From Dyadobacter beijingensis DSM 21582 (GTDB lineage: Bacteria; Bacteroidota; Bacteroidia; Cytophagales; Spirosomataceae): a stretch of 64,000 nt of DNA. The stretch lies in contig NZ_KB907787.1 of the NCBI RefSeq assembly GCF_000382205.1, positions 1,155,176 to 1,219,175 on the forward strand. Direction: 5' to 3'. The position numbers and the translations under genes are program-made. Each line of letters starts with the position of its first letter. The stretch's first letter is position 1. Positions 1 to 64,000 of the stretch are shown here, in pieces. Below the pieces are notes generated by a model that worked only from the letters and a program-made list of their open reading frames with translations, was not told the origin of the DNA and did no database searches.

Positions 1-781
1 AGCTCATCGAGCGGAGCTTTTTGAAATCCTCTTCCGCGCTCTGACCGAATACTTTCAGGTTCTGGTGCTCGCGTTCGTTGCCGAAACTGAAATGGATCTG
101 GCATTCATCCATCAGTTTCCGGGTGTTTTCGAGGATTACCCGGAAGTCTTTTTGTTTGAAATGGTATTCCAAAACCTTCGCCTGCACAAATTGTTCGCTT
201 TCCTGGCCCGTTTCAGCCGCCGATAGTTTGCTGAGCAATGTATTTCCGTCAATGGCGCGTAACAGGCGGTGCGCATTGAAGTCCTTTTTGTTCCGGAACG
301 TCACCGGCTGCTGGATCACGAGCCGGTCGCGGTACCGGTGCAGGGGCGAGTAATGCAGCTTATCCAGCTCCTGCATCGAAATGCCGATGTACTCGTTGCT
401 CCTGAACTGCTCCCGACGTTCTTTGTTCAGTTTTTCAAACGGATATATAACCGCGACGTCTTCCATCTCCGGCGCGCGGTCGGGGAATGGGGCGCCGGTC
501 TGCTTGTAAGCCGAGAGATATGCATTCAGTGTCTGAAACCCGGCGTTACTCTTCGCCAGCGCCACAAACTGCTGCGTAACGCCATTCCGGAAATCAATCC
601 CGACAATGGGTTTGATATCATACCGCGGCGCCATCCGGATGAAATTGAGGCAGCCCGACGTGTTATTGATGTCGGTCAGCGCAGCACAGTCATGGCCGTG
701 CTCGCGGCAAAGCGCCAGCAAATCATCCTCCGATATCGTTCCAAACCGCAGGCTAAAATAAGAGTGACAGTTGAGTAGCAT
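1..781 (-). CDS. dnaE: DNA polymerase III alpha subunit, N-terminal part (runs off the window)
   Basis: Replicative-type C-family DNA polymerase. Only the first 260 codons are present, and the gene continues past base 1. The product opens with MLLNCHSYFSLRFGTISED, the start of a PHP domain, and continues with ALTDINNTSGCLNF and KPIVGIDF, all in DnaE order. The usual first metal-binding motif HxH reads NCH, and the TDH motif reads TDI, so the PHP metal site looks degenerate. The ATG at 781-779 lies 15 bases after the dinB stop, which implies one transcript from the lexA-dinB control region. A DnaE in a cassette with a Y-family polymerase and a LexA-like repressor is expected to work in damage-tolerance synthesis. 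Which of the genome's DnaE copies this is cannot be decided here. Confidence 0.88.
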   Translation of the reverse strand, partial: MLLNCHSYFSLRFGTISEDDLLALCREHGHDCAALTDINNTSGCLNFIRMAPRYDIKPIVGIDFRNGVTQQFVALAKSNAGFQTLNAYLSAYKQTGAPFPDRAPEMEDVAVIYPFEKLNKERREQFRSNEYIGISMQELDKLHYSPLHRYRDRLVIQQPVTFRNKKDFNAHRLLRAIDGNTLLSKLSAAETGQESEQFVQAKVLEYHFKQKDFRVILENTRKLMDECQIHFSFGNEREHQNLKVFGQSAEEDFKKLRSMS

Positions 782-796
782 GAATGTTGGGGAAAA

Positions 797-2026
797 CTAG
801 GCATTCCGATGCGCCGGGATGATGGGCGGTTCTCCGTTGAAGGGGTTGCCCATGGAGCCGATATCGGAAATGCCCATGGTGCTGGCCCAGGTCAGGATCT
901 GGTCGCCGTCTTTGTTGTAGGCGTATTTGGTTTTAATGTAATCCATCGCCTGATAAAGGTTCAGGCGCTCTTCCGTGTCGTCGAACAGGTTGATCTGGTA
1001 ATTCCCCGTGACGAGGTCGCTGAAACTGACACCGACGAGCCTGACCATCATCCTTCGGTTGTACAGCTGGTCGAAAAGCTTTTCGATATGCGGTATCAGT
1101 ACATGGTCTGCCGAGGTGTAGGCAATTTTCAGTTGTTTCGAAAATGTATTGAAATCGGAATAGCGGATTTTGACGGATACGCAGGACGTCAGTTTTTCAC
1201 CCGTCCGGAGCTGGAATGCCAGTGTTTCGGCCATTGCCCGCACCATTTCCCGCATTTTGCGCACATCGCCCGTGTCGCGCCCGAAAGTGCGCTCGCTCGA
1301 AATCGATTTCCGCTCGTGAAACGGGACGATAGGGGAGTTGTCGAGCCCATTGGCGCGGTTCCAGAGGGAAACGCCGTTTTTGCCCAAAACCTGCCCCATT
1401 ATTTCCATAGGCATTTCCTGGATCGTTTTCACGTACCGGATGCCGAGGTTGTTCAGCGTCTGGTTCATTTTTTCCCCTACCATCGGGATCTTCTGGACTT
1501 CCATCGGCGCCAGGAAAGGCTTTTCCCGCCCGGCTTCTACCTGCAGCTGGTTGTTCGGCTTGGCTTCGCCGGTCGCCACTTTCGACACCAGCTTGTTGGT
1601 AGCGAGCCCGAACGAGATGGGCAGGCCGCTTTCGCGGATAATGCGTTGCCGCAGCTCGCTGGCCATGCCATAGCAATTGAAATACTTATCCATCCCCGAC
1701 AAATCGGCGTAAAATTCGTCGATACTCGCTTTTTCAAACACCGGCACATTCTCCGCGATGATCTCACTCACCACTTTGGAATGCTGCGAATACGTTTCGC
1801 CGTTCCCGCGGATCACCGTGGCCTCCGGGCAAAGCATCCGCGCCATCTTCATGGGCATACCCGAATGCACGCCGAACTGCCGCGTTTCATAGCTGCACGC
1901 GGCCACGACGCCACGGTCGCCCGTACCCCCGACGAGTATAGGGCGTTTTTCAAGCCGGCTGTCCAGCTTGCGCTCTACGGACACGAAAAAGGTGTCCAGG
2001 TCAAAATGTAATATCGCACGGTCCAC
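797..2026 (-). CDS. dinB: DNA polymerase IV, Y-family translesion polymerase
   Basis: Error-prone Y-family polymerase that copies damaged templates. The 409-residue protein has the first catalytic aspartate in FDLDTFFVSVE (D9) and the second carboxylate pair in SIDEFYADLSGMD (D103, E104). It also carries the CSYETRQFGVHSGMPM region typical of DinB/UmuC and the little-finger region in its last third. The length is close to that of other DinB proteins with a C-terminal extension. The gene diverges from the LexA-like gene at 2165, and three dyads lie between them. It is followed after 15 bases by dnaE. SOS-type control is inferred from this arrangement. The assignment to the DinB family is firm; a role like ImuB in a mutasome is an inference. 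Confidence 0.94.
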   Translation of the reverse strand: MDRAILHFDLDTFFVSVERKLDSRLEKRPILVGGTGDRGVVAACSYETRQFGVHSGMPMKMARMLCPEATVIRGNGETYSQHSKVVSEIIAENVPVFEKASIDEFYADLSGMDKYFNCYGMASELRQRIIRESGLPISFGLATNKLVSKVATGEAKPNNQLQVEAGREKPFLAPMEVQKIPMVGEKMNQTLNNLGIRYVKTIQEMPMEIMGQVLGKNGVSLWNRANGLDNSPIVPFHERKSISSERTFGRDTGDVRKMREMVRAMAETLAFQLRTGEKLTSCVSVKIRYSDFNTFSKQLKIAYTSADHVLIPHIEKLFDQLYNRRMMVRLVGVSFSDLVTGNYQINLFDDTEERLNLYQAMDYIKTKYAYNKDGDQILTWASTMGISDIGSMGNPFNGEPPIIPAHRNA

Positions 2027-2052
2027 TGGCGGTTGGATTTTTTACGAATTAA

Positions 2053-2106
2053 TGGATTTATTCCAAATATATGGATCAATTCCATTTATTGAAAGGAAAT
2101 ATTCCA
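2053..2106. promoter_or_regulatory. Three tandem dyads, probable LexA-like operator between dinB and the repressor gene
   Basis: Three 13-base dyads share the pattern (T/A)GGA-N5-TCCA: TGGATTTATTCCA at 2053-2065, TGGATCAATTCCA at 2072-2084 and AGGAAATATTCCA at 2094-2106. Their centres are 19 and 22 bases apart, about two helical turns. A -7 box TATATTTG on the minus strand (2071-2064) falls between the first two and would serve dinB. A -7 box TATGTTTG on the plus strand (2116-2123), with a TTG at 2089-2091, would serve the repressor gene and places the third dyad inside that promoter. The layout fits autoregulation and repression of both sides. That the neighbouring S24 protein binds here is inferred. 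Confidence 0.7.
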
Positions 2107-2164
2107 AAATATTTGTATGTTTGAAAAGTCAAGCGATTGTCACCAGTAACCAGCACATGAATCC

Positions 2165-2926
2165 ATGGCGATAGACGAAGAGTTCAGGCGTTTTAAGCAA
2201 ATCAGGGAAGAATTGAACCTGACCCAGTCCGCATTTGCGGAAGAGCTCGGGATCAGCGCTACCACGGCCGATATCGAGCGCGGGCGTACGCGTATCCCCG
2301 GGCAGGTGGTGAAGGAGCTTTTGAAAAAATACCACATCAACCCGCTCTGGCTGTTCGGCGACAGTGCGCAGAAATACCTGTACGCGGATAAAGTATTCGT
2401 CAATCCGAAGGTGGTGACGGTCGATCCGGCAGGCAGGGATAACATCGTGCTCGTGAGCGCCAAAGCGGCGGCGGGTTATCCCAACAATATCGGCGATGCG
2501 CAATGGTTTGAGGCATTACCCGCTTTCACGATCCCGTTACCCGAATACCGGAATGCTACATTCCGTGGCTTCCAGGTCGATGGCGACAGTATGACGCCCG
2601 TCCTGCAATCCGGCGAATGGATCTGGGCTCGCGCGGTCGACGATTGGGACGCATTGAGTGAAAAGCAGTTGTACGTTGTCGTGACGGTTGACAGCGTGCT
2701 GGTCAAAAAGATCAGGAAGGAAAAGGATTCGCCGTTCGTAACCCTCATTTCCCTCAATCCCGATTACGCACCGATCCGCGTAGACCGCACCGAAATCCGC
2801 GAAATATGGCAGGTGAACAGTAAGTTGTCATTCAACCTGGAAGCCGACAAAACGGAAATCAGCCTGCAAAGCCTGCACCAGGAAATGCGGGAATTGCGGC
2901 AGGAAATGAAGCGGTTGGTGAAGTGA
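2165..2926 (+). CDS. LexA-like repressor: HTH plus S24 self-cleaving peptidase
   Basis: Transcriptional repressor of the LexA/CI type (253 aa). Residues 5-60 form an XRE-type helix-turn-helix (LNLTQSAFAEELGISATTAD), unlike the winged HTH of classical LexA. The C-terminal half is an S24 peptidase with catalytic Ser142 in VDGDSM and Lys181 in SVLVKK. An Ala-Gly pair at 103-104 (AKAAAGYPNN) is a plausible self-cleavage site. The tail (from about 230) is a short heptad-like helix, LHQEMRELRQEMKRL, which could help dimerise. The gene diverges from dinB-dnaE across three matching dyads, so it probably represses that operon and itself until RecA filament triggers cleavage. Orthology to E. coli lexA is not claimed, so no symbol is given. 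Confidence 0.85.
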   Translation: MAIDEEFRRFKQIREELNLTQSAFAEELGISATTADIERGRTRIPGQVVKELLKKYHINPLWLFGDSAQKYLYADKVFVNPKVVTVDPAGRDNIVLVSAKAAAGYPNNIGDAQWFEALPAFTIPLPEYRNATFRGFQVDGDSMTPVLQSGEWIWARAVDDWDALSEKQLYVVVTVDSVLVKKIRKEKDSPFVTLISLNPDYAPIRVDRTEIREIWQVNSKLSFNLEADKTEISLQSLHQEMRELRQEMKRLVK

Positions 2927-3072
2927 TATTAATAACCCGGAAAGTCTTCTTGAAGATAGTACATGGCGACGTTGGCGTCCCACAAATAAGCTAGCGTCTC
3001 ATAGTGTGGTTGGTGAATGGATAACTATTCAAAGCTAATCAATTCACGTTTATGTCAAGCGCAGGTCGTATT

Positions 3073-4962
3073 TTATACCTCCTCCGAAATTAGCTGCTTC
3101 TCGTACAGCTCTTTATATGCCCCATTCAGCGCCATGAGCTCGGAATGCGTGCCTTGTTCTACAATGCGGCCCTCGTCGAGGACTACGATTTTGTCGGCTA
3201 GCTTGGCGGAGGATACGCGGTGGGAGATGATCACGGATGTGCGGTGGTCCATGATGCGTTTCATATTGTTGAGAATGATATTCTCGGTATTGGTGTCGAC
3301 GGCCGAGAGGCAGTCGTCCAGGACGAGGATTTTTGGGTCGCGGGCGATGGCGCGGGCGATGGAAAGGCGCTGCTTTTGTCCGCCGGAGAGGGTAATGCCC
3401 CTCTCGCCGAGCATGGTTTCGTAGCCCTGCGGGAAATCTTTGATATTGTTATACAAATCGGCGTCCTTCACGGCCTGTTCGATCCTTTCGAACGGCATAT
3501 CCTCCGTACCGAAGCGGACATTGTTCTGGATGCTGTCCGAAAACAGGAATACGTCCTGCGGAACATAGCCGATCTGACGGCGGTAACCGCGCACGTCGTA
3601 ATCTTTCATCGGGATGTCGTCGATCAGGATCTGGCCTTCGGTAGGGTCGTAAAGACGGCATAGCAGATGCGCCAGCGTACTTTTGCCGGAGCCGGTCGTG
3701 CCGAGGATAGCTACGGTTTCGCCGGCTTCGACTGTCAGATCGAAATCTTGGAGCGCTTTAATGCCCGAATCGGGATAAACGAAACCTACGTGGCGGAAGG
3801 TGACCTTGCCCGTTACCGGCCGGTTCAGGTTTTTCTCGGAAGTCAGTGTCGTTTTTTCATCCAGAAATTCATTGATCCGCTGCTGCGAAGATGCTGCGCG
3901 CTGGATCTGGCTTGTAGTCCAGCCCAATGCCATCACTGGCCAGGTGAGCATATTGACATACAATATAAACTCGGTGATGTTGCCCGGCGTAAGCCTTCCA
4001 TTGATGATTTCCTGGCCGCCGACAAAAATTACGAGGATGTTGCTCAGGCCGATGAGCAGCATGATAATCGGGTAGAAGAATGCGTCGACTTTGGTCAGTC
4101 CCAGCGATTTGGTTTTAAAAACCTCCGCTTCCTTCTCGAAATTGGCATAGGAACGTTTTTCCTGGACAAATGACTTGATCACCCGTATACCTGAAAACGC
4201 TTCCTGCACGTATGTGGACAATGCGGAAAGCTGCTTCTGAATTTCCTGCGAGCGTTTCATGATCATGCTGTTGACCACATATACACTGATCGAGAGCACC
4301 GGTAGCGGCAAAAGGACGAAAAAAGTCAGTTTGGCACTCACCGAAATCATATACGAGATGACGAGGAAGAACAGCACGATGAGGTTAATGCCGTACATGA
4401 GCGCCGGACCGACGTAAATGCGGACATTGCTCACGTCTTCCGAAATGCGGGCCATAAGGTCGCCGGTACTATGGCGGCGGAAAAATGCGGCCGGGAGCGT
4501 CTGGTAGTGGGCGTAAATGTCGTTTTTGAGCTCAAACTCGATGTGCCGCGACATGACGATGATCGTTTGGCGCACCAGGAAGAGAAATATCCCTTTCAGC
4601 AAGGCCATGACCAGGATCAGGAAGCCGTAGAGCAGGATGCTGAACGCAAAAATGTCATACATGTCGGTTTGGAGCGACATGCCATGGTAGAGGTAATAAA
4701 CATCGAGCGTTTCGATCACGAGGTCGAGCGCGTAACGCACAAGCTGGGCCGGGATAATGCCAAAAAGATTGGATATGATCGTAAAAAGGATACCCAGAAT
4801 GAGATACCACTTGTATTTCCACAAATATTTGTTGAGGAACTTTAATGCTTTCACCAGTTCAGATTTAAGATCGCCGCGCAGGATGTTTTCTAGCCAACAT
4901 CCTATTTTACTAAAACGTTGCAAAATTAAAACGGCGCGTCCCAATTTTCCGATTGTGAACAA
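3073..4962 (-). CDS. ABC transporter, fused permease and ATPase (exporter type)
   Basis: Half-size ABC exporter of the MsbA/LmrA type. About six membrane helices (roughly residues 50-350) precede a nucleotide-binding domain with Walker A GTTGSGKS, the Q-loop region YVPQDVFLF, signature LSGGQKQRLS, Walker B ILVLDDCLSAVD and the H-loop ISHR. It would act as a homodimer or heterodimer in the inner membrane; the substrate is unknown. The longest frame starts at 4962, but the first 36 residues look unlike the family. A minus-strand -7 box TAATTTTG at 4928-4921 lies inside them. A GTG at 4854, giving (M)KALKFLNKYLWKYKW, is the more likely start and yields 593 residues. The gene is divergent from nusB. 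Confidence 0.9.
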   Translation of the reverse strand: MFTIGKLGRAVLILQRFSKIGCWLENILRGDLKSELVKALKFLNKYLWKYKWYLILGILFTIISNLFGIIPAQLVRYALDLVIETLDVYYLYHGMSLQTDMYDIFAFSILLYGFLILVMALLKGIFLFLVRQTIIVMSRHIEFELKNDIYAHYQTLPAAFFRRHSTGDLMARISEDVSNVRIYVGPALMYGINLIVLFFLVISYMISVSAKLTFFVLLPLPVLSISVYVVNSMIMKRSQEIQKQLSALSTYVQEAFSGIRVIKSFVQEKRSYANFEKEAEVFKTKSLGLTKVDAFFYPIIMLLIGLSNILVIFVGGQEIINGRLTPGNITEFILYVNMLTWPVMALGWTTSQIQRAASSQQRINEFLDEKTTLTSEKNLNRPVTGKVTFRHVGFVYPDSGIKALQDFDLTVEAGETVAILGTTGSGKSTLAHLLCRLYDPTEGQILIDDIPMKDYDVRGYRRQIGYVPQDVFLFSDSIQNNVRFGTEDMPFERIEQAVKDADLYNNIKDFPQGYETMLGERGITLSGGQKQRLSIARAIARDPKILVLDDCLSAVDTNTENIILNNMKRIMDHRTSVIISHRVSSAKLADKIVVLDEGRIVEQGTHSELMALNGAYKELYEKQLISEEV

Positions 4963-5088
4963 AATAGTCTAATTTTGCGGTCAATTTCAAAAACATCCAA
5001 TGCGGGGTACACCACAGAATGGCCTTGCAGCACATGCAGACACGTTCTTTGATTTACTGTACCTTTTATCCAAATAGTATTCCGGCTT

Positions 5089-6255
5089 ATGCTGAATAGA
5101 AGATTACTAAGAACCAAGGCGGTTCAGGCACTTTATGCGCGGCAACTCACCGCCGACGCGAACCGTTTGCTGGCGCTCGACAATATTGAAGAAGCTTTCG
5201 CGCCCGACCTCAACTCGATGGAGTTTCAGGATCGCAAAAAGCTCTCCGGAATGAAGCAACTCGCGAATATGACGCTCGACGAGTTCATCAAGCACGGCAA
5301 GCCGAACGAAGACGAGGAGCTTCCGGCCAAAGTATTGACCGTAGCGAGAAGCGCCTATGAGGCATATACCCGGCAGACTAATTCGGATGGAGAGAAACTC
5401 GTAAGAAGGGTTTTGAATGAGACGGAAACCATTTACGTCGACTTTATCAGAATCCTGTCGATGCTGATCGAACTGGCGCACCAGGCGAAAATCGACCGCG
5501 AGCGCAGGTACGAAGACCCCGAGGCTCCATTCCCGAAAGATTCGGGCCTGGATTCCAACCGGGTGATCAAGGTATTGCAGGAAGACAAGGCGCTGACGGA
5601 AGAAATTATCCGCAGCGGCATCAACTGGTCCGACGAAATGAACCTGATCCGGAAGATTTACCGGGAGGCATTGCGGAAGGACGAAACCTATGAAACATAT
5701 TGCAAATCGGCTTCGCACGAGCCGGAGGAAGACCAGGAGCTGATCCAGCACGTCCTGCGTCAGATTATCCTCAAACACGAGGTCTCACTCGACTATCTCG
5801 AACAACGTGACCTTTACTGGGCCGACCACGCCGAACTGATCCGCAGCCTTGCGATCAAAACCCTGCGTACGGCCGACCACGCGCACACGTTCCAGCTCGC
5901 ACCGCTGACCAAGGATTGGGAAGAAGACAGGGCATTTGTGGAAGAGTTGTGTAAAATTGTGGTTAGGGATAGCGACCAGTACGATATTTATCTTGAAGAC
6001 CAATTGAAAAACTGGGAACTCGAAAGGATCGCATTGGTGGACCTCATTATCCTGAAAACAGCCCTCGCGGAGCTGATCCATTTCCCGGGTATCCCCGTGA
6101 AAGTCACCATCAATGAGTTTATCGAGATTGCAAAAAGGTACAGTACCCCAAAAAGTGGTAAGTTTGTGAACGGCGTCCTCGACGTACTGTCCGTCAAGCT
6201 TGCGAAGGAAGGCGTGATCAGAAAAAGCGGGCGCGGATTGATTGATAATAAGTAA
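5089..6255 (+). CDS. nusB: Transcription antitermination factor NusB (long Bacteroidota form)
   Basis: RNA-binding factor that joins NusE (S10) in rRNA antitermination complexes. At 388 residues it is more than twice the usual 140, as in other Bacteroidota. The start RRLLRTKAVQALYARQL matches the NusB N-terminus. The final third carries the canonical core with ERIALVDLIILKTALAEL and TINEFIEIAKRY and ends in GKFVNGVLDVL. The central part is an extended helical insertion. A plus-strand -7-like box TAATTTTG lies at 4970-4977, which would give a leader of about 100 bases. It heads a co-directional run with YtxH, DUF1573, yajC, YbbR and coaE genes, a common Cytophagales order. Confidence 0.93.
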   Translation: MLNRRLLRTKAVQALYARQLTADANRLLALDNIEEAFAPDLNSMEFQDRKKLSGMKQLANMTLDEFIKHGKPNEDEELPAKVLTVARSAYEAYTRQTNSDGEKLVRRVLNETETIYVDFIRILSMLIELAHQAKIDRERRYEDPEAPFPKDSGLDSNRVIKVLQEDKALTEEIIRSGINWSDEMNLIRKIYREALRKDETYETYCKSASHEPEEDQELIQHVLRQIILKHEVSLDYLEQRDLYWADHAELIRSLAIKTLRTADHAHTFQLAPLTKDWEEDRAFVEELCKIVVRDSDQYDIYLEDQLKNWELERIALVDLIILKTALAELIHFPGIPVKVTINEFIEIAKRYSTPKSGKFVNGVLDVLSVKLAKEGVIRKSGRGLIDNK

Positions 6256-6357
6256 AAGCTGACGAAATTGGGGCCGGGTATAATGGAACAATTTTTGGAG
6301 GCCATTATAGAAAATGAAGCTGAGCCCCTGTTAACAGCTAAAAAACTAAGAGAAATC

Positions 6358-6660
6358 ATGAGTAAAACCAGTAATACTTTAATCGCATTCCTGACAGGCT
6401 GCGCTACGGGCGCGGCACTGGGTATCCTTTACGCTCCCGACAAAGGGGAGGTGCTTCGTACCCAGCTTACATACAGGCTGTCCAAATACCGTGAAAAACT
6501 GCAAGAAGTTATTCAGGACCTGGTTGATAAGAAAGACCAGCCCGACAATTTTTCCAGAACGGAAGGCGAGCGCGTGGTGAATGATGCCCGTGAAAAAGCC
6601 GAAAAGCTGCTGGAAGACGTCGATCGCCTGATGGCGCAGATCAAGGGACAAGCCAGCTAA
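6358..6660 (+). CDS. YtxH-domain membrane-associated protein
   Basis: Small protein (100 aa) of the YtxH family, often called gas-vesicle-like although no gas-vesicle role is implied. A glycine-rich N-terminal membrane segment (IAFLTGCATGAALGILYAPDKG) is followed by a long charged amphipathic helix, the usual YtxH layout. The open frame extends upstream to 6268, but the ATG at 6358 (MSKTSNTLIAFLTG) puts the membrane helix at the N-terminus as in homologues, so I prefer it. Its stop overlaps the first possible start of the next gene (TAATG at 6658-6662), which suggests coupled translation. The function is unknown; a stress or envelope role is often suggested for the family. Confidence 0.8.
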   Translation: MSKTSNTLIAFLTGCATGAALGILYAPDKGEVLRTQLTYRLSKYREKLQEVIQDLVDKKDQPDNFSRTEGERVVNDAREKAEKLLEDVDRLMAQIKGQAS

Positions 6661-6668
6661 TGCTTTCT

Positions 6669-7124
6669 ATGAAGAAAATAGCCCTTTTCGCGGTGCTGGG
6701 ATTGGCAGTAGCTTTTTCCGGTTGTTCCAAAACTGACAAGAAAGGCGAGGAAAAACAGGCAAGTTCAAAGATGCCTGTTTTTGCTTTGATCGATAGTACC
6801 GAGTATGATTTCGGGACGATCGAGGAAGGTGCCATTGTGGAACACGAGTTCAAATTCCGCAACGACGGCGAATACCCGCTGATCCTCAATAATATCAGTT
6901 CCTCGTGCGGGTGTACGACGCCCGAATGGCCGAAAGACCCGATCGAAGCAAAGCAGACGTCCAGCATTAAAGTACGTTTCGACAGCAAGCACAAGGCAGG
7001 CCCGCAGGTTAAAACCATTACGGTTTACGCCAATACCGAGCCGGCTAATATCGAATTGAGGCTGAAAGGCATCGTTAATGCAGCACCTCAGCCGGCCGTC
7101 GATTCGACAACGGCGAAGAAGTAA
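6669..7124 (+). CDS. DUF1573 lipoprotein
   Basis: Exported protein of the DUF1573 family, common and often multi-copy in Bacteroidota. MKKIALFAVLGLAVAFSGC is a lipoprotein signal with the lipobox Cys at residue 19. The mature part has the family hallmarks: YDFGTIEEGAIVEHEFKF, then NDGEYPLIL, then SSCGCTTPEWP, and a closing beta-strand region ending LRLKGIV. The fold is predicted to be immunoglobulin-like. The molecular role is not established. An alternative ATG at 6660 adds three residues and overlaps the YtxH stop. It is followed after 24 bases by yajC. Confidence 0.85.
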   Translation: MKKIALFAVLGLAVAFSGCSKTDKKGEEKQASSKMPVFALIDSTEYDFGTIEEGAIVEHEFKFRNDGEYPLILNNISSSCGCTTPEWPKDPIEAKQTSSIKVRFDSKHKAGPQVKTITVYANTEPANIELRLKGIVNAAPQPAVDSTTAKK

Positions 7125-7148
7125 CATTTATACAACCCATCTACTACA

Positions 7149-7454
7149 ATGAATTTTTCTATTTTAGCACAAGCAGGAGCCGGCGGCTCACAAGGGATGA
7201 TCTATCAGGTCGTAATGTGGGTTGGTATCATCGGGGTATTCTATTTTTTCATGATCCGTCCGCAACAGAAGAAGCAGAAGGAGCAGAAAGAATTGCTGAA
7301 TAACCTGAAAAAGGGCGACCAGGTCGTGACCATCGGTGGAATCCATGCACGGGTTTACACGGTGGAGGAAGCGACGGTGACGCTTGAGTTGGATAAAGGT
7401 GTGAAATTAACAGTCGAGAAATCGGCGATTTCCCGCACGATTGCGGGTAACTAA
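7149..7454 (+). CDS. yajC: Preprotein translocase subunit YajC
   Basis: Accessory subunit of the SecDF-YajC complex that assists Sec-dependent export. The 101-residue protein has one membrane helix (residues 16-37, VVMWVGIIGVFYFFMIRP), the family signature FFMIRPQQKKQKE directly after it, and a small cytoplasmic domain containing LKKGDQVVTIGGIHARV. Length and layout are typical. It sits between the DUF1573 and YbbR genes in one direction, so co-transcription from the nusB region is likely. Confidence 0.95.
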   Translation: MNFSILAQAGAGGSQGMIYQVVMWVGIIGVFYFFMIRPQQKKQKEQKELLNNLKKGDQVVTIGGIHARVYTVEEATVTLELDKGVKLTVEKSAISRTIAGN

Positions 7455-7502
7455 TTGTGAACAGCATGCATTCGCCGCAATGCATGCAATTTCAAAATTG
7501 TT

Positions 7503-8198
7503 GTGAGCCAAGTCCCACCCAACCAGAACAGGATCAAAACATTTATAGGATGCTTGCTTGCAGCATCCTTTTTTTGGTTAATGAACGTCCTCAATAAGGA
7601 CAATTATTCTCTCAAACTGAATTACCCGCTGTCGATCGAATACGATAATGCGGCCTACGTGCCCATGCAGCCGCTCCCGAAGCGGATTTCGGTGAACGTG
7701 ACGGGCGACGGCTGGACATTACTCCAAAAATCCTGGCTGAATTTCAATGCTAACCCGGTGATCTACCGGGTACAAAACCCGAACGTGTCCAGTTTCATCA
7801 ACTCCACCACACTCACCGACCAGATCACGGACATGTTCCCGAACCTGCACGTGAACTATGTGGTAGCCGACACATTCGAGCTGAACTTCGAACCGAAAAT
7901 CCGCAAGATCATCCCGATCCGCGTCGATAGCACAGGTATCGATATTCGTGAAGGGTATGTGATTTCGAGCTTTATCAATGTGTCCCCGTCGCTGATATCG
8001 GTAGATGGCCCCGTTTCTCAGATCAAATCTTACCCGGATACGATCAGGGTACGCGTGCAAACGCCGAAAATCCAGAACAACTACGACGAAAGCCTGCCCA
8101 TTCCGCTGCCGGTTTCCCCACTGGTGGAAGTGAGCCACCGGGATGTTTACGTGAGCTTCGAGGTAGCGCAGTACCTTGCGGCGCCTCCGCAGGAATAA
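7503..8198 (+). CDS. YbbR-domain envelope protein
   Basis: Membrane-anchored protein (231 aa) with YbbR-like beta domains. The start is a GTG at 7503 (SQVPPNQNRIKTFIGC), followed by a single N-terminal membrane helix (about residues 14-30, FIGCLLAASFFWLMNVL) and an extracytoplasmic part. The repeats include YPLSIEYDNAAYVPMQPLP, KRISVNVTGDGWTLLQ and the second-domain strands FINVSPSLISVDGPVSQI. In Firmicutes YbbR (CdaR) regulates the diadenylate cyclase CdaA; no cdaA is visible next to this gene, so that role should not be carried over. It ends 22 bases before the coaE start. Confidence 0.82.
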   Translation: MSQVPPNQNRIKTFIGCLLAASFFWLMNVLNKDNYSLKLNYPLSIEYDNAAYVPMQPLPKRISVNVTGDGWTLLQKSWLNFNANPVIYRVQNPNVSSFINSTTLTDQITDMFPNLHVNYVVADTFELNFEPKIRKIIPIRVDSTGIDIREGYVISSFINVSPSLISVDGPVSQIKSYPDTIRVRVQTPKIQNNYDESLPIPLPVSPLVEVSHRDVYVSFEVAQYLAAPPQE

Positions 8199-8220
8199 CT
8201 TATCGCCAACCCTGCATTCC

Positions 8221-8829
8221 ATGAAACTTCCCCTCCTGATAGGCGTTACCGGCGGTATTGGTTCTGGTAAAAGCATGGTTTGCCGGCTCTTCGAATGCCT
8301 GGACGTGCCGGTGTACTATGCCGATAGCCGGGCCAAATGGCTCACGAACCACGACCCCGGGATCAGGGAAAAAGTGACCGCGTTACTGGGGCCGGAAGCT
8401 TATGCCGAAGGTTTTTATAATACCAAATACGTCGCTTCACGGGTTTTCGACAACGAGCCATTGCTGAAAGAACTGAATGCGATCATTCACCCGGTGGTGA
8501 TGCGTGACACAAAATCGTGGGTTGCGCAAAATGAGGGTATTCCTTATGTGCTGAAAGAAGCCGCCATTATGGGGAAAGCGGGTGAGGCAAATGCCGTTGA
8601 CTACGTGGTGGTGGTGGAAGCACCGGTGGATCTGCGCATTCAAAGGATCCTGCAACGCGACAACCGCACGGAACAAGAAATCCGGGCCATTATCGAACGG
8701 CAGGTTTCGGATGAGCACCGGCGCGAAATAGGCGATTATTTTGTGCAAAACGACGATGACTCCGAGTTGATACCGCAAGTGTTGCATTTGCACGATACTT
8801 TCCGGAACGCAGGTTCTTCCAGAAATTAA
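8221..8829 (+). CDS. coaE: Dephospho-CoA kinase
   Basis: Catalyses the last step of coenzyme A synthesis, phosphorylating the 3-prime hydroxyl of dephospho-CoA. The P-loop GGIGSGKS lies at residues 11-18 of the 202-residue protein that starts at 8221 (MKLPLLIGVTGG). Further family motifs are VYYADSRAKWL, LNAIIHPVV and RIQRILQRDNRTEQEIRAII. The frame is open upstream to 8176, but that would overlap the ybbR-like gene and add 15 unconserved residues. Its stop overlaps that of dnaX on the other strand by four bases, a tail-to-tail arrangement with no room for a terminator. Confidence 0.95.
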   Translation: MKLPLLIGVTGGIGSGKSMVCRLFECLDVPVYYADSRAKWLTNHDPGIREKVTALLGPEAYAEGFYNTKYVASRVFDNEPLLKELNAIIHPVVMRDTKSWVAQNEGIPYVLKEAAIMGKAGEANAVDYVVVVEAPVDLRIQRILQRDNRTEQEIRAIIERQVSDEHRREIGDYFVQNDDDSELIPQVLHLHDTFRNAGSSRN

Positions 8830-10712
8830 AAATCGACATCCAGCCCCAATGCTTGTTTCAATTCGAGTAAATAGGGGTTTTTTTCTGCCAAAAAGTTGAA
8901 TTTCTCGGCAGGCGTGTAAGGCAGCCTGTTTACTTCCTGAGGGGCCACACGGGGGTTGATATCCAATTTCGGTGCATCTAGCCGTGCTTTCAGGAAGCCC
9001 AGTAATTCATACCGCACATTCGCCACAGCGTCGAGCTGGTGGTCGTTATCCAACGCGATTTCAATGGTGGTGCCGCTCAGCTGAAATTCACGGTTCAGGG
9101 TAATTTGCTCCGTGGTGGAATTGCCGGCTTGCAGGCGCTTTTGCGAAAACTCGTACCATAGCCGTTGCAGGTTGGCCAAATTCAGCTCCTCTTTTTTCGC
9201 TCCGTTTGACACAGTGCCATAGTCTACTTTCGCGGGCTGGCTGGTCTCTTCTTTCGCTGCCTGCGAAGGTGGCGTGAGCGATTGCGTGAGGGAAACGGTG
9301 TTTTTCAGGCGAGAAGTTGCAGCTTGCGCGGGATTGGCCGGCGCATTGGCGGCATGCGTATGTGCATTATGTGTAGGCGCGGCGTGTTGCGGTGCTGTTT
9401 GCTGCACATGTGCCTGCGCAAAAGCGGCTGGCTGAGCTGCCGTAGCATGTGTGTTATTTGCCGGCGAGGTTGTGTTGCCGTTAGTGTACTGCCCATTGTT
9501 GGCCGGGCCGCCTGGTTGCGGAGCGTTCGCGGATGCGCTTAATGGTTGTCCGGGTTGGGGCTCAACTTTTTTTTTTGCCGTTTCATCAACGGCTGCAAGG
9601 GTGTGAAGTTGAAGAACCTGGGGCAAACTGGCGAGTTTCATGAGACAGAGCTCTACATGCAACCGCTGGTTTTTCGCCGATTTGTAGTTGATATCGCATT
9701 GCCCGGTAATGCTCAATGCCGAGAGCAGGAAACTCAGATCCGCCATGAGCGACTGTTCGAGGTACTTCCGCTCGGCCGACTCGGAAACTTGAAGCAAGGT
9801 AACCGTGGCCGGGTCTTTACACACAAGCAGGTTCCGGAAATGTTCCAACAGGCCTACTATGAACAAATGGCCGTCAAATCCTTTTCTTAATATCTCATCG
9901 AAAAGTACCAGCGAGCGGGCAATGCTGCCGGCCGTTAGCGCGTCGGTGATTTTGAAATAGTAATCGTAATCGAGAATATGCAGGTTTTCCAGTACCGCCG
10001 CATAGGTGAGGTGGTTATCAGTGGAAAAGGTCACATTCAAATCGAACATCGACAATGCGTCACGCAAACCGCCGTCGGCTTTCTGGCCGATCAGTTCGAG
10101 GGCTTCATGATCTGCGTTAATGCCTTCTTTTTTGGCAATATCCAAAAGATGATGCGCAATGTCTTTCGACTGAATGCGGTTGAAGTCGAAAATCTGGCAG
10201 CGCGACAGGATTGTTGGAAGGATCTTATGCTTCTCCGTCGTGGCGAGGATGAAAATCGCGTACGAAGGCGGCTCTTCCAATGTCTTCAAAAATGCATTGA
10301 AGGCGGCCTGCGAGAGCATATGCACCTCGTCGATGATGTAGATCTTGTACTTACCGGTTTGGGGCGGGTACCGCACTTGGTCGATCAGGTTACGGATATC
10401 TTCCACGGAGTTGTTGGAAGCCGCATCGAGCTCGTGGATGTTGAAAGAAGCGTTGTTCTGGAAGCTTACGCATGATTCGCATTCGCCGCAGGCCTCCACG
10501 TCGTCGCCCAGGTTCTGGCAGTTGATCGTCTTGGCCAGGATACGCGCGCAAGTCGTTTTTCCCACTCCGCGCGGGCCGCAGAAAAGAAAAGCTTGCGCGA
10601 GGTGATTGGTGCGAATGGCATTCTTTAACGTGGTAGTAATGTGTGATTGACCCACCACCGAATCAAAGGTGACGGGACGATACTTCCTGGCCGAAACAAC
10701 GAAATGATCCAT
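8826..10712 (-). CDS. dnaX: DNA polymerase III subunits gamma and tau
   Basis: Clamp-loader ATPase. Starting at 10712 (MDHFVVSARKYRPVTFDSV) it is 628 residues, close to E. coli tau (643). It has Walker A GPRGVGKTTCARIL, a four-Cys zinc module (CQNLGDDVEACGECESC), Walker B YIIDEVHML and sensor 1 ILATTEKHKI. After domain III comes a Pro/Ala/His/Gln-rich linker, then the tau-specific C-terminal region. At the start of that linker (codons 380-382) ten consecutive A residues encode Lys-Lys-Lys, and a -1 shift there ends in UGA after one more codon. This would give a 383-residue gamma form. The frame is open upstream to 10745, but that extension is not conserved-looking. Stop codons overlap with coaE. 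Confidence 0.95.
   Translation of the reverse strand: MDHFVVSARKYRPVTFDSVVGQSHITTTLKNAIRTNHLAQAFLFCGPRGVGKTTCARILAKTINCQNLGDDVEACGECESCVSFQNNASFNIHELDAASNNSVEDIRNLIDQVRYPPQTGKYKIYIIDEVHMLSQAAFNAFLKTLEEPPSYAIFILATTEKHKILPTILSRCQIFDFNRIQSKDIAHHLLDIAKKEGINADHEALELIGQKADGGLRDALSMFDLNVTFSTDNHLTYAAVLENLHILDYDYYFKITDALTAGSIARSLVLFDEILRKGFDGHLFIVGLLEHFRNLLVCKDPATVTLLQVSESAERKYLEQSLMADLSFLLSALSITGQCDINYKSAKNQRLHVELCLMKLASLPQVLQLHTLAAVDETAKKKVEPQPGQPLSASANAPQPGGPANNGQYTNGNTTSPANNTHATAAQPAAFAQAHVQQTAPQHAAPTHNAHTHAANAPANPAQAATSRLKNTVSLTQSLTPPSQAAKEETSQPAKVDYGTVSNGAKKEELNLANLQRLWYEFSQKRLQAGNSTTEQITLNREFQLSGTTIEIALDNDHQLDAVANVRYELLGFLKARLDAPKLDINPRVAPQEVNRLPYTPAEKFNFLAEKNPYLLELKQALGLDVDF
9562..9576 (-). 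promoter_or_regulatory. A10 slippage/frameshift site in dnaX with immediate stops in both other frames
   Basis: On the coding strand GCA AAA AAA AAA GTT GAG contains ten A residues (9576-9567). A -1 shift reads AGT TGA, stopping at 9564-9562. The other frame runs TTG AGC CCC AAC and reaches TAA nine codons on. Any one-base slip by ribosome or RNA polymerase therefore makes a protein of about 383-391 residues ending just after domain III. E. coli dnaX uses ribosomal -1 frameshifting and Thermus thermophilus dnaX uses transcriptional slippage at A9 to make gamma. That the same happens here is inferred from this sequence arrangement. Confidence 0.75.
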
Positions 10713-10750
10713 GGTGCAAGATACTTCCGTGCACTGGATTTTCAAAGCCG

Positions 10751-11587
10751 CTACTTCGTTACGAGCGGGTACACGCGGACGTAATCGACCTCCATTTTTT
10801 GCGGGAAAATGCTGTCGTCCACGCCCTTCTGCCCGCCCCAGTTACCACCGACGGCGATATTTAAAATTAAATGAAATGGTTTGTCGAACGGCCATTCGGG
10901 CCATTGGTAGGCCGCTTCTTTTTTGAATGTAAAATAGGCGTTTCCATCGACGAGAATCGTCACGGCATCGGGCGTCCATTCACATGTATACACGTGAAAA
11001 TCCTCGGAAAGCCCCTGCACGACCACATTGCTACCCTTGTTGGTTTTAATCGCATGGTTGAATGCTTTCGTGTGAATATTGCCATGCACCCGGTCCTGGT
11101 CGAACCCTACGTGCTCCATGATATCGATCTCGCCGTTGTCCGGCCAGCCTTTGTTGCCATAGTCGTTCCCGCTGGCCAGCATCCAGATGGCCGGCCATGT
11201 CCCGCGCCCTTTCGGCAACTTCGCCCGGATCTCGAATTTCCCGTACAGGAAATCCCCCTTACCTTTCGACACCAGCCGCGCCGAACTGTATTGCTGCTTC
11301 CCCGACGGCTCCTTGATGGCCGTGATCACGAGGTTGCCATCCTCTACCCTGGCATTCCCGATCTTATCGGTATAGTTTTCCAGCTCATTATTTCCCCAAC
11401 CATGATCGCCGAGGTTATAGCTCCATTTGGCCGGGTCGGGCTCGCCGGGTGTAGTAAATTCGTCCTGCCAGGATGGGGTAGAGGCGAATTCGTAGGTAGG
11501 CTGGGTTGGCAGCTTGTCGGGAGACGGCTGGGCGCAGCCTGATAACGCCAAAAGAACGGCTATTTCGGGTAGGGTTGGAAGCAGCAT
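10751..11587 (-). CDS. GH16 family beta-glucanase (laminarinase-like) lipoprotein
   Basis: Secreted endo-acting glycoside hydrolase of family 16, which cleaves beta-1,3 or mixed-linkage glucans and related galactans. Starting at 11587, MLLPTLPEIAVLLALSGC is a lipoprotein signal with Cys18, so the enzyme is probably anchored at the cell surface or periplasm. The catalytic motif ExDxxE is GEIDIMEHV (E153 nucleophile, D155, E158 acid/base). The family strands WSYNLGDHGWGNNELENYT, KLPKGRGTWPAIWML and LNIAVGGNWGG are all present. The 278-residue length is standard for a single GH16 domain. The start lies four bases after the stop of the small upstream gene, so translation is probably coupled. Beta-1,3-glucan is the best guess for substrate. 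Confidence 0.9.
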   Translation of the reverse strand: MLLPTLPEIAVLLALSGCAQPSPDKLPTQPTYEFASTPSWQDEFTTPGEPDPAKWSYNLGDHGWGNNELENYTDKIGNARVEDGNLVITAIKEPSGKQQYSSARLVSKGKGDFLYGKFEIRAKLPKGRGTWPAIWMLASGNDYGNKGWPDNGEIDIMEHVGFDQDRVHGNIHTKAFNHAIKTNKGSNVVVQGLSEDFHVYTCEWTPDAVTILVDGNAYFTFKKEAAYQWPEWPFDKPFHLILNIAVGGNWGGQKGVDDSIFPQKMEVDYVRVYPLVTK

Positions 11588-11591
11588 GAAA

Positions 11592-11759
11592 CTACACTTT
11601 CTTTGTTTTGTCGGTTTTGGTACGGTCTGCGAAAAGCGCCGATAAGTCTGCTGTACGGAGATACTCGTTGGCATCCTTCAACTTTTGGTCAACGAACTGT
11701 TGCTGTGCAGGAGAGAGTTTAAATTTTTTGGTCTCTTCCAATGGTTTTGTCTCCTTCAT
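11592..11759 (-). CDS. Small hypothetical protein (55 aa)
   Basis: I do not recognise a named family. The preferred start at 11759 gives a 55-residue, charged, probably helical protein (KFKLSPAQQQFVDQKL, then NEYLRTADLSALFADR) ending in a Lys/Thr-rich tail. The first 41 bases overlap the 3-prime end of the DUF6934-like gene in another frame, and the stop comes four bases before the GH16 start, so the three genes are tightly packed. A longer version from 11825 is open but lies deep inside the upstream gene. The intimate overlap suggests a partner of the upstream protein; its function is unknown. Confidence 0.6.
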   Translation of the reverse strand: MKETKPLEETKKFKLSPAQQQFVDQKLKDANEYLRTADLSALFADRTKTDKTKKV

Positions 11760-12195
11760 GTCGTCGTAGTTTAATGTAATATAGTTCAAAATCAGTATTT
11801 GGGGTAAAAGGGACCGCCTTGCCATGCTGACCGCCGAAAATTTCGAATTTCTCTGAAATGCGGAACAGCTCCCTGCTCAACGCTATTCGGTACAGCCTTT
11901 GCCTGCGACTGTCATTGCCTCTGAACATGACAATGCATTCCGGCCTGATTTTCAGAAAATGATCAACGATCTGAAACACGGTAGCCAGGATCACCGGCAT
12001 GTCGCCGTTATTGCTTTCCACATCATCCCGCAATCGATCTTCATCCACGTCTACCAGTGCCAGATTGAAGAGCCATTCATTTGCTGTGGGCGTCATTAGA
12101 ACAGCCTTATGGATCTTTTTGTTTGCGCTGACGCTTTCAAACTTATAAATGTGCTCATCAGGAATGACCTCAAACGGATAGCCCCTTTCATCCAT
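11719..12195 (-). CDS. DUF6934-like protein
   Basis: 158-residue protein that resembles a Bacteroidota family I know as DUF6934, from the pattern HIYKFESVSANKKIHKAV, then NLALVDVD, then VESNNGDMPVILATV and the closing RLYRIALSREL. No signal peptide or membrane segment is visible. The function of the family is not established; members often lie next to a short gene, as here. It overlaps the 55-residue gene by 41 bases and is followed by a GH16 gene. The AT-rich stretch 12196-12300 upstream would hold its promoter. The family name rests on memory of the motif pattern. Confidence 0.65.
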   Translation of the reverse strand: MDERGYPFEVIPDEHIYKFESVSANKKIHKAVLMTPTANEWLFNLALVDVDEDRLRDDVESNNGDMPVILATVFQIVDHFLKIRPECIVMFRGNDSRRQRLYRIALSRELFRISEKFEIFGGQHGKAVPFTPNTDFELYYIKLRRHEGDKTIGRDQKI

Positions 12196-12344
12196 ATTCT
12201 AAACGACTTACAGTGTGTGTTGAAACGCCGTCAAACATAGAAATTTTTTTAATAATCCAAATTATAAATTCCTAAACCACAGCATTTAGTGAAATCGTTT
12301 GGTTTTCATGCTTAATTTTGTGGCCCGCTTGTCGTTTTTATGTA

Positions 12345-13346
12345 ATGAAGGATATTAAGTTGAGTACGGAAGTCGCGCTGGATGCACCCGATTGGAGGAT
12401 TAATCACCATACCAAAATACTGACCATCGGCTCGTGCTTCGCCGAGGTGCTGGGAAGCCAGCTGGACGATTACAAGTTCCACGTGCTCAACAATCCCGTA
12501 GGTACGGTGTTCAACCCGCTCACGATTTGTAAAATACTCGACAGCGCCGTGGAGGAAAAAAGGCCTAACCCCGCGCTGTTTCTTCAAAATCCCGATCATA
12601 TCTGGCTGCACCACGATTTTCATTCGTCGCAATGGGCCATGGGGCAGGCGTCGCTGGATGCGCAGCTTTCGGATAAGCTGGATGAAATGCGTGAGTTCCT
12701 GGCGGAGGCCGATCTGCTCGTCATCACATTGGGCACTGCATATGCTTACCGCCACCGGAAGACGAACCTGATCGTCGGGAACTGCCATAAGTTGCCCGGC
12801 GACCGGTTTGTAAAGGAACTGCTGCATTTCGATCAGATCACCATCGCATTTGAACAACTCATTCAGAAACTGATCCCATACAACCGGAAGATGCGCATTA
12901 TGCTCACGGTGAGCCCCGTGCGCCACACCCGCGACACGCTCCCGCTTAACCAGGTGAGCAAGTCGACATTGCGGCTCGTATGCCACCGGCTCTCGGAGAA
13001 ATACAAGCACGTGGGTTACTTCCCGTCGTACGAGATCATGATCGACGAGCTTCGGGATTACCGGTTCTATAAGGAGGATATGATCCACCCGAGCAGCCTC
13101 GCGGAACAGTACATTTTCAATGCTTTTACCCAAACATACGTCGAGCCCGACGCGCTGAAATTCATGAACGAATGGGCGTCGCTCCGGGACAGCCTCGCGC
13201 ACCGGCCGCTGCATGGTTTCACACAGGGGCATCTCAAAATGCTGAAATCGCTGTGGAGCAAGCTCAATGCATTGTCACGAAATGTGGACGTTTCGGCGGA
13301 GATGGAGGAGGTAGAGCGGCGAATCGGAGAATTTCCGGGAATGTGA
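12345..13346 (+). CDS. GSCFA-domain protein (GDSL/SGNH-like)
   Basis: 333-residue protein named for the motif in ILTIGSCFAEVLGSQL, where the Ser of GSCFA takes the place of the GDSL nucleophile. Other family blocks are NPVGTVFNPLTICKIL, LLVITLGTAYAYRH, MLTVSPVRHTRD and DMIHPSSLAEQYIF, the last holding the expected Asp and His of an SGNH hydrolase. It is probably cytoplasmic, as no signal peptide is seen. The natural substrate is unknown; an esterase or acyl-transfer reaction is inferred from the fold. The ATG at 12345 is preferred over an upstream TTG at 12318. A -7 box TAATTTTG at 12313-12320 lies 24 bases before it. Confidence 0.85.
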   Translation: MKDIKLSTEVALDAPDWRINHHTKILTIGSCFAEVLGSQLDDYKFHVLNNPVGTVFNPLTICKILDSAVEEKRPNPALFLQNPDHIWLHHDFHSSQWAMGQASLDAQLSDKLDEMREFLAEADLLVITLGTAYAYRHRKTNLIVGNCHKLPGDRFVKELLHFDQITIAFEQLIQKLIPYNRKMRIMLTVSPVRHTRDTLPLNQVSKSTLRLVCHRLSEKYKHVGYFPSYEIMIDELRDYRFYKEDMIHPSSLAEQYIFNAFTQTYVEPDALKFMNEWASLRDSLAHRPLHGFTQGHLKMLKSLWSKLNALSRNVDVSAEMEEVERRIGEFPGM

Positions 13347-13405
13347 CAAACTCATTGCCCGCATTTCGTGTTGCATAATATCAAGTCAAAGTACCAACCA
13401 TAATA

Positions 13406-14512
13406 ATGGGAGAATTTACAATCAATAAGGAAAAAGTATTGCAGGCGTTGAGTACTGTGGAAGAGCCCGACCTGAAAAAGGATCTGGTGACGCTCGGTAT
13501 GATCCAGGATATAGAAGTCGGGGTAAACCAGGTGCGGTTTACGGTAGTGCTGACCACCCCCGCTTGCCCCCTCAAAGAACTGATCAGAAAGAATTGCGAG
13601 AATGCGATCCACGAGCATCTGAGCCCGGATGTGGAGGTGATCATCAAGCTCACAGCCAACGTTACCACTACCCGGCACACCGGCCCGTTGATCCCCGGCG
13701 TGAAAAACGTGATTGCGATTTCGTCCGGGAAAGGCGGCGTCGGTAAATCTACTGTTACGGCCAACCTTGCGATGGCATTGCACCGTTCAGGCGCGAAAGT
13801 GGGCATTATCGATGCGGACATTTCAGGCCCGTCGATCCCGGTGATGTTCGGCGCGGAGAATATGCAGCCCACCATTACACCGAAAGACGGTAAAAACTAC
13901 ATCAATCCGATCCGCCAGTACGGCATTAAAATGATGTCGATCGGCTTCCTGACCCCACCTGACAGCGCAGTCGTATGGCGCGGACCGATGGCGAGCCAGG
14001 CATTGCGCCAGTTTTTCGGCGATACCGACTGGGGCGAGCTGGATTACCTGCTCATCGACCTGCCCCCTGGTACCAGCGACATTCACCTGACGCTCGTACA
14101 AACCGTTCCGGTAACCGGCGCGGTGGTGGTTACGACACCTCAGAAAGTGGCCCTGGCCGATGCGATCAAAGGTTTGTCCATGTTCAAACAGCCGCAGATT
14201 AACGTACCTATTCTCGGAGTGATCGAAAATATGGCCTGGTTTACGCCCGAAGAGCTGCCCGACCACAAGTACCACATCTTCGGAAAAGGTGGCGGACAGG
14301 CGTTGGCAGATAAATTCGAAGTGCCTTTGATCGGTCAGATTCCATTGGTACAAGGTATCCGCGAGGCGGGTGACGACGGCCGTCCGGCAGTGATGGATAC
14401 CAACGCGATTGTGAACGATGCGTTTATGAGTGCCGCTGAGGCATTGGCGCAGCAGGTAGCGATCCGCAATGCGTCACGCGAAAGAACGAAAGCGGTAGAG
14501 ATCGTGGTTTAG
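13406..14512 (+). CDS. mrp: Mrp/ApbC-type iron-sulfur cluster carrier ATPase
   Basis: P-loop ATPase that carries Fe-S clusters to target proteins. Residues 1-90 are a MIP18 (DUF59) domain with the TTPACP motif (Cys54). The ATPase follows, with the deviant Walker A SSGKGGVGKST at 107-116 and ADISGPSIP. Classical ApbC has a CxxC after IENM that holds the bridging cluster; here the segment reads GVIENMAWFTPEELPDHK with no cysteines. I recall this from other Bacteroidota, so it may be a lineage trait. The gene is followed by a NifU-type scaffold gene after 68 bases, which supports a role in Fe-S assembly. Confidence 0.9.
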   Translation: MGEFTINKEKVLQALSTVEEPDLKKDLVTLGMIQDIEVGVNQVRFTVVLTTPACPLKELIRKNCENAIHEHLSPDVEVIIKLTANVTTTRHTGPLIPGVKNVIAISSGKGGVGKSTVTANLAMALHRSGAKVGIIDADISGPSIPVMFGAENMQPTITPKDGKNYINPIRQYGIKMMSIGFLTPPDSAVVWRGPMASQALRQFFGDTDWGELDYLLIDLPPGTSDIHLTLVQTVPVTGAVVVTTPQKVALADAIKGLSMFKQPQINVPILGVIENMAWFTPEELPDHKYHIFGKGGGQALADKFEVPLIGQIPLVQGIREAGDDGRPAVMDTNAIVNDAFMSAAEALAQQVAIRNASRERTKAVEIVV

Positions 14513-14580
14513 CAGTTAGTGACTGAATGATTTGATTTTTTGGATATAATCTTGCATCTTAGCAGACAGACTTTTTAACA

Positions 14581-14838
14581 ATGGATTCAAAAGAAAAAAC
14601 CATAGAATTGATCGAGCAGGCGCTCGAAACGGTGCGTCCTTACCTGCATGCAGACGGAGGTGATGTGAAATTTGTGGAACTGACGGACGACCTGGTTGTG
14701 AAGCTGGAACTGCAAGGCTCCTGCCAAAGCTGCCCGATGAGTGCGATGACGTTCCGTGCCGGATTGGAAGAATCGATCCGTAAAGCTGTGCCATACATTA
14801 ATAAAGTAGTTTCTTCCAATGTGCCGGAGCTGGCATAA
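14581..14838 (+). CDS. NifU C-terminal-domain iron-sulfur scaffold protein
   Basis: 85-residue NifU-like protein (Nfu type) that binds an Fe-S cluster for transfer. The cluster-binding CxxC is GSCQSCPMSAMTF (Cys48, Cys51), preceded by the family signature YLHADGGDVKFVEL. It is a stand-alone domain of standard length. Its position right after mrp makes a small Fe-S delivery unit. A strong hairpin follows at 14867-14900. Confidence 0.92.
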   Translation: MDSKEKTIELIEQALETVRPYLHADGGDVKFVELTDDLVVKLELQGSCQSCPMSAMTFRAGLEESIRKAVPYINKVVSSNVPELA

Positions 14839-14866
14839 CAGCGGAAAAATAATATTGAATATTCCT

Positions 14867-14900
14867 AAAAAGCAGTTTCCCGAAAGGGGAACTGCTTTTT
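14867..14900 (+). terminator. Rho-independent terminator after the NifU-type gene
   Basis: AAAAAGCAGTTTCC pairs with GGAACTGCTTTTT around a short CGAAAGG loop, followed by GCGTTTT. It sits 29 bases after the stop at 14838 and ends the mrp-NifU unit. The A run on the left arm lets it work in both directions. Confidence 0.85.
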
Positions 14901-14999
14901 GCGTTTTAATACCCGCGTTGGATAGCCGGAAATTGATTCCTCCCGTTTAGTCCGTTATATTGCGAACCACATTGAAATGCTAAATCAGGATTATCAGAC

Positions 15000-16700
15000 A
15001 TGCGTATCGGAATTTTTTTTGGAGGTCCTTCCCGCGAACGGGAAATATCATTTGCGGGCGGCAAAACAGCATTTGAATACCTCGACAAGTCACTTTTTGA
15101 GCCGGTACCGGTTTTTGTGGACAGCTTCGGAAGGTTTATACTGTTGCAAAAGGAGTTAATGTACCAGTCCGAAATCCGGGAGTTTTATCCGGCGCCGGGC
15201 ATTCAAAAAGATGGCTTCAAAACATACATCGAATCGTTTCCCGAACTCGCCGCGGCCGATGTGCCTGCCGACACCGGAACACTGATTACCCCCGCCGATT
15301 TCAAAAACCATTTCGAATTCGCATTCCTGGCCATGCATGGGCCCGACTGTGAGGACGGCGCCATTCAGGGCCTGCTCGAATGGTACAAAATCCCGTACAG
15401 CGGCCCCGGCCTGATGGGCTCCGCAGTGGGTATCGACAAGATTTTACAGAACGAAATGATCGCCCTCGTGAACGGGCAGGAAAAGAAGAGCTGGACGCTC
15501 ACCTATAACCAGTGGGTGCCGAAGGATTACCCGCTGCTCTTCCAGGTGCTGAAAAAGCATTTGGGGCTGCCGCTGGTGATCAAGGCGCCGCATCAGGGCT
15601 CGTCTATCGGCGTAGCCATCGTGAAGGAGGATTCGCTGGACGAATTCGTGGCTGCCGTGAACCAATGCTTTTTCCAGATCGAGCTGGATGCAGCGACCTG
15701 GAAGGAACTCGATGAAGCCGAAAAACTGGCCTGGGGGCAGAAAATTGCTAATCTCGACGAAGGCATCGGCTTTCCTGTCGTATTTCATGGGAAAACCATT
15801 TACCATCCTGTGACGCTGATCAGCGAGCTGGAAATCTATTTTTCCGAAGGAAATAACCAGGCATTGCTGAGCAGTTCCAATGCCGAAGACCAGGTGCTGA
15901 TCGAAGAATTCGTGAATGGGCAGGAGTTTTCCTGCGGCTGCATTCAGTTTGATAACGGCGCACCGCTGGCATTACCACCAAGCGAGGTGATTAAAATGGT
16001 GCAGGTTTTTGATTTTAACGCCAAATACAAGCCCGGCGCCAGCCGCAAACGCATTCCGGTGGACACTACGCTGGAAAAGAACCGGGAAATCCAGCAAATG
16101 ATTGCCGCGGTGTTCCAGCAGCTGGGCATCAATGCGTGCGTGCGCATCGACGGCTTCCTCACCGAAGAAGGCACCATCCTGCTCCACGATCCGAACACCA
16201 TTCCGGGTATGTCTCCTACTTCCTTCATTTTCAAGCAAATGGCGGAGATTGGGCTGAACGTGACCCAGGCATTGACCTACCTCATCCGCCAGTCCCTGCG
16301 CGAACGCATACGTACGGGTAAACACACCTGGGCGCTGCGGGCGCTCCTGGAAAAGCTGGATGCGCAGATTACTGCCGGCGTCGCTGTGGAAAAACCTGCC
16401 GAACAGATCGTGTTCGACGCCACTGACGAGGCGTATGCCGAAGCGCGCCGCCGTTACGACTTGCTCAATGCGGAAGGAAAAAAGAGGCCGGTACCGGTAC
16501 TGAAAGCCGCCGACGGCCAGTTCTATCAATTGTCCAATCCGCTGATGTTCAAGGAATACGTATCGGATGTGGAGGCGCTGCTGCACGGGGAGCGCCACCC
16601 GCTGCTGACCGAGACTTCGGAGAAAGCGGCGTCGATCACCACCTTTTTTGCAGGTGCGGTATCCTACGACATCACCCGAATCGAAAGCCCGGCATTATAA
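15000..16700 (+). CDS. D-alanine--D-alanine ligase family protein, long form
   Basis: ATP-grasp ligase of the Ddl family, which makes the D-Ala-D-Ala dipeptide of peptidoglycan. The N-terminus MRIGIFFGGPSREREISF and the block GPDCEDGAIQG-LLEWYKIPYSGPG match Ddl. The ATP-binding segment VIKAPHQGSSIGVAIV and the metal-site region VRIDGFLTEEGTILLHDPNT with IPGMSPTS follow. At 566 residues it is far longer than E. coli DdlB (306): extra material lies inside the ATP-grasp domain and in a C-terminal extension of about 130 residues. Such long forms occur in Bacteroidota alongside normal Ddl, so its true substrate could differ. Transcription may start from near 14955. Confidence 0.82.
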   Translation: MRIGIFFGGPSREREISFAGGKTAFEYLDKSLFEPVPVFVDSFGRFILLQKELMYQSEIREFYPAPGIQKDGFKTYIESFPELAAADVPADTGTLITPADFKNHFEFAFLAMHGPDCEDGAIQGLLEWYKIPYSGPGLMGSAVGIDKILQNEMIALVNGQEKKSWTLTYNQWVPKDYPLLFQVLKKHLGLPLVIKAPHQGSSIGVAIVKEDSLDEFVAAVNQCFFQIELDAATWKELDEAEKLAWGQKIANLDEGIGFPVVFHGKTIYHPVTLISELEIYFSEGNNQALLSSSNAEDQVLIEEFVNGQEFSCGCIQFDNGAPLALPPSEVIKMVQVFDFNAKYKPGASRKRIPVDTTLEKNREIQQMIAAVFQQLGINACVRIDGFLTEEGTILLHDPNTIPGMSPTSFIFKQMAEIGLNVTQALTYLIRQSLRERIRTGKHTWALRALLEKLDAQITAGVAVEKPAEQIVFDATDEAYAEARRRYDLLNAEGKKRPVPVLKAADGQFYQLSNPLMFKEYVSDVEALLHGERHPLLTETSEKAASITTFFAGAVSYDITRIESPAL

Positions 16701-16731
16701 TTGCAAGTATTTGCGAGGTTACTAAATGATT

Positions 16732-16744
16732 GCTCATTATGAGC
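16732..16744. promoter_or_regulatory. 13-base palindrome in the ddl-glucosidase gap
   Basis: GCTCATTATGAGC is a perfect dyad around a central T. It lies 31 bases after the ligase stop and 150 bases before the glucosidase start. No T tract follows, so it is a poor terminator and could be a protein-binding site. There is only one copy in this gap. Confidence 0.3.
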
Positions 16745-16829
16745 GATTTACAAGCATTCACGTGCCCGGGAGCGGCGTGATACCAGATTGTTAATTTTTT
16801 TCAATTTTCTGGCCGTTTCTCGTGTTTTT

Positions 16830-16843
16830 GAAAACCGGTTTTC
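16830..16843. promoter_or_regulatory. Perfect palindrome of LacI-family operator type upstream of the glucosidase gene
   Basis: GAAAACCGGTTTTC is a perfect 14-base palindrome with a central CG, the layout used by many LacI-family repressors. It lies 50 bases before the glucosidase start at 16894, where an operator would act. No LacI-type gene is visible in the window, so the regulator would be encoded elsewhere. The assignment is inferred from symmetry, central CG and position. Confidence 0.45.
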
Positions 16844-16893
16844 TAAATTGGGTAATTATTGAAATTCATTCCTTTCGAAAAATTGACAGATTA

Positions 16894-19584
16894 ATGGCAC
16901 AAGGAGCTGAAAAAGTTAGATTGAGTCTTCAGAAAGAAAATAAGGGATGGAAAAAGTGGGGGCCTTACCTGTCTGAACGCCAATGGGGGACCGTTCGCGA
17001 GGATTACAGCGGGAATGGCGATGCCTGGAACTACATTACCCACGAAATGGCCCTTTCCAAAGCATACCGCTGGGGCGAGGACGGGATCGGTGGTTTTTCT
17101 GATAACAAACAGCATATATGTCTCTCGTTCGGGTTCTGGAACCATAAGGACAAAATATTGAAGGAACGGATCTTCGGACTGACTAACCGGGAATCGAACC
17201 ACGGGGAGGATGTGAAGGAAATGTACTATTACCTCGATAGCACGCCGACGCATTCGTACACCAAAATGCTTTACAAATACCCGCAGCAGCCATTTCCCTA
17301 CGAAAAATTGCGACAGGAGAACGGCCGGCGCGGTAAACAGGACCCGGAGTACGAAATCATGGACACCGGTGTGTTCGATAACGACGATTACTTCGATATC
17401 TTCATCGAGCACGCCAAGGCCGACGAGGAGGATATTCTCATGAAAGTGACGGTTTTCAACCGGGGGAAAGAGGACGCGCCCATCACGGTGCTGCCGCAGA
17501 TTATGTTCCGGAATACCTGGTCGTGGGGTTACGAGGCGTTCAACTACAAGCCGATCATGAATGGTATTTCCAACCGGCTGATCGAGGTAACCCACCGGAA
17601 ACATGGTAAATATAACCTATACCTCGACGGTGCGGATGAGCTGTTGTTCTGCGAGAACGAAACCAATTTCAAGAAACTTTACGGTACGGCCAATAATACC
17701 GCTTATCCTAAGGACGGTATCAATGATTATGTGATCAGCGGCCAGAAGAGCAATACCGTCAATCCGAACAATATCGGTACGAAAGCAGCGGCGCGTTTTA
17801 CCAAAACTATCAAAGGCGGCGAGAGCGCCACTTTCCGGCTGCGGTTCGTCAACCATACCATTTCAGAGCCATTCGGCGGGTTTGAGGACCTTTTTAGCAA
17901 GCGTATCCGGGAGGCTGACGAATTTTACGATGACCTTCAGCGCGACGTTGCGGACGCGGACCTGCGCTCGATCCAGCGGCAATCCTACGCCGGGATGCTT
18001 TGGAGCAAGCAGTTCTACTATTACAATGTATACGAATGGCTTAAAGGCGACCCCGCGCAGCCGGGCCCAAACCAGGGCCGGAAATGGGGCCGTAACTCGG
18101 GCTGGAAGCATTTATATGCGGCCAATATCATTTCAATGCCCGATAAATGGGAGTACCCGTGGTTTGCGGCATGGGACTTAGCCTTCCATTGCGTGCCGCT
18201 GGCAAGGGTGGATGCCGATTTTGCCAAAAGACAGCTCGAAATCCTCCTGCGCGAGTATTATATGCATCCGAACGGGCAGATACCTGCCTATGAGTGGAAC
18301 TTCTCCGACGTAAACCCGCCCGTACATGGCTGGGCGACGTGGAAAGTATACGAGATCGACCGCGAGCAGAACAATGGGGTGGGAGATATCGAGTTTTTGG
18401 AAAAAATATTCCATAAACTGCTCCTGAACTTCACATGGTGGGTCAACCAGAAGGACGATACGGGCAATAACATTTTCAGCGGCGGCTTCCTCGGGCTCGA
18501 TAACATAGGGGTATTCGACCGCTCTACGCCGATGCCGTTCGGCGGCAAGCTCCAACAGGCCGATGCTACGGGCTGGATGGCCATGTATACGCTCAATATG
18601 CTGCGCATTTCGGTGGAGATCGCCCTGGTGCACGGTGTTTACCAGGATATGGCTTCCAAATTCTTCGAGCACTTCCTGCACATTGCGGGCGCGATGGAGT
18701 CTATTGGCGGGAAAAATTCGTCGATCAGTCTCTGGGACGAGGAAGACCAGTTCTATTACGATGTGATCCACATTCCGAACGGACAAAGTATTTTGCTGAA
18801 AGTACGCTCGATCGTAGGCCTTATCCCGCTTTTTGCCGTAGAAATTCTGGACCCGCAGAATCTGGACAAACTACCGGTTTTCAAACGGCGTGTGGAATGG
18901 GTGTTGGCCAACCGGCCGGACCTGGCGAGGTTGATATCGCGGTGGTTCGAGTCGGGAAAAGGCGAGAACAGGCTGCTGTCGATCCTGCGCGGGCACCGGA
19001 TGAAGATGATCATGAAACGGATGCTCGATGAGAGCGAATTCCTGTCGGATTACGGCGTGCGGGCGTTGTCCAAATACCATGAGCAGAACCCGTACAAGTT
19101 TTATATCAATGGGGAGGTGTTGCAGGTAGATTACACGCCGGCGGAAGCATTGACCGACATTATGGGCGGTAACTCCAACTGGCGCGGCCCGATCTGGTTC
19201 CCGCTGAACTACCTCATTTTCGACTCCCTGATGAAATTCCATTCCTATTACGGCGAGGATTTCATGATCGAATACCCGACCAATTCCGGCAACCTGACAA
19301 CGATCAAAGACGCCGCACTGGCCATTGCATGCCGGTTGATCGACATTTTCAAGAAGGATTCGGAAGGGAAAAGGGCGGTGTACGGGCACGATGAAAAAAT
19401 GCAGAAAGACCCGAATTTTAACGAGCACGTTCTTTTTTACGAATATTTCCACGGCGACAATGGCCGCGGCTGCGGCGCAAGCCACCAGACGGGCTGGACA
19501 GGGCTCGTAGCGGAGCTGATCCACAAAACGGCCAAAGAACAGTTTTCGGCGATCGAGAAAGAGCCGGTTGAAATCAGTAAATAG
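16894..19584 (+). CDS. Large glucosidase of the GH63 / MGH1-like family
   Basis: 896-residue cytoplasmic glycoside hydrolase; no signal peptide follows the start MAQGAEKVRLSLQKEN. An N-terminal beta-sandwich region (WGPYLSERQWGTVREDYS, FGLTNRESNHGEDVKEMYYY) precedes an (alpha/alpha)6 toroid with WEYPWFAAWDLAFHCVP, YLDN-like FLGLDNIGVFDRST and NSNWRGPIWFPLNYL. Those blocks are typical of GH63-like enzymes acting on mannosylglycerate or alpha-glucosides. The acid in AWDLAFH and the Glu near the C-terminus are the likely catalytic pair. The next gene is a phospho-sugar mutase, which suggests glucose or mannose release feeding hexose-phosphate metabolism. The upstream frame to 16822 is open but would cover the LacI-like palindrome. 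Confidence 0.82.
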   Translation: MAQGAEKVRLSLQKENKGWKKWGPYLSERQWGTVREDYSGNGDAWNYITHEMALSKAYRWGEDGIGGFSDNKQHICLSFGFWNHKDKILKERIFGLTNRESNHGEDVKEMYYYLDSTPTHSYTKMLYKYPQQPFPYEKLRQENGRRGKQDPEYEIMDTGVFDNDDYFDIFIEHAKADEEDILMKVTVFNRGKEDAPITVLPQIMFRNTWSWGYEAFNYKPIMNGISNRLIEVTHRKHGKYNLYLDGADELLFCENETNFKKLYGTANNTAYPKDGINDYVISGQKSNTVNPNNIGTKAAARFTKTIKGGESATFRLRFVNHTISEPFGGFEDLFSKRIREADEFYDDLQRDVADADLRSIQRQSYAGMLWSKQFYYYNVYEWLKGDPAQPGPNQGRKWGRNSGWKHLYAANIISMPDKWEYPWFAAWDLAFHCVPLARVDADFAKRQLEILLREYYMHPNGQIPAYEWNFSDVNPPVHGWATWKVYEIDREQNNGVGDIEFLEKIFHKLLLNFTWWVNQKDDTGNNIFSGGFLGLDNIGVFDRSTPMPFGGKLQQADATGWMAMYTLNMLRISVEIALVHGVYQDMASKFFEHFLHIAGAMESIGGKNSSISLWDEEDQFYYDVIHIPNGQSILLKVRSIVGLIPLFAVEILDPQNLDKLPVFKRRVEWVLANRPDLARLISRWFESGKGENRLLSILRGHRMKMIMKRMLDESEFLSDYGVRALSKYHEQNPYKFYINGEVLQVDYTPAEALTDIMGGNSNWRGPIWFPLNYLIFDSLMKFHSYYGEDFMIEYPTNSGNLTTIKDAALAIACRLIDIFKKDSEGKRAVYGHDEKMQKDPNFNEHVLFYEYFHGDNGRGCGASHQTGWTGLVAELIHKTAKEQFSAIEKEPVEISK

Positions 19585-19635
19585 TATCCACACTTACATT
19601 TTATCATTCTCTTAATTTATTCTCTTTAACTCATT

Positions 19636-21399
19636 ATGACTGCAAAATTGGAACCGAATGTGATGACCAAAGTGAGCAGCTGGCTCAACGGTGATTACGA
19701 TATCGATACAAAACAATCCATTCAACAACTGATTGATGAAGGCAACGATACTGAACTGACAGACGCGTTTTACAAGGACCTCGAATTCGGAACGGGCGGT
19801 TTGAGGGGCCTCATCGGCATCGGTTCCAACCGCATGAACCGCTACACGGTCGGCAGCGCTACGCAGGGTTTGGCCAATTACCTCAACAAGGCATTCCCGA
19901 ATGAGGAAAAAAGCGTGGCCGTGGCTTACGACAGTCGTATTAAATCGGACGAGTTTGCGAAGATCATCGCCGATATTTTCACAGCCAACGGCATTTCCGT
20001 GTACCTGTTCGAAGCATTGCGCCCGACGCCTGAGCTTTCCTTCGCGATCCGTTTGCTGGGCTGCAAAAGCGGGGTAGTGGTAACGGCTTCACACAACCCC
20101 AAAGAATATAACGGTTACAAAGCCTACTGGACCGACGGTTCGCAAGTGGTAGCGCCGCACGATACCAACATTATCAACGAAGTAAATGCAATCACTTCCA
20201 TTGACCAGGTGAAATTCGACGGCGATGCGTCGAAAATCACGAAGATCGGTGCGGATGTGGATGAAAAATACATTGACCATATCCTGTCCCTGTCCATTTC
20301 GAAAGGTGCATTGGAACGTCAGAAAGACCTGAAAATCGTGTATACGCCGCTGCACGGAACGGGCGTCACACTCGTGCCGCAATTGCTCGGTAAAATGGGC
20401 TTCCAGGCCGTAACCGTGATCGAAGAACAGGCCGAACCGAAAGGCAATGGCCAATTCCCGACGGTGGTTTATCCCAACCCCGAGGAAAGCGAAGCGATGT
20501 CCAAAGCCGTTGAAAAGGCCAGGGAAATCGACGCGGACCTCGTCATGGGCACCGACCCTGATTCCGACCGTGTAGGTATCGCGGTGAAAAACCACCACGG
20601 CGAAATCCAGCTTTTGAATGGCAATCAGACGGCCAGCGTCCTCATTTATTATCTTCTGAACGCCTGGAAAGACGCCGGAAAACTCACCGGGACGCAGTTT
20701 GTGTGCAAAACCATCGTAACCACCGACCTGATTGACAAGATGGCGGCAGCTTACGACGTGAAATGCTACAACACGCTCACCGGTTTCAAATACATAGCCC
20801 AGGTAATCCGTGAGAAGGAAGGCCAGGAGCAGTTCATCGGCGGCGGGGAGGAAAGCTACGGCTACCTCATCGGCGACGCGGTGCGTGACAAGGACGCGAT
20901 CGCTTCCTGCGCGATGATCGCCGAGCTGACGGCCTATGCCAAAGACAAGGGCCTGAGCCTCTTCGATATGCTGATGGAAATCTACAAACAGTTTGGTTTC
21001 TATTACGAAGGGCTGATCTCGCTGACCAAAAAGGGTAAATCCGGCGCAGACGAAATCCAGCAAATGATGGCCGATTTCCGCGCTAACCCGCCGAAAACCA
21101 TCGCAGGCTCGCCGGTAGTACGCATGGACGACTATAAGGCATTAACCACTACCGATTTCAAAACGCATGCGACCACATCCATTCCATCTGGCGAAATGGG
21201 TATCGAATCGTCGAATGTACTGCAATTCTTCACCGAAGACGGCACGAAATTCACCTGCCGCCCGTCGGGCACCGAGCCAAAGATCAAGTTCTACGTAGGC
21301 GTTCGCGCAGCACTCGAAAAGAGCGAGGATTTCGACAGCGTTTACGCTTCACTGAAAGACAAAGTGAAGGCGATCGGCGAGGAGCTGAATTTGAAATAA
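19636..21399 (+). CDS. Phospho-sugar mutase (phosphoglucomutase/phosphomannomutase family)
   Basis: Alpha-D-phosphohexomutase that interconverts hexose 1- and 6-phosphates through a phosphoserine. The active Ser152 lies in VVVTASHNPKEYNG, the Mg-binding loop is GTDPDSDRVGIAV, the sugar-binding loop is GGGEESYGYLIG, and the phosphate-binding loop is CRPSGTEPKIKFYV. All four domains are complete in 587 residues, the length of the PGM2-like group. Glucose 1-phosphate and mannose 1-phosphate are both possible substrates. It follows the glucosidase gene by 51 bases and may share its transcript. A strong terminator follows. Confidence 0.93.
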   Translation: MTAKLEPNVMTKVSSWLNGDYDIDTKQSIQQLIDEGNDTELTDAFYKDLEFGTGGLRGLIGIGSNRMNRYTVGSATQGLANYLNKAFPNEEKSVAVAYDSRIKSDEFAKIIADIFTANGISVYLFEALRPTPELSFAIRLLGCKSGVVVTASHNPKEYNGYKAYWTDGSQVVAPHDTNIINEVNAITSIDQVKFDGDASKITKIGADVDEKYIDHILSLSISKGALERQKDLKIVYTPLHGTGVTLVPQLLGKMGFQAVTVIEEQAEPKGNGQFPTVVYPNPEESEAMSKAVEKAREIDADLVMGTDPDSDRVGIAVKNHHGEIQLLNGNQTASVLIYYLLNAWKDAGKLTGTQFVCKTIVTTDLIDKMAAAYDVKCYNTLTGFKYIAQVIREKEGQEQFIGGGEESYGYLIGDAVRDKDAIASCAMIAELTAYAKDKGLSLFDMLMEIYKQFGFYYEGLISLTKKGKSGADEIQQMMADFRANPPKTIAGSPVVRMDDYKALTTTDFKTHATTSIPSGEMGIESSNVLQFFTEDGTKFTCRPSGTEPKIKFYVGVRAALEKSEDFDSVYASLKDKVKAIGEELNLK

Positions 21400-21425
21400 G
21401 ACCTTAATCAGGTTTAATATACGTG

Positions 21426-21454
21426 AAGGCGGCCCATTCGGGCCGCCTTTTTTG
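21426..21454 (+). terminator. Strong hairpin terminator after the phospho-sugar mutase gene
   Basis: AAGGCGGCCC and GGGCCGCCTT form a ten-base-pair GC-rich stem around ATTC, followed by TTTTTT. It lies 27 bases after the mutase stop and just before the end of the convergent BlaR1-like gene. Confidence 0.93.
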
Positions 21455-21456
21455 CG

Positions 21457-23229
21457 TTATCGGGCATATACTATAATGTATTTTCGTCGGGCACTGTCTT
21501 CGAGTAACGTCACCCGCTCGACTTTCGAAATAGGCAATTCATTCAGCTCAGTGAAAGTGGTTGTACCGGTGTTGAGATACAATGTGGCGTTTTTGTGATA
21601 ATCCGAAATTTGAAGCGTATTCGCCGCTGACGTACCAATGCCGTTCTTGTTGTAAGACTGCGCGGCATTCGGTCCGATGAGCAGTTGGCGTGTATAGGTG
21701 CGTGCGGAATGCGCGCCAAGGCTTTGCCCCAATTTGAATTCAAAATAGGCGACCTCATTTCGTTTTGCAATCGCAAGTGCTTTTTCGTAATCCTGCTCCA
21801 TTTCATTGAGTAAAGGTGCAGGCGGAAGTCGGCCCATTCCGCTCTCAAAGCCCGAAATGAAGCCTGAATAGCCTTTCATAGGTTCAAATTCGGCATCTCC
21901 TTGCTCTTCGCCGGTCCCGTAGCCGCCTTTTGAACTGATACGAACCGACACGGCGGTAATGTATTGTTGCAGCGGGTCGAATTGTAATTTATTGACTTCA
22001 AACTCCTGCCCGAATTTTTTCATGACTGCTTTGATGGCGTTAATGTCATCCCATGTCGTCAATGGCGTGATGGCCCAGTACAATGTCTTGTTGACGATCA
22101 AAATGCCTTTCGTTGATTTCGGCTCAAATTCTTCTGACTTTGCATTCTCTACGTTAGTTGCTCTATCACGTGAAAGTTTGCTGGCGTTCGTTGAGGAGTC
22201 GGTTTCTGATTTATACTTTTCGTCCGTAAAAGCTTGATTATCGGATGCCTTTGTATCAATCACTTCCCCAACCAGTGGCGTCACAAACGGGCGGATCTCT
22301 TTCGGTGTCAGCCGGATCATCTGCTCACGGTAAGGTGCCACGAATGCCGACGAAATGTAAATCAATGCAAGCGCGACCGCATACTTTCCCCAAACTAAGT
22401 AGTGCGACGGTTTTCGGTTCATCATTTTAATTCGTTTTTTAAGCAACGACTGAGCAAATGAATTGGTCAGTGGTAGCTCGTGCGTACGCAGTGCGGTATT
22501 GAGCAGGTTGTATTGATATTGTTTTTTCTCAAAACCATTATCCAGCACAGCGCGATCGGCCAGGTATTCGAGGTTTTCCTGCACAAGTTTTTGGTGTACC
22601 CAGGCAAACGGGTTGAACCACAGGAAAATGCGCTGAATTTCGCCCAGCAACAAATCAGCACTATGCCACTGCCGGGCGTGTTCCGACTCGTGAGCGACGA
22701 TATTCCGCAACTCTGAATCCGAATGCTTTTCCACATCAAGAATGATCCATTTAAAGAAAGAGTAGGGCGTCGAGCCAGCCACTCTAACAATGCATGTTCC
22801 ATTCACGCATTGCTCCTTCTTGCCTCGTGTTACGATGAAAAATAGCCGCCCGATTTGAAAAAGAAAATAAGCCGACAGCGCCAAAACCCCACCCAGATAT
22901 AGCACGATCATCCATTCAGCTGTATTTACCGATGATCCAGCGGTCGCGGACGTCACATGCAACGCCTCGAATTGTACGGTGGCAAGTGGGGTGCCTAGCA
23001 TCGGGAGCTTGCCTACTACTTTCGGAATGCTATGATGAAATTCTGCCTGCACAGCTTTCGGGCCCCAGTCGGGAAGTTTTACGAGCGGCAGCGTCCAGGC
23101 TGCTGCGGCATTGAGCCACAACAGAATGCGGTTTAGTTTTGAAAAAGTCTCAAACTGAATGAGCCAGCGGTAGGCCAGTGTAAGAACAGCCAGTACCAGA
23201 CTGACTTTCATAAGGTAAGGGATCAGCAT
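21457..23229 (-). CDS. BlaR1-like M56 family membrane peptidase
   Basis: Membrane zinc metallopeptidase (590 aa) that in characterised systems senses a signal and cleaves the BlaI repressor. The N-terminal third has several membrane helices (KVSLVLAVLTLAYRWL, LNAAAAWTLPLV). The zinc motif HExxH is VAHESEHARQ, with the third ligand in ENLEYLADRAVL, and another helix follows at about residue 277 (YAVALALIYISSAFVA). The C-terminal 290 residues are extracytoplasmic. They show no penicillin-binding SxxK/KTG set, so beta-lactam sensing is not supported. The last residues contain VERVTLLEDSARRKYIIVYA, a short strand pattern seen in TonB plug-like sensor tails. The partner blaI-like gene ends 30 bases upstream. 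Confidence 0.85.
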   Translation of the reverse strand: MLIPYLMKVSLVLAVLTLAYRWLIQFETFSKLNRILLWLNAAAAWTLPLVKLPDWGPKAVQAEFHHSIPKVVGKLPMLGTPLATVQFEALHVTSATAGSSVNTAEWMIVLYLGGVLALSAYFLFQIGRLFFIVTRGKKEQCVNGTCIVRVAGSTPYSFFKWIILDVEKHSDSELRNIVAHESEHARQWHSADLLLGEIQRIFLWFNPFAWVHQKLVQENLEYLADRAVLDNGFEKKQYQYNLLNTALRTHELPLTNSFAQSLLKKRIKMMNRKPSHYLVWGKYAVALALIYISSAFVAPYREQMIRLTPKEIRPFVTPLVGEVIDTKASDNQAFTDEKYKSETDSSTNASKLSRDRATNVENAKSEEFEPKSTKGILIVNKTLYWAITPLTTWDDINAIKAVMKKFGQEFEVNKLQFDPLQQYITAVSVRISSKGGYGTGEEQGDAEFEPMKGYSGFISGFESGMGRLPPAPLLNEMEQDYEKALAIAKRNEVAYFEFKLGQSLGAHSARTYTRQLLIGPNAAQSYNKNGIGTSAANTLQISDYHKNATLYLNTGTTTFTELNELPISKVERVTLLEDSARRKYIIVYAR

Positions 23230-23259
23230 AAGTCGGCGGATTAATGGTTTAGATCAATA

Positions 23260-23628
23260 CTATACTCCTTCTTCGATCATCCGGATGATCTCACGCAGGT
23301 CGTCCGGTGTCACTTTTTCCTGTTTGGCGAAATAGGCCACAAGGTCCTTGTAGGAATGGTTGAAGTACCCTCCAACGACCTTGTTCAGGACGAAGTGATT
23401 TTGATAATCCTCCTGCTTCACGACCGGAAAATACTCGTACGTGTTCCCGAACTGCCGGTGCGATACATACCCTTTCTCTTCCAGGTTTCGGATCATGGTC
23501 GAAAGTGTATTGTAGTGCAGCCTGGGTTCGGTAAAAAGCGGAAGCATGTCTTTCACGAATGCGGCGCCTTGCTTCCACAGCACCTGCATCACTTCTTCTT
23601 CTTTGTTGGTTAGCTTTTCAAGTTCCAT
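23260..23628 (-). CDS. BlaI/MecI/CopY family repressor
   Basis: 122-residue winged-helix repressor. The family pattern is clear: LTNKEEEVMQVLWKQGAAFV, then LHYNTLSTMIRNLEEKGYVSHR as recognition helix and wing, then a C-terminal dimerisation helix (KVTPDDLREIIRMIEEGV). BlaI proteins are inactivated by proteolysis by their BlaR1-type partner, encoded here 30 bases downstream. The target genes of this pair are not shown by the sequence, apart from probable autoregulation through the tandem dyads at 23643-23677. Confidence 0.92.
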   Translation of the reverse strand: MELEKLTNKEEEVMQVLWKQGAAFVKDMLPLFTEPRLHYNTLSTMIRNLEEKGYVSHRQFGNTYEYFPVVKQEDYQNHFVLNKVVGGYFNHSYKDLVAYFAKQEKVTPDDLREIIRMIEEGV

Positions 23629-23642
23629 GCGGTAAATATTGA

Positions 23643-23677
23643 AACTATTTTTATAGTTAACAAACTATTTTTCTAGT
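23643..23677. promoter_or_regulatory. Tandem dyads, probable BlaI-like operator
   Basis: Two copies of ACTA-N6-TAGT lie just upstream of the blaI-like start at 23628: the first within AACTATTTTTATAGTT (23643-23658) and the second as ACTATTTTTCTAGT (23664-23677). Their centres are exactly 20 bases apart, so two dimers would bind on the same face. BlaI/MecI operators are similar short dyads built on ACTA/TAGT or ACA/TGT halves. Binding by the adjacent repressor is inferred. Confidence 0.65.
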
Positions 23678-23847
23678 AATAATTTTTTCGGACAAAAAAC
23701 GATGATTGTCAAAACGGCGTTCGGCACGACTATTGAACCGTTAATTAACCAATAAGTCACCTTTTGTTTTCTTAAAGTGATTTTGCATAATACTTTTTGA
23801 AGAATGGATAGTAAATTACAAGTATCATATAACGACACCTGACTAAC

Positions 23848-26800
23848 ATGATGAAAAAACTACTACACAGCAACCTGGCGTTGCTTGGGCTGGTCCTGGC
23901 GCTTTGCTGGAATGCGGCCTGGGCGCAGGACGGGTCGCTGACGGGAAAAGTCACCGACAAGGACGGGGCAGAGATCCCCGGTGTGAGCGTCGCCGTGAAA
24001 GGCACTTCGCGCGGCACTTCTACGGACGGGAATGGGACGTACTCGATCCAGGCAGCACCCGGAGCGGTGCTGGTTTTCAGCTTTATCGGTTTTAAAAAGC
24101 AAGAAGTCGTCGTGACGGCGCAGCGAACAAACGTCAATGTGCAGATGGAGCCCGACGTGTCGATGCTCGACGAGGTGGTGGTGACCGCCCTCGGGCAGAC
24201 GCAGGAAAAGCGCGCGATCGGCTATTCGGTGCAGTCCATCCGGTCGGACGAGATCAGGGAATCGGGTAACCCTAACATGGTGGGCGCATTGCAGGGCAAG
24301 ATCGCCGGGGCGGTGATTACCGGCTCGGGGGGCGCACCGGGAGCCGGCGTGAACATCATTCTGAGGGGCATTACGTCGCTCAGCGGCAGTGCCGACAACC
24401 AGCCGCTCTTCGTGATCGACGGCATTATCATCAGCAATTCCACCACAGCCGGCAGCCCGTTGCCCAGCGCCGGATCGGCCTCGCCGGGGGCTTCCGAGCA
24501 ATTTGCGAACACCAATCGCGCGGCCGATATCAATCCCGACGATATTGAAAGCATTTCCGTTCTGAAAGGCCCTGCCGCCACGGCGCTTTATGGGCTGCGG
24601 GCTTCCAATGGGGCCATTATCATCACCACCAAGCGGGGTAAGTCGGGTAAACTGAATGTGTCGCTCTCGCTATCGGGCGGCGTGGACGTGCTCGGTAAGT
24701 CGCCCGACATTCAGACGCGCTTCATCCAGGGACGTTTCGGGGAGTTCATTTCGCCCACCGAAGTACGCCAGCGGACGCCCTACCAATCTTTCGGCCCGTC
24801 CATTATCGGTAATACCACCGACCGCATTTACGATAATTTCCGTGGTTTTTACCAGACCGGTTTCCGCACCAATAATAACATTTCCCTCACCAAAGGCAGC
24901 GAAAAGGGCAATATCTATGTTTCGGCCGGGCATAACTATCAGCAGGGCATTGTGCCGGCCACGCATTTCGAACGGACTTCCGCCAAAATCGCCGGTACTT
25001 ACAATTTTACCAAACGCTTCTCTGCGTCGGGCTCATTCAACTACGTCCGTTCCGGCGGAAAACGCCCGCCGGCAGGCGACAAATCGGTATTCAGCGCATT
25101 GTCGTATTGGCCCAATACCTATGACGTCAACGACTATCTGAACCCGGACGGCTCCTACAAAAACCTGCTGCCGGGCTTCACCGACAACCCGGTGTACCTC
25201 GTCAAAAAAAGCCCGCGTATCGACGCTGTGAACCGCTATATTGCCGATCTGACATTGAACTATAACATCATCGACTGGCTTTCCGCCAAATACCAGATCA
25301 CGATGGATGCATTCAACGAGCGGCGGAAACGGCAGGTGGATAGCACATTCGACGTGGGGACTGCCGTGAAAGGCTTTTTGATCAAGGAAAACATCAACTA
25401 TCGCGAAGTCAACTCCAACCTGTACCTGACTGCCACGAAGCAGCTGAACGAGAACTGGAACGGCTCGCTGATGGTCGGTAACTCGGTAGTGGGCAGCAAG
25501 CGGCCCGACAGCTACTACGAGCGCGGCGAGGGCTGGAAAGCGCCGTTTACGGACGAAATAAGCAGTTACCGCAACCAGCAGAAACGTTTTTACTCACCAT
25601 TGGAATACCGCATTGTCAGCTTCTTCGCCGACGCCAAGCTGAGTTACAAGGACATTTTGTACCTGAATGCGACGGGCCGGAACGACATCGTTTCGACGCT
25701 GCCCACAGCCAACAACTCATTCTTCTACCCGTCGTTCAGCGCCGGCTATATTTTTACGGAAAACCTGCCGAAGAACAACATTCTGAGTTACGGAAAGCTG
25801 CGTGCCTCGTGGGCGCAGGTGGGCAAGGGCACGGACCCCTACGTGATAGGCGTGTATTACGAGCTGGCCGACAACTTTCCGTTCGGTAATACGGTGCCGG
25901 GCTACATCAGGCGCTCCACCACGGCGGCCGATAACCTCAGGCCCGAGCGTACGACGTCCATCGAATTCGGTACCGAACTCCGGTTTTTCAGTAACCGGCT
26001 TATGCTCGACGCGACCTATTTCACGATGGACAGCAAGGACCAGATCGTCCGTGCGCCGGTGTCGAATGTGTCGGGATATTCATTTTATTATACCAATATC
26101 GGCCTGATCCGCAACAAGGGCGTGGAACTGCTGGCGACTTTCAAGCCGCTGCAAACGGCACGGTTTACCTGGGATATGTCTTTGAATTTTACCAAAATGT
26201 CGGGAAAGGTGATCGAAATGCCCGATGAGCTCGAAGAAATCTCCTATTTCGATAATGGCAGCCGCGGCGTGCTGAAAGTGCGTGAGGGAAGTAAATTGGG
26301 TGATTTGTGGGGCCTCGATTATCTCCGCGCGCCGGATGGCCAGCTGCTGATCCAGTCGAACGGCTTCCCGCTCACCAGCCAGGTCACCACGCCATACGGC
26401 AATGCACTGCCAGACTGGACGGCCGGCTTGACGAACACCTTCAATTATCGCGGGCTCGGCCTGTCGTTCCTGTTCGAATGGCGGCAAGGCGGGGATGTGG
26501 TGGACCTCGGTGAGCGCAATGCATTCCGGGCCGGGTCGATCGAGATCACGGAAAAGCGTTATGAGCAGGTCGTTTTCAAAGGTGTGGTGGAGAAAAAGGG
26601 TGCCGACGGCTCGGTGACCTATGTGCCTAATACCAAAGCGGTGATCCTGGACGATGCATTCTACAATCCTTCTACGGCCCGCTACATGGGTAATTCCGCT
26701 CAATTCAATATCCAGGACGGTTCCTGGTTCCGTTTGCGGACGGTGGGCCTCTCGTACGCGATCCCGAAAACGGCATTGGCCAAATCCGTTTTCAAAGGCG

Positions 26801-26967
26801 GGATTCGGTTCAATCTGACGGCTACCAACCTTTTCCTGAACACGCCTTTCCGCGGCTACGACCCCGAGGCGCTTACCTTCGGGTCGGGGACGAACCTCAT
26901 CGGTTTTGTGGGCCGGAACAACCCCGCCACGCGCAGTTATCAGTTGGGTATCAACGTTAATTTTTGA
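23848..26967 (+). CDS. SusC/RagA family TonB-dependent outer-membrane receptor
   Basis: Outer-membrane importer (1039 aa) that moves glycans or other ligands with TonB energy, capped by the SusD-like partner encoded next. The order is: signal peptide (LLGLVLALCWNAAWAQ), a carboxypeptidase-like regulatory domain (SLTGKVTDKDGAEIPGVSV), the TonB box in MLDEVVVTALG, a plug domain (GALQGKIAGAVI, ISVLKGPAATALYGLRASNG) and a 22-strand barrel ending RSYQLGINVNF. Length is normal. A 10-mer ACCTGACTAA lies one base before the ATG. It overlaps the SusD-like reading frame region by having its stop six bases before the next ATG. The substrate is unknown. Confidence 0.95.
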   Translation: MMKKLLHSNLALLGLVLALCWNAAWAQDGSLTGKVTDKDGAEIPGVSVAVKGTSRGTSTDGNGTYSIQAAPGAVLVFSFIGFKKQEVVVTAQRTNVNVQMEPDVSMLDEVVVTALGQTQEKRAIGYSVQSIRSDEIRESGNPNMVGALQGKIAGAVITGSGGAPGAGVNIILRGITSLSGSADNQPLFVIDGIIISNSTTAGSPLPSAGSASPGASEQFANTNRAADINPDDIESISVLKGPAATALYGLRASNGAIIITTKRGKSGKLNVSLSLSGGVDVLGKSPDIQTRFIQGRFGEFISPTEVRQRTPYQSFGPSIIGNTTDRIYDNFRGFYQTGFRTNNNISLTKGSEKGNIYVSAGHNYQQGIVPATHFERTSAKIAGTYNFTKRFSASGSFNYVRSGGKRPPAGDKSVFSALSYWPNTYDVNDYLNPDGSYKNLLPGFTDNPVYLVKKSPRIDAVNRYIADLTLNYNIIDWLSAKYQITMDAFNERRKRQVDSTFDVGTAVKGFLIKENINYREVNSNLYLTATKQLNENWNGSLMVGNSVVGSKRPDSYYERGEGWKAPFTDEISSYRNQQKRFYSPLEYRIVSFFADAKLSYKDILYLNATGRNDIVSTLPTANNSFFYPSFSAGYIFTENLPKNNILSYGKLRASWAQVGKGTDPYVIGVYYELADNFPFGNTVPGYIRRSTTAADNLRPERTTSIEFGTELRFFSNRLMLDATYFTMDSKDQIVRAPVSNVSGYSFYYTNIGLIRNKGVELLATFKPLQTARFTWDMSLNFTKMSGKVIEMPDELEEISYFDNGSRGVLKVREGSKLGDLWGLDYLRAPDGQLLIQSNGFPLTSQVTTPYGNALPDWTAGLTNTFNYRGLGLSFLFEWRQGGDVVDLGERNAFRAGSIEITEKRYEQVVFKGVVEKKGADGSVTYVPNTKAVILDDAFYNPSTARYMGNSAQFNIQDGSWFRLRTVGLSYAIPKTALAKSVFKGGIRFNLTATNLFLNTPFRGYDPEALTFGSGTNLIGFVGRNNPATRSYQLGINVNF

Positions 26968-26972
26968 GAGCG

Positions 26973-28394
26973 ATGAAGAGATTTAAATATACCATTATAC
27001 TTATGCCGTTGCTGGGCATGCTCCTGCTGTCCTGTGACAAGTTCCTGGATGTGAACACGGACGAAACCCTCAAAGGCGACGCCACCATGCAGGAGCTGCT
27101 GCCTACCGCGCAGTTTTATACGGCAGAAGCCAGTTTTCAGCAAGCTTACGTGGCCTGCCAGTATGCGCAGCAGCTGGGCAGCGCGCTCGGTGCGAATGGC
27201 ATTGACACCTATGCGGAAACGGACAACACGCTCGGCTGGTCGAACCTCTATCTGTATGCGTTGCCGCAGCTGAATGCAATCATTGAAAAGGGGCAGGAGG
27301 AAGGGGCGTCCGCTTATGTGGGCATTGCCAAGGTGCTCACCGCCTATAACCTGGGCATTGCTACCGTAAACTGGGAGAATGTGCCCTATTCGCAGGCAGA
27401 TCAAAAGAACTTTTCCCCTGCATATGATACGCAGGAGCAGGTGTATGCGACCATCGTGCGGCTGCTCGACGAGGCCAATACCGAACTCACCGGCAACACG
27501 GGCGCAAAGCCCGGCACCGACGACCTCATTTACCAGGGCGACATGGCGGAATGGATACGGCTGGCGCATTCGCTGCGCGCCCGTTACGTGTGGCACGGTT
27601 CGCTGCGCAACCCGCAGCAGGCCGCCCAAAGCGCATTGGCATCACTGGAAAAGGGTATGAAGGGTAATGAGGACGATTTTCAGCTGCAATACAATTCCAA
27701 AAACCTAAGCCCGTGGTACAGCAAAGTGGCCATTCCGAACACGACGGGCAACCTGTCAGTCACTTTCACCAACACGATCGTGGACCTCATGAACGGCACC
27801 ACCCAGGGCGTGGCCGATCCGCGGCTTTCGAAGGTGATCGGCTTGAAAAATAACCAGACGGTTTATTCCGGCGTCGTACCGGGCTCTGGCAGTGGCTCCA
27901 CGGTCGATTTGAACAGCAAAGCCTGGCATTCCAATATCAATTCGCCGTTGGTGATGATGAGCTATTCGGAGCTGAAAGGCATCGAAGCGGAGGCGAGAAT
28001 GGTGCTGAGCGGCGCTGCCACCGGCACTTCGGCGGAGGGCTATGCGGCTTATCAGGCAATGATTTCTTCCAATATGAAAAAGGTAGGCGTGGCCGATGCG
28101 GACATCGATGCATTTCTCAAAGATGCGAAGATCAATGTGGGTGCATCCAAACTGACGGCGAAGCATATTATCACGGAGAAATTCAAATCCATGCTGCTGA
28201 ACGGGGATATCTGGACGGACATCCGCAAATACAACTACCTCGACTTCCCGATGCCGACCAATGCCAATCCCGATCTCCAGGGCAAGCGCATCCAGCGCAT
28301 GAAATACCCTGATTCGGAGATTACCCGCAATTCCAAAACCGTGCTGGCCAACCAGAAAGACCCGGAAGTGGCAATGTGGCTGATTTCGAAGTAA
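26973..28394 (+). CDS. SusD/RagB-like nutrient-binding outer-membrane lipoprotein
   Basis: Surface lipoprotein (473 aa) that closes over the SusC barrel as a lid. The start MKRFKYTIILMPLLGMLLLSC gives a lipoprotein signal. The mature part has SusD-type TPR helices (AYNLGIATVNWENVPYSQA, ADPRLSKVIGLKNNQ) and belongs to the SusD-like group that ends in short motifs such as NSKTVLANQKDPEVAMW. I choose the ATG at 26973 over a TTG at 26964 that would overlap the susC-like stop. The five-base spacing makes co-translation with the SusC gene likely. Confidence 0.92.
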   Translation: MKRFKYTIILMPLLGMLLLSCDKFLDVNTDETLKGDATMQELLPTAQFYTAEASFQQAYVACQYAQQLGSALGANGIDTYAETDNTLGWSNLYLYALPQLNAIIEKGQEEGASAYVGIAKVLTAYNLGIATVNWENVPYSQADQKNFSPAYDTQEQVYATIVRLLDEANTELTGNTGAKPGTDDLIYQGDMAEWIRLAHSLRARYVWHGSLRNPQQAAQSALASLEKGMKGNEDDFQLQYNSKNLSPWYSKVAIPNTTGNLSVTFTNTIVDLMNGTTQGVADPRLSKVIGLKNNQTVYSGVVPGSGSGSTVDLNSKAWHSNINSPLVMMSYSELKGIEAEARMVLSGAATGTSAEGYAAYQAMISSNMKKVGVADADIDAFLKDAKINVGASKLTAKHIITEKFKSMLLNGDIWTDIRKYNYLDFPMPTNANPDLQGKRIQRMKYPDSEITRNSKTVLANQKDPEVAMWLISK

Positions 28395-28416
28395 TCCATT
28401 CTCAAATAGAAAAATT

Positions 28417-28893
28417 ATGAAACTGTTTTTGAAATATATCATTACCTGCCTGGCCGCCGCCTGCCTGCTGACGAGCTGCTACGACGAACCCGACCTGTTC
28501 GACGACCTGCTCGTGAGCAACGGCAAAGTGGCGCAGATAGCCGTGGTATGGCTCGGGGATGCGAAAGTGTACAATGCGGCCGGCGTTCTGCAAACAACTA
28601 CCACCGTAGATTCGCTGAGCACGGTGAATGTCAATATCGAATACACGTCGGAGGTGGGCGTGAAGGAATTCAGGGTCTATTCCGCACCCACGGCTACCGG
28701 TGCGCAAACGCTCCTGGCGACCGTGCCGGCCGGTGCGCAGAAGTACGATGCCGAGCTTCGCAACTACGTGATGAAAGTACCGGTAACGGCCCCCAAAGGT
28801 AAAAACGTGACGTCGGTGATATTCGCGGAAGTGGTGGCGGACAATTCGCTGGCCTCGTCGCAGAAGACTGCGACGCTGAAAACGAAGCCCTGA
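28417..28893 (+). CDS. Hypothetical lipoprotein of the SusC/D locus
   Basis: I do not recognise a family. The 158-residue protein starts with MKLFLKYIITCLAAACLLTSC, a lipoprotein signal. The mature part is beta-rich (KVAQIAVVWLGDAKVYN, STVNVNIEYTSEVGVKEFRV) and looks like one immunoglobulin-like domain. It lies 22 bases after the SusD-like gene in the same direction. By position it may be an accessory surface binding protein, as SusE/F-type lipoproteins are, but no sequence match to those is claimed. Confidence 0.8.
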   Translation: MKLFLKYIITCLAAACLLTSCYDEPDLFDDLLVSNGKVAQIAVVWLGDAKVYNAAGVLQTTTTVDSLSTVNVNIEYTSEVGVKEFRVYSAPTATGAQTLLATVPAGAQKYDAELRNYVMKVPVTAPKGKNVTSVIFAEVVADNSLASSQKTATLKTKP

Positions 28894-28985
28894 TCGGGAG
28901 GGGATATGCAACGTTCGGCGTGTATTTGCGTACAGTTTCAGAGTTTTACCAACTCCTCATTTATATTTGAGGTCAAAAGCTTTGA

Positions 28986-30137
28986 ATGTTGCCGATGCGT
29001 CCGTTTTTAAATTGCATATCCCTGACCCGTTGTTTATTGATCATCACCCTGGCCTGGCTCTTGTGTACACGTGTGCAGGCGCAGCAGGCGGCCACGGTGA
29101 CGCTTACAGGAAAGGTTACCGACGAGAAAACGGGTAAGCCGCTGCCTTTTGCCAATGTTTTTATCAATAATACGACCATCGGGACCAATTCCGACGAAAA
29201 TGGAAACTACCGCTTGCCGAACCTGGCCATAGGGAGCCTCGAAATGGTCGTCTCCTTCCTGGGGTACGAAACAGTGAAGCAAACACTCCGTTTCGAGCAG
29301 CCGGGTGTGAAAACGGTGTTGTTCAAATTACGGGAAGGGCAGGAGCTGAAAGGCGTGACGATCGTAGCGAAAAAGAACAAGAAGCGGGAGAAGAATCTCA
29401 AAATCATCAGCCGGGAGTTGCTTGGAAACAGTAGATTCAGCAAGCTCTGCAAGATCACGAACCCCGAGGTACTGCGGATATCGGAGGACGACGACGGCCA
29501 CCTCGGCGCACAGACCACCCAGCCGCTTATAATCGAGAACTTTGCGTTGGGCTACCGCATTCACCAGGACCTCGACGATTTTGATTATTACAATGGCAGA
29601 GTTATCTACGGCGGCGCAACACGGTTTGAATTACTCGAACCGAAGGACGATGCGCAGCGCAAGCTCTGGCGCGCCAACCAGAAGGAGGCTTACAAAGGCT
29701 CGCTGAAACATTTGCTGACGAGCATGGTCGCCGATAGTTTGCAGGAGCAGGGTTTCAAGGTATACCAGGTGATTCCAGATTCGCTGCGGATTTTTAAATC
29801 GGTGCGGAGCGTGAACGGGTATAATTCGCTTGCCAACCACCTTCATAACCGCATAGAGGCCGTGCGCGGAATGCGGCTTGTGCGGCCGGGCGAATTGCCG
29901 ACGGAACGTTTGGTGGTGTCCCTTACGCAGCTGGAAGTTTTCAATATGAATAAAAGGAGCCGCTCGCCTTACTCGGATATGCCTTACGCATACACCCAGA
30001 TCACATTTCCCAACGGGTACATGGTTATCACACCGCAGGGCTGGGTAGTCATGCCGATGGGCTTCGAGATGGCCGGCGACCTGGGCAACAACCGTTTCTC
30101 CAACCTTCTTCCCGCCGACTGGAAACGCGACGAGTGA
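28986..30137 (+). CDS. Exported protein with carboxypeptidase-like regulatory domain
   Basis: 383-residue exported protein. A signal peptide (CLLIITLAWLLCTRVQAQ) leads into a carboxypeptidase D regulatory-like beta domain (TLTGKVTDEKTGKPLPFANVF, ... ENGNYRLPNLAIGSLEMVVS), the same module that begins SusC proteins. No TonB plug or barrel follows. The remaining 250 residues contain KNKKREKNLKIISRELLG and PLIIENFALGYRIHQDLDDF, a layout I have seen in Bacteroidota proteins of unknown function. A -7 box TATATTTG at 28962-28969 lies within a small dyad (CCTCA...TGAGG), so it may have its own promoter. The start may also be the ATG at 28995. Confidence 0.8.
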   Translation: MLPMRPFLNCISLTRCLLIITLAWLLCTRVQAQQAATVTLTGKVTDEKTGKPLPFANVFINNTTIGTNSDENGNYRLPNLAIGSLEMVVSFLGYETVKQTLRFEQPGVKTVLFKLREGQELKGVTIVAKKNKKREKNLKIISRELLGNSRFSKLCKITNPEVLRISEDDDGHLGAQTTQPLIIENFALGYRIHQDLDDFDYYNGRVIYGGATRFELLEPKDDAQRKLWRANQKEAYKGSLKHLLTSMVADSLQEQGFKVYQVIPDSLRIFKSVRSVNGYNSLANHLHNRIEAVRGMRLVRPGELPTERLVVSLTQLEVFNMNKRSRSPYSDMPYAYTQITFPNGYMVITPQGWVVMPMGFEMAGDLGNNRFSNLLPADWKRDE

Positions 30138-30232
30138 CATTTGCAGGAATTTTTTGGAGATGGTATGTATTTGCCGTCTCCTTTTCTTAATTTCGAAATA
30201 TCCTGATTCTGTCATTTTATTGCACCTGACTA

Positions 30233-33200
30233 ATGTTCGTTAAGCGATTACTCCCGGTATTGGCAGGAGCCGCCCTGCTCTTCTCTTGTAAAAACGAATT
30301 GAAAACCTTCACCGAGCTGCCCGCCGGTGACACGGGCATCCGCTTCGCTAATCGCATTACCGAAAACGACACGATGAATATTCTTTCGTTCGAATATGTC
30401 TACAATGGCGGTGGCGTGGCGCTGGGCGATTTCAACAACGATAGCCTGCCGGACGTGTACTTTACGGGAAATACGTCGCCGAACAAGCTCTATCTGAATA
30501 AGGGTGATTTCAAATTCGAGGACGTGACGGCCAAAGCCGGGGTCGCACCGGAAAACAAATGGTCGACCGGGGTGGCGCTGGTGGACATTAACAATGATAA
30601 CCTGCTCGACATATATGTATGTGCGTCGGTGCGCAAGGTGGCGCGCGAGCGGGAGAATCTGCTGTATGTAAACCAGGGCCTCGACGCGAACAAGGTGCCG
30701 GTGTTCAGGGAAATGGGTAAGGAGTACGGCATCGCCGACACGACGCACACGACCAATGCCGCGTTTTTTGACTACGACAATGACGGCGACCTGGATCTGT
30801 TCCTGATTGTCAATGAAATGGATGACAACAACTTCCCGAACAAATACCACAAAAAGATCGTCGACGGCACTTCCCGGCGCACCGACCGGCTCTACCGGAA
30901 CGACTGGGATGCGAAGCTTAACCATCCCGTTTTTACCAATGTTTCCAAAGAAGCAGGCATCCTGATCGAAGGTTACAGCCTGGGAATCAATGTGACGGAC
31001 GTCAACCAGGACGGCTGGAAGGACGTTTACATCACAAACGACTACCTGACCAACGACCTGCTTTACATCAACAATGGCAACGGCACATTCACCGAGCGCG
31101 CGCCGGCAACTTTCAAGCACACCTCACATTCGGCAATGGGCAATGACGTGGCCGATTTGAACAATGACGGCCTGGTGGATATTGTGGCCGTGGATATGAT
31201 GCCTGCGACCAACCGCCGCAAAAAGATGATGACCCCGGCCAACAGCTACGTCAATTACCAGAACAATGAACTGTTCGGCTACCAATACCAGGTTGCACGA
31301 AATACCTTGCAACTGAATTTGGGAAGCCCCGATCCCAAAGTTAAATCACCCGTTTTCAGCGAAATAGGGCTGTTGAGCGGCATTGCGGAAACGGATTGGA
31401 GCTGGACGCCGATGGTGACCGACTTCGACAACGACGGCTTCCGCGATATTATCATTACCAACGGCTTCCCGCGCGACATTACCGACCTCGACTTCGTCGC
31501 TTACCGCAGCAGGGTCGAGAACATTGTCGCCCCGATGATGATGCGGGATTACATTCCGAGCGTCAGACTGCGGAATTTTGTATTTAAAAACAAAGGCGAC
31601 CTGACATTCGAAGACGTGACGACGGACTGGGGCATTGAAACTGCCGGTTTTTCCAACGGCGCGGCTTACGCCGACCTTGACAACGACGGTGACCTGGACT
31701 ACGTCGTGAACCGGATCAACGACTCGGCGATGGTATACCGGAACAACAGCATCCAGCTCAGGCCGCAGGAAAGCAACTATTTGCGAATTGCGTTTAAGGG
31801 TGACCGTTATAATCGCCAGGGCCTTGGGGCCATTGCGGAAATCACTTACGCGGACGGTAAAAAACAGGTAGCCGAAAACTCACCTTACCGAGGTTACTTG
31901 TCGACCGTGGAGCCGTACCTGCATTTCGGATTGGGCAAAGATCAGCTCGTAAAGGAGGTGAAAGTAACCTGGCCGGGAGGTAAAGTGCAGGTTTTAAATA
32001 ATATAAAAGTCAATCAGGTGCTGACGATCCACGAAAAGAATGCCGTGGATATGCCTGCGCCGATTGTTACACCCCCAAACACGCTTTTTACAGACATCAC
32101 CGACCAGCTGAATGTGCCATACCGGCATGAGGAAACGGATATTATCGATTTTAACGTGCAAAAACTGTTACCGCATAAAATGTCGCAATATGGGCCGGGC
32201 CTGGCTGCGGGGGATGTGAATGGGGATGGTTTAGACGACATTTTCGTGGGCGGTGCCTTTCAGCATAAGGGACGGTTTCTGTTGCAGCAGCCCGGCGGGA
32301 AATTCAGGGTCGCTGATTTGCTGCCGGGGCCGGAAGGGCTGGAAAAGGCAACGGAAGATATGGGTGTGCTGCTTTTCGATGCGGATCGGGATAAGGACCT
32401 CGACCTGTATATCGTGAGTGGAAGTTACGAGTTACAGGAAGGTTCGGCTGCATTACGTAATGTGTTGTATATCAATGACGGGAAGGGGCGTTTTGCGCCG
32501 GATAGCGCTGCGTTGCCGGCATTTCTGGTGAATGGATCGTGTGTGAAGGCGGTAGATTACGACCGGGACGGGGACCTGGATCTCTTTGTAGGCGGCAGGG
32601 TGGAGTCGGGCAAATATCCCAAGCCTGTCTCGAGCTACATTTTACGGAACGATAGCGGGAATGGAACCGTGCGTTTTTCTAATGTAACCAACGCCGTTGC
32701 GCCGGAGCTGGCGGGCATAGGGCTGGTATGCGACGCGCTTTGGACGGATTACGACAACGATGGCTGGGCGGACCTGCTGCTGGCCGGCGAATGGATGCCG
32801 CTTACCTTCCTGAAAAACGACAAGGGGAAATTCAAGAAGGCAGTGTCAGGCCTGGAAGCACAGAAAGGATGGTGGGGAAGCCTCGCGGCCGGAGATTTCG
32901 ATAACGACGGGGACATGGATTATATCGGCGGAAATCTTGGTCGGAATACCCTCGCACGTGCGTCTGAGGGCAGGCCCGTGAGTATGTATGCGAAGGATTT
33001 CAACAACGACGGCTATTTCGACGCCATCCCGACCGTGTATTACCGGGCGCAGGACGATACGTACAAGGAATTTCCCTACAACACCCGCGACGATATGGGC
33101 AAGCAGGTGATCCAGGTCCGGCAGCGTTTTCAGGAGTACAGCAAGTTCGCAGAATCGGGTTTAAATGATATTTTGAAACCCGAGGAATTGAAAGACGCGT

Positions 33201-33784
33201 TGCATTTGCAGGCTACGTGGATGAAAAGCAGCTATATCGAAAATCTCGGCGGCGGCAAATTCGTGATGCATGAACTGCCTATTCAGGCACAGTTTGCGCC
33301 ACTGTTCGGCATGATCGCAGACGATTTCGACCAGGATGGCAACCTCGATCTGTTATTGGCGGGCAACGATTACGGCTCCGAAGTGTCGGTAGGCCGGTAT
33401 GACGCAAGCTACGGCCTGGTGCTGCAAGGCGACGGGAAGGGCCGTTTCAAGCCTTTGCGGATTGCTGAGAGCGGTTATATGGCCAATGGTAATATGAAAG
33501 GCCTGGTAAAACTTGCTGCGCAGGGTGATAAATGCATGACAGCGACGTCGCAGAACCGTGATGTAATGCGCTTTCACACTTCCGCTAAACCCGCCAGAAA
33601 ACTGGAACTGACCGCCGGCGAAACGGCGGTGGTACTGCATTTCAAGGATGGCAAATCGAGGCGGGAAGAACCCGGCTACGGCTCTTCATTCCTGTCGCAA
33701 TCCAGTCACGCGCTGTTTCTGCCGCCTTATGTAACTTCCGCCACGATCACAGATTCCAAGGGCGTACGAAGGGAAATCAGGTAA
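30233..33784 (+). CDS. Giant FG-GAP/VCBS repeat lipoprotein with ASPIC/UnbV domain
   Basis: 1183-residue surface lipoprotein (MFVKRLLPVLAGAALLFSC). Many FG-GAP/VCBS-type repeats carry calcium-binding DxDxDG loops, for example GVALGDFNNDSLPDVYFTGN, FFDYDNDGDLDLFLIV, YADLDNDGDLDYVVN and VKAVDYDRDGDLDLFVGG. Together they should form integrin-like beta-propellers on both sides of an ASPIC/UnbV domain (YNRQGLGAIAEITYADGK, HFGLGKDQLVKEVKVTWPGG at about residues 525-600). Related CRTAC1-like proteins are common beside SusC/D loci, and a role in binding extracellular glycan or protein is inferred. The 10-mer ACCTGACTAA overlaps its ATG by one base. A hairpin terminator follows at 33808. Confidence 0.9.
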   Translation: MFVKRLLPVLAGAALLFSCKNELKTFTELPAGDTGIRFANRITENDTMNILSFEYVYNGGGVALGDFNNDSLPDVYFTGNTSPNKLYLNKGDFKFEDVTAKAGVAPENKWSTGVALVDINNDNLLDIYVCASVRKVARERENLLYVNQGLDANKVPVFREMGKEYGIADTTHTTNAAFFDYDNDGDLDLFLIVNEMDDNNFPNKYHKKIVDGTSRRTDRLYRNDWDAKLNHPVFTNVSKEAGILIEGYSLGINVTDVNQDGWKDVYITNDYLTNDLLYINNGNGTFTERAPATFKHTSHSAMGNDVADLNNDGLVDIVAVDMMPATNRRKKMMTPANSYVNYQNNELFGYQYQVARNTLQLNLGSPDPKVKSPVFSEIGLLSGIAETDWSWTPMVTDFDNDGFRDIIITNGFPRDITDLDFVAYRSRVENIVAPMMMRDYIPSVRLRNFVFKNKGDLTFEDVTTDWGIETAGFSNGAAYADLDNDGDLDYVVNRINDSAMVYRNNSIQLRPQESNYLRIAFKGDRYNRQGLGAIAEITYADGKKQVAENSPYRGYLSTVEPYLHFGLGKDQLVKEVKVTWPGGKVQVLNNIKVNQVLTIHEKNAVDMPAPIVTPPNTLFTDITDQLNVPYRHEETDIIDFNVQKLLPHKMSQYGPGLAAGDVNGDGLDDIFVGGAFQHKGRFLLQQPGGKFRVADLLPGPEGLEKATEDMGVLLFDADRDKDLDLYIVSGSYELQEGSAALRNVLYINDGKGRFAPDSAALPAFLVNGSCVKAVDYDRDGDLDLFVGGRVESGKYPKPVSSYILRNDSGNGTVRFSNVTNAVAPELAGIGLVCDALWTDYDNDGWADLLLAGEWMPLTFLKNDKGKFKKAVSGLEAQKGWWGSLAAGDFDNDGDMDYIGGNLGRNTLARASEGRPVSMYAKDFNNDGYFDAIPTVYYRAQDDTYKEFPYNTRDDMGKQVIQVRQRFQEYSKFAESGLNDILKPEELKDALHLQATWMKSSYIENLGGGKFVMHELPIQAQFAPLFGMIADDFDQDGNLDLLLAGNDYGSEVSVGRYDASYGLVLQGDGKGRFKPLRIAESGYMANGNMKGLVKLAAQGDKCMTATSQNRDVMRFHTSAKPARKLELTAGETAVVLHFKDGKSRREEPGYGSSFLSQSSHALFLPPYVTSATITDSKGVRREIR

Positions 33785-33807
33785 GTATTTCGGGTCAAAT
33801 TTCGCGA

Positions 33808-33852
33808 CGGCGGCTTGTATGTTATTTTGACATCGACAAGCCGCCGTATTTT
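33808..33852 (+). terminator. Hairpin terminator after the FG-GAP gene
   Basis: CGGCGGCTTGT (33808-33818) and ACAAGCCGCCG (33836-33846) form a perfect 11-base stem with a 17-base loop, followed by TATTTTG. It ends the transcription unit of the first SusC locus. Confidence 0.85.
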
Positions 33853-34274
33853 GTTGTTAGAAATATGAATATTTTAATTTTTGAGCGTAATGGAGGGGTT
33901 TTTGAATATTAATATTTAAGTTAATTATATAAATATTAATCGTTTAAGCTTGTGCCGGGCCGTAGCGGCTATTTCAGATATTTTATCTGATCGTACATAA
34001 TCTGTATGTCCCGTTAAGTAACCTTTTATTTACTATAAATGCCTGATTAATTGATATTTGTGTGCTTGACACTTAATTTTTATCAAATTAAAATGCGATT
34101 AAAATTGGTTTTAATTTCCCCGGTTTTCTTGGAAAAAGTCAATGAAATAATCTTGATATAGCTGGAAAAATACAATTAAATATTCATTTGAATATATTTT
34201 GTAAATATTAGATTATTTAATGATTTCAAATCAATATTTTTGGGAGCATAATTATATTAACCTGACTAAATACG
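33853..34274. other. AT-rich gap before the second SusC gene
   Basis: No open frame of interest. The stretch is strongly AT-rich with many AATATT/TTAATA steps. A box TATTTTTG at 34235-34242 matches the TAnnTTTG consensus 33 bases before the ATG at 34275, but no TTG lies at the usual distance upstream. The 10-mer ACCTGACTAA is at 34260-34269. It most likely holds the SusC promoter and regulator sites that I cannot define further. Confidence 0.5.
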
Positions 34275-37200
34275 ATGAAACAAAACTACCTTCACCTGGG
34301 AAGCAGGCTGTTGTGTTGCGTGCTTCTATTCCTCTCCTCCTACATTGCCTCCGCTCAGGATATTACCATTACCGGAAAGGTAATGGATGAGCAGTCGGGG
34401 TCCGCGTTACCGGGTGCGTCCGTGACATTAAAGGGCTCGACGACGATCGGGGTTACGACGGATGCAGACGGGAAATATTCGATTAAAGTGCCTTCCAGCT
34501 CACAAACGCTGGTATTTTCATTTATCGGCTACACGGCCAAGGACGTGGCGATCGGCAACCGTACGGTGATCGATGTGTCGATGACGAGCGACGTCAGCGC
34601 CCTGGAAGAGGTGATTGTGACGGGTTACGGCTCTCAATCGCGGCGGGATATTACCGGCTCGGTAACTACCGTGAATGCCAAAGACTTGCAGTCCGTTCCC
34701 GCTACCACATTCGCACAGCAGCTGCAAGGCCGTGCATCGGGTCTGAACATCGTGAACGACGCGACGCCCGGCGGTAATGCAACGGTACGTATACGGGGAT
34801 TCGGTACGATCGGGAACAATGACCCGCTGTTTATTATCGACGGCGTTCCTACCGAGAACCAGGGGAACCTCAACCCGAACGATATCGAGACGATCCAGAT
34901 CCTGAAAGACGCGTCTTCGGCCTCCATTTATGGTTCACGCGCGGCCAACGGGGTGGTGATCATCACGACGAAGCGCGGCAAGATCGGCAAGCCGGTGATT
35001 TCGTTCAATGCATACTATGGTTCGCAAAAAGCATACAAGGAAGTAGAGGCGCTGAATGCCGAAGAGCTGGGTAAATACCTCTATCTCGCCGATAAATATG
35101 CCGGTAAAACACCTTCGCACGGTCAATACACATTCGGCCCGAATGGCGAAGTAACCCTGCCGGACTACGTTTTCCCAAGCAAAGGAAAAGAAGGTACGCC
35201 GGATGTAGACCCAGCCCGCTACTCGCTCGTGCCGGGTAATATTTATGCCATTACCAAAGCCGCCGATACCAACTGGTGGCGCGAACTGACAACAACAGCA
35301 CCCATTCAAAATTACCAGCTATCCGCAACAGGCGGTACAGAAAACAGTCGCTACGCATTGTCGGTGGGCTATTTCAGCCAGGATGGTGTCGTGAAATTCA
35401 TCGGCTACGACCGCTACACCGTTCGGGCGAACACAGAGTTCTCAACTGCCAACAAACGTTTCAGGGTAGGCGAGAACCTGGCTGTTTCGTTCGATAACCG
35501 GAAGGGCGGTTTCGGGAACAACCAGGAACAGAATGCGGTTTCCGGTAGCTACAAACACCACCCATTGCTGCCGGTTTACGATATCAAAGGCAACTTTGCC
35601 GGTTCACGCGGGGCTAACCTGGGTAACAACTCCAACCCTTACGCCACCCTGTACCGCGAAAAAGATAACCGGACCTACCGGCTGCGTGCATTCGGTAATG
35701 TTTACGGCGAGTTCGACATTATCCCGAATTTGACGGTCAAAACCAGTCTCGGTATCGACGGCGTGAGCCAGAGAGGCCGGTATATCGGTCGCGCTAACCC
35801 GGAATACGTGGAAGGTAGCTTCAACAACGGTTCGACATCCACCGATTACTATTCTTACCAATGGGTTTGGACGAATACACTGAGCTACTCGCGCAACTTC
35901 GGTACCAACCACAAAGTGGATGCTTATGTGGGTATCGAGGCGATCCGGGAGTTTGCCGAGGAATTCGGTGCAAGCCGCTCCGGGTACGCATTTGAAATCC
36001 CTTCCATTATCAACTACCTGAACCTCGGTGACGCGACCAAAGCGACGAACTACGGCGGCGTGAACCGCGATTACAGCTTGTATTCGCAGTTTGGGAAAGT
36101 CAACTATGCTTATGCGGACAAATATTTGTTCCAATTTATCCTTCGCAACGACGCATCTTCCCGCTTCCAGCAGGCTTCCCGCAACGCGGTGTTCCCCGCA
36201 TTCAGCTTGGGATGGCGCTTGTCGGATGAGAATTTTATGAAATCGGTGAGCTTTATCAATGATATGAAGCTGCGCTACGGATGGGGTAAGACGGGTAACC
36301 AGAAAATCGGGGACTACAATGCCTACACTACCTATCGTGCGGACATTTTCCACGCCGGTTATCCAATCGACGGCTCCGGAAGCCAGCCGACCATCGGTTA
36401 TGACGCCTCTTCTTTCGGTAACCCGAATGCGAAATGGGAAACGACGACTTCCAATAACATCGGTCTCGACGCGACATTCCTGAACGACGCATTGACCCTC
36501 GAACTCGACTTCTGGAACCGCAAAACGACCGATATGCTCTTCTCGACACCGATCACTTTCACAGCCGGTGATGCGAGCGCGCCTTCGTTCAACGTAGGCC
36601 AGATGACCAACAAGGGTATCGACCTCGGCATTTCGTACCGGAACACCGCGCTGAAAGGCGAGCTGCGCTATGGTGCCTCTTTCAACTACTCGATGTACCG
36701 CAACACGGTGGATAAGCTCGACGAAAGTGAAAATACCAAATACTTTGGCGCAGGCTCACGCGTTCCTGCCGTTACGCTCACGCAGGCGGGGCTGCCGATT
36801 TCGTCCTACTATGGCTATAAAGTGCTGGGAATCTTCCAGTCCGACGAGGAGGCCAAAGCCTGGGCACCATATGGTTCTTACAACAAAGCGGGTAAATTCA
36901 AAATCGCCGACGTGAACAATGACGGTAAAATCACCGACGACGACCGGACGGTAATCGGTAACCCGCACCCCGATTTTGTATATGGTGTAAACGTGAATAT
37001 AGGCTACAAGGCATTTGACCTGACGGTGTTCGGTAATGGCGTGGTGGGTAACGAAATATTCAGCTACCTGCGCTATTTCACGGATTTCAACACATTCCAG
37101 GGTAACCGCGCGAAACGTGCCTTGTACGACGCATGGCAGCCTGATCACAAAGAAGGAACTGTACCCATTATGGATGCGGACGACCAGATCAGCAGCCGTC

Positions 37201-37463
37201 CATCGAGCTATTTTGTTGAAAAAGGCACTTATTTCCGTCTGAAAAACGTGCAGCTCACTTACTCGCTTCCCAAAGCGGCAGCCGCGAAAATCGGTTTCAG
37301 CAATGCGCAGATTTATGTGCAGGGCCAGAACATGTTCACGGTCACGAAATACAGCGGTTTGAACCCTGAAATCCAGACAGGTGAAGACCGCACGTTAGGC
37401 TTCGACGGTGGTTATATGCCCGTTTCGCGGACATTCCTGCTGGGCCTCAACGTATCATTCTGA
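34275..37463 (+). CDS. SusC/RagA family TonB-dependent outer-membrane receptor
   Basis: Second complete SusC (1062 aa). Signal peptide (LLCCVLLFLSSYIASAQ), regulatory beta domain (TITGKVMDEQSGSALPGASV), TonB box region (LEEVIVTGYGSQSRRD), plug (FAQQLQGRASGLNI, IQILKDASSASIYGSRAANG) and barrel ending SRTFLLGLNVSF are all present. It contains the late loop KAGKFKIADVNNDGKITDDD, a Ca-binding EF-hand-like motif usual in this family. It imports an unknown ligand with the SusD partner encoded 38 bases downstream. It has a dedicated AT-rich upstream region and is probably regulated apart from the first locus. Confidence 0.96.
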   Translation: MKQNYLHLGSRLLCCVLLFLSSYIASAQDITITGKVMDEQSGSALPGASVTLKGSTTIGVTTDADGKYSIKVPSSSQTLVFSFIGYTAKDVAIGNRTVIDVSMTSDVSALEEVIVTGYGSQSRRDITGSVTTVNAKDLQSVPATTFAQQLQGRASGLNIVNDATPGGNATVRIRGFGTIGNNDPLFIIDGVPTENQGNLNPNDIETIQILKDASSASIYGSRAANGVVIITTKRGKIGKPVISFNAYYGSQKAYKEVEALNAEELGKYLYLADKYAGKTPSHGQYTFGPNGEVTLPDYVFPSKGKEGTPDVDPARYSLVPGNIYAITKAADTNWWRELTTTAPIQNYQLSATGGTENSRYALSVGYFSQDGVVKFIGYDRYTVRANTEFSTANKRFRVGENLAVSFDNRKGGFGNNQEQNAVSGSYKHHPLLPVYDIKGNFAGSRGANLGNNSNPYATLYREKDNRTYRLRAFGNVYGEFDIIPNLTVKTSLGIDGVSQRGRYIGRANPEYVEGSFNNGSTSTDYYSYQWVWTNTLSYSRNFGTNHKVDAYVGIEAIREFAEEFGASRSGYAFEIPSIINYLNLGDATKATNYGGVNRDYSLYSQFGKVNYAYADKYLFQFILRNDASSRFQQASRNAVFPAFSLGWRLSDENFMKSVSFINDMKLRYGWGKTGNQKIGDYNAYTTYRADIFHAGYPIDGSGSQPTIGYDASSFGNPNAKWETTTSNNIGLDATFLNDALTLELDFWNRKTTDMLFSTPITFTAGDASAPSFNVGQMTNKGIDLGISYRNTALKGELRYGASFNYSMYRNTVDKLDESENTKYFGAGSRVPAVTLTQAGLPISSYYGYKVLGIFQSDEEAKAWAPYGSYNKAGKFKIADVNNDGKITDDDRTVIGNPHPDFVYGVNVNIGYKAFDLTVFGNGVVGNEIFSYLRYFTDFNTFQGNRAKRALYDAWQPDHKEGTVPIMDADDQISSRPSSYFVEKGTYFRLKNVQLTYSLPKAAAAKIGFSNAQIYVQGQNMFTVTKYSGLNPEIQTGEDRTLGFDGGYMPVSRTFLLGLNVSF

Positions 37464-37501
37464 CACCGGTTTTTTTCATTGATCTTAACTATTCAAGCTA
37501 T

Positions 37502-39280
37502 ATGAATGCAAGAATCTTAAAATACATGCTTTCGGTGGGGCTGGCGATCGGGATAGTCTCCGCTTGTAAGGACGAATTTCTGAGTCGTGATCCGCAGGGA
37601 CAATACAGCCCGACAGCCCTGAAAACTCCGGCGGGTGTGGAAGGCCTGCTCGTAGGTGCCTACGCGATGATCGACGGCCAGGGCCTCGATGGCCAGGACT
37701 CGTGGAACAACGACATCCAGAGCTGGGTGTTCGGCGGCCTCGCTTCCGACGACTCATATAAAGGAACTGACGCAGGTGACCAGCCGGAGCAGTCGTTCAT
37801 CGAGAAATGGGACTTTCAGCCGACCAACGGCCACATTCGCAACAAATGGCGCGGATTGTACAAAGGCATTGCCCGAACCAACGACGTCATCAACACGCTG
37901 TCCGAAGTGAAAGAAGTGAGCGACGCCCGCAGAAAGCAGATTATTGCCGAAGCACGGTTCCTGCGCGGATTATTCCACTTTGAAGCGAAAAAAATGTGGA
38001 AAACGATCCCGTACATCGACGAGACGATTTACAAACTCGACGACCTCGAATCCACCAAAATACCGAACGACAAGGATGCCTGGCCGATGATCGAAGCCGA
38101 TTTTAAAGCGGCTTCCGAAGGCTTGCCCGAAGCACAGTCACAGGTGGGCCGGCCGACCAAATGGGCCGCGTTGGCGTTTTTGGCCAAAACCTACATGTAC
38201 CAGGGCTGGAATATCTCGACGGGCGCCGCCAACGTAGCTGTGTTACAAAAAGCGAAACCTGTTTTGGAACAGATCGTGGCATCGGGCAAATTTACGCTGG
38301 CCCCTAAATTCGAGGATAACTTCCTGATTGCTACCCGTAACAATGCCGAGTCCATCTTCGAGATTCAGTACGCGGTTTCCAGCGCATCCGGCGACGCGGC
38401 CGACGCGGGCGTAGGTCTGGCGCACCCATACATCGACCCCTGGGGCTGCTGCGGGTTTTACCAGCCATCCCAAAACCTGGTTAATGCATTCAAAACCAGC
38501 GCAGCAGGTCTGCCGCTGCTCGATACATTCAATGACAGCGACGTGAAAAACGACCAGGGCTTGAAGTATACCGACCCGTTTGAGCCTTACACCGGTACCC
38601 TCGATCCGCGTTTGGACCAAACCGTCGGCCGCCGCGGGATTTTGTTCAAGGACTTCAAAATCCACGGCAGCGACTTCATCCGCGACCAGACGTATGCAGG
38701 GCCTTATTCGCCTAAAAAACACATTTCCGAAAAAGCAGGATTTGGTATTAACGGATGGGGTAACCTTTCCAGCAACAACTACCGCATTATGCGTTATGGA
38801 ATGGTGCTGCTATGGCTCGCCGAATGCGAAGTGGAGCTCGGCAACCTCGAAAATGCCCGGAAACTCGTGAACCAGATCCGTACCCGTGCCATGAACCCGG
38901 CCGGTTTTGTGAAAAAAGCGGTACAAGGTTCGAAATCGCGGGATGATTTTACCGTCATGAACGAGCCTGCGGCCAATTATTTGATCAAAATCTACGACCA
39001 GGCGTGGACCAATGCCGCCACCGCACGTAAAGCGGTGCGTTTCGAAAGCCGTTTGGAGTTTGCGATGGAAGGCCACCGGTTCTTCGATTTGCAGCGCTGG
39101 GGCATTGCCGCCGAGACGCTGAATGCTTATGTCGCGGTAGAATCCAACAAAAGAGTTTACAAGAAAGGCGCTGTCTTCACCAAGGGTAAAAACGAATTTT
39201 TTCCGATCCCGCAGGAAGCCATCGACCGTTCGTACAAAGCAGGGGCTGCCACCCTCACGCAGGACCCTGCCTATAAATGA
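37502..39280 (+). CDS. SusD/RagB family nutrient-binding outer-membrane lipoprotein
   Basis: 592-residue SusD protein paired with the SusC upstream. It begins MNARILKYMLSVGLAIG and has the lipobox VSAC near residue 22, followed by DEFLSRDPQGQYSP, the typical SusD opening. TPR-like helices (RGLYKGIARTNDVINTL, AEARFLRGLFHFEAKKMW) and the C-terminal RagB/SusD block (RFESRLEFAMEGHRFFDLQR) are clear. The mature lipoprotein would sit on the outer leaflet as the lid of the transporter. A hairpin terminator follows at 39319, so the pair forms its own unit. Confidence 0.96.
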   Translation: MNARILKYMLSVGLAIGIVSACKDEFLSRDPQGQYSPTALKTPAGVEGLLVGAYAMIDGQGLDGQDSWNNDIQSWVFGGLASDDSYKGTDAGDQPEQSFIEKWDFQPTNGHIRNKWRGLYKGIARTNDVINTLSEVKEVSDARRKQIIAEARFLRGLFHFEAKKMWKTIPYIDETIYKLDDLESTKIPNDKDAWPMIEADFKAASEGLPEAQSQVGRPTKWAALAFLAKTYMYQGWNISTGAANVAVLQKAKPVLEQIVASGKFTLAPKFEDNFLIATRNNAESIFEIQYAVSSASGDAADAGVGLAHPYIDPWGCCGFYQPSQNLVNAFKTSAAGLPLLDTFNDSDVKNDQGLKYTDPFEPYTGTLDPRLDQTVGRRGILFKDFKIHGSDFIRDQTYAGPYSPKKHISEKAGFGINGWGNLSSNNYRIMRYGMVLLWLAECEVELGNLENARKLVNQIRTRAMNPAGFVKKAVQGSKSRDDFTVMNEPAANYLIKIYDQAWTNAATARKAVRFESRLEFAMEGHRFFDLQRWGIAAETLNAYVAVESNKRVYKKGAVFTKGKNEFFPIPQEAIDRSYKAGAATLTQDPAYK

Positions 39281-39318
39281 TTTGGTTAAAGCCAGTATTT
39301 GTTAAGCGTTTGTAATCA

Positions 39319-39350
39319 GAAAAGCCCCGGCGGTTGCGCAGGGGCTTTCT
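39319..39350 (+). terminator. Hairpin terminator between SusD and hsp20 genes
   Basis: AAAGCCCC (39321-39328) pairs with GGGGCTTT (39341-39348) around a 12-base loop, followed by CTTATTT. A run of A on the left lets it also serve the convergent hsp20-like gene that ends at 39372. Confidence 0.8.
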
Positions 39351-39371
39351 TATTTGCGATGAAGATGGTTT

Positions 39372-39779
39372 CTAGCTCACGCTGATGTCGTGCGAAGGTC
39401 TTTCGGCACCGGGAATAATGGGCAAAATGAGTTGCAGAATGCCATTGGTATACTCGGCGCGGATATTTTCGGTATCCACACTGTCGTCGATCATGAATGT
39501 TCTTTCAAACGACGTCTTATCGAATTCGTGACGGATCCAGTTGCGTTTCTCTCCGAGATCGTCTTTCACCTCGTAGGAGATGCTCAATTCGAAGCCTTTC
39601 ACTTTGACATTGAAATCTTCTTTGTTGCGATCGGGCGCGAAGATGAGCATTTCGTAATGGCCGTCGTTTTTGACGATATTCACCGGCACGCGGTATCCGC
39701 CGCGGTGCTGGCCGAAATCCCGGCCGTGGAACTCGTGTCGCATTCCGAAGCCGCGATGTCCGAATCTGTTATTGCACAT
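39372..39779 (-). CDS. Hsp20 / small heat-shock protein
   Basis: 135-residue alpha-crystallin-type chaperone that holds unfolding proteins. The N-terminus is Gly/His/Arg-rich (NRFGHRGFGMRHEFHG), then the alpha-crystallin domain runs from about residue 30 (YRVPVNIVKNDGHYEMLIFA) to 125, with the conserved closing motif AEYTNGILQLILPI. The C-terminal IxI/V-like anchor is weak. It is the last gene of a minus-strand set with two small membrane proteins and an ECF sigma factor, which suggests control by envelope or heat stress. Confidence 0.93.
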   Translation of the reverse strand: MCNNRFGHRGFGMRHEFHGRDFGQHRGGYRVPVNIVKNDGHYEMLIFAPDRNKEDFNVKVKGFELSISYEVKDDLGEKRNWIRHEFDKTSFERTFMIDDSVDTENIRAEYTNGILQLILPIIPGAERPSHDISVS

Positions 39780-39810
39780 GGTATTAACTGGTTTTTAGTT
39801 GGAAGATGAA

Positions 39811-40068
39811 TTAAATCTTTTGCGGGCCGTACCGGAACGGGTCGGTCAGATATTCCCTGTCCTGGTTGCCCGAAAGGTGACTGGGGTAACCATTATACGA
39901 ATGGTAGTGCCTCCATAGGCGGTAACGGCGCCTTCCGGCGAATAGTCTGAAAATCAATCCGATAAATAGAAAGAAAAACAGCGCTTTGAAGATCAGGAAC
40001 GGCAGTGCGAACAGCAGTAACCCTCCCAGGACGGCCGCCCCGATTGCTTTTAAGATGACGATGAACAT
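39811..40068 (-). CDS. Small membrane protein (85 aa)
   Basis: I do not recognise a family. The N-terminal half is very hydrophobic (VILKAIGAAVLGGLLLFALP then FLIFKALFFFLFIGLIFRLF), giving two membrane helices. The C-terminal half is basic and Tyr/His-rich (RRRYRLWRHYHSYNGYPSHL). It lies 31 bases upstream of the hsp20-like gene. The 14-mer shared with the sigma-factor gene lies 53 bases before its ATG, so it probably starts its own transcript. A role in envelope stress is inferred from context only. Confidence 0.7.
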   Translation of the reverse strand: MFIVILKAIGAAVLGGLLLFALPFLIFKALFFFLFIGLIFRLFAGRRRYRLWRHYHSYNGYPSHLSGNQDREYLTDPFRYGPQKI

Positions 40069-40120
40069 GGTTTTGTCTATTTGGATGAATGAAATGTGCG
40101 CCCTATTGCGCTTACAATCA

Positions 40121-40134
40121 TGCAGACGTGCAGG
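40121..40134 (-). promoter_or_regulatory. 14-mer CCTGCACGTCTGCA, copy 1, upstream of the 85-aa gene and hsp20
   Basis: On the minus strand CCTGCACGTCTGCA lies 53 bases before the ATG at 40068. An identical 14-mer lies upstream of the ECF sigma gene (41125-41112). A shared element before a sigma factor and its neighbours is the usual sign of a promoter recognised by that sigma. No shared -10 box was found by eye. Confidence 0.5.
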
Positions 40135-40147
40135 TTGAAAAAATACT

Positions 40148-40525
40148 TTAAAATTCGGGAGGTTTTCTCCATCGGTTACGCATTTCCTGGCGAAAGCGCC
40201 GTCTTTCCTCGTCGGTCATTTTCATCCATTTCGCTTTCCAGGCCAATGCCTCCTCGCGCGCCTCGCGCCCGAAGCGGCGGTTGAACCGGCGCCATTTGGG
40301 ATGATGATGGTGGTGGCCAGGCCCTCTGAACCCTCCAAACAGTATTTTGCACAAAACAAACAGCCCTACCGCCTGCCAATAGCTAATGGGATTGAAGTTG
40401 GCGGCGGCGGGCAGAATGGCGTTCCAAAGCCATTGCACAATCGCTCCCAGGGCCAGCGCTGCGATCACAGCGAAAACCGGCAGCGCAAGCCGAAATCTCC
40501 TACCTCTGTTTTGCGGGTCCATCAT
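40148..40525 (-). CDS. Small membrane protein with His cluster and basic tail (125 aa)
   Basis: Unrecognised family. Two membrane helices (LALPVFAVIAALALGAIVQW; YWQAVGLFVLCKILFGGF) are followed by the run GHHHHHPKW and a highly basic, helical cytoplasmic tail (EEALAWKAKWMKMTDEERRR). The His cluster could bind metal. The ATG at 40525 (or 40522) is 11 bases after the sigma-factor stop, so the two are co-translated. A protein in this place may be the anti-sigma partner, but no known anti-sigma domain is visible. Confidence 0.72.
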   Translation of the reverse strand: MMDPQNRGRRFRLALPVFAVIAALALGAIVQWLWNAILPAAANFNPISYWQAVGLFVLCKILFGGFRGPGHHHHHPKWRRFNRRFGREAREEALAWKAKWMKMTDEERRRFRQEMRNRWRKPPEF

Positions 40526-40536
40526 GGTGAACAAAT

Positions 40537-41085
40537 TTAATAATTTACAAACTCCCGGTACACGTTTTCGAGCCGCTCGCGCAGATGGCGCACGGCGTAG
40601 CGTTTGCGGGAAATCAAGGTTTTAATATTCTCCCCGGTCCGATCGGCGATTTCCTGGAAAGTCTGGTCTTCGAGTTCGTTCCAAATAAATACCTGCCGCT
40701 GATTTTCGGGAAGCTCGTCCAATGCAAGGTTCAGCTGCTCCCAGAAAAGGTCTTTCAGGTAAGCGGTTTCCGGCGTACTGCCGTCGGCCAGCAGGATGTC
40801 CTTGAAATGAAACTCGCCGTCTTCGTCCTCATACCCGTAATCTTCCAGCGAATCGGGCTTTTGCTTCCGGTACTTGTCGATGATCCGGTTACGGGCCACG
40901 CGGAACAGCCAGCTGCTCATCTGCTCGATCGCCTCAATTTCTGGCACAGTGCTGAGCTGGTACCATACATCCTGCAAAATATCTTCCGCATCCTCATCGG
41001 TATTCACACGCTGACGGATGAACCCCAGCAGCTGCTTGCCATAGGATGTGACGGTTTGGATGATATTTGGCTTTTTCTGCGACAA
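40537..41085 (-). CDS. RNA polymerase sigma factor, ECF subfamily
   Basis: 182-residue sigma-70 family regulator with only regions 2 and 4. Region 2 is FIRQRVNTDEDAEDILQDVW with the RNA polymerase and -10 contact part MSSWLFRVARNRIIDKYRKQ. Region 4 is LDELPENQRQVFIWNELE plus the HTH FQEIADRTGENIKTLISRKR. The linker (about 75-105) is acidic and long. The downstream gene starts 11 bases later. The 14-mer CCTGCACGTCTGCA lies 27 bases before the ATG and recurs before the third gene, so it is probably auto-activating. The signal is unknown. Confidence 0.93.
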   Translation of the reverse strand: MSQKKPNIIQTVTSYGKQLLGFIRQRVNTDEDAEDILQDVWYQLSTVPEIEAIEQMSSWLFRVARNRIIDKYRKQKPDSLEDYGYEDEDGEFHFKDILLADGSTPETAYLKDLFWEQLNLALDELPENQRQVFIWNELEDQTFQEIADRTGENIKTLISRKRYAVRHLRERLENVYREFVNY

Positions 41086-41111
41086 ACGGGCTTTGTAACG
41101 GGTTCTGGGAT

Positions 41112-41125
41112 TGCAGACGTGCAGG
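41112..41125 (-). promoter_or_regulatory. 14-mer CCTGCACGTCTGCA, copy 2, upstream of the ECF sigma gene
   Basis: Exact repeat of the element at 40134-40121, in the same orientation and 27 bases before the sigma-factor ATG at 41085. Its ends TGCA-N4-TGCA form a short dyad, so a dimeric regulator is an alternative to sigma recognition. Confidence 0.5.
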
Positions 41126-41258
41126 GGGAGCGGATTACTTTATTTTCTGATAAAATTTTTTGCCCCGAAGGCGAATGAGCACGAAGTCAACGCATTCGGG
41201 GTTGTTCACGTCTTCGTGGCAATAATCGTCAATATGACAATAATTAGCTTTAATATTT

Positions 41259-41333
41259 AAAAAGTACAAATATGTCGAATTGTACTTTTCTAATTCGACT
41301 GGCAGATTTCAAACGAAGTGCTGTACTTTTTCT
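41259..41333. repeat. Inverted and direct copies of AAAAGTACA with a nested TCGAATT dyad
   Basis: AAAAGTACA at 41260-41268 and its reverse complement TGTACTTTT at 41281-41289 form a dyad. TGTACTTTT recurs at 41322-41330, and AAAAGTACA again at 41502-41510. Inside lies a second dyad, TCGAATT (41275-41281) and AATTCGA (41292-41298). The set lies in the AT-rich gap between the sigma-factor gene and the small secreted protein gene, upstream of its promoter, and could be a regulator array. Function unproven. Confidence 0.45.
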
Positions 41334-41405
41334 AGAAACATATAATTATTTCAATATTTATACATCATTGAAAAAAGAACTTTGACTCGTCTAAATCGCT
41401 CCTAT

Positions 41406-41437
41406 TGACTTTAAATCACAATGTTGGGTACCTTTGT
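41406..41437 (+). promoter_or_regulatory. Promoter of the small secreted protein gene
   Basis: TTG at 41406-41408 and TACCTTTG at 41430-41437 are 21 bases apart, matching the Bacteroidota TTG / TAnnTTTG housekeeping promoter. Transcription would begin near 41443, leaving a leader of about 110 bases before the ATG at 41552. That leader contains an in-frame ATG at 41457 and a fourth AAAAGTACA. Confidence 0.7.
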
Positions 41438-41551
41438 AATGTCCAAAGAGCAGAAATGAAAAATACAGACTGCTTGAAGAGCTTGATCAGGCAAATGCCT
41501 GAAAAGTACAAATTGGTAACATTGAATCAGACATTAAACATTAGAAATAAA

Positions 41552-41920
41552 ATGAAAAAAACTATCTTGGCAATCGCAGTTCTGGTGGGAGTATCAGCTG
41601 CTAACTTTTCAATCGCTGCCGATAAAGTAAAAGAAAACAACGCAGCTTCTATCGAGCTCGTTTCTGGCGCGGAATTGAAATTTAAATTGTCCCTCGAAAG
41701 CGTTAAAGAAAGATCTTCACTGGTTATCAAAGATTTCACAGGAACAGTTGTGTACAGCACTTCAATTCCTAAGTCTGAAAACTACACGAAAATTTTCGAC
41801 CTGTCGAACCTGGCTGACGGAAATTACAGCTTCGTAATCAACAATGGCAGCGAAATCACTACAAAGCCATTCGCGATCTCAACGGAAACAAAACGTCAGG
41901 TAACAGCAGTTATCAAATAA
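41552..41920 (+). CDS. Small secreted protein with one beta-sandwich domain (122 aa)
   Basis: Family not recognised. MKKTILAIAVLVGVSAANFSIA is a clean Sec signal peptide. The mature 100 residues are beta-rich, with ELKFKLSLESVKERSSLVIK, then GTVVYSTSIPKSENYTKIFD and LSNLADGNYSFVINNGSE. That layout resembles the immunoglobulin-like C-terminal sorting domains of secreted Bacteroidota proteins, here as a stand-alone domain. The frame is open upstream to 41405, and an ATG at 41457 would add 32 residues in front of the signal peptide; I reject that start because of the signal. It has a strong promoter and terminator of its own, and codons that look highly expressed. Confidence 0.8.
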   Translation: MKKTILAIAVLVGVSAANFSIAADKVKENNAASIELVSGAELKFKLSLESVKERSSLVIKDFTGTVVYSTSIPKSENYTKIFDLSNLADGNYSFVINNGSEITTKPFAISTETKRQVTAVIK

Positions 41921-41942
41921 TACAGCCTGCTGATTTGGCACT

Positions 41943-41978
41943 AAAAAAAGGCAGTCCGGATATTCCGGGCTGCCTTTT
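41943..41978. terminator. Bidirectional terminator between the secreted protein and oxidoreductase genes
   Basis: AAAAAAAGGCAGTCCGGA pairs with TCCGGGCTGCCTTTT around a TAT loop. A and T runs flank both sides, so it can end both convergent units (stops at 41920 and 41998). Confidence 0.9.
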
Positions 41979-41997
41979 GCTATTTTGTTATGGCCGG

Positions 41998-43032
41998 TTA
42001 GTAAGCCAAAACCTTCTTTTCATTGCTGCTTTGGAATGCGAGGTCGATCACCCGGCAGGTCCTGAGTACTTCCTCCGGCTTCACGGCCAGCTCGGCGCCG
42101 TTCACGATGGCGTCGTATACATTCTGGTAAAATGGCGCGTAATCGCCGGCTTCGCTTTCGACAATGCCGGTAAACTCGGGGCTGTATAACTTACCCCAGC
42201 GGTCTTCCGGCTCCACGCCCCAAGGCTGTTCGGTAGGTAGGATGTTTTTTCGCAAAGTTTCCTCCTGCGGGTCGAGCCCGCCCTTGATGAACGAGCCCTT
42301 CGTGCCGTGCAGCACGTAACGGAGCTGGTTTTCGTACACCATCAGGCTGGATTTGACGATCACCGACTTGTCTTTATAGCCCAGGCGAATATCGAAATAA
42401 TCGTCGATTTCGCTGTTCGGGCGAACAATGCGGATGTCCGCGGTTACCGTTTCCGGCTCGCCGAAGAGCACCAGCGCCTGGTCGATCAGGTGGGGACCGA
42501 GGTTATAGACGTTTCCGCCAACCGGTACCGCCCGCTCTTTCCAGGAGCCGGCCACAGCCTCGCGGTAGCGGTCGTAACGGCATTCGTACTCGATAATATC
42601 GCCGATTTTACCCTCGGATAGCAGCTTTTGAATCGTCAGGAAGTCGGAATCCCAGCGGCGGTTTTGGTAGGCGGTCAATACCAGGCCTTTTTCTTTGGCT
42701 AGCGCCACCAGCTGGCGCGCCTCTTCTTCGGTAGCGGAAAACGGCTTTTCGATCACGACATGCTTGCCGTTTTCGAGGGCGTCCATTGCGTACTGGAAAT
42801 GCGTATCGTTGGGCGTGCAAATGAACACGAGGTCGATGGCCTCGTCGCTCAGCAGTTCCTCGACCGACCGCGCATTGCCGATGGTCGGATCAAACTCCTG
42901 GGCTTCGTTTTTGGACCTTTCGACCACCGTTTTAATCTTGAAATTAGGATTGGTGCTCAGGAACGGCGAGTGAAAATACCGCCCCGACAAACCGAAGCCG
43001 ATTAAACCGACATTGAGAATTTTTGAAGGCAT
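41998..43032 (-). CDS. Gfo/Idh/MocA family oxidoreductase
   Basis: 344-residue NAD(P)-dependent sugar or cyclitol dehydrogenase. The Rossmann loop is VGLIGFGLSGRYFHSPFL. The catalytic region has the family motif HVVIEKPFSATEEEARQLV (EKP lysine) and the downstream VGGNVYNLGPHLIDQALVLF, where the His of GPHLIDQ is the usual acid/base. No signal peptide is seen, so it is cytoplasmic. It ends a minus-strand set with the PQQ dehydrogenase, epimerase and lyase genes, so it may process the sugar they release or oxidise. Exact substrate unknown. Confidence 0.93.
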   Translation of the reverse strand: MPSKILNVGLIGFGLSGRYFHSPFLSTNPNFKIKTVVERSKNEAQEFDPTIGNARSVEELLSDEAIDLVFICTPNDTHFQYAMDALENGKHVVIEKPFSATEEEARQLVALAKEKGLVLTAYQNRRWDSDFLTIQKLLSEGKIGDIIEYECRYDRYREAVAGSWKERAVPVGGNVYNLGPHLIDQALVLFGEPETVTADIRIVRPNSEIDDYFDIRLGYKDKSVIVKSSLMVYENQLRYVLHGTKGSFIKGGLDPQEETLRKNILPTEQPWGVEPEDRWGKLYSPEFTGIVESEAGDYAPFYQNVYDAIVNGAELAVKPEEVLRTCRVIDLAFQSSNEKKVLAY

Positions 43033-43123
43033 AGTTTTGAATTGGTATGAAAAGGTTGAGAGGATATCTCGATCATGCTTGCAAAGTTAATTTTACATTT
43101 AGATTGACAAAGGAAAAACTCTG

Positions 43124-45220
43124 CTATGGCAATGCAAACGCCACATACCTATCCCCTGACTTCGTATTCAACTTTCCGCCGCCGCAGGCTATGACGACAT
43201 ATTGCCTGCCATTCACTGAGTAGGTGCTCGCCGAGGCGTACCCTGCAGCGGGTAATGCGGCCTCCCACAGGATTTTACCGGTTTCCTTGTCGAATGCGCG
43301 GAACTGCTCGTCGCGACTGGCAGCGATGAAAATCAGCCCGCTGGCTGTTACCAATGGGCCACCATAATTGTCGGTGCCCGTGGGCGGGATGCCCTTGGCG
43401 GTGAGCTCCTTGTATTCCCCGAGCGGTACCTGCCATTTTCGTTGGCCGGTATTGAGATCAACGGCGGTTAATGTGCCCCAGGGCGGCTGACTGACCGGGT
43501 AACCAGCGCGGTCGTACCAGCGGTTGTAGCCCGTGTGCTGGTAAGGAAGCTGCGTTTTAGCATTTATGGTAATGCTTTCGTTGCGTCCCTGATTGGTGAG
43601 AAATGCGATGATGGATTTTTTTTCGGCGTCCGAAATGTGCGCAAACGACGGCATCATGCCCCGGCCATTCTGTAAAATCGTTTCGATCTGTGCTGGTTTC
43701 AGGCGCTTTTCCAGGTTGGCGAGCGAAGGGTAGGAGCCGTCGTGGTTGCCCATTTTGTCGGCGCCGTGGCAGGCTGCGCAATGCAGTTGATAAAGCTGAG
43801 CACCTGTAACGCCCGCGCTGCTCTTGGGAATATCCTTTTTTACCAATGAAGTATAAACGGGTATTTCCTTGGCCGGAACGTACATGATGCCCTCCGGGTC
43901 CGTCGCCGCGCCGCCCCACTGTGCGCCGCCGTCGGTTCCGGGGTAGAAAATGGTCATGCTGGACGTGATGGGAATGTAGGCGCTGCCGGTTTTCGCTTTG
44001 GCAAGCAATCCCACCAACGAGTCGCGGTCGGCGACGAAGGAATTGAAATCCGTGGCGTTGAATGTCTGCCGGGTAAACGGAACGGGCAGGGTAGGGATCG
44101 GCTGGGTGGCACTTACCTGCTCACCTCCGATTGCCGGGAAATGAAATGCGGTTTCTTTGATCGGGAAGAGCGGCTTGCCCGTCGCACGGTCGAGCACGAA
44201 CACGTAGCCCTGCTTGGTCACCTGCACGACGGCGTCCACGCGCTTGCCCTTATGCGTGACCGTCACGAGGTTGGGCGGGCAGGGCGGATCGCGGTCCCAG
44301 ATGTCGTGGTGAACGAGCTGGTAATGCCACAGGCGTTTGCCGGTAGCGGCGTCGAGGGCGAGGAGGCAGTTGGCGAAAAGATTGCTACCCGGGCGATTTC
44401 CGCCATAAAAATCATAAGCCGCAGAGCCCGTCGGAATGTAGACGATCCCCCGCGAGCGGTCGATCGCCATGCCGGCCCATGCGTTGGCACCACCGAAGTT
44501 TTCGCGTGCATTGGCCGGCCACGTTTCCGCGCCGAATTCGCCTTTGGCCGGGATCGTCCGGAAAGTCCAAACCAGTTTTCCCGTACGCACGTCATAGGCG
44601 CGCACGTCGCCTAGTAGCGCGGTTTCGGATTCGTTCACGCGTGCGCCCGTGATGAGCAGGTTCTTGTAAATGGTATTCGGCGTGTTGGATGTCACATAAT
44701 CGTCTGAGCCCGGGCGTTCGATGCCGTTTTTCAGGTTAATGCGGCCGTTTTCTCCGAATGTAGGGACCAATGAACCATCGGTCGCATTGAACGCATGCAT
44801 GTATTTTCCCGCGCCAAAAAAGATGCGTTTCTCTCTGCCATCCGACCAATAGGTGACGCCGCGGCTCAACGTGCCGCCATTGTCCTGCAAATTTGTTTTC
44901 CATATCTCCCGACCAGTCGCAGCGTCCACCGCGAAAGCCTGTATCCCGGCCGAAACGCCATATAGAATCCCGTCGACGACAATCGGGTTGCATTGCATTT
45001 GCGTGCGGTTGCGGACCGTGTCGGCGCCGCCCGACGCATATGTCCAGGCGACTTTGAGCTGCGCTACATTATCCCTTGTGATCTGGTTCAATGCCGAATA
45101 ATGGCTGCGCGAACCATCGCCGTTGTATTCGGGCCAGTTTTGGTCAGCCGGCTGCGTGACGAGCGCGAAACCGCACAATGCGGCCAGCGAGCCCGACAGG
45201 AGAATGGGTATCAGTTTCAT
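43124..45220 (-). CDS. PQQ-dependent dehydrogenase with cytochrome c inserted in the propeller
   Basis: 698-residue exported quinoprotein that oxidises sugars or alcohols in the periplasm. A signal peptide (LIPILLSGSLAALCGFALV) precedes an eight-bladed propeller with PQQ-type W-motifs (WPEYNGDGSRSHYSALNQIT, TGREIWKTNLQ, AGMAIDRSRGIVYIPTGSAA, TGKRLWHYQLVHHDIWDRDP). At about residues 475-560 a cytochrome c domain (LHCAACHGADKMGN, Met ligand probably in GRGMMPSFAH) interrupts it. The last blades then follow (TGKILWEAALPAAGYASAST). Electrons would pass from PQQ to haem directly and on to the respiratory chain. PQQ synthesis genes are not in the window. Confidence 0.93.
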   Translation of the reverse strand: MKLIPILLSGSLAALCGFALVTQPADQNWPEYNGDGSRSHYSALNQITRDNVAQLKVAWTYASGGADTVRNRTQMQCNPIVVDGILYGVSAGIQAFAVDAATGREIWKTNLQDNGGTLSRGVTYWSDGREKRIFFGAGKYMHAFNATDGSLVPTFGENGRINLKNGIERPGSDDYVTSNTPNTIYKNLLITGARVNESETALLGDVRAYDVRTGKLVWTFRTIPAKGEFGAETWPANARENFGGANAWAGMAIDRSRGIVYIPTGSAAYDFYGGNRPGSNLFANCLLALDAATGKRLWHYQLVHHDIWDRDPPCPPNLVTVTHKGKRVDAVVQVTKQGYVFVLDRATGKPLFPIKETAFHFPAIGGEQVSATQPIPTLPVPFTRQTFNATDFNSFVADRDSLVGLLAKAKTGSAYIPITSSMTIFYPGTDGGAQWGGAATDPEGIMYVPAKEIPVYTSLVKKDIPKSSAGVTGAQLYQLHCAACHGADKMGNHDGSYPSLANLEKRLKPAQIETILQNGRGMMPSFAHISDAEKKSIIAFLTNQGRNESITINAKTQLPYQHTGYNRWYDRAGYPVSQPPWGTLTAVDLNTGQRKWQVPLGEYKELTAKGIPPTGTDNYGGPLVTASGLIFIAASRDEQFRAFDKETGKILWEAALPAAGYASASTYSVNGRQYVVIACGGGKLNTKSGDRYVAFALP

Positions 45221-45232
45221 GGAATGCGGTTA

Positions 45233-46168
45233 TCAAGCGGCTGCCCAGAGTTCTTTCAGTTTTGCCAGATCGCGTTTCATCGCGTCGAACACTACCTTTT
45301 TGTCCACGCTAATCTGAAATGCGCCCTGATCCGCGCCGCCAAGCGGATATTCGAGGTGAAGGCAGATCGGGACGTCCACCTGCAAGTCTTTCAGCAGTTT
45401 GAAATAGGTTTTAAAATCCACCATACCTTCCCCCAACGGCACACTTTTCACCACCCATTTACCTGCATTGTTTTTCTCCCAATAAAAATCCTTGATGACG
45501 ATCGTCTTGATATGGGGCCGGATCAGGTTGAAGCCGGTCTGCCACGACAGCCCGCCTTCGACGGTCGCGTGGCGGATGTCGTACTGCGCGCCCATCGTTT
45601 TTGGATTGGCTTTTTGCAAAATCTGCCAGATCTCGAACATAGAGGCGCCCACCATCCGGCCCGAATGGTTCTGGTAGCAGCCGTAAATGCCCAGTTTCTC
45701 ATTCAGCTGGCTCAATCCGGCCATTTTTGTGCTGAATTCACCGAGTTGTCCGGGAATAGCTGTTTGTTCGTTATAGCGGTACCAGTTCATCCGGTAGTAT
45801 TTGAAACCGAGTTTCGCGGCCGTTTCGAGCAGCTTTTTGTCGACGGGGTTGTTCGCGTCTTCCACGGCCGTACAGAACATTTGCGGCGCCATACCTACCT
45901 TTTTCATCGCCTCCACGGCCAGCGGGAGATCGGTCTCCACTTTTTCGGGTAATACGTGGCCTTTGGGACGAACTGTAAGGTCGATGCCGTCGAAACCGAG
46001 CTCTTTGGCTACTTCGGCCATGTCCTGGTAGTTCAGGAATTGCAGGTGTTTGGAAAATATATTGACTTTCAGGTCCGCTGCCGCCGGGCGTGCCAGTGCT
46101 TCCCCGGCCAGCGAGGGGATGATGCTGCCGGCGACGGCGCTGTTAATCAGAAAATCTCTGCGGTTCAT
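45233..46168 (-). CDS. Sugar phosphate isomerase/epimerase family TIM barrel, exported
   Basis: 311-residue xylose-isomerase-like TIM barrel. The start MNRRDFLINSAVAGS is a twin-arginine signal (NRRDF), so the enzyme folds inside and is exported. The barrel has LGFDGIDLTVRPKGHVLPE, YRMNWYRYNE, GCYQNHSGRMVG, GAQYDIRHATVEGG, IKDFYWEKN and CLHLEYPLGG, supplying the usual Glu/Asp/His metal ligands. It begins five bases after the lyase stop and ends 12 bases before the PQQ gene, clearly one operon. Enzymes of this group act on keto-sugars and have been tied to 3-keto-glycoside pathways in Bacteroidota; that role is inferred here. Confidence 0.9.
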   Translation of the reverse strand: MNRRDFLINSAVAGSIIPSLAGEALARPAAADLKVNIFSKHLQFLNYQDMAEVAKELGFDGIDLTVRPKGHVLPEKVETDLPLAVEAMKKVGMAPQMFCTAVEDANNPVDKKLLETAAKLGFKYYRMNWYRYNEQTAIPGQLGEFSTKMAGLSQLNEKLGIYGCYQNHSGRMVGASMFEIWQILQKANPKTMGAQYDIRHATVEGGLSWQTGFNLIRPHIKTIVIKDFYWEKNNAGKWVVKSVPLGEGMVDFKTYFKLLKDLQVDVPICLHLEYPLGGADQGAFQISVDKKVVFDAMKRDLAKLKELWAAA

Positions 46169-46173
46169 ATGGT

Positions 46174-48108
46174 TCAGGATTTGGAAATGATGAAACTGTG
46201 TTTGCTTTTTGGTTTCAATGTCTTGGCTGTGAGTACAATGCGGGTGACGGGGCTGCCGTCCCATTTGGTTTTGAAACTGCTGTACTCCATGCCTTCGGTG
46301 GAGGGGAGCTCCGTGGCTACCGTCCAGGCCTTTGGATCATAAGTGAGCGATACCGTTTTTTTACCGGCAGTGGTGAGGATGATTTTGCCGGGCGTGCCGG
46401 TATCGACCTGGCACACGGTCATAAATATCTGCTGTAAAGAATCGGGCTTCTGTTTCAATGCGAAGTCGTCGGCGATTTCGATGGTATTTTTGACTTTGTT
46501 CAGCTTCACAATGCGGTTCCAGTTGAGCACGCCGGCCTGCTGCGGGTATGCGGGCGCGATGTCCATCGCGAGCGATACTTCTTTGTCCGAAGCATTGCTT
46601 TTTACATTTCGTGCATTGAACTGCTTGCCCGCCGGCTGGCCGAGGCCGTTGATAACAGGCAGGTTATGGTACTGCGACTGCGTAAACCAGAGTTCGTAGC
46701 GCTTCGACGAAAACGTTCGCGCCGTATAGTTGCCGCGCCCCGCATCGACGATGACCGGCTCTCCATCGGCATACACGATGAAATCGCCCACGTCATTATG
46801 GTTATGGCTTTCCGCATTGTGCCCGGCGTGCGTGGCCAGGTACAGGCCATTCGACGACCGTGCCGTGAGCACTTCAATGTCCGACAGCCATGCATTCGGC
46901 ACCGGTTTGTAAGTTTTGTTCTTGTCGGCTTTCAATTCCGCGGTACCGAGCAGGTTCCATACTTTGCGCGGCCGCTGGTAGCCGTTGCCGCCCGTCACGG
47001 CCCCAAACTGGCCGTACGCCCATTCGCCGAATGCGGCCAGTTCGGGGTCTTCCACGGCTTTCCCGAAGCGGTAGAGCATTAGTCCGTCCGGTTTCAGTTT
47101 CGGATCGGCGTCGGCGAAGTTGACGAAATAGTCGTTTGCGATATGTACTTTATATACATAGGCCGCCATCTTGTGGATCAGGTCTTCGTCGTAAATATTC
47201 ACTTTCCCGTTGGTGGCGCTTTCGAGGATCGCGAGGGCATCATATGCGCTCGCACCGGCGGCAAACCAGTAGCTCGGCCCTTCGTCGCAGCCGCCGTCGT
47301 CGCCCAGGCTATTGAAATACCGGTCGAGAAAGACGGTGTACTGATAGGCATTATCAGCGCGTTTTTTGGCGTCGTTTTCGAGCAGCAGGTCAGCGATGAG
47401 CAGGTTGGATACGATCCACGGGTTCCAGTTATTCACCGGGTTTGTGGTGCTCAGCCAGCCGTAACGAGTCGGTTGTCTGAGCGGTTCGAAGATTTTTTTA
47501 TTGGTTTCAAAATAAATGCGCGGACGGATGAGCGGTGAGATTTTGGCTAATTTTTCCCCCATAAAATAATCGGTCAGCGCCAGTACCGCGGCCGTTTCGG
47601 CCCCGAAAAGGTCTACCGTCGGGTCTTCTACGTCGGGCAGGCCGTTTTTGGCGCGCTGAGCACTCAAATGCGCCGGCACGCCCCAATACGTTTCCTCACA
47701 AATGGCCCATACCGAATTGAGAATGGCTTCCGTAAACCGGTCTTTACCTTCCATGCTTTCGGCGAGGACGAGGTTCATGAGCTGGTTGCGACGCCCAAAC
47801 GACGCTGCCGCGTGCCGTTCGCGGTCGCCGCTGCGGGTAAAATCGAGCAGCAGGCTTGCGGTTACCAATGGTATGGGCTTTTCGAGGGCTTCTTCGCCGG
47901 CTTTAATGATTTTTGCCAGCTCCGCCGGGTCGGTTTTGGCGCGCCATGCTTCGGGTGTTTTCGGATAAGGCGCCCATTGTCCGTGCGGCAAGAGGGCTTC
48001 GCTAAATGCGGCCTGACTGTATTTTTTGGCTAAAAGGTTACGCTGGGTGACTTGCGCATGCGCCTGCACGGAAAACAGCAGAGCGAGCGCCATCAGAAAT
48101 CGGACCAT
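46174..48108 (-). CDS. Heparinase II/III-like polysaccharide lyase, exported
   Basis: 644-residue exported enzyme. The start at 48108 gives a signal peptide (VRFLMALALLFSVQAHAQ). The N-terminal half is an alpha-helical toroid of the alginate-lyase/heparinase type (WAICEETYWGVPAHL, NWNPWIVSNLLIADLLLEND). The C-terminal half is the heparinase II/III domain with its hallmark HNHNDVGDFIVYADGEPVI and VDAGRGNYTARTFSS and a closing antiparallel beta region. Those residues supply the catalytic His and Tyr. The substrate would be a uronic-acid polymer such as alginate, heparin-like or rhamnogalacturonan. It heads the minus-strand operon with the epimerase and PQQ genes. The longer frame from 48156 lacks a better start. 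Confidence 0.88.
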   Translation of the reverse strand: MVRFLMALALLFSVQAHAQVTQRNLLAKKYSQAAFSEALLPHGQWAPYPKTPEAWRAKTDPAELAKIIKAGEEALEKPIPLVTASLLLDFTRSGDRERHAAASFGRRNQLMNLVLAESMEGKDRFTEAILNSVWAICEETYWGVPAHLSAQRAKNGLPDVEDPTVDLFGAETAAVLALTDYFMGEKLAKISPLIRPRIYFETNKKIFEPLRQPTRYGWLSTTNPVNNWNPWIVSNLLIADLLLENDAKKRADNAYQYTVFLDRYFNSLGDDGGCDEGPSYWFAAGASAYDALAILESATNGKVNIYDEDLIHKMAAYVYKVHIANDYFVNFADADPKLKPDGLMLYRFGKAVEDPELAAFGEWAYGQFGAVTGGNGYQRPRKVWNLLGTAELKADKNKTYKPVPNAWLSDIEVLTARSSNGLYLATHAGHNAESHNHNDVGDFIVYADGEPVIVDAGRGNYTARTFSSKRYELWFTQSQYHNLPVINGLGQPAGKQFNARNVKSNASDKEVSLAMDIAPAYPQQAGVLNWNRIVKLNKVKNTIEIADDFALKQKPDSLQQIFMTVCQVDTGTPGKIILTTAGKKTVSLTYDPKAWTVATELPSTEGMEYSSFKTKWDGSPVTRIVLTAKTLKPKSKHSFIISKS

Positions 48109-48222
48109 AAGGCTGTGGTTTAGGAAGTTGAATGCGGTTTTAATATAAGACTCCAATATCCAGTAGAATCACTGACTTCGGCCTTTAATTTAAATTCAAT
48201 CAGGATAATTTTTTGAAAAAAT

Positions 48223-49509
48223 ATGAATACCGAATGTCTCAACCGCCGCGACTTCCTGAAAGCCGGTGCCGTCATTTCTTCGTTCATGATCGTGCCGCGT
48301 CATGTGCTCGGCCGGGGTTACCAGGCGCCCAGCGACATGCTCGCACTGGGCTTTATCGGCTGCGGCCGGCAGAGCGGCGGGCTGCGCAACCGCTTTCTGG
48401 ATACGCAGGAAACGCGCATCGTGGCGGCGTCGGATGTGTACGCATTGAAACTGGACGCTTTCGTGCATGCGACCAACAAATGGTACGCCGAAAAACTCGG
48501 CCAGGGCACCTATAAGGCCGCGACAGGCATTCAGGATTTCCGCGAATTGCTCAATCGCAAGGATATCGACGCCGTGGTGATTGCCGCGCCCGACCATTGG
48601 CATGCGGCTATGGCCGTACGGGCAGCGGAGGCGGGTAAGGATATTTATTGTGAAAAACCACTTTCATTAACTGTTAAAGAGGGAAGGGCGATGGTGAATG
48701 CCGCCCGGAACCATAACCGGGTGTTCCAGACGGGCAGCATGCAGCGCTCGGCGCCGGAATTTACCAAAGCGGTGCAGCTCGTCCGGAGCGGGGCGATCGG
48801 CACGGTGAAGCAGGTGTATGTCAATGTAGGCGGCCCGCCGAAAGTGTGGGATTTACAAGGCGAAACCAAGCCCGACGGCCTCGACTGGGAGGCCTGGATG
48901 GGTCCGAACATGACCGAGCGGCCATATAACAACGAGCTCGCGCCGGCCATGAATGCGACATTCTGGCCTAAATGGCGGGATTATGCCGAGTTCGGCGGCG
49001 GCGGTATGACCGACTGGGGCGCGCATATGTTCGATATTGCGCAATGGGGGCTGGGGATGGACGCCAGCGGGCCTTCGGAACTGATCTATTCCGAACCGGG
49101 GAAAGGTTTGGTATACAAATACGCCAATGGCGTGGAGGTGGTCCACCGGCCGATGGAAGGGAAGCAGCATTGTCATTTCGTGGGTACCGATGGAGAAGTG
49201 TTCGTAGCCCGTGGTGAACTGAGAACGACCCCGGAACCCTTGAAAGACAAGACATTCAACGCCGGCGACGCGGGCGTGTACGTGAGCACAAACCATTATA
49301 AAGACTTCCTGAATGCCATCCGTACCCGCAAGCCGCCTATTTGCGACGTGGAAACGGGGCACCGCACCGCTTCGGTATGTAATATCGGGAATATCGCGTA
49401 CGGCTTGGGGCGTTCGTTGCAGTGGGACCCGCAAAAGGAGCAATTCAAGGGCGATAAAAAAGCGAACGAGCTGCTCGGGCGTGCCATGCGGAAGGAGTGG
49501 AAAGTATGA
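48223..49509 (+). CDS. Gfo/Idh/MocA family oxidoreductase with twin-arginine signal
   Basis: 428-residue NAD(P)-dependent oxidoreductase. MNTECLNRRDFLKAGAVIS is a Tat signal, so it is exported while folded; exported Gfo/Idh/MocA proteins carry their own bound nucleotide. The Rossmann motif is LALGFIGCGRQSGGLRNRF. The catalytic block has DAVVIAAPDHWHAAMAVRA, GKDIYCEKPLSLTVKEG and GAHMFDIAQWGLGMD with WGAH as acid/base. It diverges from the lyase operon across 114 bases and may be co-regulated with it. Bacteroidota proteins of this type are linked to glycoside 3-oxidation, which is the inferred role. Confidence 0.92.
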   Translation: MNTECLNRRDFLKAGAVISSFMIVPRHVLGRGYQAPSDMLALGFIGCGRQSGGLRNRFLDTQETRIVAASDVYALKLDAFVHATNKWYAEKLGQGTYKAATGIQDFRELLNRKDIDAVVIAAPDHWHAAMAVRAAEAGKDIYCEKPLSLTVKEGRAMVNAARNHNRVFQTGSMQRSAPEFTKAVQLVRSGAIGTVKQVYVNVGGPPKVWDLQGETKPDGLDWEAWMGPNMTERPYNNELAPAMNATFWPKWRDYAEFGGGGMTDWGAHMFDIAQWGLGMDASGPSELIYSEPGKGLVYKYANGVEVVHRPMEGKQHCHFVGTDGEVFVARGELRTTPEPLKDKTFNAGDAGVYVSTNHYKDFLNAIRTRKPPICDVETGHRTASVCNIGNIAYGLGRSLQWDPQKEQFKGDKKANELLGRAMRKEWKV

Positions 49510-49528
49510 CGCCCGCGAGGGCATAAAA

Positions 49529-49561
49529 TTGTCACGGGTTTGTCCAAATTGTGTATTTTTG
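49529..49561 (+). promoter_or_regulatory. Promoter giving a nearly leaderless tsaE transcript
   Basis: TTG at 49529-49531 and TATTTTTG at 49554-49561 are 22 bases apart. Only four bases (TAAC) separate the -7 box from the tsaE ATG at 49566, so transcription would start at or next to the start codon. The same four-base geometry occurs before queG. Confidence 0.55.
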
Positions 49562-49565
49562 TAAC

Positions 49566-49997
49566 ATGATTGGACAGCCCACGGTTATTCGTTTTAAGGA
49601 ACTCGACGAGCTTGGAAGTGTTTCCGAAGCGCTCCTGAGGCTAGGCGCCGAAACACCTGTCTGGCTGTTTGAGGGCCACATGGGCGCCGGTAAAACGACG
49701 CTGATCAAAGCATTATGTAACCATCTCGGGGTCACGACCCACGTGCAAAGCCCCACATTTTCCCTGGTGAACGAGTACGACGCGGGCGGGAAAACAATCT
49801 ATCATTTTGATTTTTACAGGATTAAGGACGAAACAGAAGCCCTGGACATGGGTGTGGAGGAGTATTTCGATTCGGGGGATTTCTGCTTTGTCGAATGGCC
49901 GGGGAAGGTAGAAAACCTTTGGCCGCTGAATTACATGCAGCTCTATCTGGAAGCGGATGAAAGTGGCATGAGAATATTGGAAGTCACCAAGGTATAA
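49566..49997 (+). CDS. tsaE: tRNA threonylcarbamoyladenosine biosynthesis ATPase TsaE
   Basis: Small P-loop ATPase that drives TsaB-TsaD-TsaC cycles making t6A on ANN-decoding tRNAs. The 143-residue protein has Walker A EGHMGAGKTTLIK (about 36-47), the switch region HVQSPTFSLVNEY and the Walker B-like YHFDFYRI, then FVEWPGKV. The ATG at 49566 is chosen over a TTG at 49551. The 46-base gap to the alanine dehydrogenase gene makes co-transcription likely, an order I have seen in other Cytophagales. Confidence 0.95.
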   Translation: MIGQPTVIRFKELDELGSVSEALLRLGAETPVWLFEGHMGAGKTTLIKALCNHLGVTTHVQSPTFSLVNEYDAGGKTIYHFDFYRIKDETEALDMGVEEYFDSGDFCFVEWPGKVENLWPLNYMQLYLEADESGMRILEVTKV

Positions 49998-50044
49998 GAG
50001 GTCACATTTAGTCAGTTTAGTTTCACACTTCATTTTGCCAGTCA

Positions 50045-51271
50045 ATGCCACAACCTCAGATTACCGGTTTTGAAGCGCTCGCCAAGCAGTCGGTGCTGTA
50101 CCCCCAGGAATCATTAATGGCGGTCCGAAAGGACCAGAATTCGTTGCATATAGGCTTGCCGAAGGAAGTTTCGTTGCAGGAAAACCGCATTGCGCTTACC
50201 CCCGACGCCGTGGCGATCCTCGTCAGGAACGGGCATGAGGTATGGGTGGAAAAGGATGCCGGCAAAGGTGCCAACCTGTCCGACCACGAGTACAGCGAAG
50301 CGGGTGCGAAGATCGTGCATAGCCCGGAAGAAGTGTACCAGGCCAATGTGATCCTGAAAGTGGAGCCCCTCGTGGAAGAAGAGTTCGGTTATGTGAAAGC
50401 CGGCACTACGCTGATCTCCGCGCTGAATCTGCCCGCTTTGGAAAAACAGTATTTTGAAAAACTCAATGACCTTAAAATAACCGGTATCGGCTACGAGCTC
50501 ATCGAGGATAAGGTGGGCGGCAAGCCCATTATCCGCGCCATGGGCGAAATCGCCGGGAGTACCGTGCTGCTCATCGCCGCAGAATACCTTTCGACGCCCA
50601 ATGGCGGCCGGGGCGTGATCCTGGGCGGCATTACCGGCGTGCCGCCGACGAAAATCGTGATCCTGGGCGCAGGTACCGTGGCTGAGTTCGCCACGCGCGC
50701 GGCACTGAGCCTGGGCGCCGACGTGAAGGTTTTTGATAAACACATTTATCGTCTCCAGCGCTTGAAATACTCGATCGGGCAGAACCTGTACACCTCCATC
50801 ATCGATTCGGAAACGCTGGGCGAGGCCATCGGCCGGGCCGACGTGGTGATCGGTACCATGCGCGCCGAAAATGGCCTGAGCCCGATGGTGGTGACACGTG
50901 AAATGGTGTCGCAGATGAAGCCGGGCTCGGTGATCATCGACGTGAGCATCGATCAGGGCGGGTCGTTCGAAACGTCGCGCATGACGACGCACAAGAACCC
51001 CACATTCAAATATAACGAGGTGATCCATTATTGTGTCCCCAACATTCCCTCACGCGTGGCGCACACGGCGAGCACGGCGCTCAGCAATGTGTTTTTGCCG
51101 TTTTTATTGCAAACCGGCAATATTGGCGGCATCGAGGAAATGATTTATGCCAATCGTTGGTTTATGAAAGGAGTGTATTGCCACAAAGGCACGCTCACCA
51201 ACTCCCACATCGCCAGAAGCTTTAACATGAGGTATAAGGATCTCACATTATTGCTCGCAGCGAGGATGTAA
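50045..51271 (+). CDS. ald: Alanine dehydrogenase
   Basis: NAD-dependent enzyme interconverting L-alanine with pyruvate and ammonia. The family N-terminal domain is IGLPKEVSLQENRIALTPDA, with the catalytic Lys in VILKVEPL. The Rossmann loop is VILGAGTVAEFATRAAL, followed by GSVIIDVSIDQGGSFETSR and HYCVPNIPSRVAHTAS, all standard. At 408 residues it is about 40 longer than classical Ald, mostly at the N-terminus (FEALAKQSVLYPQESLMAVR), as in Bacteroidota. An internal start at 50120 is possible. It follows tsaE closely. The gap after it holds an inverted repeat. Confidence 0.92.
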   Translation: MPQPQITGFEALAKQSVLYPQESLMAVRKDQNSLHIGLPKEVSLQENRIALTPDAVAILVRNGHEVWVEKDAGKGANLSDHEYSEAGAKIVHSPEEVYQANVILKVEPLVEEEFGYVKAGTTLISALNLPALEKQYFEKLNDLKITGIGYELIEDKVGGKPIIRAMGEIAGSTVLLIAAEYLSTPNGGRGVILGGITGVPPTKIVILGAGTVAEFATRAALSLGADVKVFDKHIYRLQRLKYSIGQNLYTSIIDSETLGEAIGRADVVIGTMRAENGLSPMVVTREMVSQMKPGSVIIDVSIDQGGSFETSRMTTHKNPTFKYNEVIHYCVPNIPSRVAHTASTALSNVFLPFLLQTGNIGGIEEMIYANRWFMKGVYCHKGTLTNSHIARSFNMRYKDLTLLLAARM

Positions 51272-51273
51272 GG

Positions 51274-51384
51274 AGCTATAAGCTTTAAGCCTTAGGCTGT
51301 AAGCTTGATGTATTTTTTTTATTAAAATTTATCTGTGCTAGTTGCGCAATCGGCTTAAAGCCTGCTGCTTAAAGCTTACAGCCT
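51274..51384. repeat. Iterated palindromic element built on GGCTGTAAGCTTTAAGCC
   Basis: AGGCTGTAAGCTT (51294-51306) and its exact reverse complement AAGCTTACAGCCT (51372-51384) enclose 65 bases. A near copy AGCTATAAGCTTTAAGCC starts at 51274, and TAAAGCC/GGCTTAAAGCC units lie at 51352-51363. The whole stretch can fold as one long hairpin around an AT-rich centre. Such AAGCTTACAGCC-type elements look like short interspersed repeats between genes. Only this copy was seen in the window. Confidence 0.6.
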
Positions 51385-51402
51385 CTAACATACTATAACG
51401 TA

Positions 51403-51807
51403 ATGATCAACAACAGCAATGAAAATGCCCTGATGGATGATGCAAATTCTCCGGATTTGAATCAGAAGATCATGGGCTTTATTTCTCAGGATTTTATCAG
51501 GGTGGCCGACCAGCTGAAAGAGGCGTCCTACCAGATCCGCAAGCGCGGTTTCTCTGAACACCCGATTTTCGCGGTCACCAATAACGAGGTCGACCTCGGT
51601 GTGCTGCTCATCGGCGCCAACGAACTGACCAACCGCTACGTGTATAAGGCTTCGTATATGCAGGAGTTTGTAGACCGGAAGCTGATCGGGGAGGAATCGG
51701 TGCTGCTTTTTACAGAAAATTATAAGAACCCGGACGAATACTGCTGCCTTTTCGCTTTGATCGGCGAGTTTTCGGGATTCGTTTTCGTACCTTATCCGGA
51801 AGATTAA
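51403..51807 (+). CDS. Conserved-looking hypothetical protein (134 aa)
   Basis: Not a family I can name. No signal peptide or membrane helix. The sequence is a compact alpha/beta protein: IMGFISQDFIRVADQLKEAS, YQIRKRGFSEHPIFAVTNN, VDLGVLLIGANELTNRYVYK and CCLFALIGEFSGFVFVPYPE. The last part is a beta hairpin ending in a Pro-rich tail. It lies alone between the palindromic element and the next small gene. It is probably cytoplasmic; function unknown. Confidence 0.78.
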   Translation: MINNSNENALMDDANSPDLNQKIMGFISQDFIRVADQLKEASYQIRKRGFSEHPIFAVTNNEVDLGVLLIGANELTNRYVYKASYMQEFVDRKLIGEESVLLFTENYKNPDEYCCLFALIGEFSGFVFVPYPED

Positions 51808-51948
51808 TGATTCGTGACATTGAAAAAGTGATCGAAGGCCGATAAATAAACAGTTGGAACGCTTACTAGGTCGTGGGGATCGAGTTCCTTGAATTTGTTT
51901 TAGTTTTAAAATCAATTAATTGAAATTCAGATCAAATCCCCGTTACTT

Positions 51949-52386
51949 ATGGAATCAAAACTGCCTCTTGAAAAGGAACTCGAACCCATTTTTCTTCAAA
52001 AATTTCCGCCATTCTCCGAGAGCGTGAAAGAATTTCTCGCGCAGTATGGCCCTTACATTCTCCTGATTTTGTCGTTGATCGGCGTGCTGGGCTTGCTTAC
52101 CGCCCTCGGCGTAGGCGGGGCGCTGTTCGGGGCGGGCGGTGCTGTCGCGGTCGGCATCGGATTTAATTATTACGTCGGGCTGGCGTTCAGCATTGTAGCG
52201 CTGGTGATGTATCTCCTGGCGTTTTCTCCACTCAAAGCACGCAAACGTGCCGGCTGGAACCTGCTGTATTACGCATTGCTGATCGGCCTGGTGAGCAACC
52301 TTATCCAGCTGAGTATCTTCGGATTCATCATCGGCGGATTGATCGGTTTCTGGGTTTTGTTCCAGATCCGCGAGAAGTACGCGTGA
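51949..52386 (+). CDS. Small integral membrane protein (145 aa)
   Basis: Family not certain. After a charged N-terminus (ESKLPLEKELEPIFLQKFPP) come four membrane helices: YILLILSLIGVLGLLTAL, a glycine-rich helix (GGALFGAGGAVAVGIGF), FSIVALVMYLLAFSPL and LLYYALLIGLVSNLIQLSIF with GFIIGGLIGFWVLFQI. The C-terminus is a short basic tail. No catalytic motif is visible. A hairpin terminator follows at 52410. Confidence 0.8.
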   Translation: MESKLPLEKELEPIFLQKFPPFSESVKEFLAQYGPYILLILSLIGVLGLLTALGVGGALFGAGGAVAVGIGFNYYVGLAFSIVALVMYLLAFSPLKARKRAGWNLLYYALLIGLVSNLIQLSIFGFIIGGLIGFWVLFQIREKYA

Positions 52387-52409
52387 AGGTTATAACGCAT
52401 TCATGTAAG

Positions 52410-52438
52410 AAGCGGGCGGATTATTCCGTCCGCTTTTT
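52410..52438 (+). terminator. Hairpin terminator after the small membrane protein gene
   Basis: AAGCGGGCGGA and TCCGTCCGCTT pair (one G-T wobble) around TTAT, followed by TTT and ATTTTT. It lies 24 bases after the stop at 52386. Confidence 0.85.
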
Positions 52439-52537
52439 ATTTTTGCCATTGGTCAGTCAAATGGGGCTTTTGTACCTGTGGCGACAAGGGCTGAGCTAAT
52501 TACTTCGCATATTTGCGTTTATACCGTCTTCAAATCT

Positions 52538-53452
52538 ATGAACATCATCGAGGTTAGGAATGTAACGAAGGAATATTCCAATCATACAGCCCTCAGTAAC
52601 GTGAGTATTTCGATACCCAAAGGCTGTATTTTTGGACTGCTCGGGCCAAATGGGGCCGGCAAGACGTCGCTCATCCGCATTATCAACCAGATTACCGGCC
52701 CGGATAGCGGGGAAATACTTTTCGATGGCGTACCGCTCAATCCCGACCATATCTCGCGGATCGGCTACCTTCCCGAGGAGCGCGGGCTTTACAAGAAGAT
52801 GAAAGTAGGGGAGCAGCTGCTGTACCTTGCCCAGCTGAAAGGCCTTTCGCAGAAAGAAGCGATGGACAAGCTGAAAACGTGGTTTATTAAATTCGATATC
52901 AAAACCTGGTGGGACAAGCAGATTTCCGATCTTTCGAAAGGAATGCAGCAAAAGGTACAGTTCGTATCCACCGTCCTGCACGAGCCCGACCTGATCATTC
53001 TCGACGAGCCATTTTCCGGCTTCGACCCCATCAATGCGAACCTGATCCGGGACGAGATCCTGGAACTGAAACAAAAAGGCAGTACCATTATTTTTTCCAC
53101 GCACCGCATGGAAACCGTGGAAGAGCTTTGCGACTACATTGCATTGATCCATAAGTCCAAAAAGGTGCTCGACGGCCCCAAGCGGCAGATCAAGGAAGAG
53201 TTTAAAACGCATACCTATTTTGTAGAATATAAAGGCCACCTCGACCAGCTCGACCCGATTTACCAGATCCTCGACCAGAAAGTCCTGGAAGACGGCTACC
53301 TGCGGGCCAACATTCACCTAGACGGCAATTCGACCGCCAATGCTTTGCTGCTGAACCTGGTATCGAAGGTAGAGATCCGTGCTTTCGGCGAGAATATCCC
53401 GTCGATGAGCGACATTTTTATGAAAGCTGTCAACGAAGTTCCCGAGGCATAA
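52538..53452 (+). CDS. ABC transporter ATP-binding protein, NatA-like
   Basis: 304-residue ATPase subunit of an ABC-2 exporter. The start at 52538 (MNIIEVRNVTKEYSNHTAL) gives the standard NBD. Walker A is GPNGAGKTSLIR, the Q-loop part GYLPEERGLYK, the signature LSKGMQQKVQF and Walker B LIILDEPFSGFDP, with the H-loop FSTHRMETVEE. The C-terminal 80 residues are the NatA-type extension. It pairs with the permease 33 bases downstream. The substrate could be Na+ (as NatAB) or a drug; the sequence does not decide. Confidence 0.92.
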   Translation: MNIIEVRNVTKEYSNHTALSNVSISIPKGCIFGLLGPNGAGKTSLIRIINQITGPDSGEILFDGVPLNPDHISRIGYLPEERGLYKKMKVGEQLLYLAQLKGLSQKEAMDKLKTWFIKFDIKTWWDKQISDLSKGMQQKVQFVSTVLHEPDLIILDEPFSGFDPINANLIRDEILELKQKGSTIIFSTHRMETVEELCDYIALIHKSKKVLDGPKRQIKEEFKTHTYFVEYKGHLDQLDPIYQILDQKVLEDGYLRANIHLDGNSTANALLLNLVSKVEIRAFGENIPSMSDIFMKAVNEVPEA

Positions 53453-53485
53453 TGCCCGTTCAACCAAGCTATTAATCCGAATCCC

Positions 53486-54805
53486 ATGCGAAATATATAT
53501 CTGGTTTTAAGAAGAGAGTACCTGGTGAGGGTCAAGAAGAAGTCGTTTCTCGTGATGACACTGCTGGGCCCGCTGCTTTTTGTGGGCTTCTACGCGGCGG
53601 TGATCTGGGTAGCTGTGGGCTCGGTGGATACCAAAACCGTGCAGGTGCTGGATGAAAGCGGTTTATTTAAAAAAGAATTCAAAGATTCGGAAGCACTCAA
53701 ATTCGAATTTACCGACAGCAGCCTCGACTCCGCCAAAGCGGCTTTCCAGAAAGGCGACGCCAACGCGCTCGTATACATTCCGGCCAATGTGATCAAAGCG
53801 CCGAAGAGCGTACGCATTTATGCCGCCAAGAATGTGAGTATGGACCTGAAATCGGAGATCGAAAAGGTGATCGAGAAGGAGATCGAGGACATCAAGCTCG
53901 CCGAAGCGGGCATTACGCACAAAATCCTGGAAGATTCGCGGGTGAACGTGAACTCGGAGACGATCAGCCTGAGCGACGGCGGAGAGAAAACGAGCAGTTC
54001 CGGCGCGGCTACGGTGATCGGCGGTATTTGCGCATTCCTTATCTATATGTCGGTGTTCATTTATGGTACGCAGGTGATGCGCGGCATTACCGAGGAGAAA
54101 ACGAGCCGTATCGTGGAAGTGATCATTTCTTCCGTGAAACCATTCCAGCTGATGCTCGGCAAGATCATCGGTGTCGCATTGGTAGGGCTTACGCAATTTG
54201 TCCTCTGGATACTGCTCACGACGGCGCTCACGAGTGCAACTTCGGCGATATTGAGCAATAACATGTCGAAACAGTCGGCGCAGGTAGCCAAGGAAATGGA
54301 GAAGGCTCAGGTTGCGAACCAGGCCATGCAGGGCAACGCTGCCGATAACCCGGTGGGAGAAATCCTGGGCGCCGTCAGCAGCCTGAACATTCCGCTGATC
54401 CTGGGGTGCTTTTTGTTCTACTACCTGGGTGGATATTTGCTTTACAGCGCGTTGTTCGGTGCCGTGGGTGCGGCGGTGGACAACGATGCGGACACCCAGC
54501 AGTTTATGCTTCCGATTACCTTACCGATCATTTTTTCCTTCGTTTTCGCCCAGTTTGTCCTCCGAGATCCCGACGGCACGCTGGCATTCTGGACGTCTAT
54601 CATTCCGTTCACCTCGCCCATTATCATGATGGTGCGCATTCCGTTCGGTGTGCCGGCCTGGGAACTGGTCCTGTCGATGGTACTGCTCATCCTGGGCTTC
54701 ATGGGCACCACCTGGATTGCCGCCCGCATTTACCGCGTGGGTATCCTGATGTACGGCAAAAAGGTTAGTTACAAGGAGTTGGTGAAATGGATATTTTATA
54801 AATGA
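53486..54805 (+). CDS. ABC-2 type permease, NatB-like
   Basis: 439-residue membrane subunit of the exporter. One helix near the N-terminus (LVMTLLGPLLFVGFYAAVIW) is followed by a large extracytoplasmic domain (to about residue 175), then five more helices (AATVIGGICAFLIYMSVFIY, LIGKIIGVALVGLTQFVLWI-like segment and three more). The motif VMRGITEEKTSRIVEVIISS with KPFQLMLGKI is typical of NatB/YhfG permeases. A stop-less gap of 33 bases joins it to the ATPase gene. Confidence 0.92.
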   Translation: MRNIYLVLRREYLVRVKKKSFLVMTLLGPLLFVGFYAAVIWVAVGSVDTKTVQVLDESGLFKKEFKDSEALKFEFTDSSLDSAKAAFQKGDANALVYIPANVIKAPKSVRIYAAKNVSMDLKSEIEKVIEKEIEDIKLAEAGITHKILEDSRVNVNSETISLSDGGEKTSSSGAATVIGGICAFLIYMSVFIYGTQVMRGITEEKTSRIVEVIISSVKPFQLMLGKIIGVALVGLTQFVLWILLTTALTSATSAILSNNMSKQSAQVAKEMEKAQVANQAMQGNAADNPVGEILGAVSSLNIPLILGCFLFYYLGGYLLYSALFGAVGAAVDNDADTQQFMLPITLPIIFSFVFAQFVLRDPDGTLAFWTSIIPFTSPIIMMVRIPFGVPAWELVLSMVLLILGFMGTTWIAARIYRVGILMYGKKVSYKELVKWIFYK

Positions 54806-54948
54806 CCTTTAACGTTTTTTAAGATTCACAAACGGCTGCCGTTGTGGTAAATTTGCTATTTTTGGCCGATCAATGATAGAACTGCTCAAAAAGAGTCGCC
54901 ATCTTTGCGCATCGTGCATATAACTTTTTCAAATTTACCGTCTTTCAG

Positions 54949-57921
54949 ATGACCCGTTTCAACCGTACCAACAACCTTACGGGTTGGATTGTCTTTGCTA
55001 TTGCATTCCTCACATATGCCCTCACAGTCGAACGTACTGCCAGTTTCTGGGATTGCGGGGAATTTATCGCCTGTGCATTCAAATTGCAGGTGCCTCACCC
55101 TCCCGGCGCGCCGTTCTTCCTGCTCATAGGTCGTATTTTCTCCCTTTTTGCATTAGGCGACCTGCTGAAAGTAGCATATTGGATCAACATGGTATCCGTG
55201 TTGAGCAGCGCATTCACAATCCTGTTCCTGTTCTGGACCATTACATTACTAGTCCGCAAGCTGATCGAAAAAGGTGACGAGGAACTCTCTTCCGGCGATA
55301 CTTACCTGATCATGGGCGCGGGCATCGTCGGCGCATTGGCATATACCTGGTCCGACTCGTTCTGGTTTTCGGCCGTGGAAGCGGAAGTTTACGGTTTGTC
55401 GTCCTTCTTTACCGCCATCGTGATCTGGGCTGTTTTCAAATGGGAGCGCATTCAGGACCCTGCTGCCGAGAACCGCTGGCTCATTCTCATTGCCTACCTG
55501 GTAGGGCTTTCTATCGGTGTTCACTTGCTGAACCTCGTTACCATTCCTGCGCTTGCATTGGTATATTATTTCAAAAAGTACCCCAAAACGAGCATATTCG
55601 GAGGCATTATGGCTTTCGTCGGCGGATTGGTTGTGCTAGGTATTATCAACTCCGGCATCATTCCCGGGCTGCCGAGTGTAGCGGGTAAATTCGAGATTTT
55701 CTTTGTGAATACATTGGGGTTGCCTTACAAATCAGGGGTGATCTTCTTCATCATATTGTTCATCGGCGCATTGATCTGGGGGATTCGTTTCTCGCAGAAA
55801 AAAGGCAATGTGCTGCTCAATACCAGCTTACTTTCCCTGGCATTCGTATTGATCGGCTACGCCAGCTACCTGATGGTGCTCGTACGCGCGGAGTACAACC
55901 CGCCCATCAACGAAAATAACCCGAACGACGTCCTCAGCTTCGTGTCCTACCTGAAACGTGAGCAGTACGGAAGCCGTCCGTTGCTGTACGGGCCATCGTT
56001 CGTGTCCCGCCCGGTAAGCCAGAAGCGCGGCGCGCCGATGTATCGCAAGCAGGATGGGAAATATGTGATTTACGATTACCGTCCGGAGTACGAATACGAG
56101 CCGGGCGCGAATATGCTGCTCCCGCGTATGTACAGCACGCAGCCGGGCCACCCACAGCTGTATATGCAAATGACCGGTCTGGCCGAAAACCAGAAACCGA
56201 CCATGTCGCATAATCTCTCGTTCATGTTCTCCTACCAGATCGGGCATATGTACTGGCGTTATTTCCTCTGGAACTTCGTCGGCCGTGAAAGCGACGAGGA
56301 AGGGGCAGGTAACATGGTGCCGTGGGATGTATCCAAAAAGTACCCCGAACCGATTGCCAACAACAAGGCGCACGACAACTATTTCATGCTGCCGTTCCTG
56401 CTGGGTTTGTTCGGTTTGGTGATCAATTATTTCCGCCAGAAACGCGATTTGCTCGTACTTGGCCTGCTCTTCCTCCTGACGGGCGTGGCGCTGGTAGTAT
56501 ACCTCAACTCACCGCCGACTGAGCCGCGCGAGCGTGATTACATTTACGTAGGTTCATTCTACATTTTCTGTATCTGGATCGGTTATGGCGTCATCGCCGT
56601 GGCGGATGCGATCGGGAAGTTTGTCAAGAGCGCCACGGCCCGTGCCGGCGTGGCAACCGCGGCATCATTGGTTGTACCCGTCATGATGGGCGCCAAAGGT
56701 TGGGATAACCACAACCGCGACCACCGTTACCACTCGGTCGATTTCGCAAAAAACCTGCTGAACTCCTGCGCGCCGAACGCGATCCTCTTTACCGGCGGTG
56801 ATAACGATACATTCCCATTGTGGTACGTGCAGGAAGTTGAAGGCTTCCGTACCGACGTGCGCGTGTGTAACCTCAGCCTCTTGGGAACCGACTGGTATAT
56901 CGATCAGATGAAGCGGAAGACTTACTTGTCGGAAGCATTGCCGATCTCACTCGATAAAAACAACTACGCATTCGGTAAGAACGACATTGTGCCGTTCTAC
57001 GAAATCCCGAGCGTGAAATCGGGTATCAACCTGAAAGAATACCTTGGCCTGGTGAAACAGGAAAACAAGGCCATCCAGGTGCCATTGACGAGCGGCGACA
57101 TGACGTCGATCCTGCCATCTTCGGTACTGTTCCTGCCTGTGGATGCAGATGCCGTGAAGAAAATGGGTATCATCAAAAGCGACCTCACGCCATTCGTGAG
57201 CGATTCGATCAGCTGGACGATCGGGAAAGGTGATTTGTACAAATCAGACCTGATCATGCTCGATATCATCGCCTCGAACGACTGGAAACGTCCGATTTAC
57301 TTCTCGTCGACCCTCGGGGGATCGAGCTACCTGAACCTGAAAGAATATATGCAGCTCGAAGGTTACGCCTACCGCCTGCTGCCTGTGAAAGTACCGGGTG
57401 CCAGCGATGGCTACGTGAATGCCGACGTGATGTACAACAATATGATGACGAAGATGGCCTGGCGCGAGCTCGACAATCCGAACACATATTACGACAACAC
57501 CTACCTTGGCTCGCCGGTGGCGACTGCGCGTATCGCATTCCTGCGCCTCACCGGCCAGCTCATCGCCGACGGCCGCAAGGAAGAAGCGAAAAAAGCCATC
57601 GAGCGCTCCCTGACAACGATGCCGGACAAGAGCATTCCGTACGACCAGTTCTCGGCCAACTTCATCGGCCCGCTGTTCGACCTGGGTGAAACGAAAAAAG
57701 CGCTGGAAATCGCCGATACCATGGCCAAGCGTTCCGACGAAGTTCTCACGTGGGCGAAAGACAATAGTACCACCCGCCGCCGCGACACGAACGTTTACCT
57801 CTACATCATGCAGGTAATCGTCCAGGAATGCCGCGACGCCAAGCAGGAAGCCGCCGCGAAGAAATACGAGGCGATCTTCCAGAAGCATTTGGCAGCGTTT
57901 AATATGTATGGTGGGCAGTAG
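54949..57921 (+). CDS. DUF2723 membrane protein, protein O-mannosyltransferase-like (TMEM260 family)
   Basis: 990-residue polytopic protein of the DUF2723 family. The N-terminus has the family core TVERTASFWDCGEFIACAFK with VPHPPGAPFFLLIGRIFSL; the early Asp and the HPPG turn resemble GT-C glycosyltransferases. About ten membrane helices are spread through the first 560 residues. The C-terminal 400 residues are soluble and end in TPR-like helices (EAKKAIERSLTTMPDKSIP). The related human TMEM260 transfers mannose to protein. Here protein O-glycosylation is inferred, as in Bacteroidota with general O-glycosylation. A -7 box TATTTTTG at 54857-54864 gives an 80-base leader. A strong terminator follows. 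Confidence 0.88.
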   Translation: MTRFNRTNNLTGWIVFAIAFLTYALTVERTASFWDCGEFIACAFKLQVPHPPGAPFFLLIGRIFSLFALGDLLKVAYWINMVSVLSSAFTILFLFWTITLLVRKLIEKGDEELSSGDTYLIMGAGIVGALAYTWSDSFWFSAVEAEVYGLSSFFTAIVIWAVFKWERIQDPAAENRWLILIAYLVGLSIGVHLLNLVTIPALALVYYFKKYPKTSIFGGIMAFVGGLVVLGIINSGIIPGLPSVAGKFEIFFVNTLGLPYKSGVIFFIILFIGALIWGIRFSQKKGNVLLNTSLLSLAFVLIGYASYLMVLVRAEYNPPINENNPNDVLSFVSYLKREQYGSRPLLYGPSFVSRPVSQKRGAPMYRKQDGKYVIYDYRPEYEYEPGANMLLPRMYSTQPGHPQLYMQMTGLAENQKPTMSHNLSFMFSYQIGHMYWRYFLWNFVGRESDEEGAGNMVPWDVSKKYPEPIANNKAHDNYFMLPFLLGLFGLVINYFRQKRDLLVLGLLFLLTGVALVVYLNSPPTEPRERDYIYVGSFYIFCIWIGYGVIAVADAIGKFVKSATARAGVATAASLVVPVMMGAKGWDNHNRDHRYHSVDFAKNLLNSCAPNAILFTGGDNDTFPLWYVQEVEGFRTDVRVCNLSLLGTDWYIDQMKRKTYLSEALPISLDKNNYAFGKNDIVPFYEIPSVKSGINLKEYLGLVKQENKAIQVPLTSGDMTSILPSSVLFLPVDADAVKKMGIIKSDLTPFVSDSISWTIGKGDLYKSDLIMLDIIASNDWKRPIYFSSTLGGSSYLNLKEYMQLEGYAYRLLPVKVPGASDGYVNADVMYNNMMTKMAWRELDNPNTYYDNTYLGSPVATARIAFLRLTGQLIADGRKEEAKKAIERSLTTMPDKSIPYDQFSANFIGPLFDLGETKKALEIADTMAKRSDEVLTWAKDNSTTRRRDTNVYLYIMQVIVQECRDAKQEAAAKKYEAIFQKHLAAFNMYGGQ

Positions 57922-57944
57922 TAGCGTCTGACTTTTTAAAATAC

Positions 57945-57985
57945 GAAAGGCGGCATTTGCGAAAGCAGATGCCGCCTTTCTTTTT
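57945..57985 (+). terminator. Strong hairpin terminator after the DUF2723 gene
   Basis: GAAAGGCGGCAT (57945-57956) pairs with ATGCCGCCTTTC (57969-57980) around a 12-base loop, followed by TTTTT. It lies 24 bases after the stop at 57921. Confidence 0.93.
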
Positions 57986-58085
57986 GTGCGGATTGCCGGC
58001 TTAGTTGTAAGTTCTGCTACAAGCTAATCGGGGAAATCAGAACAACGGTATTTTAAACAATCAAGCTGACAATCTTATCCGGTTT

Positions 58086-59267
58086 TTACTCCACCTTCAC
58101 CCTAACCCAAACCAACCGGTGATCCGAGCTCGACTCCCGCTTCTCTACCAGCCCGGCCATCGGTTCGCCTTTGGCGGGCCAGAAAACGCCGCTGTCGAGG
58201 ATTTGGAAGCCTTTGCGCGAGGGGAGCACGTAATCCGCACGCATGCGCCAGAAGGCCGTGTGGTTTTTGGCGAATGCGTTGGTCGGGGAATGCTCCGGGC
58301 CGCCTTTGCTGGCCGGGGCGGAGGCGTTGTTTACGGCCGGGTTGGCCAGGAGCTGGCGGATGCCGTCTGAAATGGCGTTGCCTTCGTCGGGGGAGGCGTT
58401 CTGATCGCCGAGGATGACGAAGGATGCGTTGGCTGGCAGGCCGCCTTGCCTGTGGTTGTCGTCGTAGATGTAGTCGCCCTTCCCTGGAGTAATGTAATCG
58501 TTCCAAAAACGGATTTCGTCATGGTTGCGCTTGCCGTTGCGGTCTTCCTTGCCGTCGAAGGAGGGCGGGGTGGGGTGGCTGGCGAGGACGTGGACCGTTT
58601 TGTCGCCTACTTTCACCGGAATGTCCCAATGCGATTTGGACGATAGCGGGAATTCAGCCCAGGCTTCGGCGCTGTACCAGTTGCTGCCGTCTTCCTTCGT
58701 CGTTTTCAGGCCGTCTGGCATGTCTTTCCACTTGAAATGCTGGAACGTACGCACCGCTTTCGTGTCGATCGGGAAACGCGATAGCAGTACCATACCATAT
58801 TGTCCCGGGTAGTTGCCAAAGCCCCAGGCGTCGGCGCCGTATTGCTCCGCTTTGCCGTTGCCGTCCAGGTCGTAGGGGCTCGGCTGGCCGGTGTTTACGG
58901 TCGAGTAGTAGTAGTAAGGGTAATCGATGCCTTTCGCGCCGTCGGTACCTTCTTTTAAATATCCCTTGATAAACTGCCCGACGCCTTCCGCAGGGTTTTT
59001 GACGTAATCGAACTCATTAAGCAGAATCACATCCGGGCGGACGGTCTGGATAATGCGGGCGATGTTTTTGATCTGCTGGTTCGAGCCGGAGGCCAGCTCC
59101 TTGATCAGCACCTTTTCCGAATTGCCCGGCGTGCCGCGCGGGAAGTAATTTTCCGCTTCCATACTTACATTATAGGTAGCGAAAGTGATGGACGCCGCGG
59201 GTTTGGAGTTTTGCGCCGCGAGTAGCCCCGGACAGAGCATTGTGCCGGCAAGCAACAGAGATTTCAT
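58086..59267 (-). CDS. Endonuclease/exonuclease/phosphatase family protein, exported
   Basis: 393-residue exported metallo-hydrolase of the EEP fold (DNase I-like phosphoesterases). Starting at 59267, MKSLLLAGTMLCPGLLAAQ is a signal peptide. The fold motifs are FATYNVSMEAENYFP (first Asn), DVILLNEFDYVKNP (Glu), VHVLASHPTPPSFDG, FVILGDQNASPDEGN (Asp-Asn) and the final SSDHRLVWVRV (Asp-His). These are the full active-site set. Substrate may be a nucleic acid, an inositol or a sphingolipid phosphate; not decidable here. The 5-prime end lies 123 bases after the dnaJ stop; the open frame to 59333 is unlikely because it has no signal. Confidence 0.88.
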   Translation of the reverse strand: MKSLLLAGTMLCPGLLAAQNSKPAASITFATYNVSMEAENYFPRGTPGNSEKVLIKELASGSNQQIKNIARIIQTVRPDVILLNEFDYVKNPAEGVGQFIKGYLKEGTDGAKGIDYPYYYYSTVNTGQPSPYDLDGNGKAEQYGADAWGFGNYPGQYGMVLLSRFPIDTKAVRTFQHFKWKDMPDGLKTTKEDGSNWYSAEAWAEFPLSSKSHWDIPVKVGDKTVHVLASHPTPPSFDGKEDRNGKRNHDEIRFWNDYITPGKGDYIYDDNHRQGGLPANASFVILGDQNASPDEGNAISDGIRQLLANPAVNNASAPASKGGPEHSPTNAFAKNHTAFWRMRADYVLPSRKGFQILDSGVFWPAKGEPMAGLVEKRESSSDHRLVWVRVKVE

Positions 59268-59332
59268 TGAATGATAATTTTGGTTATTAATGATCGGTGA
59301 TGAGTTGCGGAAACCGCTATTGGTGTCAAGCA

Positions 59333-59366
59333 AAAAGAGCCGCTCCGGTGACGAAGCAGCTCTTTT
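59333..59366 (-). terminator. Hairpin terminator of the grpE-dnaJ operon
   Basis: On the minus strand AAAAGAGC (59366-59359) pairs with GCTCTTTT (59340-59333) around an 18-base loop, followed by TGC. It lies 25 bases after the dnaJ stop at 59391. Confidence 0.75.
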
Positions 59367-59390
59367 GTAATATTTATTGGATAGGCATGA

Positions 59391-60551
59391 TCAATGGAAG
59401 AAATCTTTCATTTTATCGAAAAAACCTTTTTCGTTCTTGCCTGGCTTCGGCTGGAAGTTTGGCGAGTGACGGAGCGATTCGAGCGTCGAGCGCTCGTCGG
59501 AAGTCAGTTGCTGCGGCGTCCATACATTAATATGTACCAGCTGGTCGCCTTTTCCGTAGCCGTTCAGGTCCTTGACGCCTTTGCCTTTCAAACGCAGGAT
59601 CTTGCCGGCCTGCGTGCCCGACTCGATATTGATGCGTGCCTTGCCATCGATGGTCGGAATTTCGACCGAGGTGCCCAGCGCGGCGTCGATAAAGCTCAAA
59701 TGCATGTCGTACACCACATTGTTACCATCGCGTTTCAGCAATGCGTCCTCTTCTTCCTCGATGACGATCAGCAGGTCGCCCGCTACGCCCCCGCGTGCGG
59801 GAACGTTTCCTTTGCCCGACATCGAGAGCTGCATGCCTTCCGCCACGCCGCCCGGAATGTTGAGCGTGATCAGGTCATCCTGCAACAAACGGCCTTCGCC
59901 TGCGCACGAGTCGCAGCGTTCGCTGATGATCTTGCCATCACCGTTACAGGTAGGGCAGGTGCTGGTCGATACCATCTGGCCCAGCATGGTGCTTACCACC
60001 TTGCGGACCTGGCCAGTGCCGTTACAGCCGTTACAGTTGGTGAGTGACGTGCCGTTTTTGGCCCCGTTGCCACCGCAGGTATTACACGTTACATGTCTTT
60101 TTACCTTGATTTTCTTCTCAACGCCGTTCGCGACTTCTTCCAGGTTCAGTTTCAGTTTGATCCGAAGGTCGGAACCTCTGCGTACGCGACGGCCATTGCC
60201 GCCCTGGCGACCGAAAATATCACCGAATGGGCTGCTATCTCCAAAAATATCGCCAAACTGGGAGAAAATATCGTCCATCGTGAAGCCGCCGCCGAAGCCG
60301 CCTGCGCCACCGCCCGACGCGCCGCCTACACCCGCGTGACCGAACTGGTCGTAGCGTGCGCGTTTGTTATCGTCGCTCAGGATGCTGTATGCTTCCGCTG
60401 CTTCCTTGAACTTGTCCTCTGCCGTGGGATCGTCCGGATTTTTGTCCGGGTGGAATTTGATCGCGAGCTTGCGGTACGACTTTTTAATTTCATCCGCAGA
60501 GGCGCCACGATCTACGCCAAGGACTTCGTAATAATCTCTTTTCTTTGCCAT
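59391..60551 (-). CDS. dnaJ: Chaperone protein DnaJ
   Basis: J-domain co-chaperone that stimulates DnaK ATPase. Residues 1-70 are the J domain with HPD ([15 protein letters not shown]). A Gly/Phe-rich part follows ([20 protein letters not shown]). The zinc domain has four CxxCxGxG repeats: [28 protein letters not shown] and [10 protein letters not shown]. The C-terminal client-binding domain ends normally at residue 386. The gene follows grpE on the minus strand after 40 bases; dnaK is not in the window. Confidence 0.97.
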
Positions 60552-60591
60552 TTTTAATTACTGATGTATCCCGTAAGGAAGGTTGAGCGTA

Positions 60592-61212
60592 TCAGGCGCC
60601 TACGATTACTTTGGCGTAACGGATGACCTTGTCATTCAGGTAATAACCTTTTTCGATCTCGTCGATCACTTTGCCTTTCAGGTCCTCCGACGGGGCGGGG
60701 AACTGGGCGATGGATTCGTGGATGTCGGCGTCGAAGTCGGCCCCTTTCGATTCCATGGCTTTGAGGCCTTTGGATTCCAGGGTTTTGTAAAGCTTGTTAT
60801 AAATGAGGTCAACACCTTCTTTGAGGGCCTCTACGTCGGTAGAAGAATCAAATGAAACTTTGGCGCGCTCGAAATCGTCGACGATCGGCAGGATCAGTTT
60901 CACCGTGTCGGCGCTGGCCCCCGAGATCATTTCCAGTTTTTCCTTGGCAGTACGGCGGCGGAAGTTTTCAAAATCCGCATACAGGCGCAGGTACTTGTCT
61001 TTCAGCTCCGCGATTTCGGCCTTTGCCGCATCGAGCGGGTCGAGTGCGGGCGCTTCTCCTTTTATTTCCTGTCCGGCATTATCCAGCGGCACAGTGTTGG
61101 AGCCTTCGGAAGTTTCTTCGTTAACCAGATTGTCAGTTTCCAATGAAGCTTTATCCTCGTTCATTTCGTAATTTTTGTCTTGATCTATGTTGAATTCTGT
61201 ATTTTCTGGCAT
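60592..61212 (-). CDS. grpE: Nucleotide exchange factor GrpE
   Basis: 206-residue nucleotide exchange factor for DnaK. An acidic disordered N-terminus (about 75 residues) precedes a long coiled-coil (LKDKYLRLYADFENFRRRTA) and the beta domain with GVDLIYNKLYKTLESKGLKA and ADIHESIAQFPAPSE. A promoter with TTG (61290-61288) and TAATTTTG (61264-61257) lies upstream on the minus strand. It is the first gene of the grpE-dnaJ pair and divergent from queG. Confidence 0.95.
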   Translation of the reverse strand: MPENTEFNIDQDKNYEMNEDKASLETDNLVNEETSEGSNTVPLDNAGQEIKGEAPALDPLDAAKAEIAELKDKYLRLYADFENFRRRTAKEKLEMISGASADTVKLILPIVDDFERAKVSFDSSTDVEALKEGVDLIYNKLYKTLESKGLKAMESKGADFDADIHESIAQFPAPSEDLKGKVIDEIEKGYYLNDKVIRYAKVIVGA

Positions 61213-61256
61213 GGTTATTCGCAGTTACGTGTCTTTTTGCAACAGCCATTTTACTC

Positions 61257-61290
61257 CAAAATTACTTTGCCACGGCTAAATTACTGACAA
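61257..61290 (-). promoter_or_regulatory. Promoter of the grpE-dnaJ operon
   Basis: TTG at 61290-61288 and TAATTTTG at 61264-61257 (minus strand) are 23 bases apart and match the Bacteroidota consensus. The leader to the grpE ATG at 61212 would be about 40 bases. No heat-shock operator of the CIRCE type was seen. Confidence 0.55.
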
Positions 61291-61313
61291 GATGGCATTT
61301 TACAATCAATTTG

Positions 61314-61321
61314 TAACTTTG
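61314..61321 (+). promoter_or_regulatory. -7 box immediately before queG
   Basis: TAACTTTG at 61314-61321 fits TAnnTTTG and lies four bases before the queG ATG at 61326, so the mRNA would be nearly leaderless. No TTG at the usual upstream spacing is visible. Confidence 0.45.
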
Positions 61322-61325
61322 CAGT

Positions 61326-62273
61326 ATGACGACAGCAGATATTGTAGCGCAGGAAAGGAGTCGGTTGATCAAGGCAAAGGCATTGGAACACGGCTTCGAT
61401 TTCTGTGGTATTTCAAAGGCCGACTTTCTTGAAAGTGAAGCGCCGCGCCTCGAAAAATGGCTGTCGCTCAACCACCACGGCGCTATGGCCTATATGGCCA
61501 ACCATTTCGACAAGCGCCTCGATCCCCGCAAGCTGGTGGATGGGGCCAGGAGCGTCATCTCCGTATTATTAAATTATTACCCCGAAGCACGCCTGCCCGA
61601 AGGCGACGACGACCTGAAACTTTCCAAGTACGCCTACGGCACGGACTACCATTATATATTAAAGGAAAAGCTGGGCGCCTTGCTCGCGTCCATTCAGGAA
61701 GAGGTGGGGGAGGTGAACGGGCGCATTTTCGTCGATTCGGCGCCTGTGATGGACAAGGTATGGGCTGCCAAAAGCGGCTTGGGTTGGGTTGGGAAGCATT
61801 CCAATCTGCTCAACCGGGAAATGGGCAGTTTCTTCTTTATCGGCGAGATCATCTGTGACCTCGACCTCGCGCCCGACAGCGCCACGGGCGACTACTGCGG
61901 CACCTGCACCAAATGCATCGAGGCCTGCCCGACCGACGCCATCACCGACCCGTTTGTGGTCGACGGCAGCAAGTGTATCAGCTACTATACCATTGAATTA
62001 AAGGACGCCATTCCCGAAGAGGTCCACGGCAAATTCAACAACTGGATCTTCGGGTGCGACATCTGCCAGGACGTGTGCCCGTGGAACCGCTTCGCGCGGC
62101 CGCACACGACGCCGGCGTTTGATTTGCCGGGGAAGCTGGCCGGCTTTTCAAACGGTGACTGGCAGGAGATTACGGAAGAAGTATTCCGGGAAATTTTCAG
62201 GAAATCACCGGTAAAAAGGGCCAAATACGCCGGTTTGAAGCGGAATATCGAATTTGTTATATCCCGTGAATAA
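61326..62273 (+). CDS. queG: Epoxyqueuosine reductase QueG
   Basis: Cobalamin-dependent iron-sulfur enzyme that makes queuosine from epoxyqueuosine in tRNA. The 315-residue protein has the DUF1730 domain (residues 50-130, [20 protein letters not shown]), the catalytic Asp region [20 protein letters not shown], and two 4Fe-4S motifs: [15 protein letters not shown] and [13 protein letters not shown]. The start gives a nearly leaderless transcript. It diverges from grpE across 113 bases. Confidence 0.96.
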
Positions 62274-62351
62274 AAAGCACAATTATATTCGAAACATCTT
62301 ATATTTGGGCCGGGGAGTACCTTTCGATGACTGAATAAAACACTCAATACA

Positions 62352-62765
62352 ATGAGAAAACAATCTGTCAATCTTTGGGCCGTGCTAGTATGTGTAGTGA
62401 TAGGTCAGGTGATACCAGCAGTTTGGTATAGCATATTTTCAGAACAGTGGATGTCTTTGAACGGCTTCACGGTGGAGCAGATCAAGTCGGCCACGAGCCC
62501 GGTCCCTTATCTTGCCAGTATTGTCTCCACTTCCTTTGTTGCCTATACCATGGCCTGGGTTTTCACCAAAGTCCCCGTTAAATCGTTTGTTCTCGGTTTC
62601 CTCATCGGGCTGCTGTTCGGGACCGTGTTTGTACTGTTTGAAACGATTGTGAAGGATATGTTTTCCATGCGCCCGCTGGCCCTCTCGCTCATCGATGGCG
62701 GCGTAAGCGTGATCGTGTACACCATTACGGGCACCATTCTCGGCGCCTGGCGCAAGTACGAGTAG
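62352..62765 (+). CDS. DUF1761-like small membrane protein
   Basis: 137-residue protein with four membrane helices: LWAVLVCVVIGQVIPAVWYS, VPYLASIVSTSFVAYTMAWV, FVLGFLIGLLFGTVFVLFET and LIDGGVSVIVYTITGTILGA. The spacing and the first helix with IFSEQW fit DUF1761, a family of unknown function. A -7 box TATATTTG at 62300-62307 lies 44 bases upstream of the ATG. It is preceded and followed by AT-rich gaps. Confidence 0.72.
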   Translation: MRKQSVNLWAVLVCVVIGQVIPAVWYSIFSEQWMSLNGFTVEQIKSATSPVPYLASIVSTSFVAYTMAWVFTKVPVKSFVLGFLIGLLFGTVFVLFETIVKDMFSMRPLALSLIDGGVSVIVYTITGTILGAWRKYE

Positions 62766-63134
62766 CGCGCCATTATCCCATCTTGCTTTTATACTAGTTC
62801 TGCGTCCAAAGATACCATTGGCTTTTAGTACTCTTTTGTCGTTTTAGTTCTGTTGCTTCCGGGTGGCGGACCGATGTTTCCATATAATTGGCAAAAAATC
62901 AAAAACGCCGAATACACGACTGTGTTTCGAGCACGCAACAAAATTTTAGACTGTTTAATAAATGTATTTTGGACAAATAATATTTTAAAATGTTCCAAAT
63001 CATGCATTTTAAATGCTTTTAAAAGCCGTTTGTGCGAAATATTAGTTTAGTGCAATTAAAAACAGCAGAATAAGTTGCTTATTTGGCTTAATAGACTTAA
63101 ATTTCTAGGAAATCCAAATAAACCCAACTTACCT
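62766..63134. other. AT-rich gap before the third SusC gene
   Basis: No gene seen. The stretch is AT-rich and holds a 13-base palindrome GCATTTTAAATGC (63004-63016), and the neighbouring AATATTTTAAAAT. No good TTG / TAnnTTTG pair was found, and the ACCTGACTAA leader of the other SusC genes is absent. It most likely contains the SusC promoter and sensor-regulated sites. Confidence 0.5.
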
Positions 63135-64000
63135 ATGAGCAAAGCTTTACAGTGCGTGCTGCTAACGTTATTGTCGGTAGTGCTATTTATGAATGCGTCG
63201 CACGCCCAGGACCGACAGGTCACCGGGAAGGTGAATGACGAAAACGGGGCCGGGCTTCCCGGTGCCAACATCCTGATCAAGGGTACCACGAGAGGGACCA
63301 ATACCGATGCCGAAGGAAATTTCAGTCTGAATATGAATGGCGCCGGAGTCCTGATCATTTCTTCGGTCGGATATAACTCCAAAGAAATAGCCGTGTCCGA
63401 AAGCATGACCAACGTGACGGTCTCCATGGATGCGGACGTGCGCAACCTGGGCGAGGTGGTGGTTACCGCCCTCGGTATCACCAAGGAGCAGAAAACACTG
63501 AGCTACGCCACGCAGGTGATCAATACCGACAACTTTTCCAAAGCGCGCGAGCTGAACGTAGCCAACTCGCTTTCGGGGCGTGTGGCCGGTCTGGACATTG
63601 TGCGCTCGTCGTCCGGTGTCGGCGGATCGAGCCGGGTGGTATTGCGCGGCGACCGGTCCATTACCGGTAACAACCAGGCGCTGATTGTTGTCGACGGTGT
63701 GCCGATCGATAACTCCAATTTCAGTCCGGGTAATGCGAATGGCGGCCGCGATGCGAGCGACGGTCTGTCGAGCATCAACCCCGACGATATCGAATCGATC
63801 AACGTATTGAGGGGAGCGTCCGCGACGGCGCTGTACGGTAGCCGCGCTGCGAATGGTGCGTTGCTCATTACGACCAAAAAAGGAGCGGTGCGCAAAGGTA
63901 TCGGCGTGAACATCAACAGCACATTCCAGATGGAGAAGGCGATGGAGCTGCAAAACTTCCAGAATGTGTACGGCCAGGGCGTGGAAGGCAAGTTTTTCCC
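63135..64000 (+). CDS. SusC/RagA family TonB-dependent receptor, N-terminal part (runs off the window)
   Basis: First 288 codons of a third SusC. The signal peptide is LTLLSVVLFMNASHAQ, then the regulatory domain (DRQVTGKVNDENGAGLPGAN), the TonB box LGEVVVTALGITKEQK and the plug core (NSLSGRVAGLDIVRSS, INVLRGASATALYGSRAANG, LITTKKGAVRKGIGV). Position of the plug and the GAN-type loops are normal. The barrel and a SusD partner would lie beyond 64000. Its leader lacks the 10-mer of the other two SusC genes. Confidence 0.93.
   Translation, partial: MSKALQCVLLTLLSVVLFMNASHAQDRQVTGKVNDENGAGLPGANILIKGTTRGTNTDAEGNFSLNMNGAGVLIISSVGYNSKEIAVSESMTNVTVSMDADVRNLGEVVVTALGITKEQKTLSYATQVINTDNFSKARELNVANSLSGRVAGLDIVRSSSGVGGSSRVVLRGDRSITGNNQALIVVDGVPIDNSNFSPGNANGGRDASDGLSSINPDDIESINVLRGASATALYGSRAANGALLITTKKGAVRKGIGVNINSTFQMEKAMELQNFQNVYGQGVEGKFF

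Follow-up and report, generated by a model that had tools for sequence, protein, structure and literature searches.

The dnaX gene of Dyadobacter beijingensis (Spirosomataceae, Cytophagales in the NCBI taxonomy) carries ten consecutive A residues in its coding strand, and the question raised by this locus is whether the gene yields, besides the full-length tau subunit of DNA polymerase III, a shorter gamma subunit by programmed slippage on the run, and whether RNA polymerase or the ribosome would be the machine that slips. A sequence-only reading of the window (the whole stretch of DNA analysed, 64,000 nucleotides) had proposed slippage of this kind. The comparisons reported here lead us to regard the run, judging from sequence and with a probability of about 0.75, as a programmed slippage site chiefly of RNA polymerase, helped by a hairpin in the nascent RNA.

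Anatomy of the dnaX site

The features of the site are as follows, with positions numbered along the window:

8826..10712, minus strand: dnaX, DNA polymerase III tau, 628 aa, 69.1 kDa (ATG 10712-10710, stop TAA 8828-8826)
9577..9593, minus strand: hairpin GCCGUU-GAUGA-AACGGC, 6 bp with a loop of 5 and zero spacer to the A10 run
9567..9576, minus strand, in the coding strand: candidate A10 slippage run, third base of codon 379 plus codons 380-382
9562..9564, minus strand: UGA closing the predicted gamma after one added A; this stop lies 2 nt past the run in the 47 genus rows with A10
9539..9541, minus strand: UAA closing the predicted gamma after one lost A, a +1-frame stop 25 nt past the run
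8826..9566, minus strand: tau-only part absent from gamma, comprising a variable linker and a conserved C-terminal domain

The product matches the NCBIfam gamma/tau equivalog NF011531 at 921 bits (cut-off 685) over residues 1-627. Its Pfam domain III match covers residues 239-365 and its alignment to E. coli gamma chains of known structure reaches residue 360, which, with the run starting from codon 379, bears out the placing of the site at the end of domain III by the sequence-only reading. The ten A's claimed there are likewise confirmed, and the span then noted, 9562-9576, also takes in GTTGA with the UGA (9564-9562). One added A leads to this UGA after a single serine codon, for a predicted product of 383 aa and 42,781 Da, and one lost A leads to the UAA, for a predicted product of 390 aa and 43,568 Da. 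The gene is tau-default and lacks the two-ORF arrangement of dnaX, in which a stop in frame closely follows the run and tau lies in the shifted frame.

Across the window the dnaX A10 is the only A run of nine or more on either strand; as shuffles of the window average 2.73 nine-A matches, its mere presence is unremarkable given the composition of the window, and what exceeds chance is its conservation among relatives. The 7.4-Mb genome holds A10 at seven places, dnaX being one of them, and two of the other six lie within stop-to-stop frames 150 codons long or more, in one case at the very end of the frame. One A10 elsewhere in the same genome (L006; contig 5, 278298-278307, minus strand) stands within a 203-codon stop-to-stop frame (SSKKKIRRLSNPYFDWRIAAGV) and may be another slippage site. 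An Rfam search over 8800-10800 returned one match only, with an E value of 0.25, far under the gathering score and off the A10 site, and a scan for promoters and terminators found nothing at the run; a terminator at A10 on the plus strand was rejected, as the T run precedes the hairpin there. At the far end of the gene, the dnaX stop codon overlaps by two bases, tail to tail (8826-8829), with the stop codon of a plus-strand frame (8176-8829) that presumably resembles coaE.

Conservation of bases and of the hairpin

The sequence-only reading had suggested looking for synonymous breaks of the run in close relatives, and none was found among 48 Dyadobacter genomes, of which 47 carry A10 and one (G032, row L053) carries A8. 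In G032 a UGA closes the normal frame and the tau part is found in a different one, so that gamma is the default product; this may be a real flip or an assembly or homopolymer error. Codons were counted in the 45 of 48 rows of equal length, excluding L053, L054 and L055. Among 375 degenerate codon columns of these aligned genes, 12 show a single codon among the rows with the commonest residue, and 11 of the 12 are contiguous (GCC GTT GAT GAA ACG GCA AAA AAA AAA GTT GAG), covering the hairpin, the A10 run and GTT GAG. Lysine codons elsewhere in the same stretch of dnaX are AAA in 71%. Of the excluded rows, L053 has ACC for the first GCC in addition to its A8, L055 has GAA for GAT, and L054 has two synonymous hairpin changes that compensate each other. 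In these alignments the constraint on the site acts on bases and not on amino acids.

The first 17 bases of the frozen stretch form a 6-bp hairpin whose 3' end meets the A10 run. The 40 nt from 9561 to 9600 have a folding energy of -9.5 kcal/mol (z -2.61), which 4 of 200 shuffles reached, and the abutting hairpin itself, 9577-9593, folds at -8.0 kcal/mol, which none of 40 shuffles equalled. Covariation was assessed in 52 rows (48 Dyadobacter, four from genera g16, g24 and g25), 21 of them distinct. Over these rows 99.2% of the cells are paired, and only in L053 is a pair, the outer one, broken. Both partners have changed at two of the six pairs, UA becoming CG at each of the two and also AU at one of them. 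This makes three compensatory cells where shuffles give 0.1 (none of 500 as high); three pairs are invariant. The hairpin motif, with one loop base left free and followed by eight A's, occurs in 35 of 200 genomes of the family and 4 of 36 genera, once in each genome.

A different hairpin occupies the same position in family f26, taken to be Flavobacteriaceae (42 rows, 35 distinct; the alignment holds 42 of 46 rows, leaving out three in another phase and L239, which has a longer loop). Its cells with double changes number 14, against 6.2 +/- 2.0 in shuffles (0 of 500 as high), and its covariation is 0.275, against 0.206 when shuffled (0 of 500) and at most 0.161 when slid. Against this hairpin, only 75.7% of cells are paired, many rows breaking it, and two further counts are ordinary by comparison with 500 shuffles: pairs that changed on both sides (equalled in 225) and pair types (equalled in 44).

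Distribution of the run and of the reading frames

The wider comparison comprises 253 rows, after five duplicate loci had been dropped. Its family sample consists of 60 regions from 27 genera, hand-chosen among the matches listed (192 matching genomes), with genus g13, which is large in the draw, represented by one row only; its order sample consists of 40 regions hand-chosen from 143 matching genomes; and its wider-phylum sample consists of 30 loci plus 80 kept loci minus the five duplicates, no two of these wider rows sharing an identical 200-nt stretch at the site. The run is A10 in 182 rows, A9 in 21, A11 in 10, A8 in two, A12 in one and A13 in one, and 36 rows have none of eight or more. 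A run of A9 or longer at the dnaX junction or linker is therefore present in 215 of 253 rows, a count that is one too low, as L183, scored as run-less, has A10 just beyond the scanned stretch; outside the linker the same rows hold nine runs of A9 or more in 529,131 nt. The family rows have A10 in 37 of 60 and a run of at least eight in 45 of 60, the order rows A10 in 33 of 40 and any run in 36 of 40, and the wider-phylum rows A10 in 65 of 105 and any run in 88 of 105. A close-up of f26, made of 17 counted rows and the 29 best new loci from a 60-genome draw with the run located by tblastn, shows at least nine A's in 46 of 46 rows and A10 in 40.

Twenty regions from the distant families f33, f35, f46 and f50 (L266-L285), chosen mainly for short open frames, placed outside all counts and not anchored by the Dyadobacter protein, have A9 in six and A10 in 14, near the junction; read in frame, the end of DnaX and the protein around the junction differ in these regions. 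A number of Bacteroidales rows have no A run. In L219, L228 and L263 (Bacteroidales, Bacteroidetes) there is no run and the normal frame closes at UAG, followed by ATTGCNAGG, with an apparent tau linker continuing in frame past the UAG; stop readthrough or a restart in place of slippage is possible there. An 18-base pattern drawn from this lead had 0 matches in 395 genomes of the class.

Relatives keep the A run in codon phases 0, 1 and 2, so that the peptide is not the thing conserved. In 196 of 217 rows a stop closes each of the two non-tau frames no more than 30 nt on; among 73,063 control positions the share is 21.6%. The tau frame was taken as the longest open one, frames running off the locus counting as open. 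By this measure, among 247 rows with a run of at least eight, the normal frame is the long frame in 190 and a shifted frame is the long one in 57. In the latter the normal frame stops soon past the run, and the long frame is reached by one added A in 52 rows and by one lost A in five (the run-off rule decides six of the 52 and one of the five); in the tau-default rows the stop reached by one added A is the nearer in 172 of 190. As the rows are related, the p value computed for this bias in direction overstates its significance. The 57 gamma-default rows have A10 in 44, A9 in eight, A11 in three, A8 in one and A13 in one; an isolated row with A9 or A8 might reflect an assembly error, which is hardly likely for the rows with A10.

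On a 92-row tree of genus, family and order, the default product has changed at least 15 times, at least 13 without L096 (frame broken elsewhere) and L053 (A8), and six times among the 65 genus and family rows, numbers that are rough because the tree came from a quick search and has many weak branches and long rows. Both default states occur inside genera g19, g21 and g36. Split-frame relatives must shift frame at the run to make tau, and this is the strongest indirect sign that the site works; the proposal of programmed slippage for gamma, made by the sequence-only reading, is supported by the comparison. That reading had noticed neither the abutting hairpin nor the flips of frame among relatives nor the spread through the phylum.

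Signals for RNA polymerase and for the ribosome

In the 215 rows with A9 or more, three signals were each compared with same-base shuffles (60 shuffles, 30 for the 3' hairpin test). A 5' hairpin ending at most 3 nt from the run and ranking at or below 5% of shuffles is found in 46 of 47 rows of the genus, 17 of 45 of the family, 8 of 35 of the order and 33 of 88 of the wider phylum. Outside Dyadobacter such a hairpin is thus significant in 58 of 168 rows and absent as significant in 110, and the hairpin is therefore not a general need. Downstream hairpins, 4-9 nt 3' of the run, reach the 5% level in 3 of 47 genus rows and in two family, two order and nine wider rows (13 of 168 together), and Shine-Dalgarno-like matches of at least 5 nt upstream are seen in 0 of 47 genus rows and in three family, one order and one wider (5 of 168 together); both are near chance. 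The frame reached by one added A is identical to the -1 ribosomal frame, so the bias in direction cannot separate the two mechanisms. A second lysine tRNA has been suggested as the reason why Thermus uses RNA polymerase slippage (as set out in PMC5009743). A pattern search for lysine tRNAs found only tRNA-Lys(UUU), with no sign of a second species, and the Thermus-type argument is thus unsupported here.

Within the family, 15 of 60 rows lack a run of eight or more, and 14 of the 15 carry instead a GGAGGG-like element followed about 9 nt later by GGGAAAG (12 rows) or AAAAAAG (two rows); L084 has neither. The rows bearing GGAGGG are L070, L072, L073, L075, L076, L079-L083, L090 and L094, from genera g36, g2 and g29, and L071 and L112, from g6 and g13. 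In g36 a UAG stands in frame directly past GGGAAAG in seven of eight rows. Six of these seven extend far enough to show the tau domain, which is in the -1 frame, so that tau would be the frameshift product; in the three rows of g2 and the one of g29 it is gamma that a -1 shift would produce. To judge by these motifs, sister genera look like they reach the same two products by devices of transcriptional and of ribosomal appearance. Shine-Dalgarno sequences generally go unrecognised by the ribosomes of Bacteroidia, yet the prfB frameshift, held to depend on Shine-Dalgarno pairing, is kept in 523 of 726 Bacteroidia (both as given in PMC8710568). Two order rows, L154 and L136, have short runs (A6G and A7) followed by 60 nt folding at -24.7 and -22.1 kcal/mol, with a -1-frame stop 2 nt on, and ribosomal frameshifting is likely in them.

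A model of slippage and its rivals

The model proposes that, once A10 has just been copied, the RNA:DNA hybrid, given as 9-10 bp in PMC5009743, would consist of rA:dT throughout and would be free to shift by one, and that the hairpin directly behind the run, at the RNA exit channel, would promote the shift. Tau would then come from transcripts with A10 or A13. An extra A, the favoured outcome of slippage, would bring in UGA one codon on and yield a gamma of 383 aa, and the loss of an A would yield the form of 390 aa. For Dyadobacter we infer slippage that is mostly transcriptional and stimulated by the hairpin, with gamma used in the clamp loader.

The most probable rival is an additive one, in which RNA polymerase and ribosomes both slip on A10. 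It draws on the fact that A10 is a homopolymer of hybrid length that also holds ribosomal slippery heptamers, and on the one family in which both kinds of signal are seen; the signal beside the run is, however, of the RNA polymerase kind, and we consider this possibility unlikely, if well worth keeping in view. Less probable still is that gamma arises as in E. coli, by -1 ribosomal frameshifting on the run (A_AAA_AAA), with RNA polymerase in a minor part. The near stop is indeed a -1-frame stop, only one tRNA-Lys species was found, and related genera of the family carry GGAGGG and, 9 nt later, GGGAAAG or AAAAAAG. However, where such ribosomal-type signals occur in the family, the row has either A6G or no A run at all, and Dyadobacter itself has no Shine-Dalgarno match and 3' hairpins only near chance. 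What it does have is a hairpin set 5' of the run without a spacer, which a ribosome on the run would be expected to cover and melt. Seven bases are enough for a -1 ribosomal shift, and the ten A's that are kept exceed what such a shift needs. We infer that the balance leans to RNA polymerase, with A10 able to make ribosomes slip too.

Variation in the length of the homopolymer in DNA might switch tau on and off between cells, as the A8 and split frame of G032, and A8 or A9 in nine of the 57 gamma-default rows, could suggest; yet tau is central to replication and a tau-off state would be costly, the run is exactly A10 in 47 of 48 genomes of the genus, and the A8 row may be an assembly error, all of which makes phase variation very improbable. 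The least probable reading is that selection on the protein alone maintains the run, as a linker motif rich in lysine, and that slippage there is mere noise. KKK does stand in the 47 A10 rows of the genus, but it is written with AAG codons in none of the 48 rows, and the synonymous positions at the site are frozen in 45; relatives hold the run in other phases and with other residues, and on this reading tau would be impossible in the split-frame relatives.

Slippage by RNA polymerase may extend well beyond the genus. With slightly better than even confidence, Bacteroidota would owe their gamma/tau pair to slippage of RNA polymerase, programmed by a hairpin of the nascent RNA that abuts an A10 of hybrid length. 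The pair would persist through changes of device (A10 with or without the hairpin, or Shine-Dalgarno with GGGAAAG or A6G) and through repeated flips of the default product. If this is true, hairpin-stimulated transcriptional slippage extends from one insertion sequence to a core replication gene, phylum-wide, a terminator-like stimulator of a mobile element serves such a gene, and the gamma:tau ratio of the replisome is tied to the behaviour of RNA polymerase. Sister genera with transcriptional- and ribosomal-looking devices, and tau- and gamma-default states within one genus, form a natural swap set, by which the debated need for gamma becomes testable through comparative genetics.

Comparison with known systems

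Slippage on an A run in dnaX is already known, and it is the cellular version abutted by a hairpin that appears to be new: the open-access literature, mostly at the level of titles and abstracts and with most subscription papers outside its scope, yielded no dnaX slippage with an abutting hairpin and no Bacteroidota dnaX slippage as such. In Blochmannia, a homopolymer frameshift in dnaX, possibly corrected by slippage, lies downstream of the gamma site (as reported in PMC3017870). In E. coli, -1 ribosomal frameshifting in dnaX gives the same pair of products from a single gene, at a similar point in the protein. The slippery sequence there is AAA_AAA_G, flanked by a Shine-Dalgarno-like element upstream and a hairpin downstream (as summarised in PMC3711429), whereas Dyadobacter has neither stimulator and a longer run, and E. 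coli-like signals are found in other genera of its family.

Closer to the present case is the transcriptional slippage of Thermus thermophilus dnaX (Larsen et al., 2000, as described in PMC1088944 and PMC5009743), which, in those descriptions, shares with it a single tau frame, an A run in the sense strand and close stops in both other frames. The Dyadobacter gene shows what marks the Thermus type in sequence, namely an A run of at least nine at the end of domain III, near stops and conservation beyond amino-acid need. However, the run is A9 there and A10 here, and the Dyadobacter run is one that adjoins a covarying hairpin. In dnaX genes of the two-ORF type, ten A's occur in 9 of 17, and programmed transcriptional realignment has been proposed (Antonov et al., 2013, PMC3711429, in the passages on dnaX). 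These genes resemble ours in their ten A's, and tau requires a frame change in them as it does in 57 of our 247 relatives; unlike them, the focal gene is tau-default, and no abutting hairpin figures in those passages of PMC3711429. The main text of that paper names Chlorobium and Chloroherpeton and none of five Bacteroidota genera looked for, and its nine ten-A genes may include Bacteroidota.

For the hairpin, the nearest precedent is the IS630 element of Roseiflexus, in which a stem-loop stimulates slippage (Penno et al., 2015, as described in PMC5009743). According to that description a 6-bp stem adjoins the run on its 5' side and lies at the RNA exit channel. The geometry here is the same; the Roseiflexus case, however, concerns a mobile element, U5C5 and the loss of one base, whereas the present one concerns a replication gene, A10 and reading frames that point to a gain.
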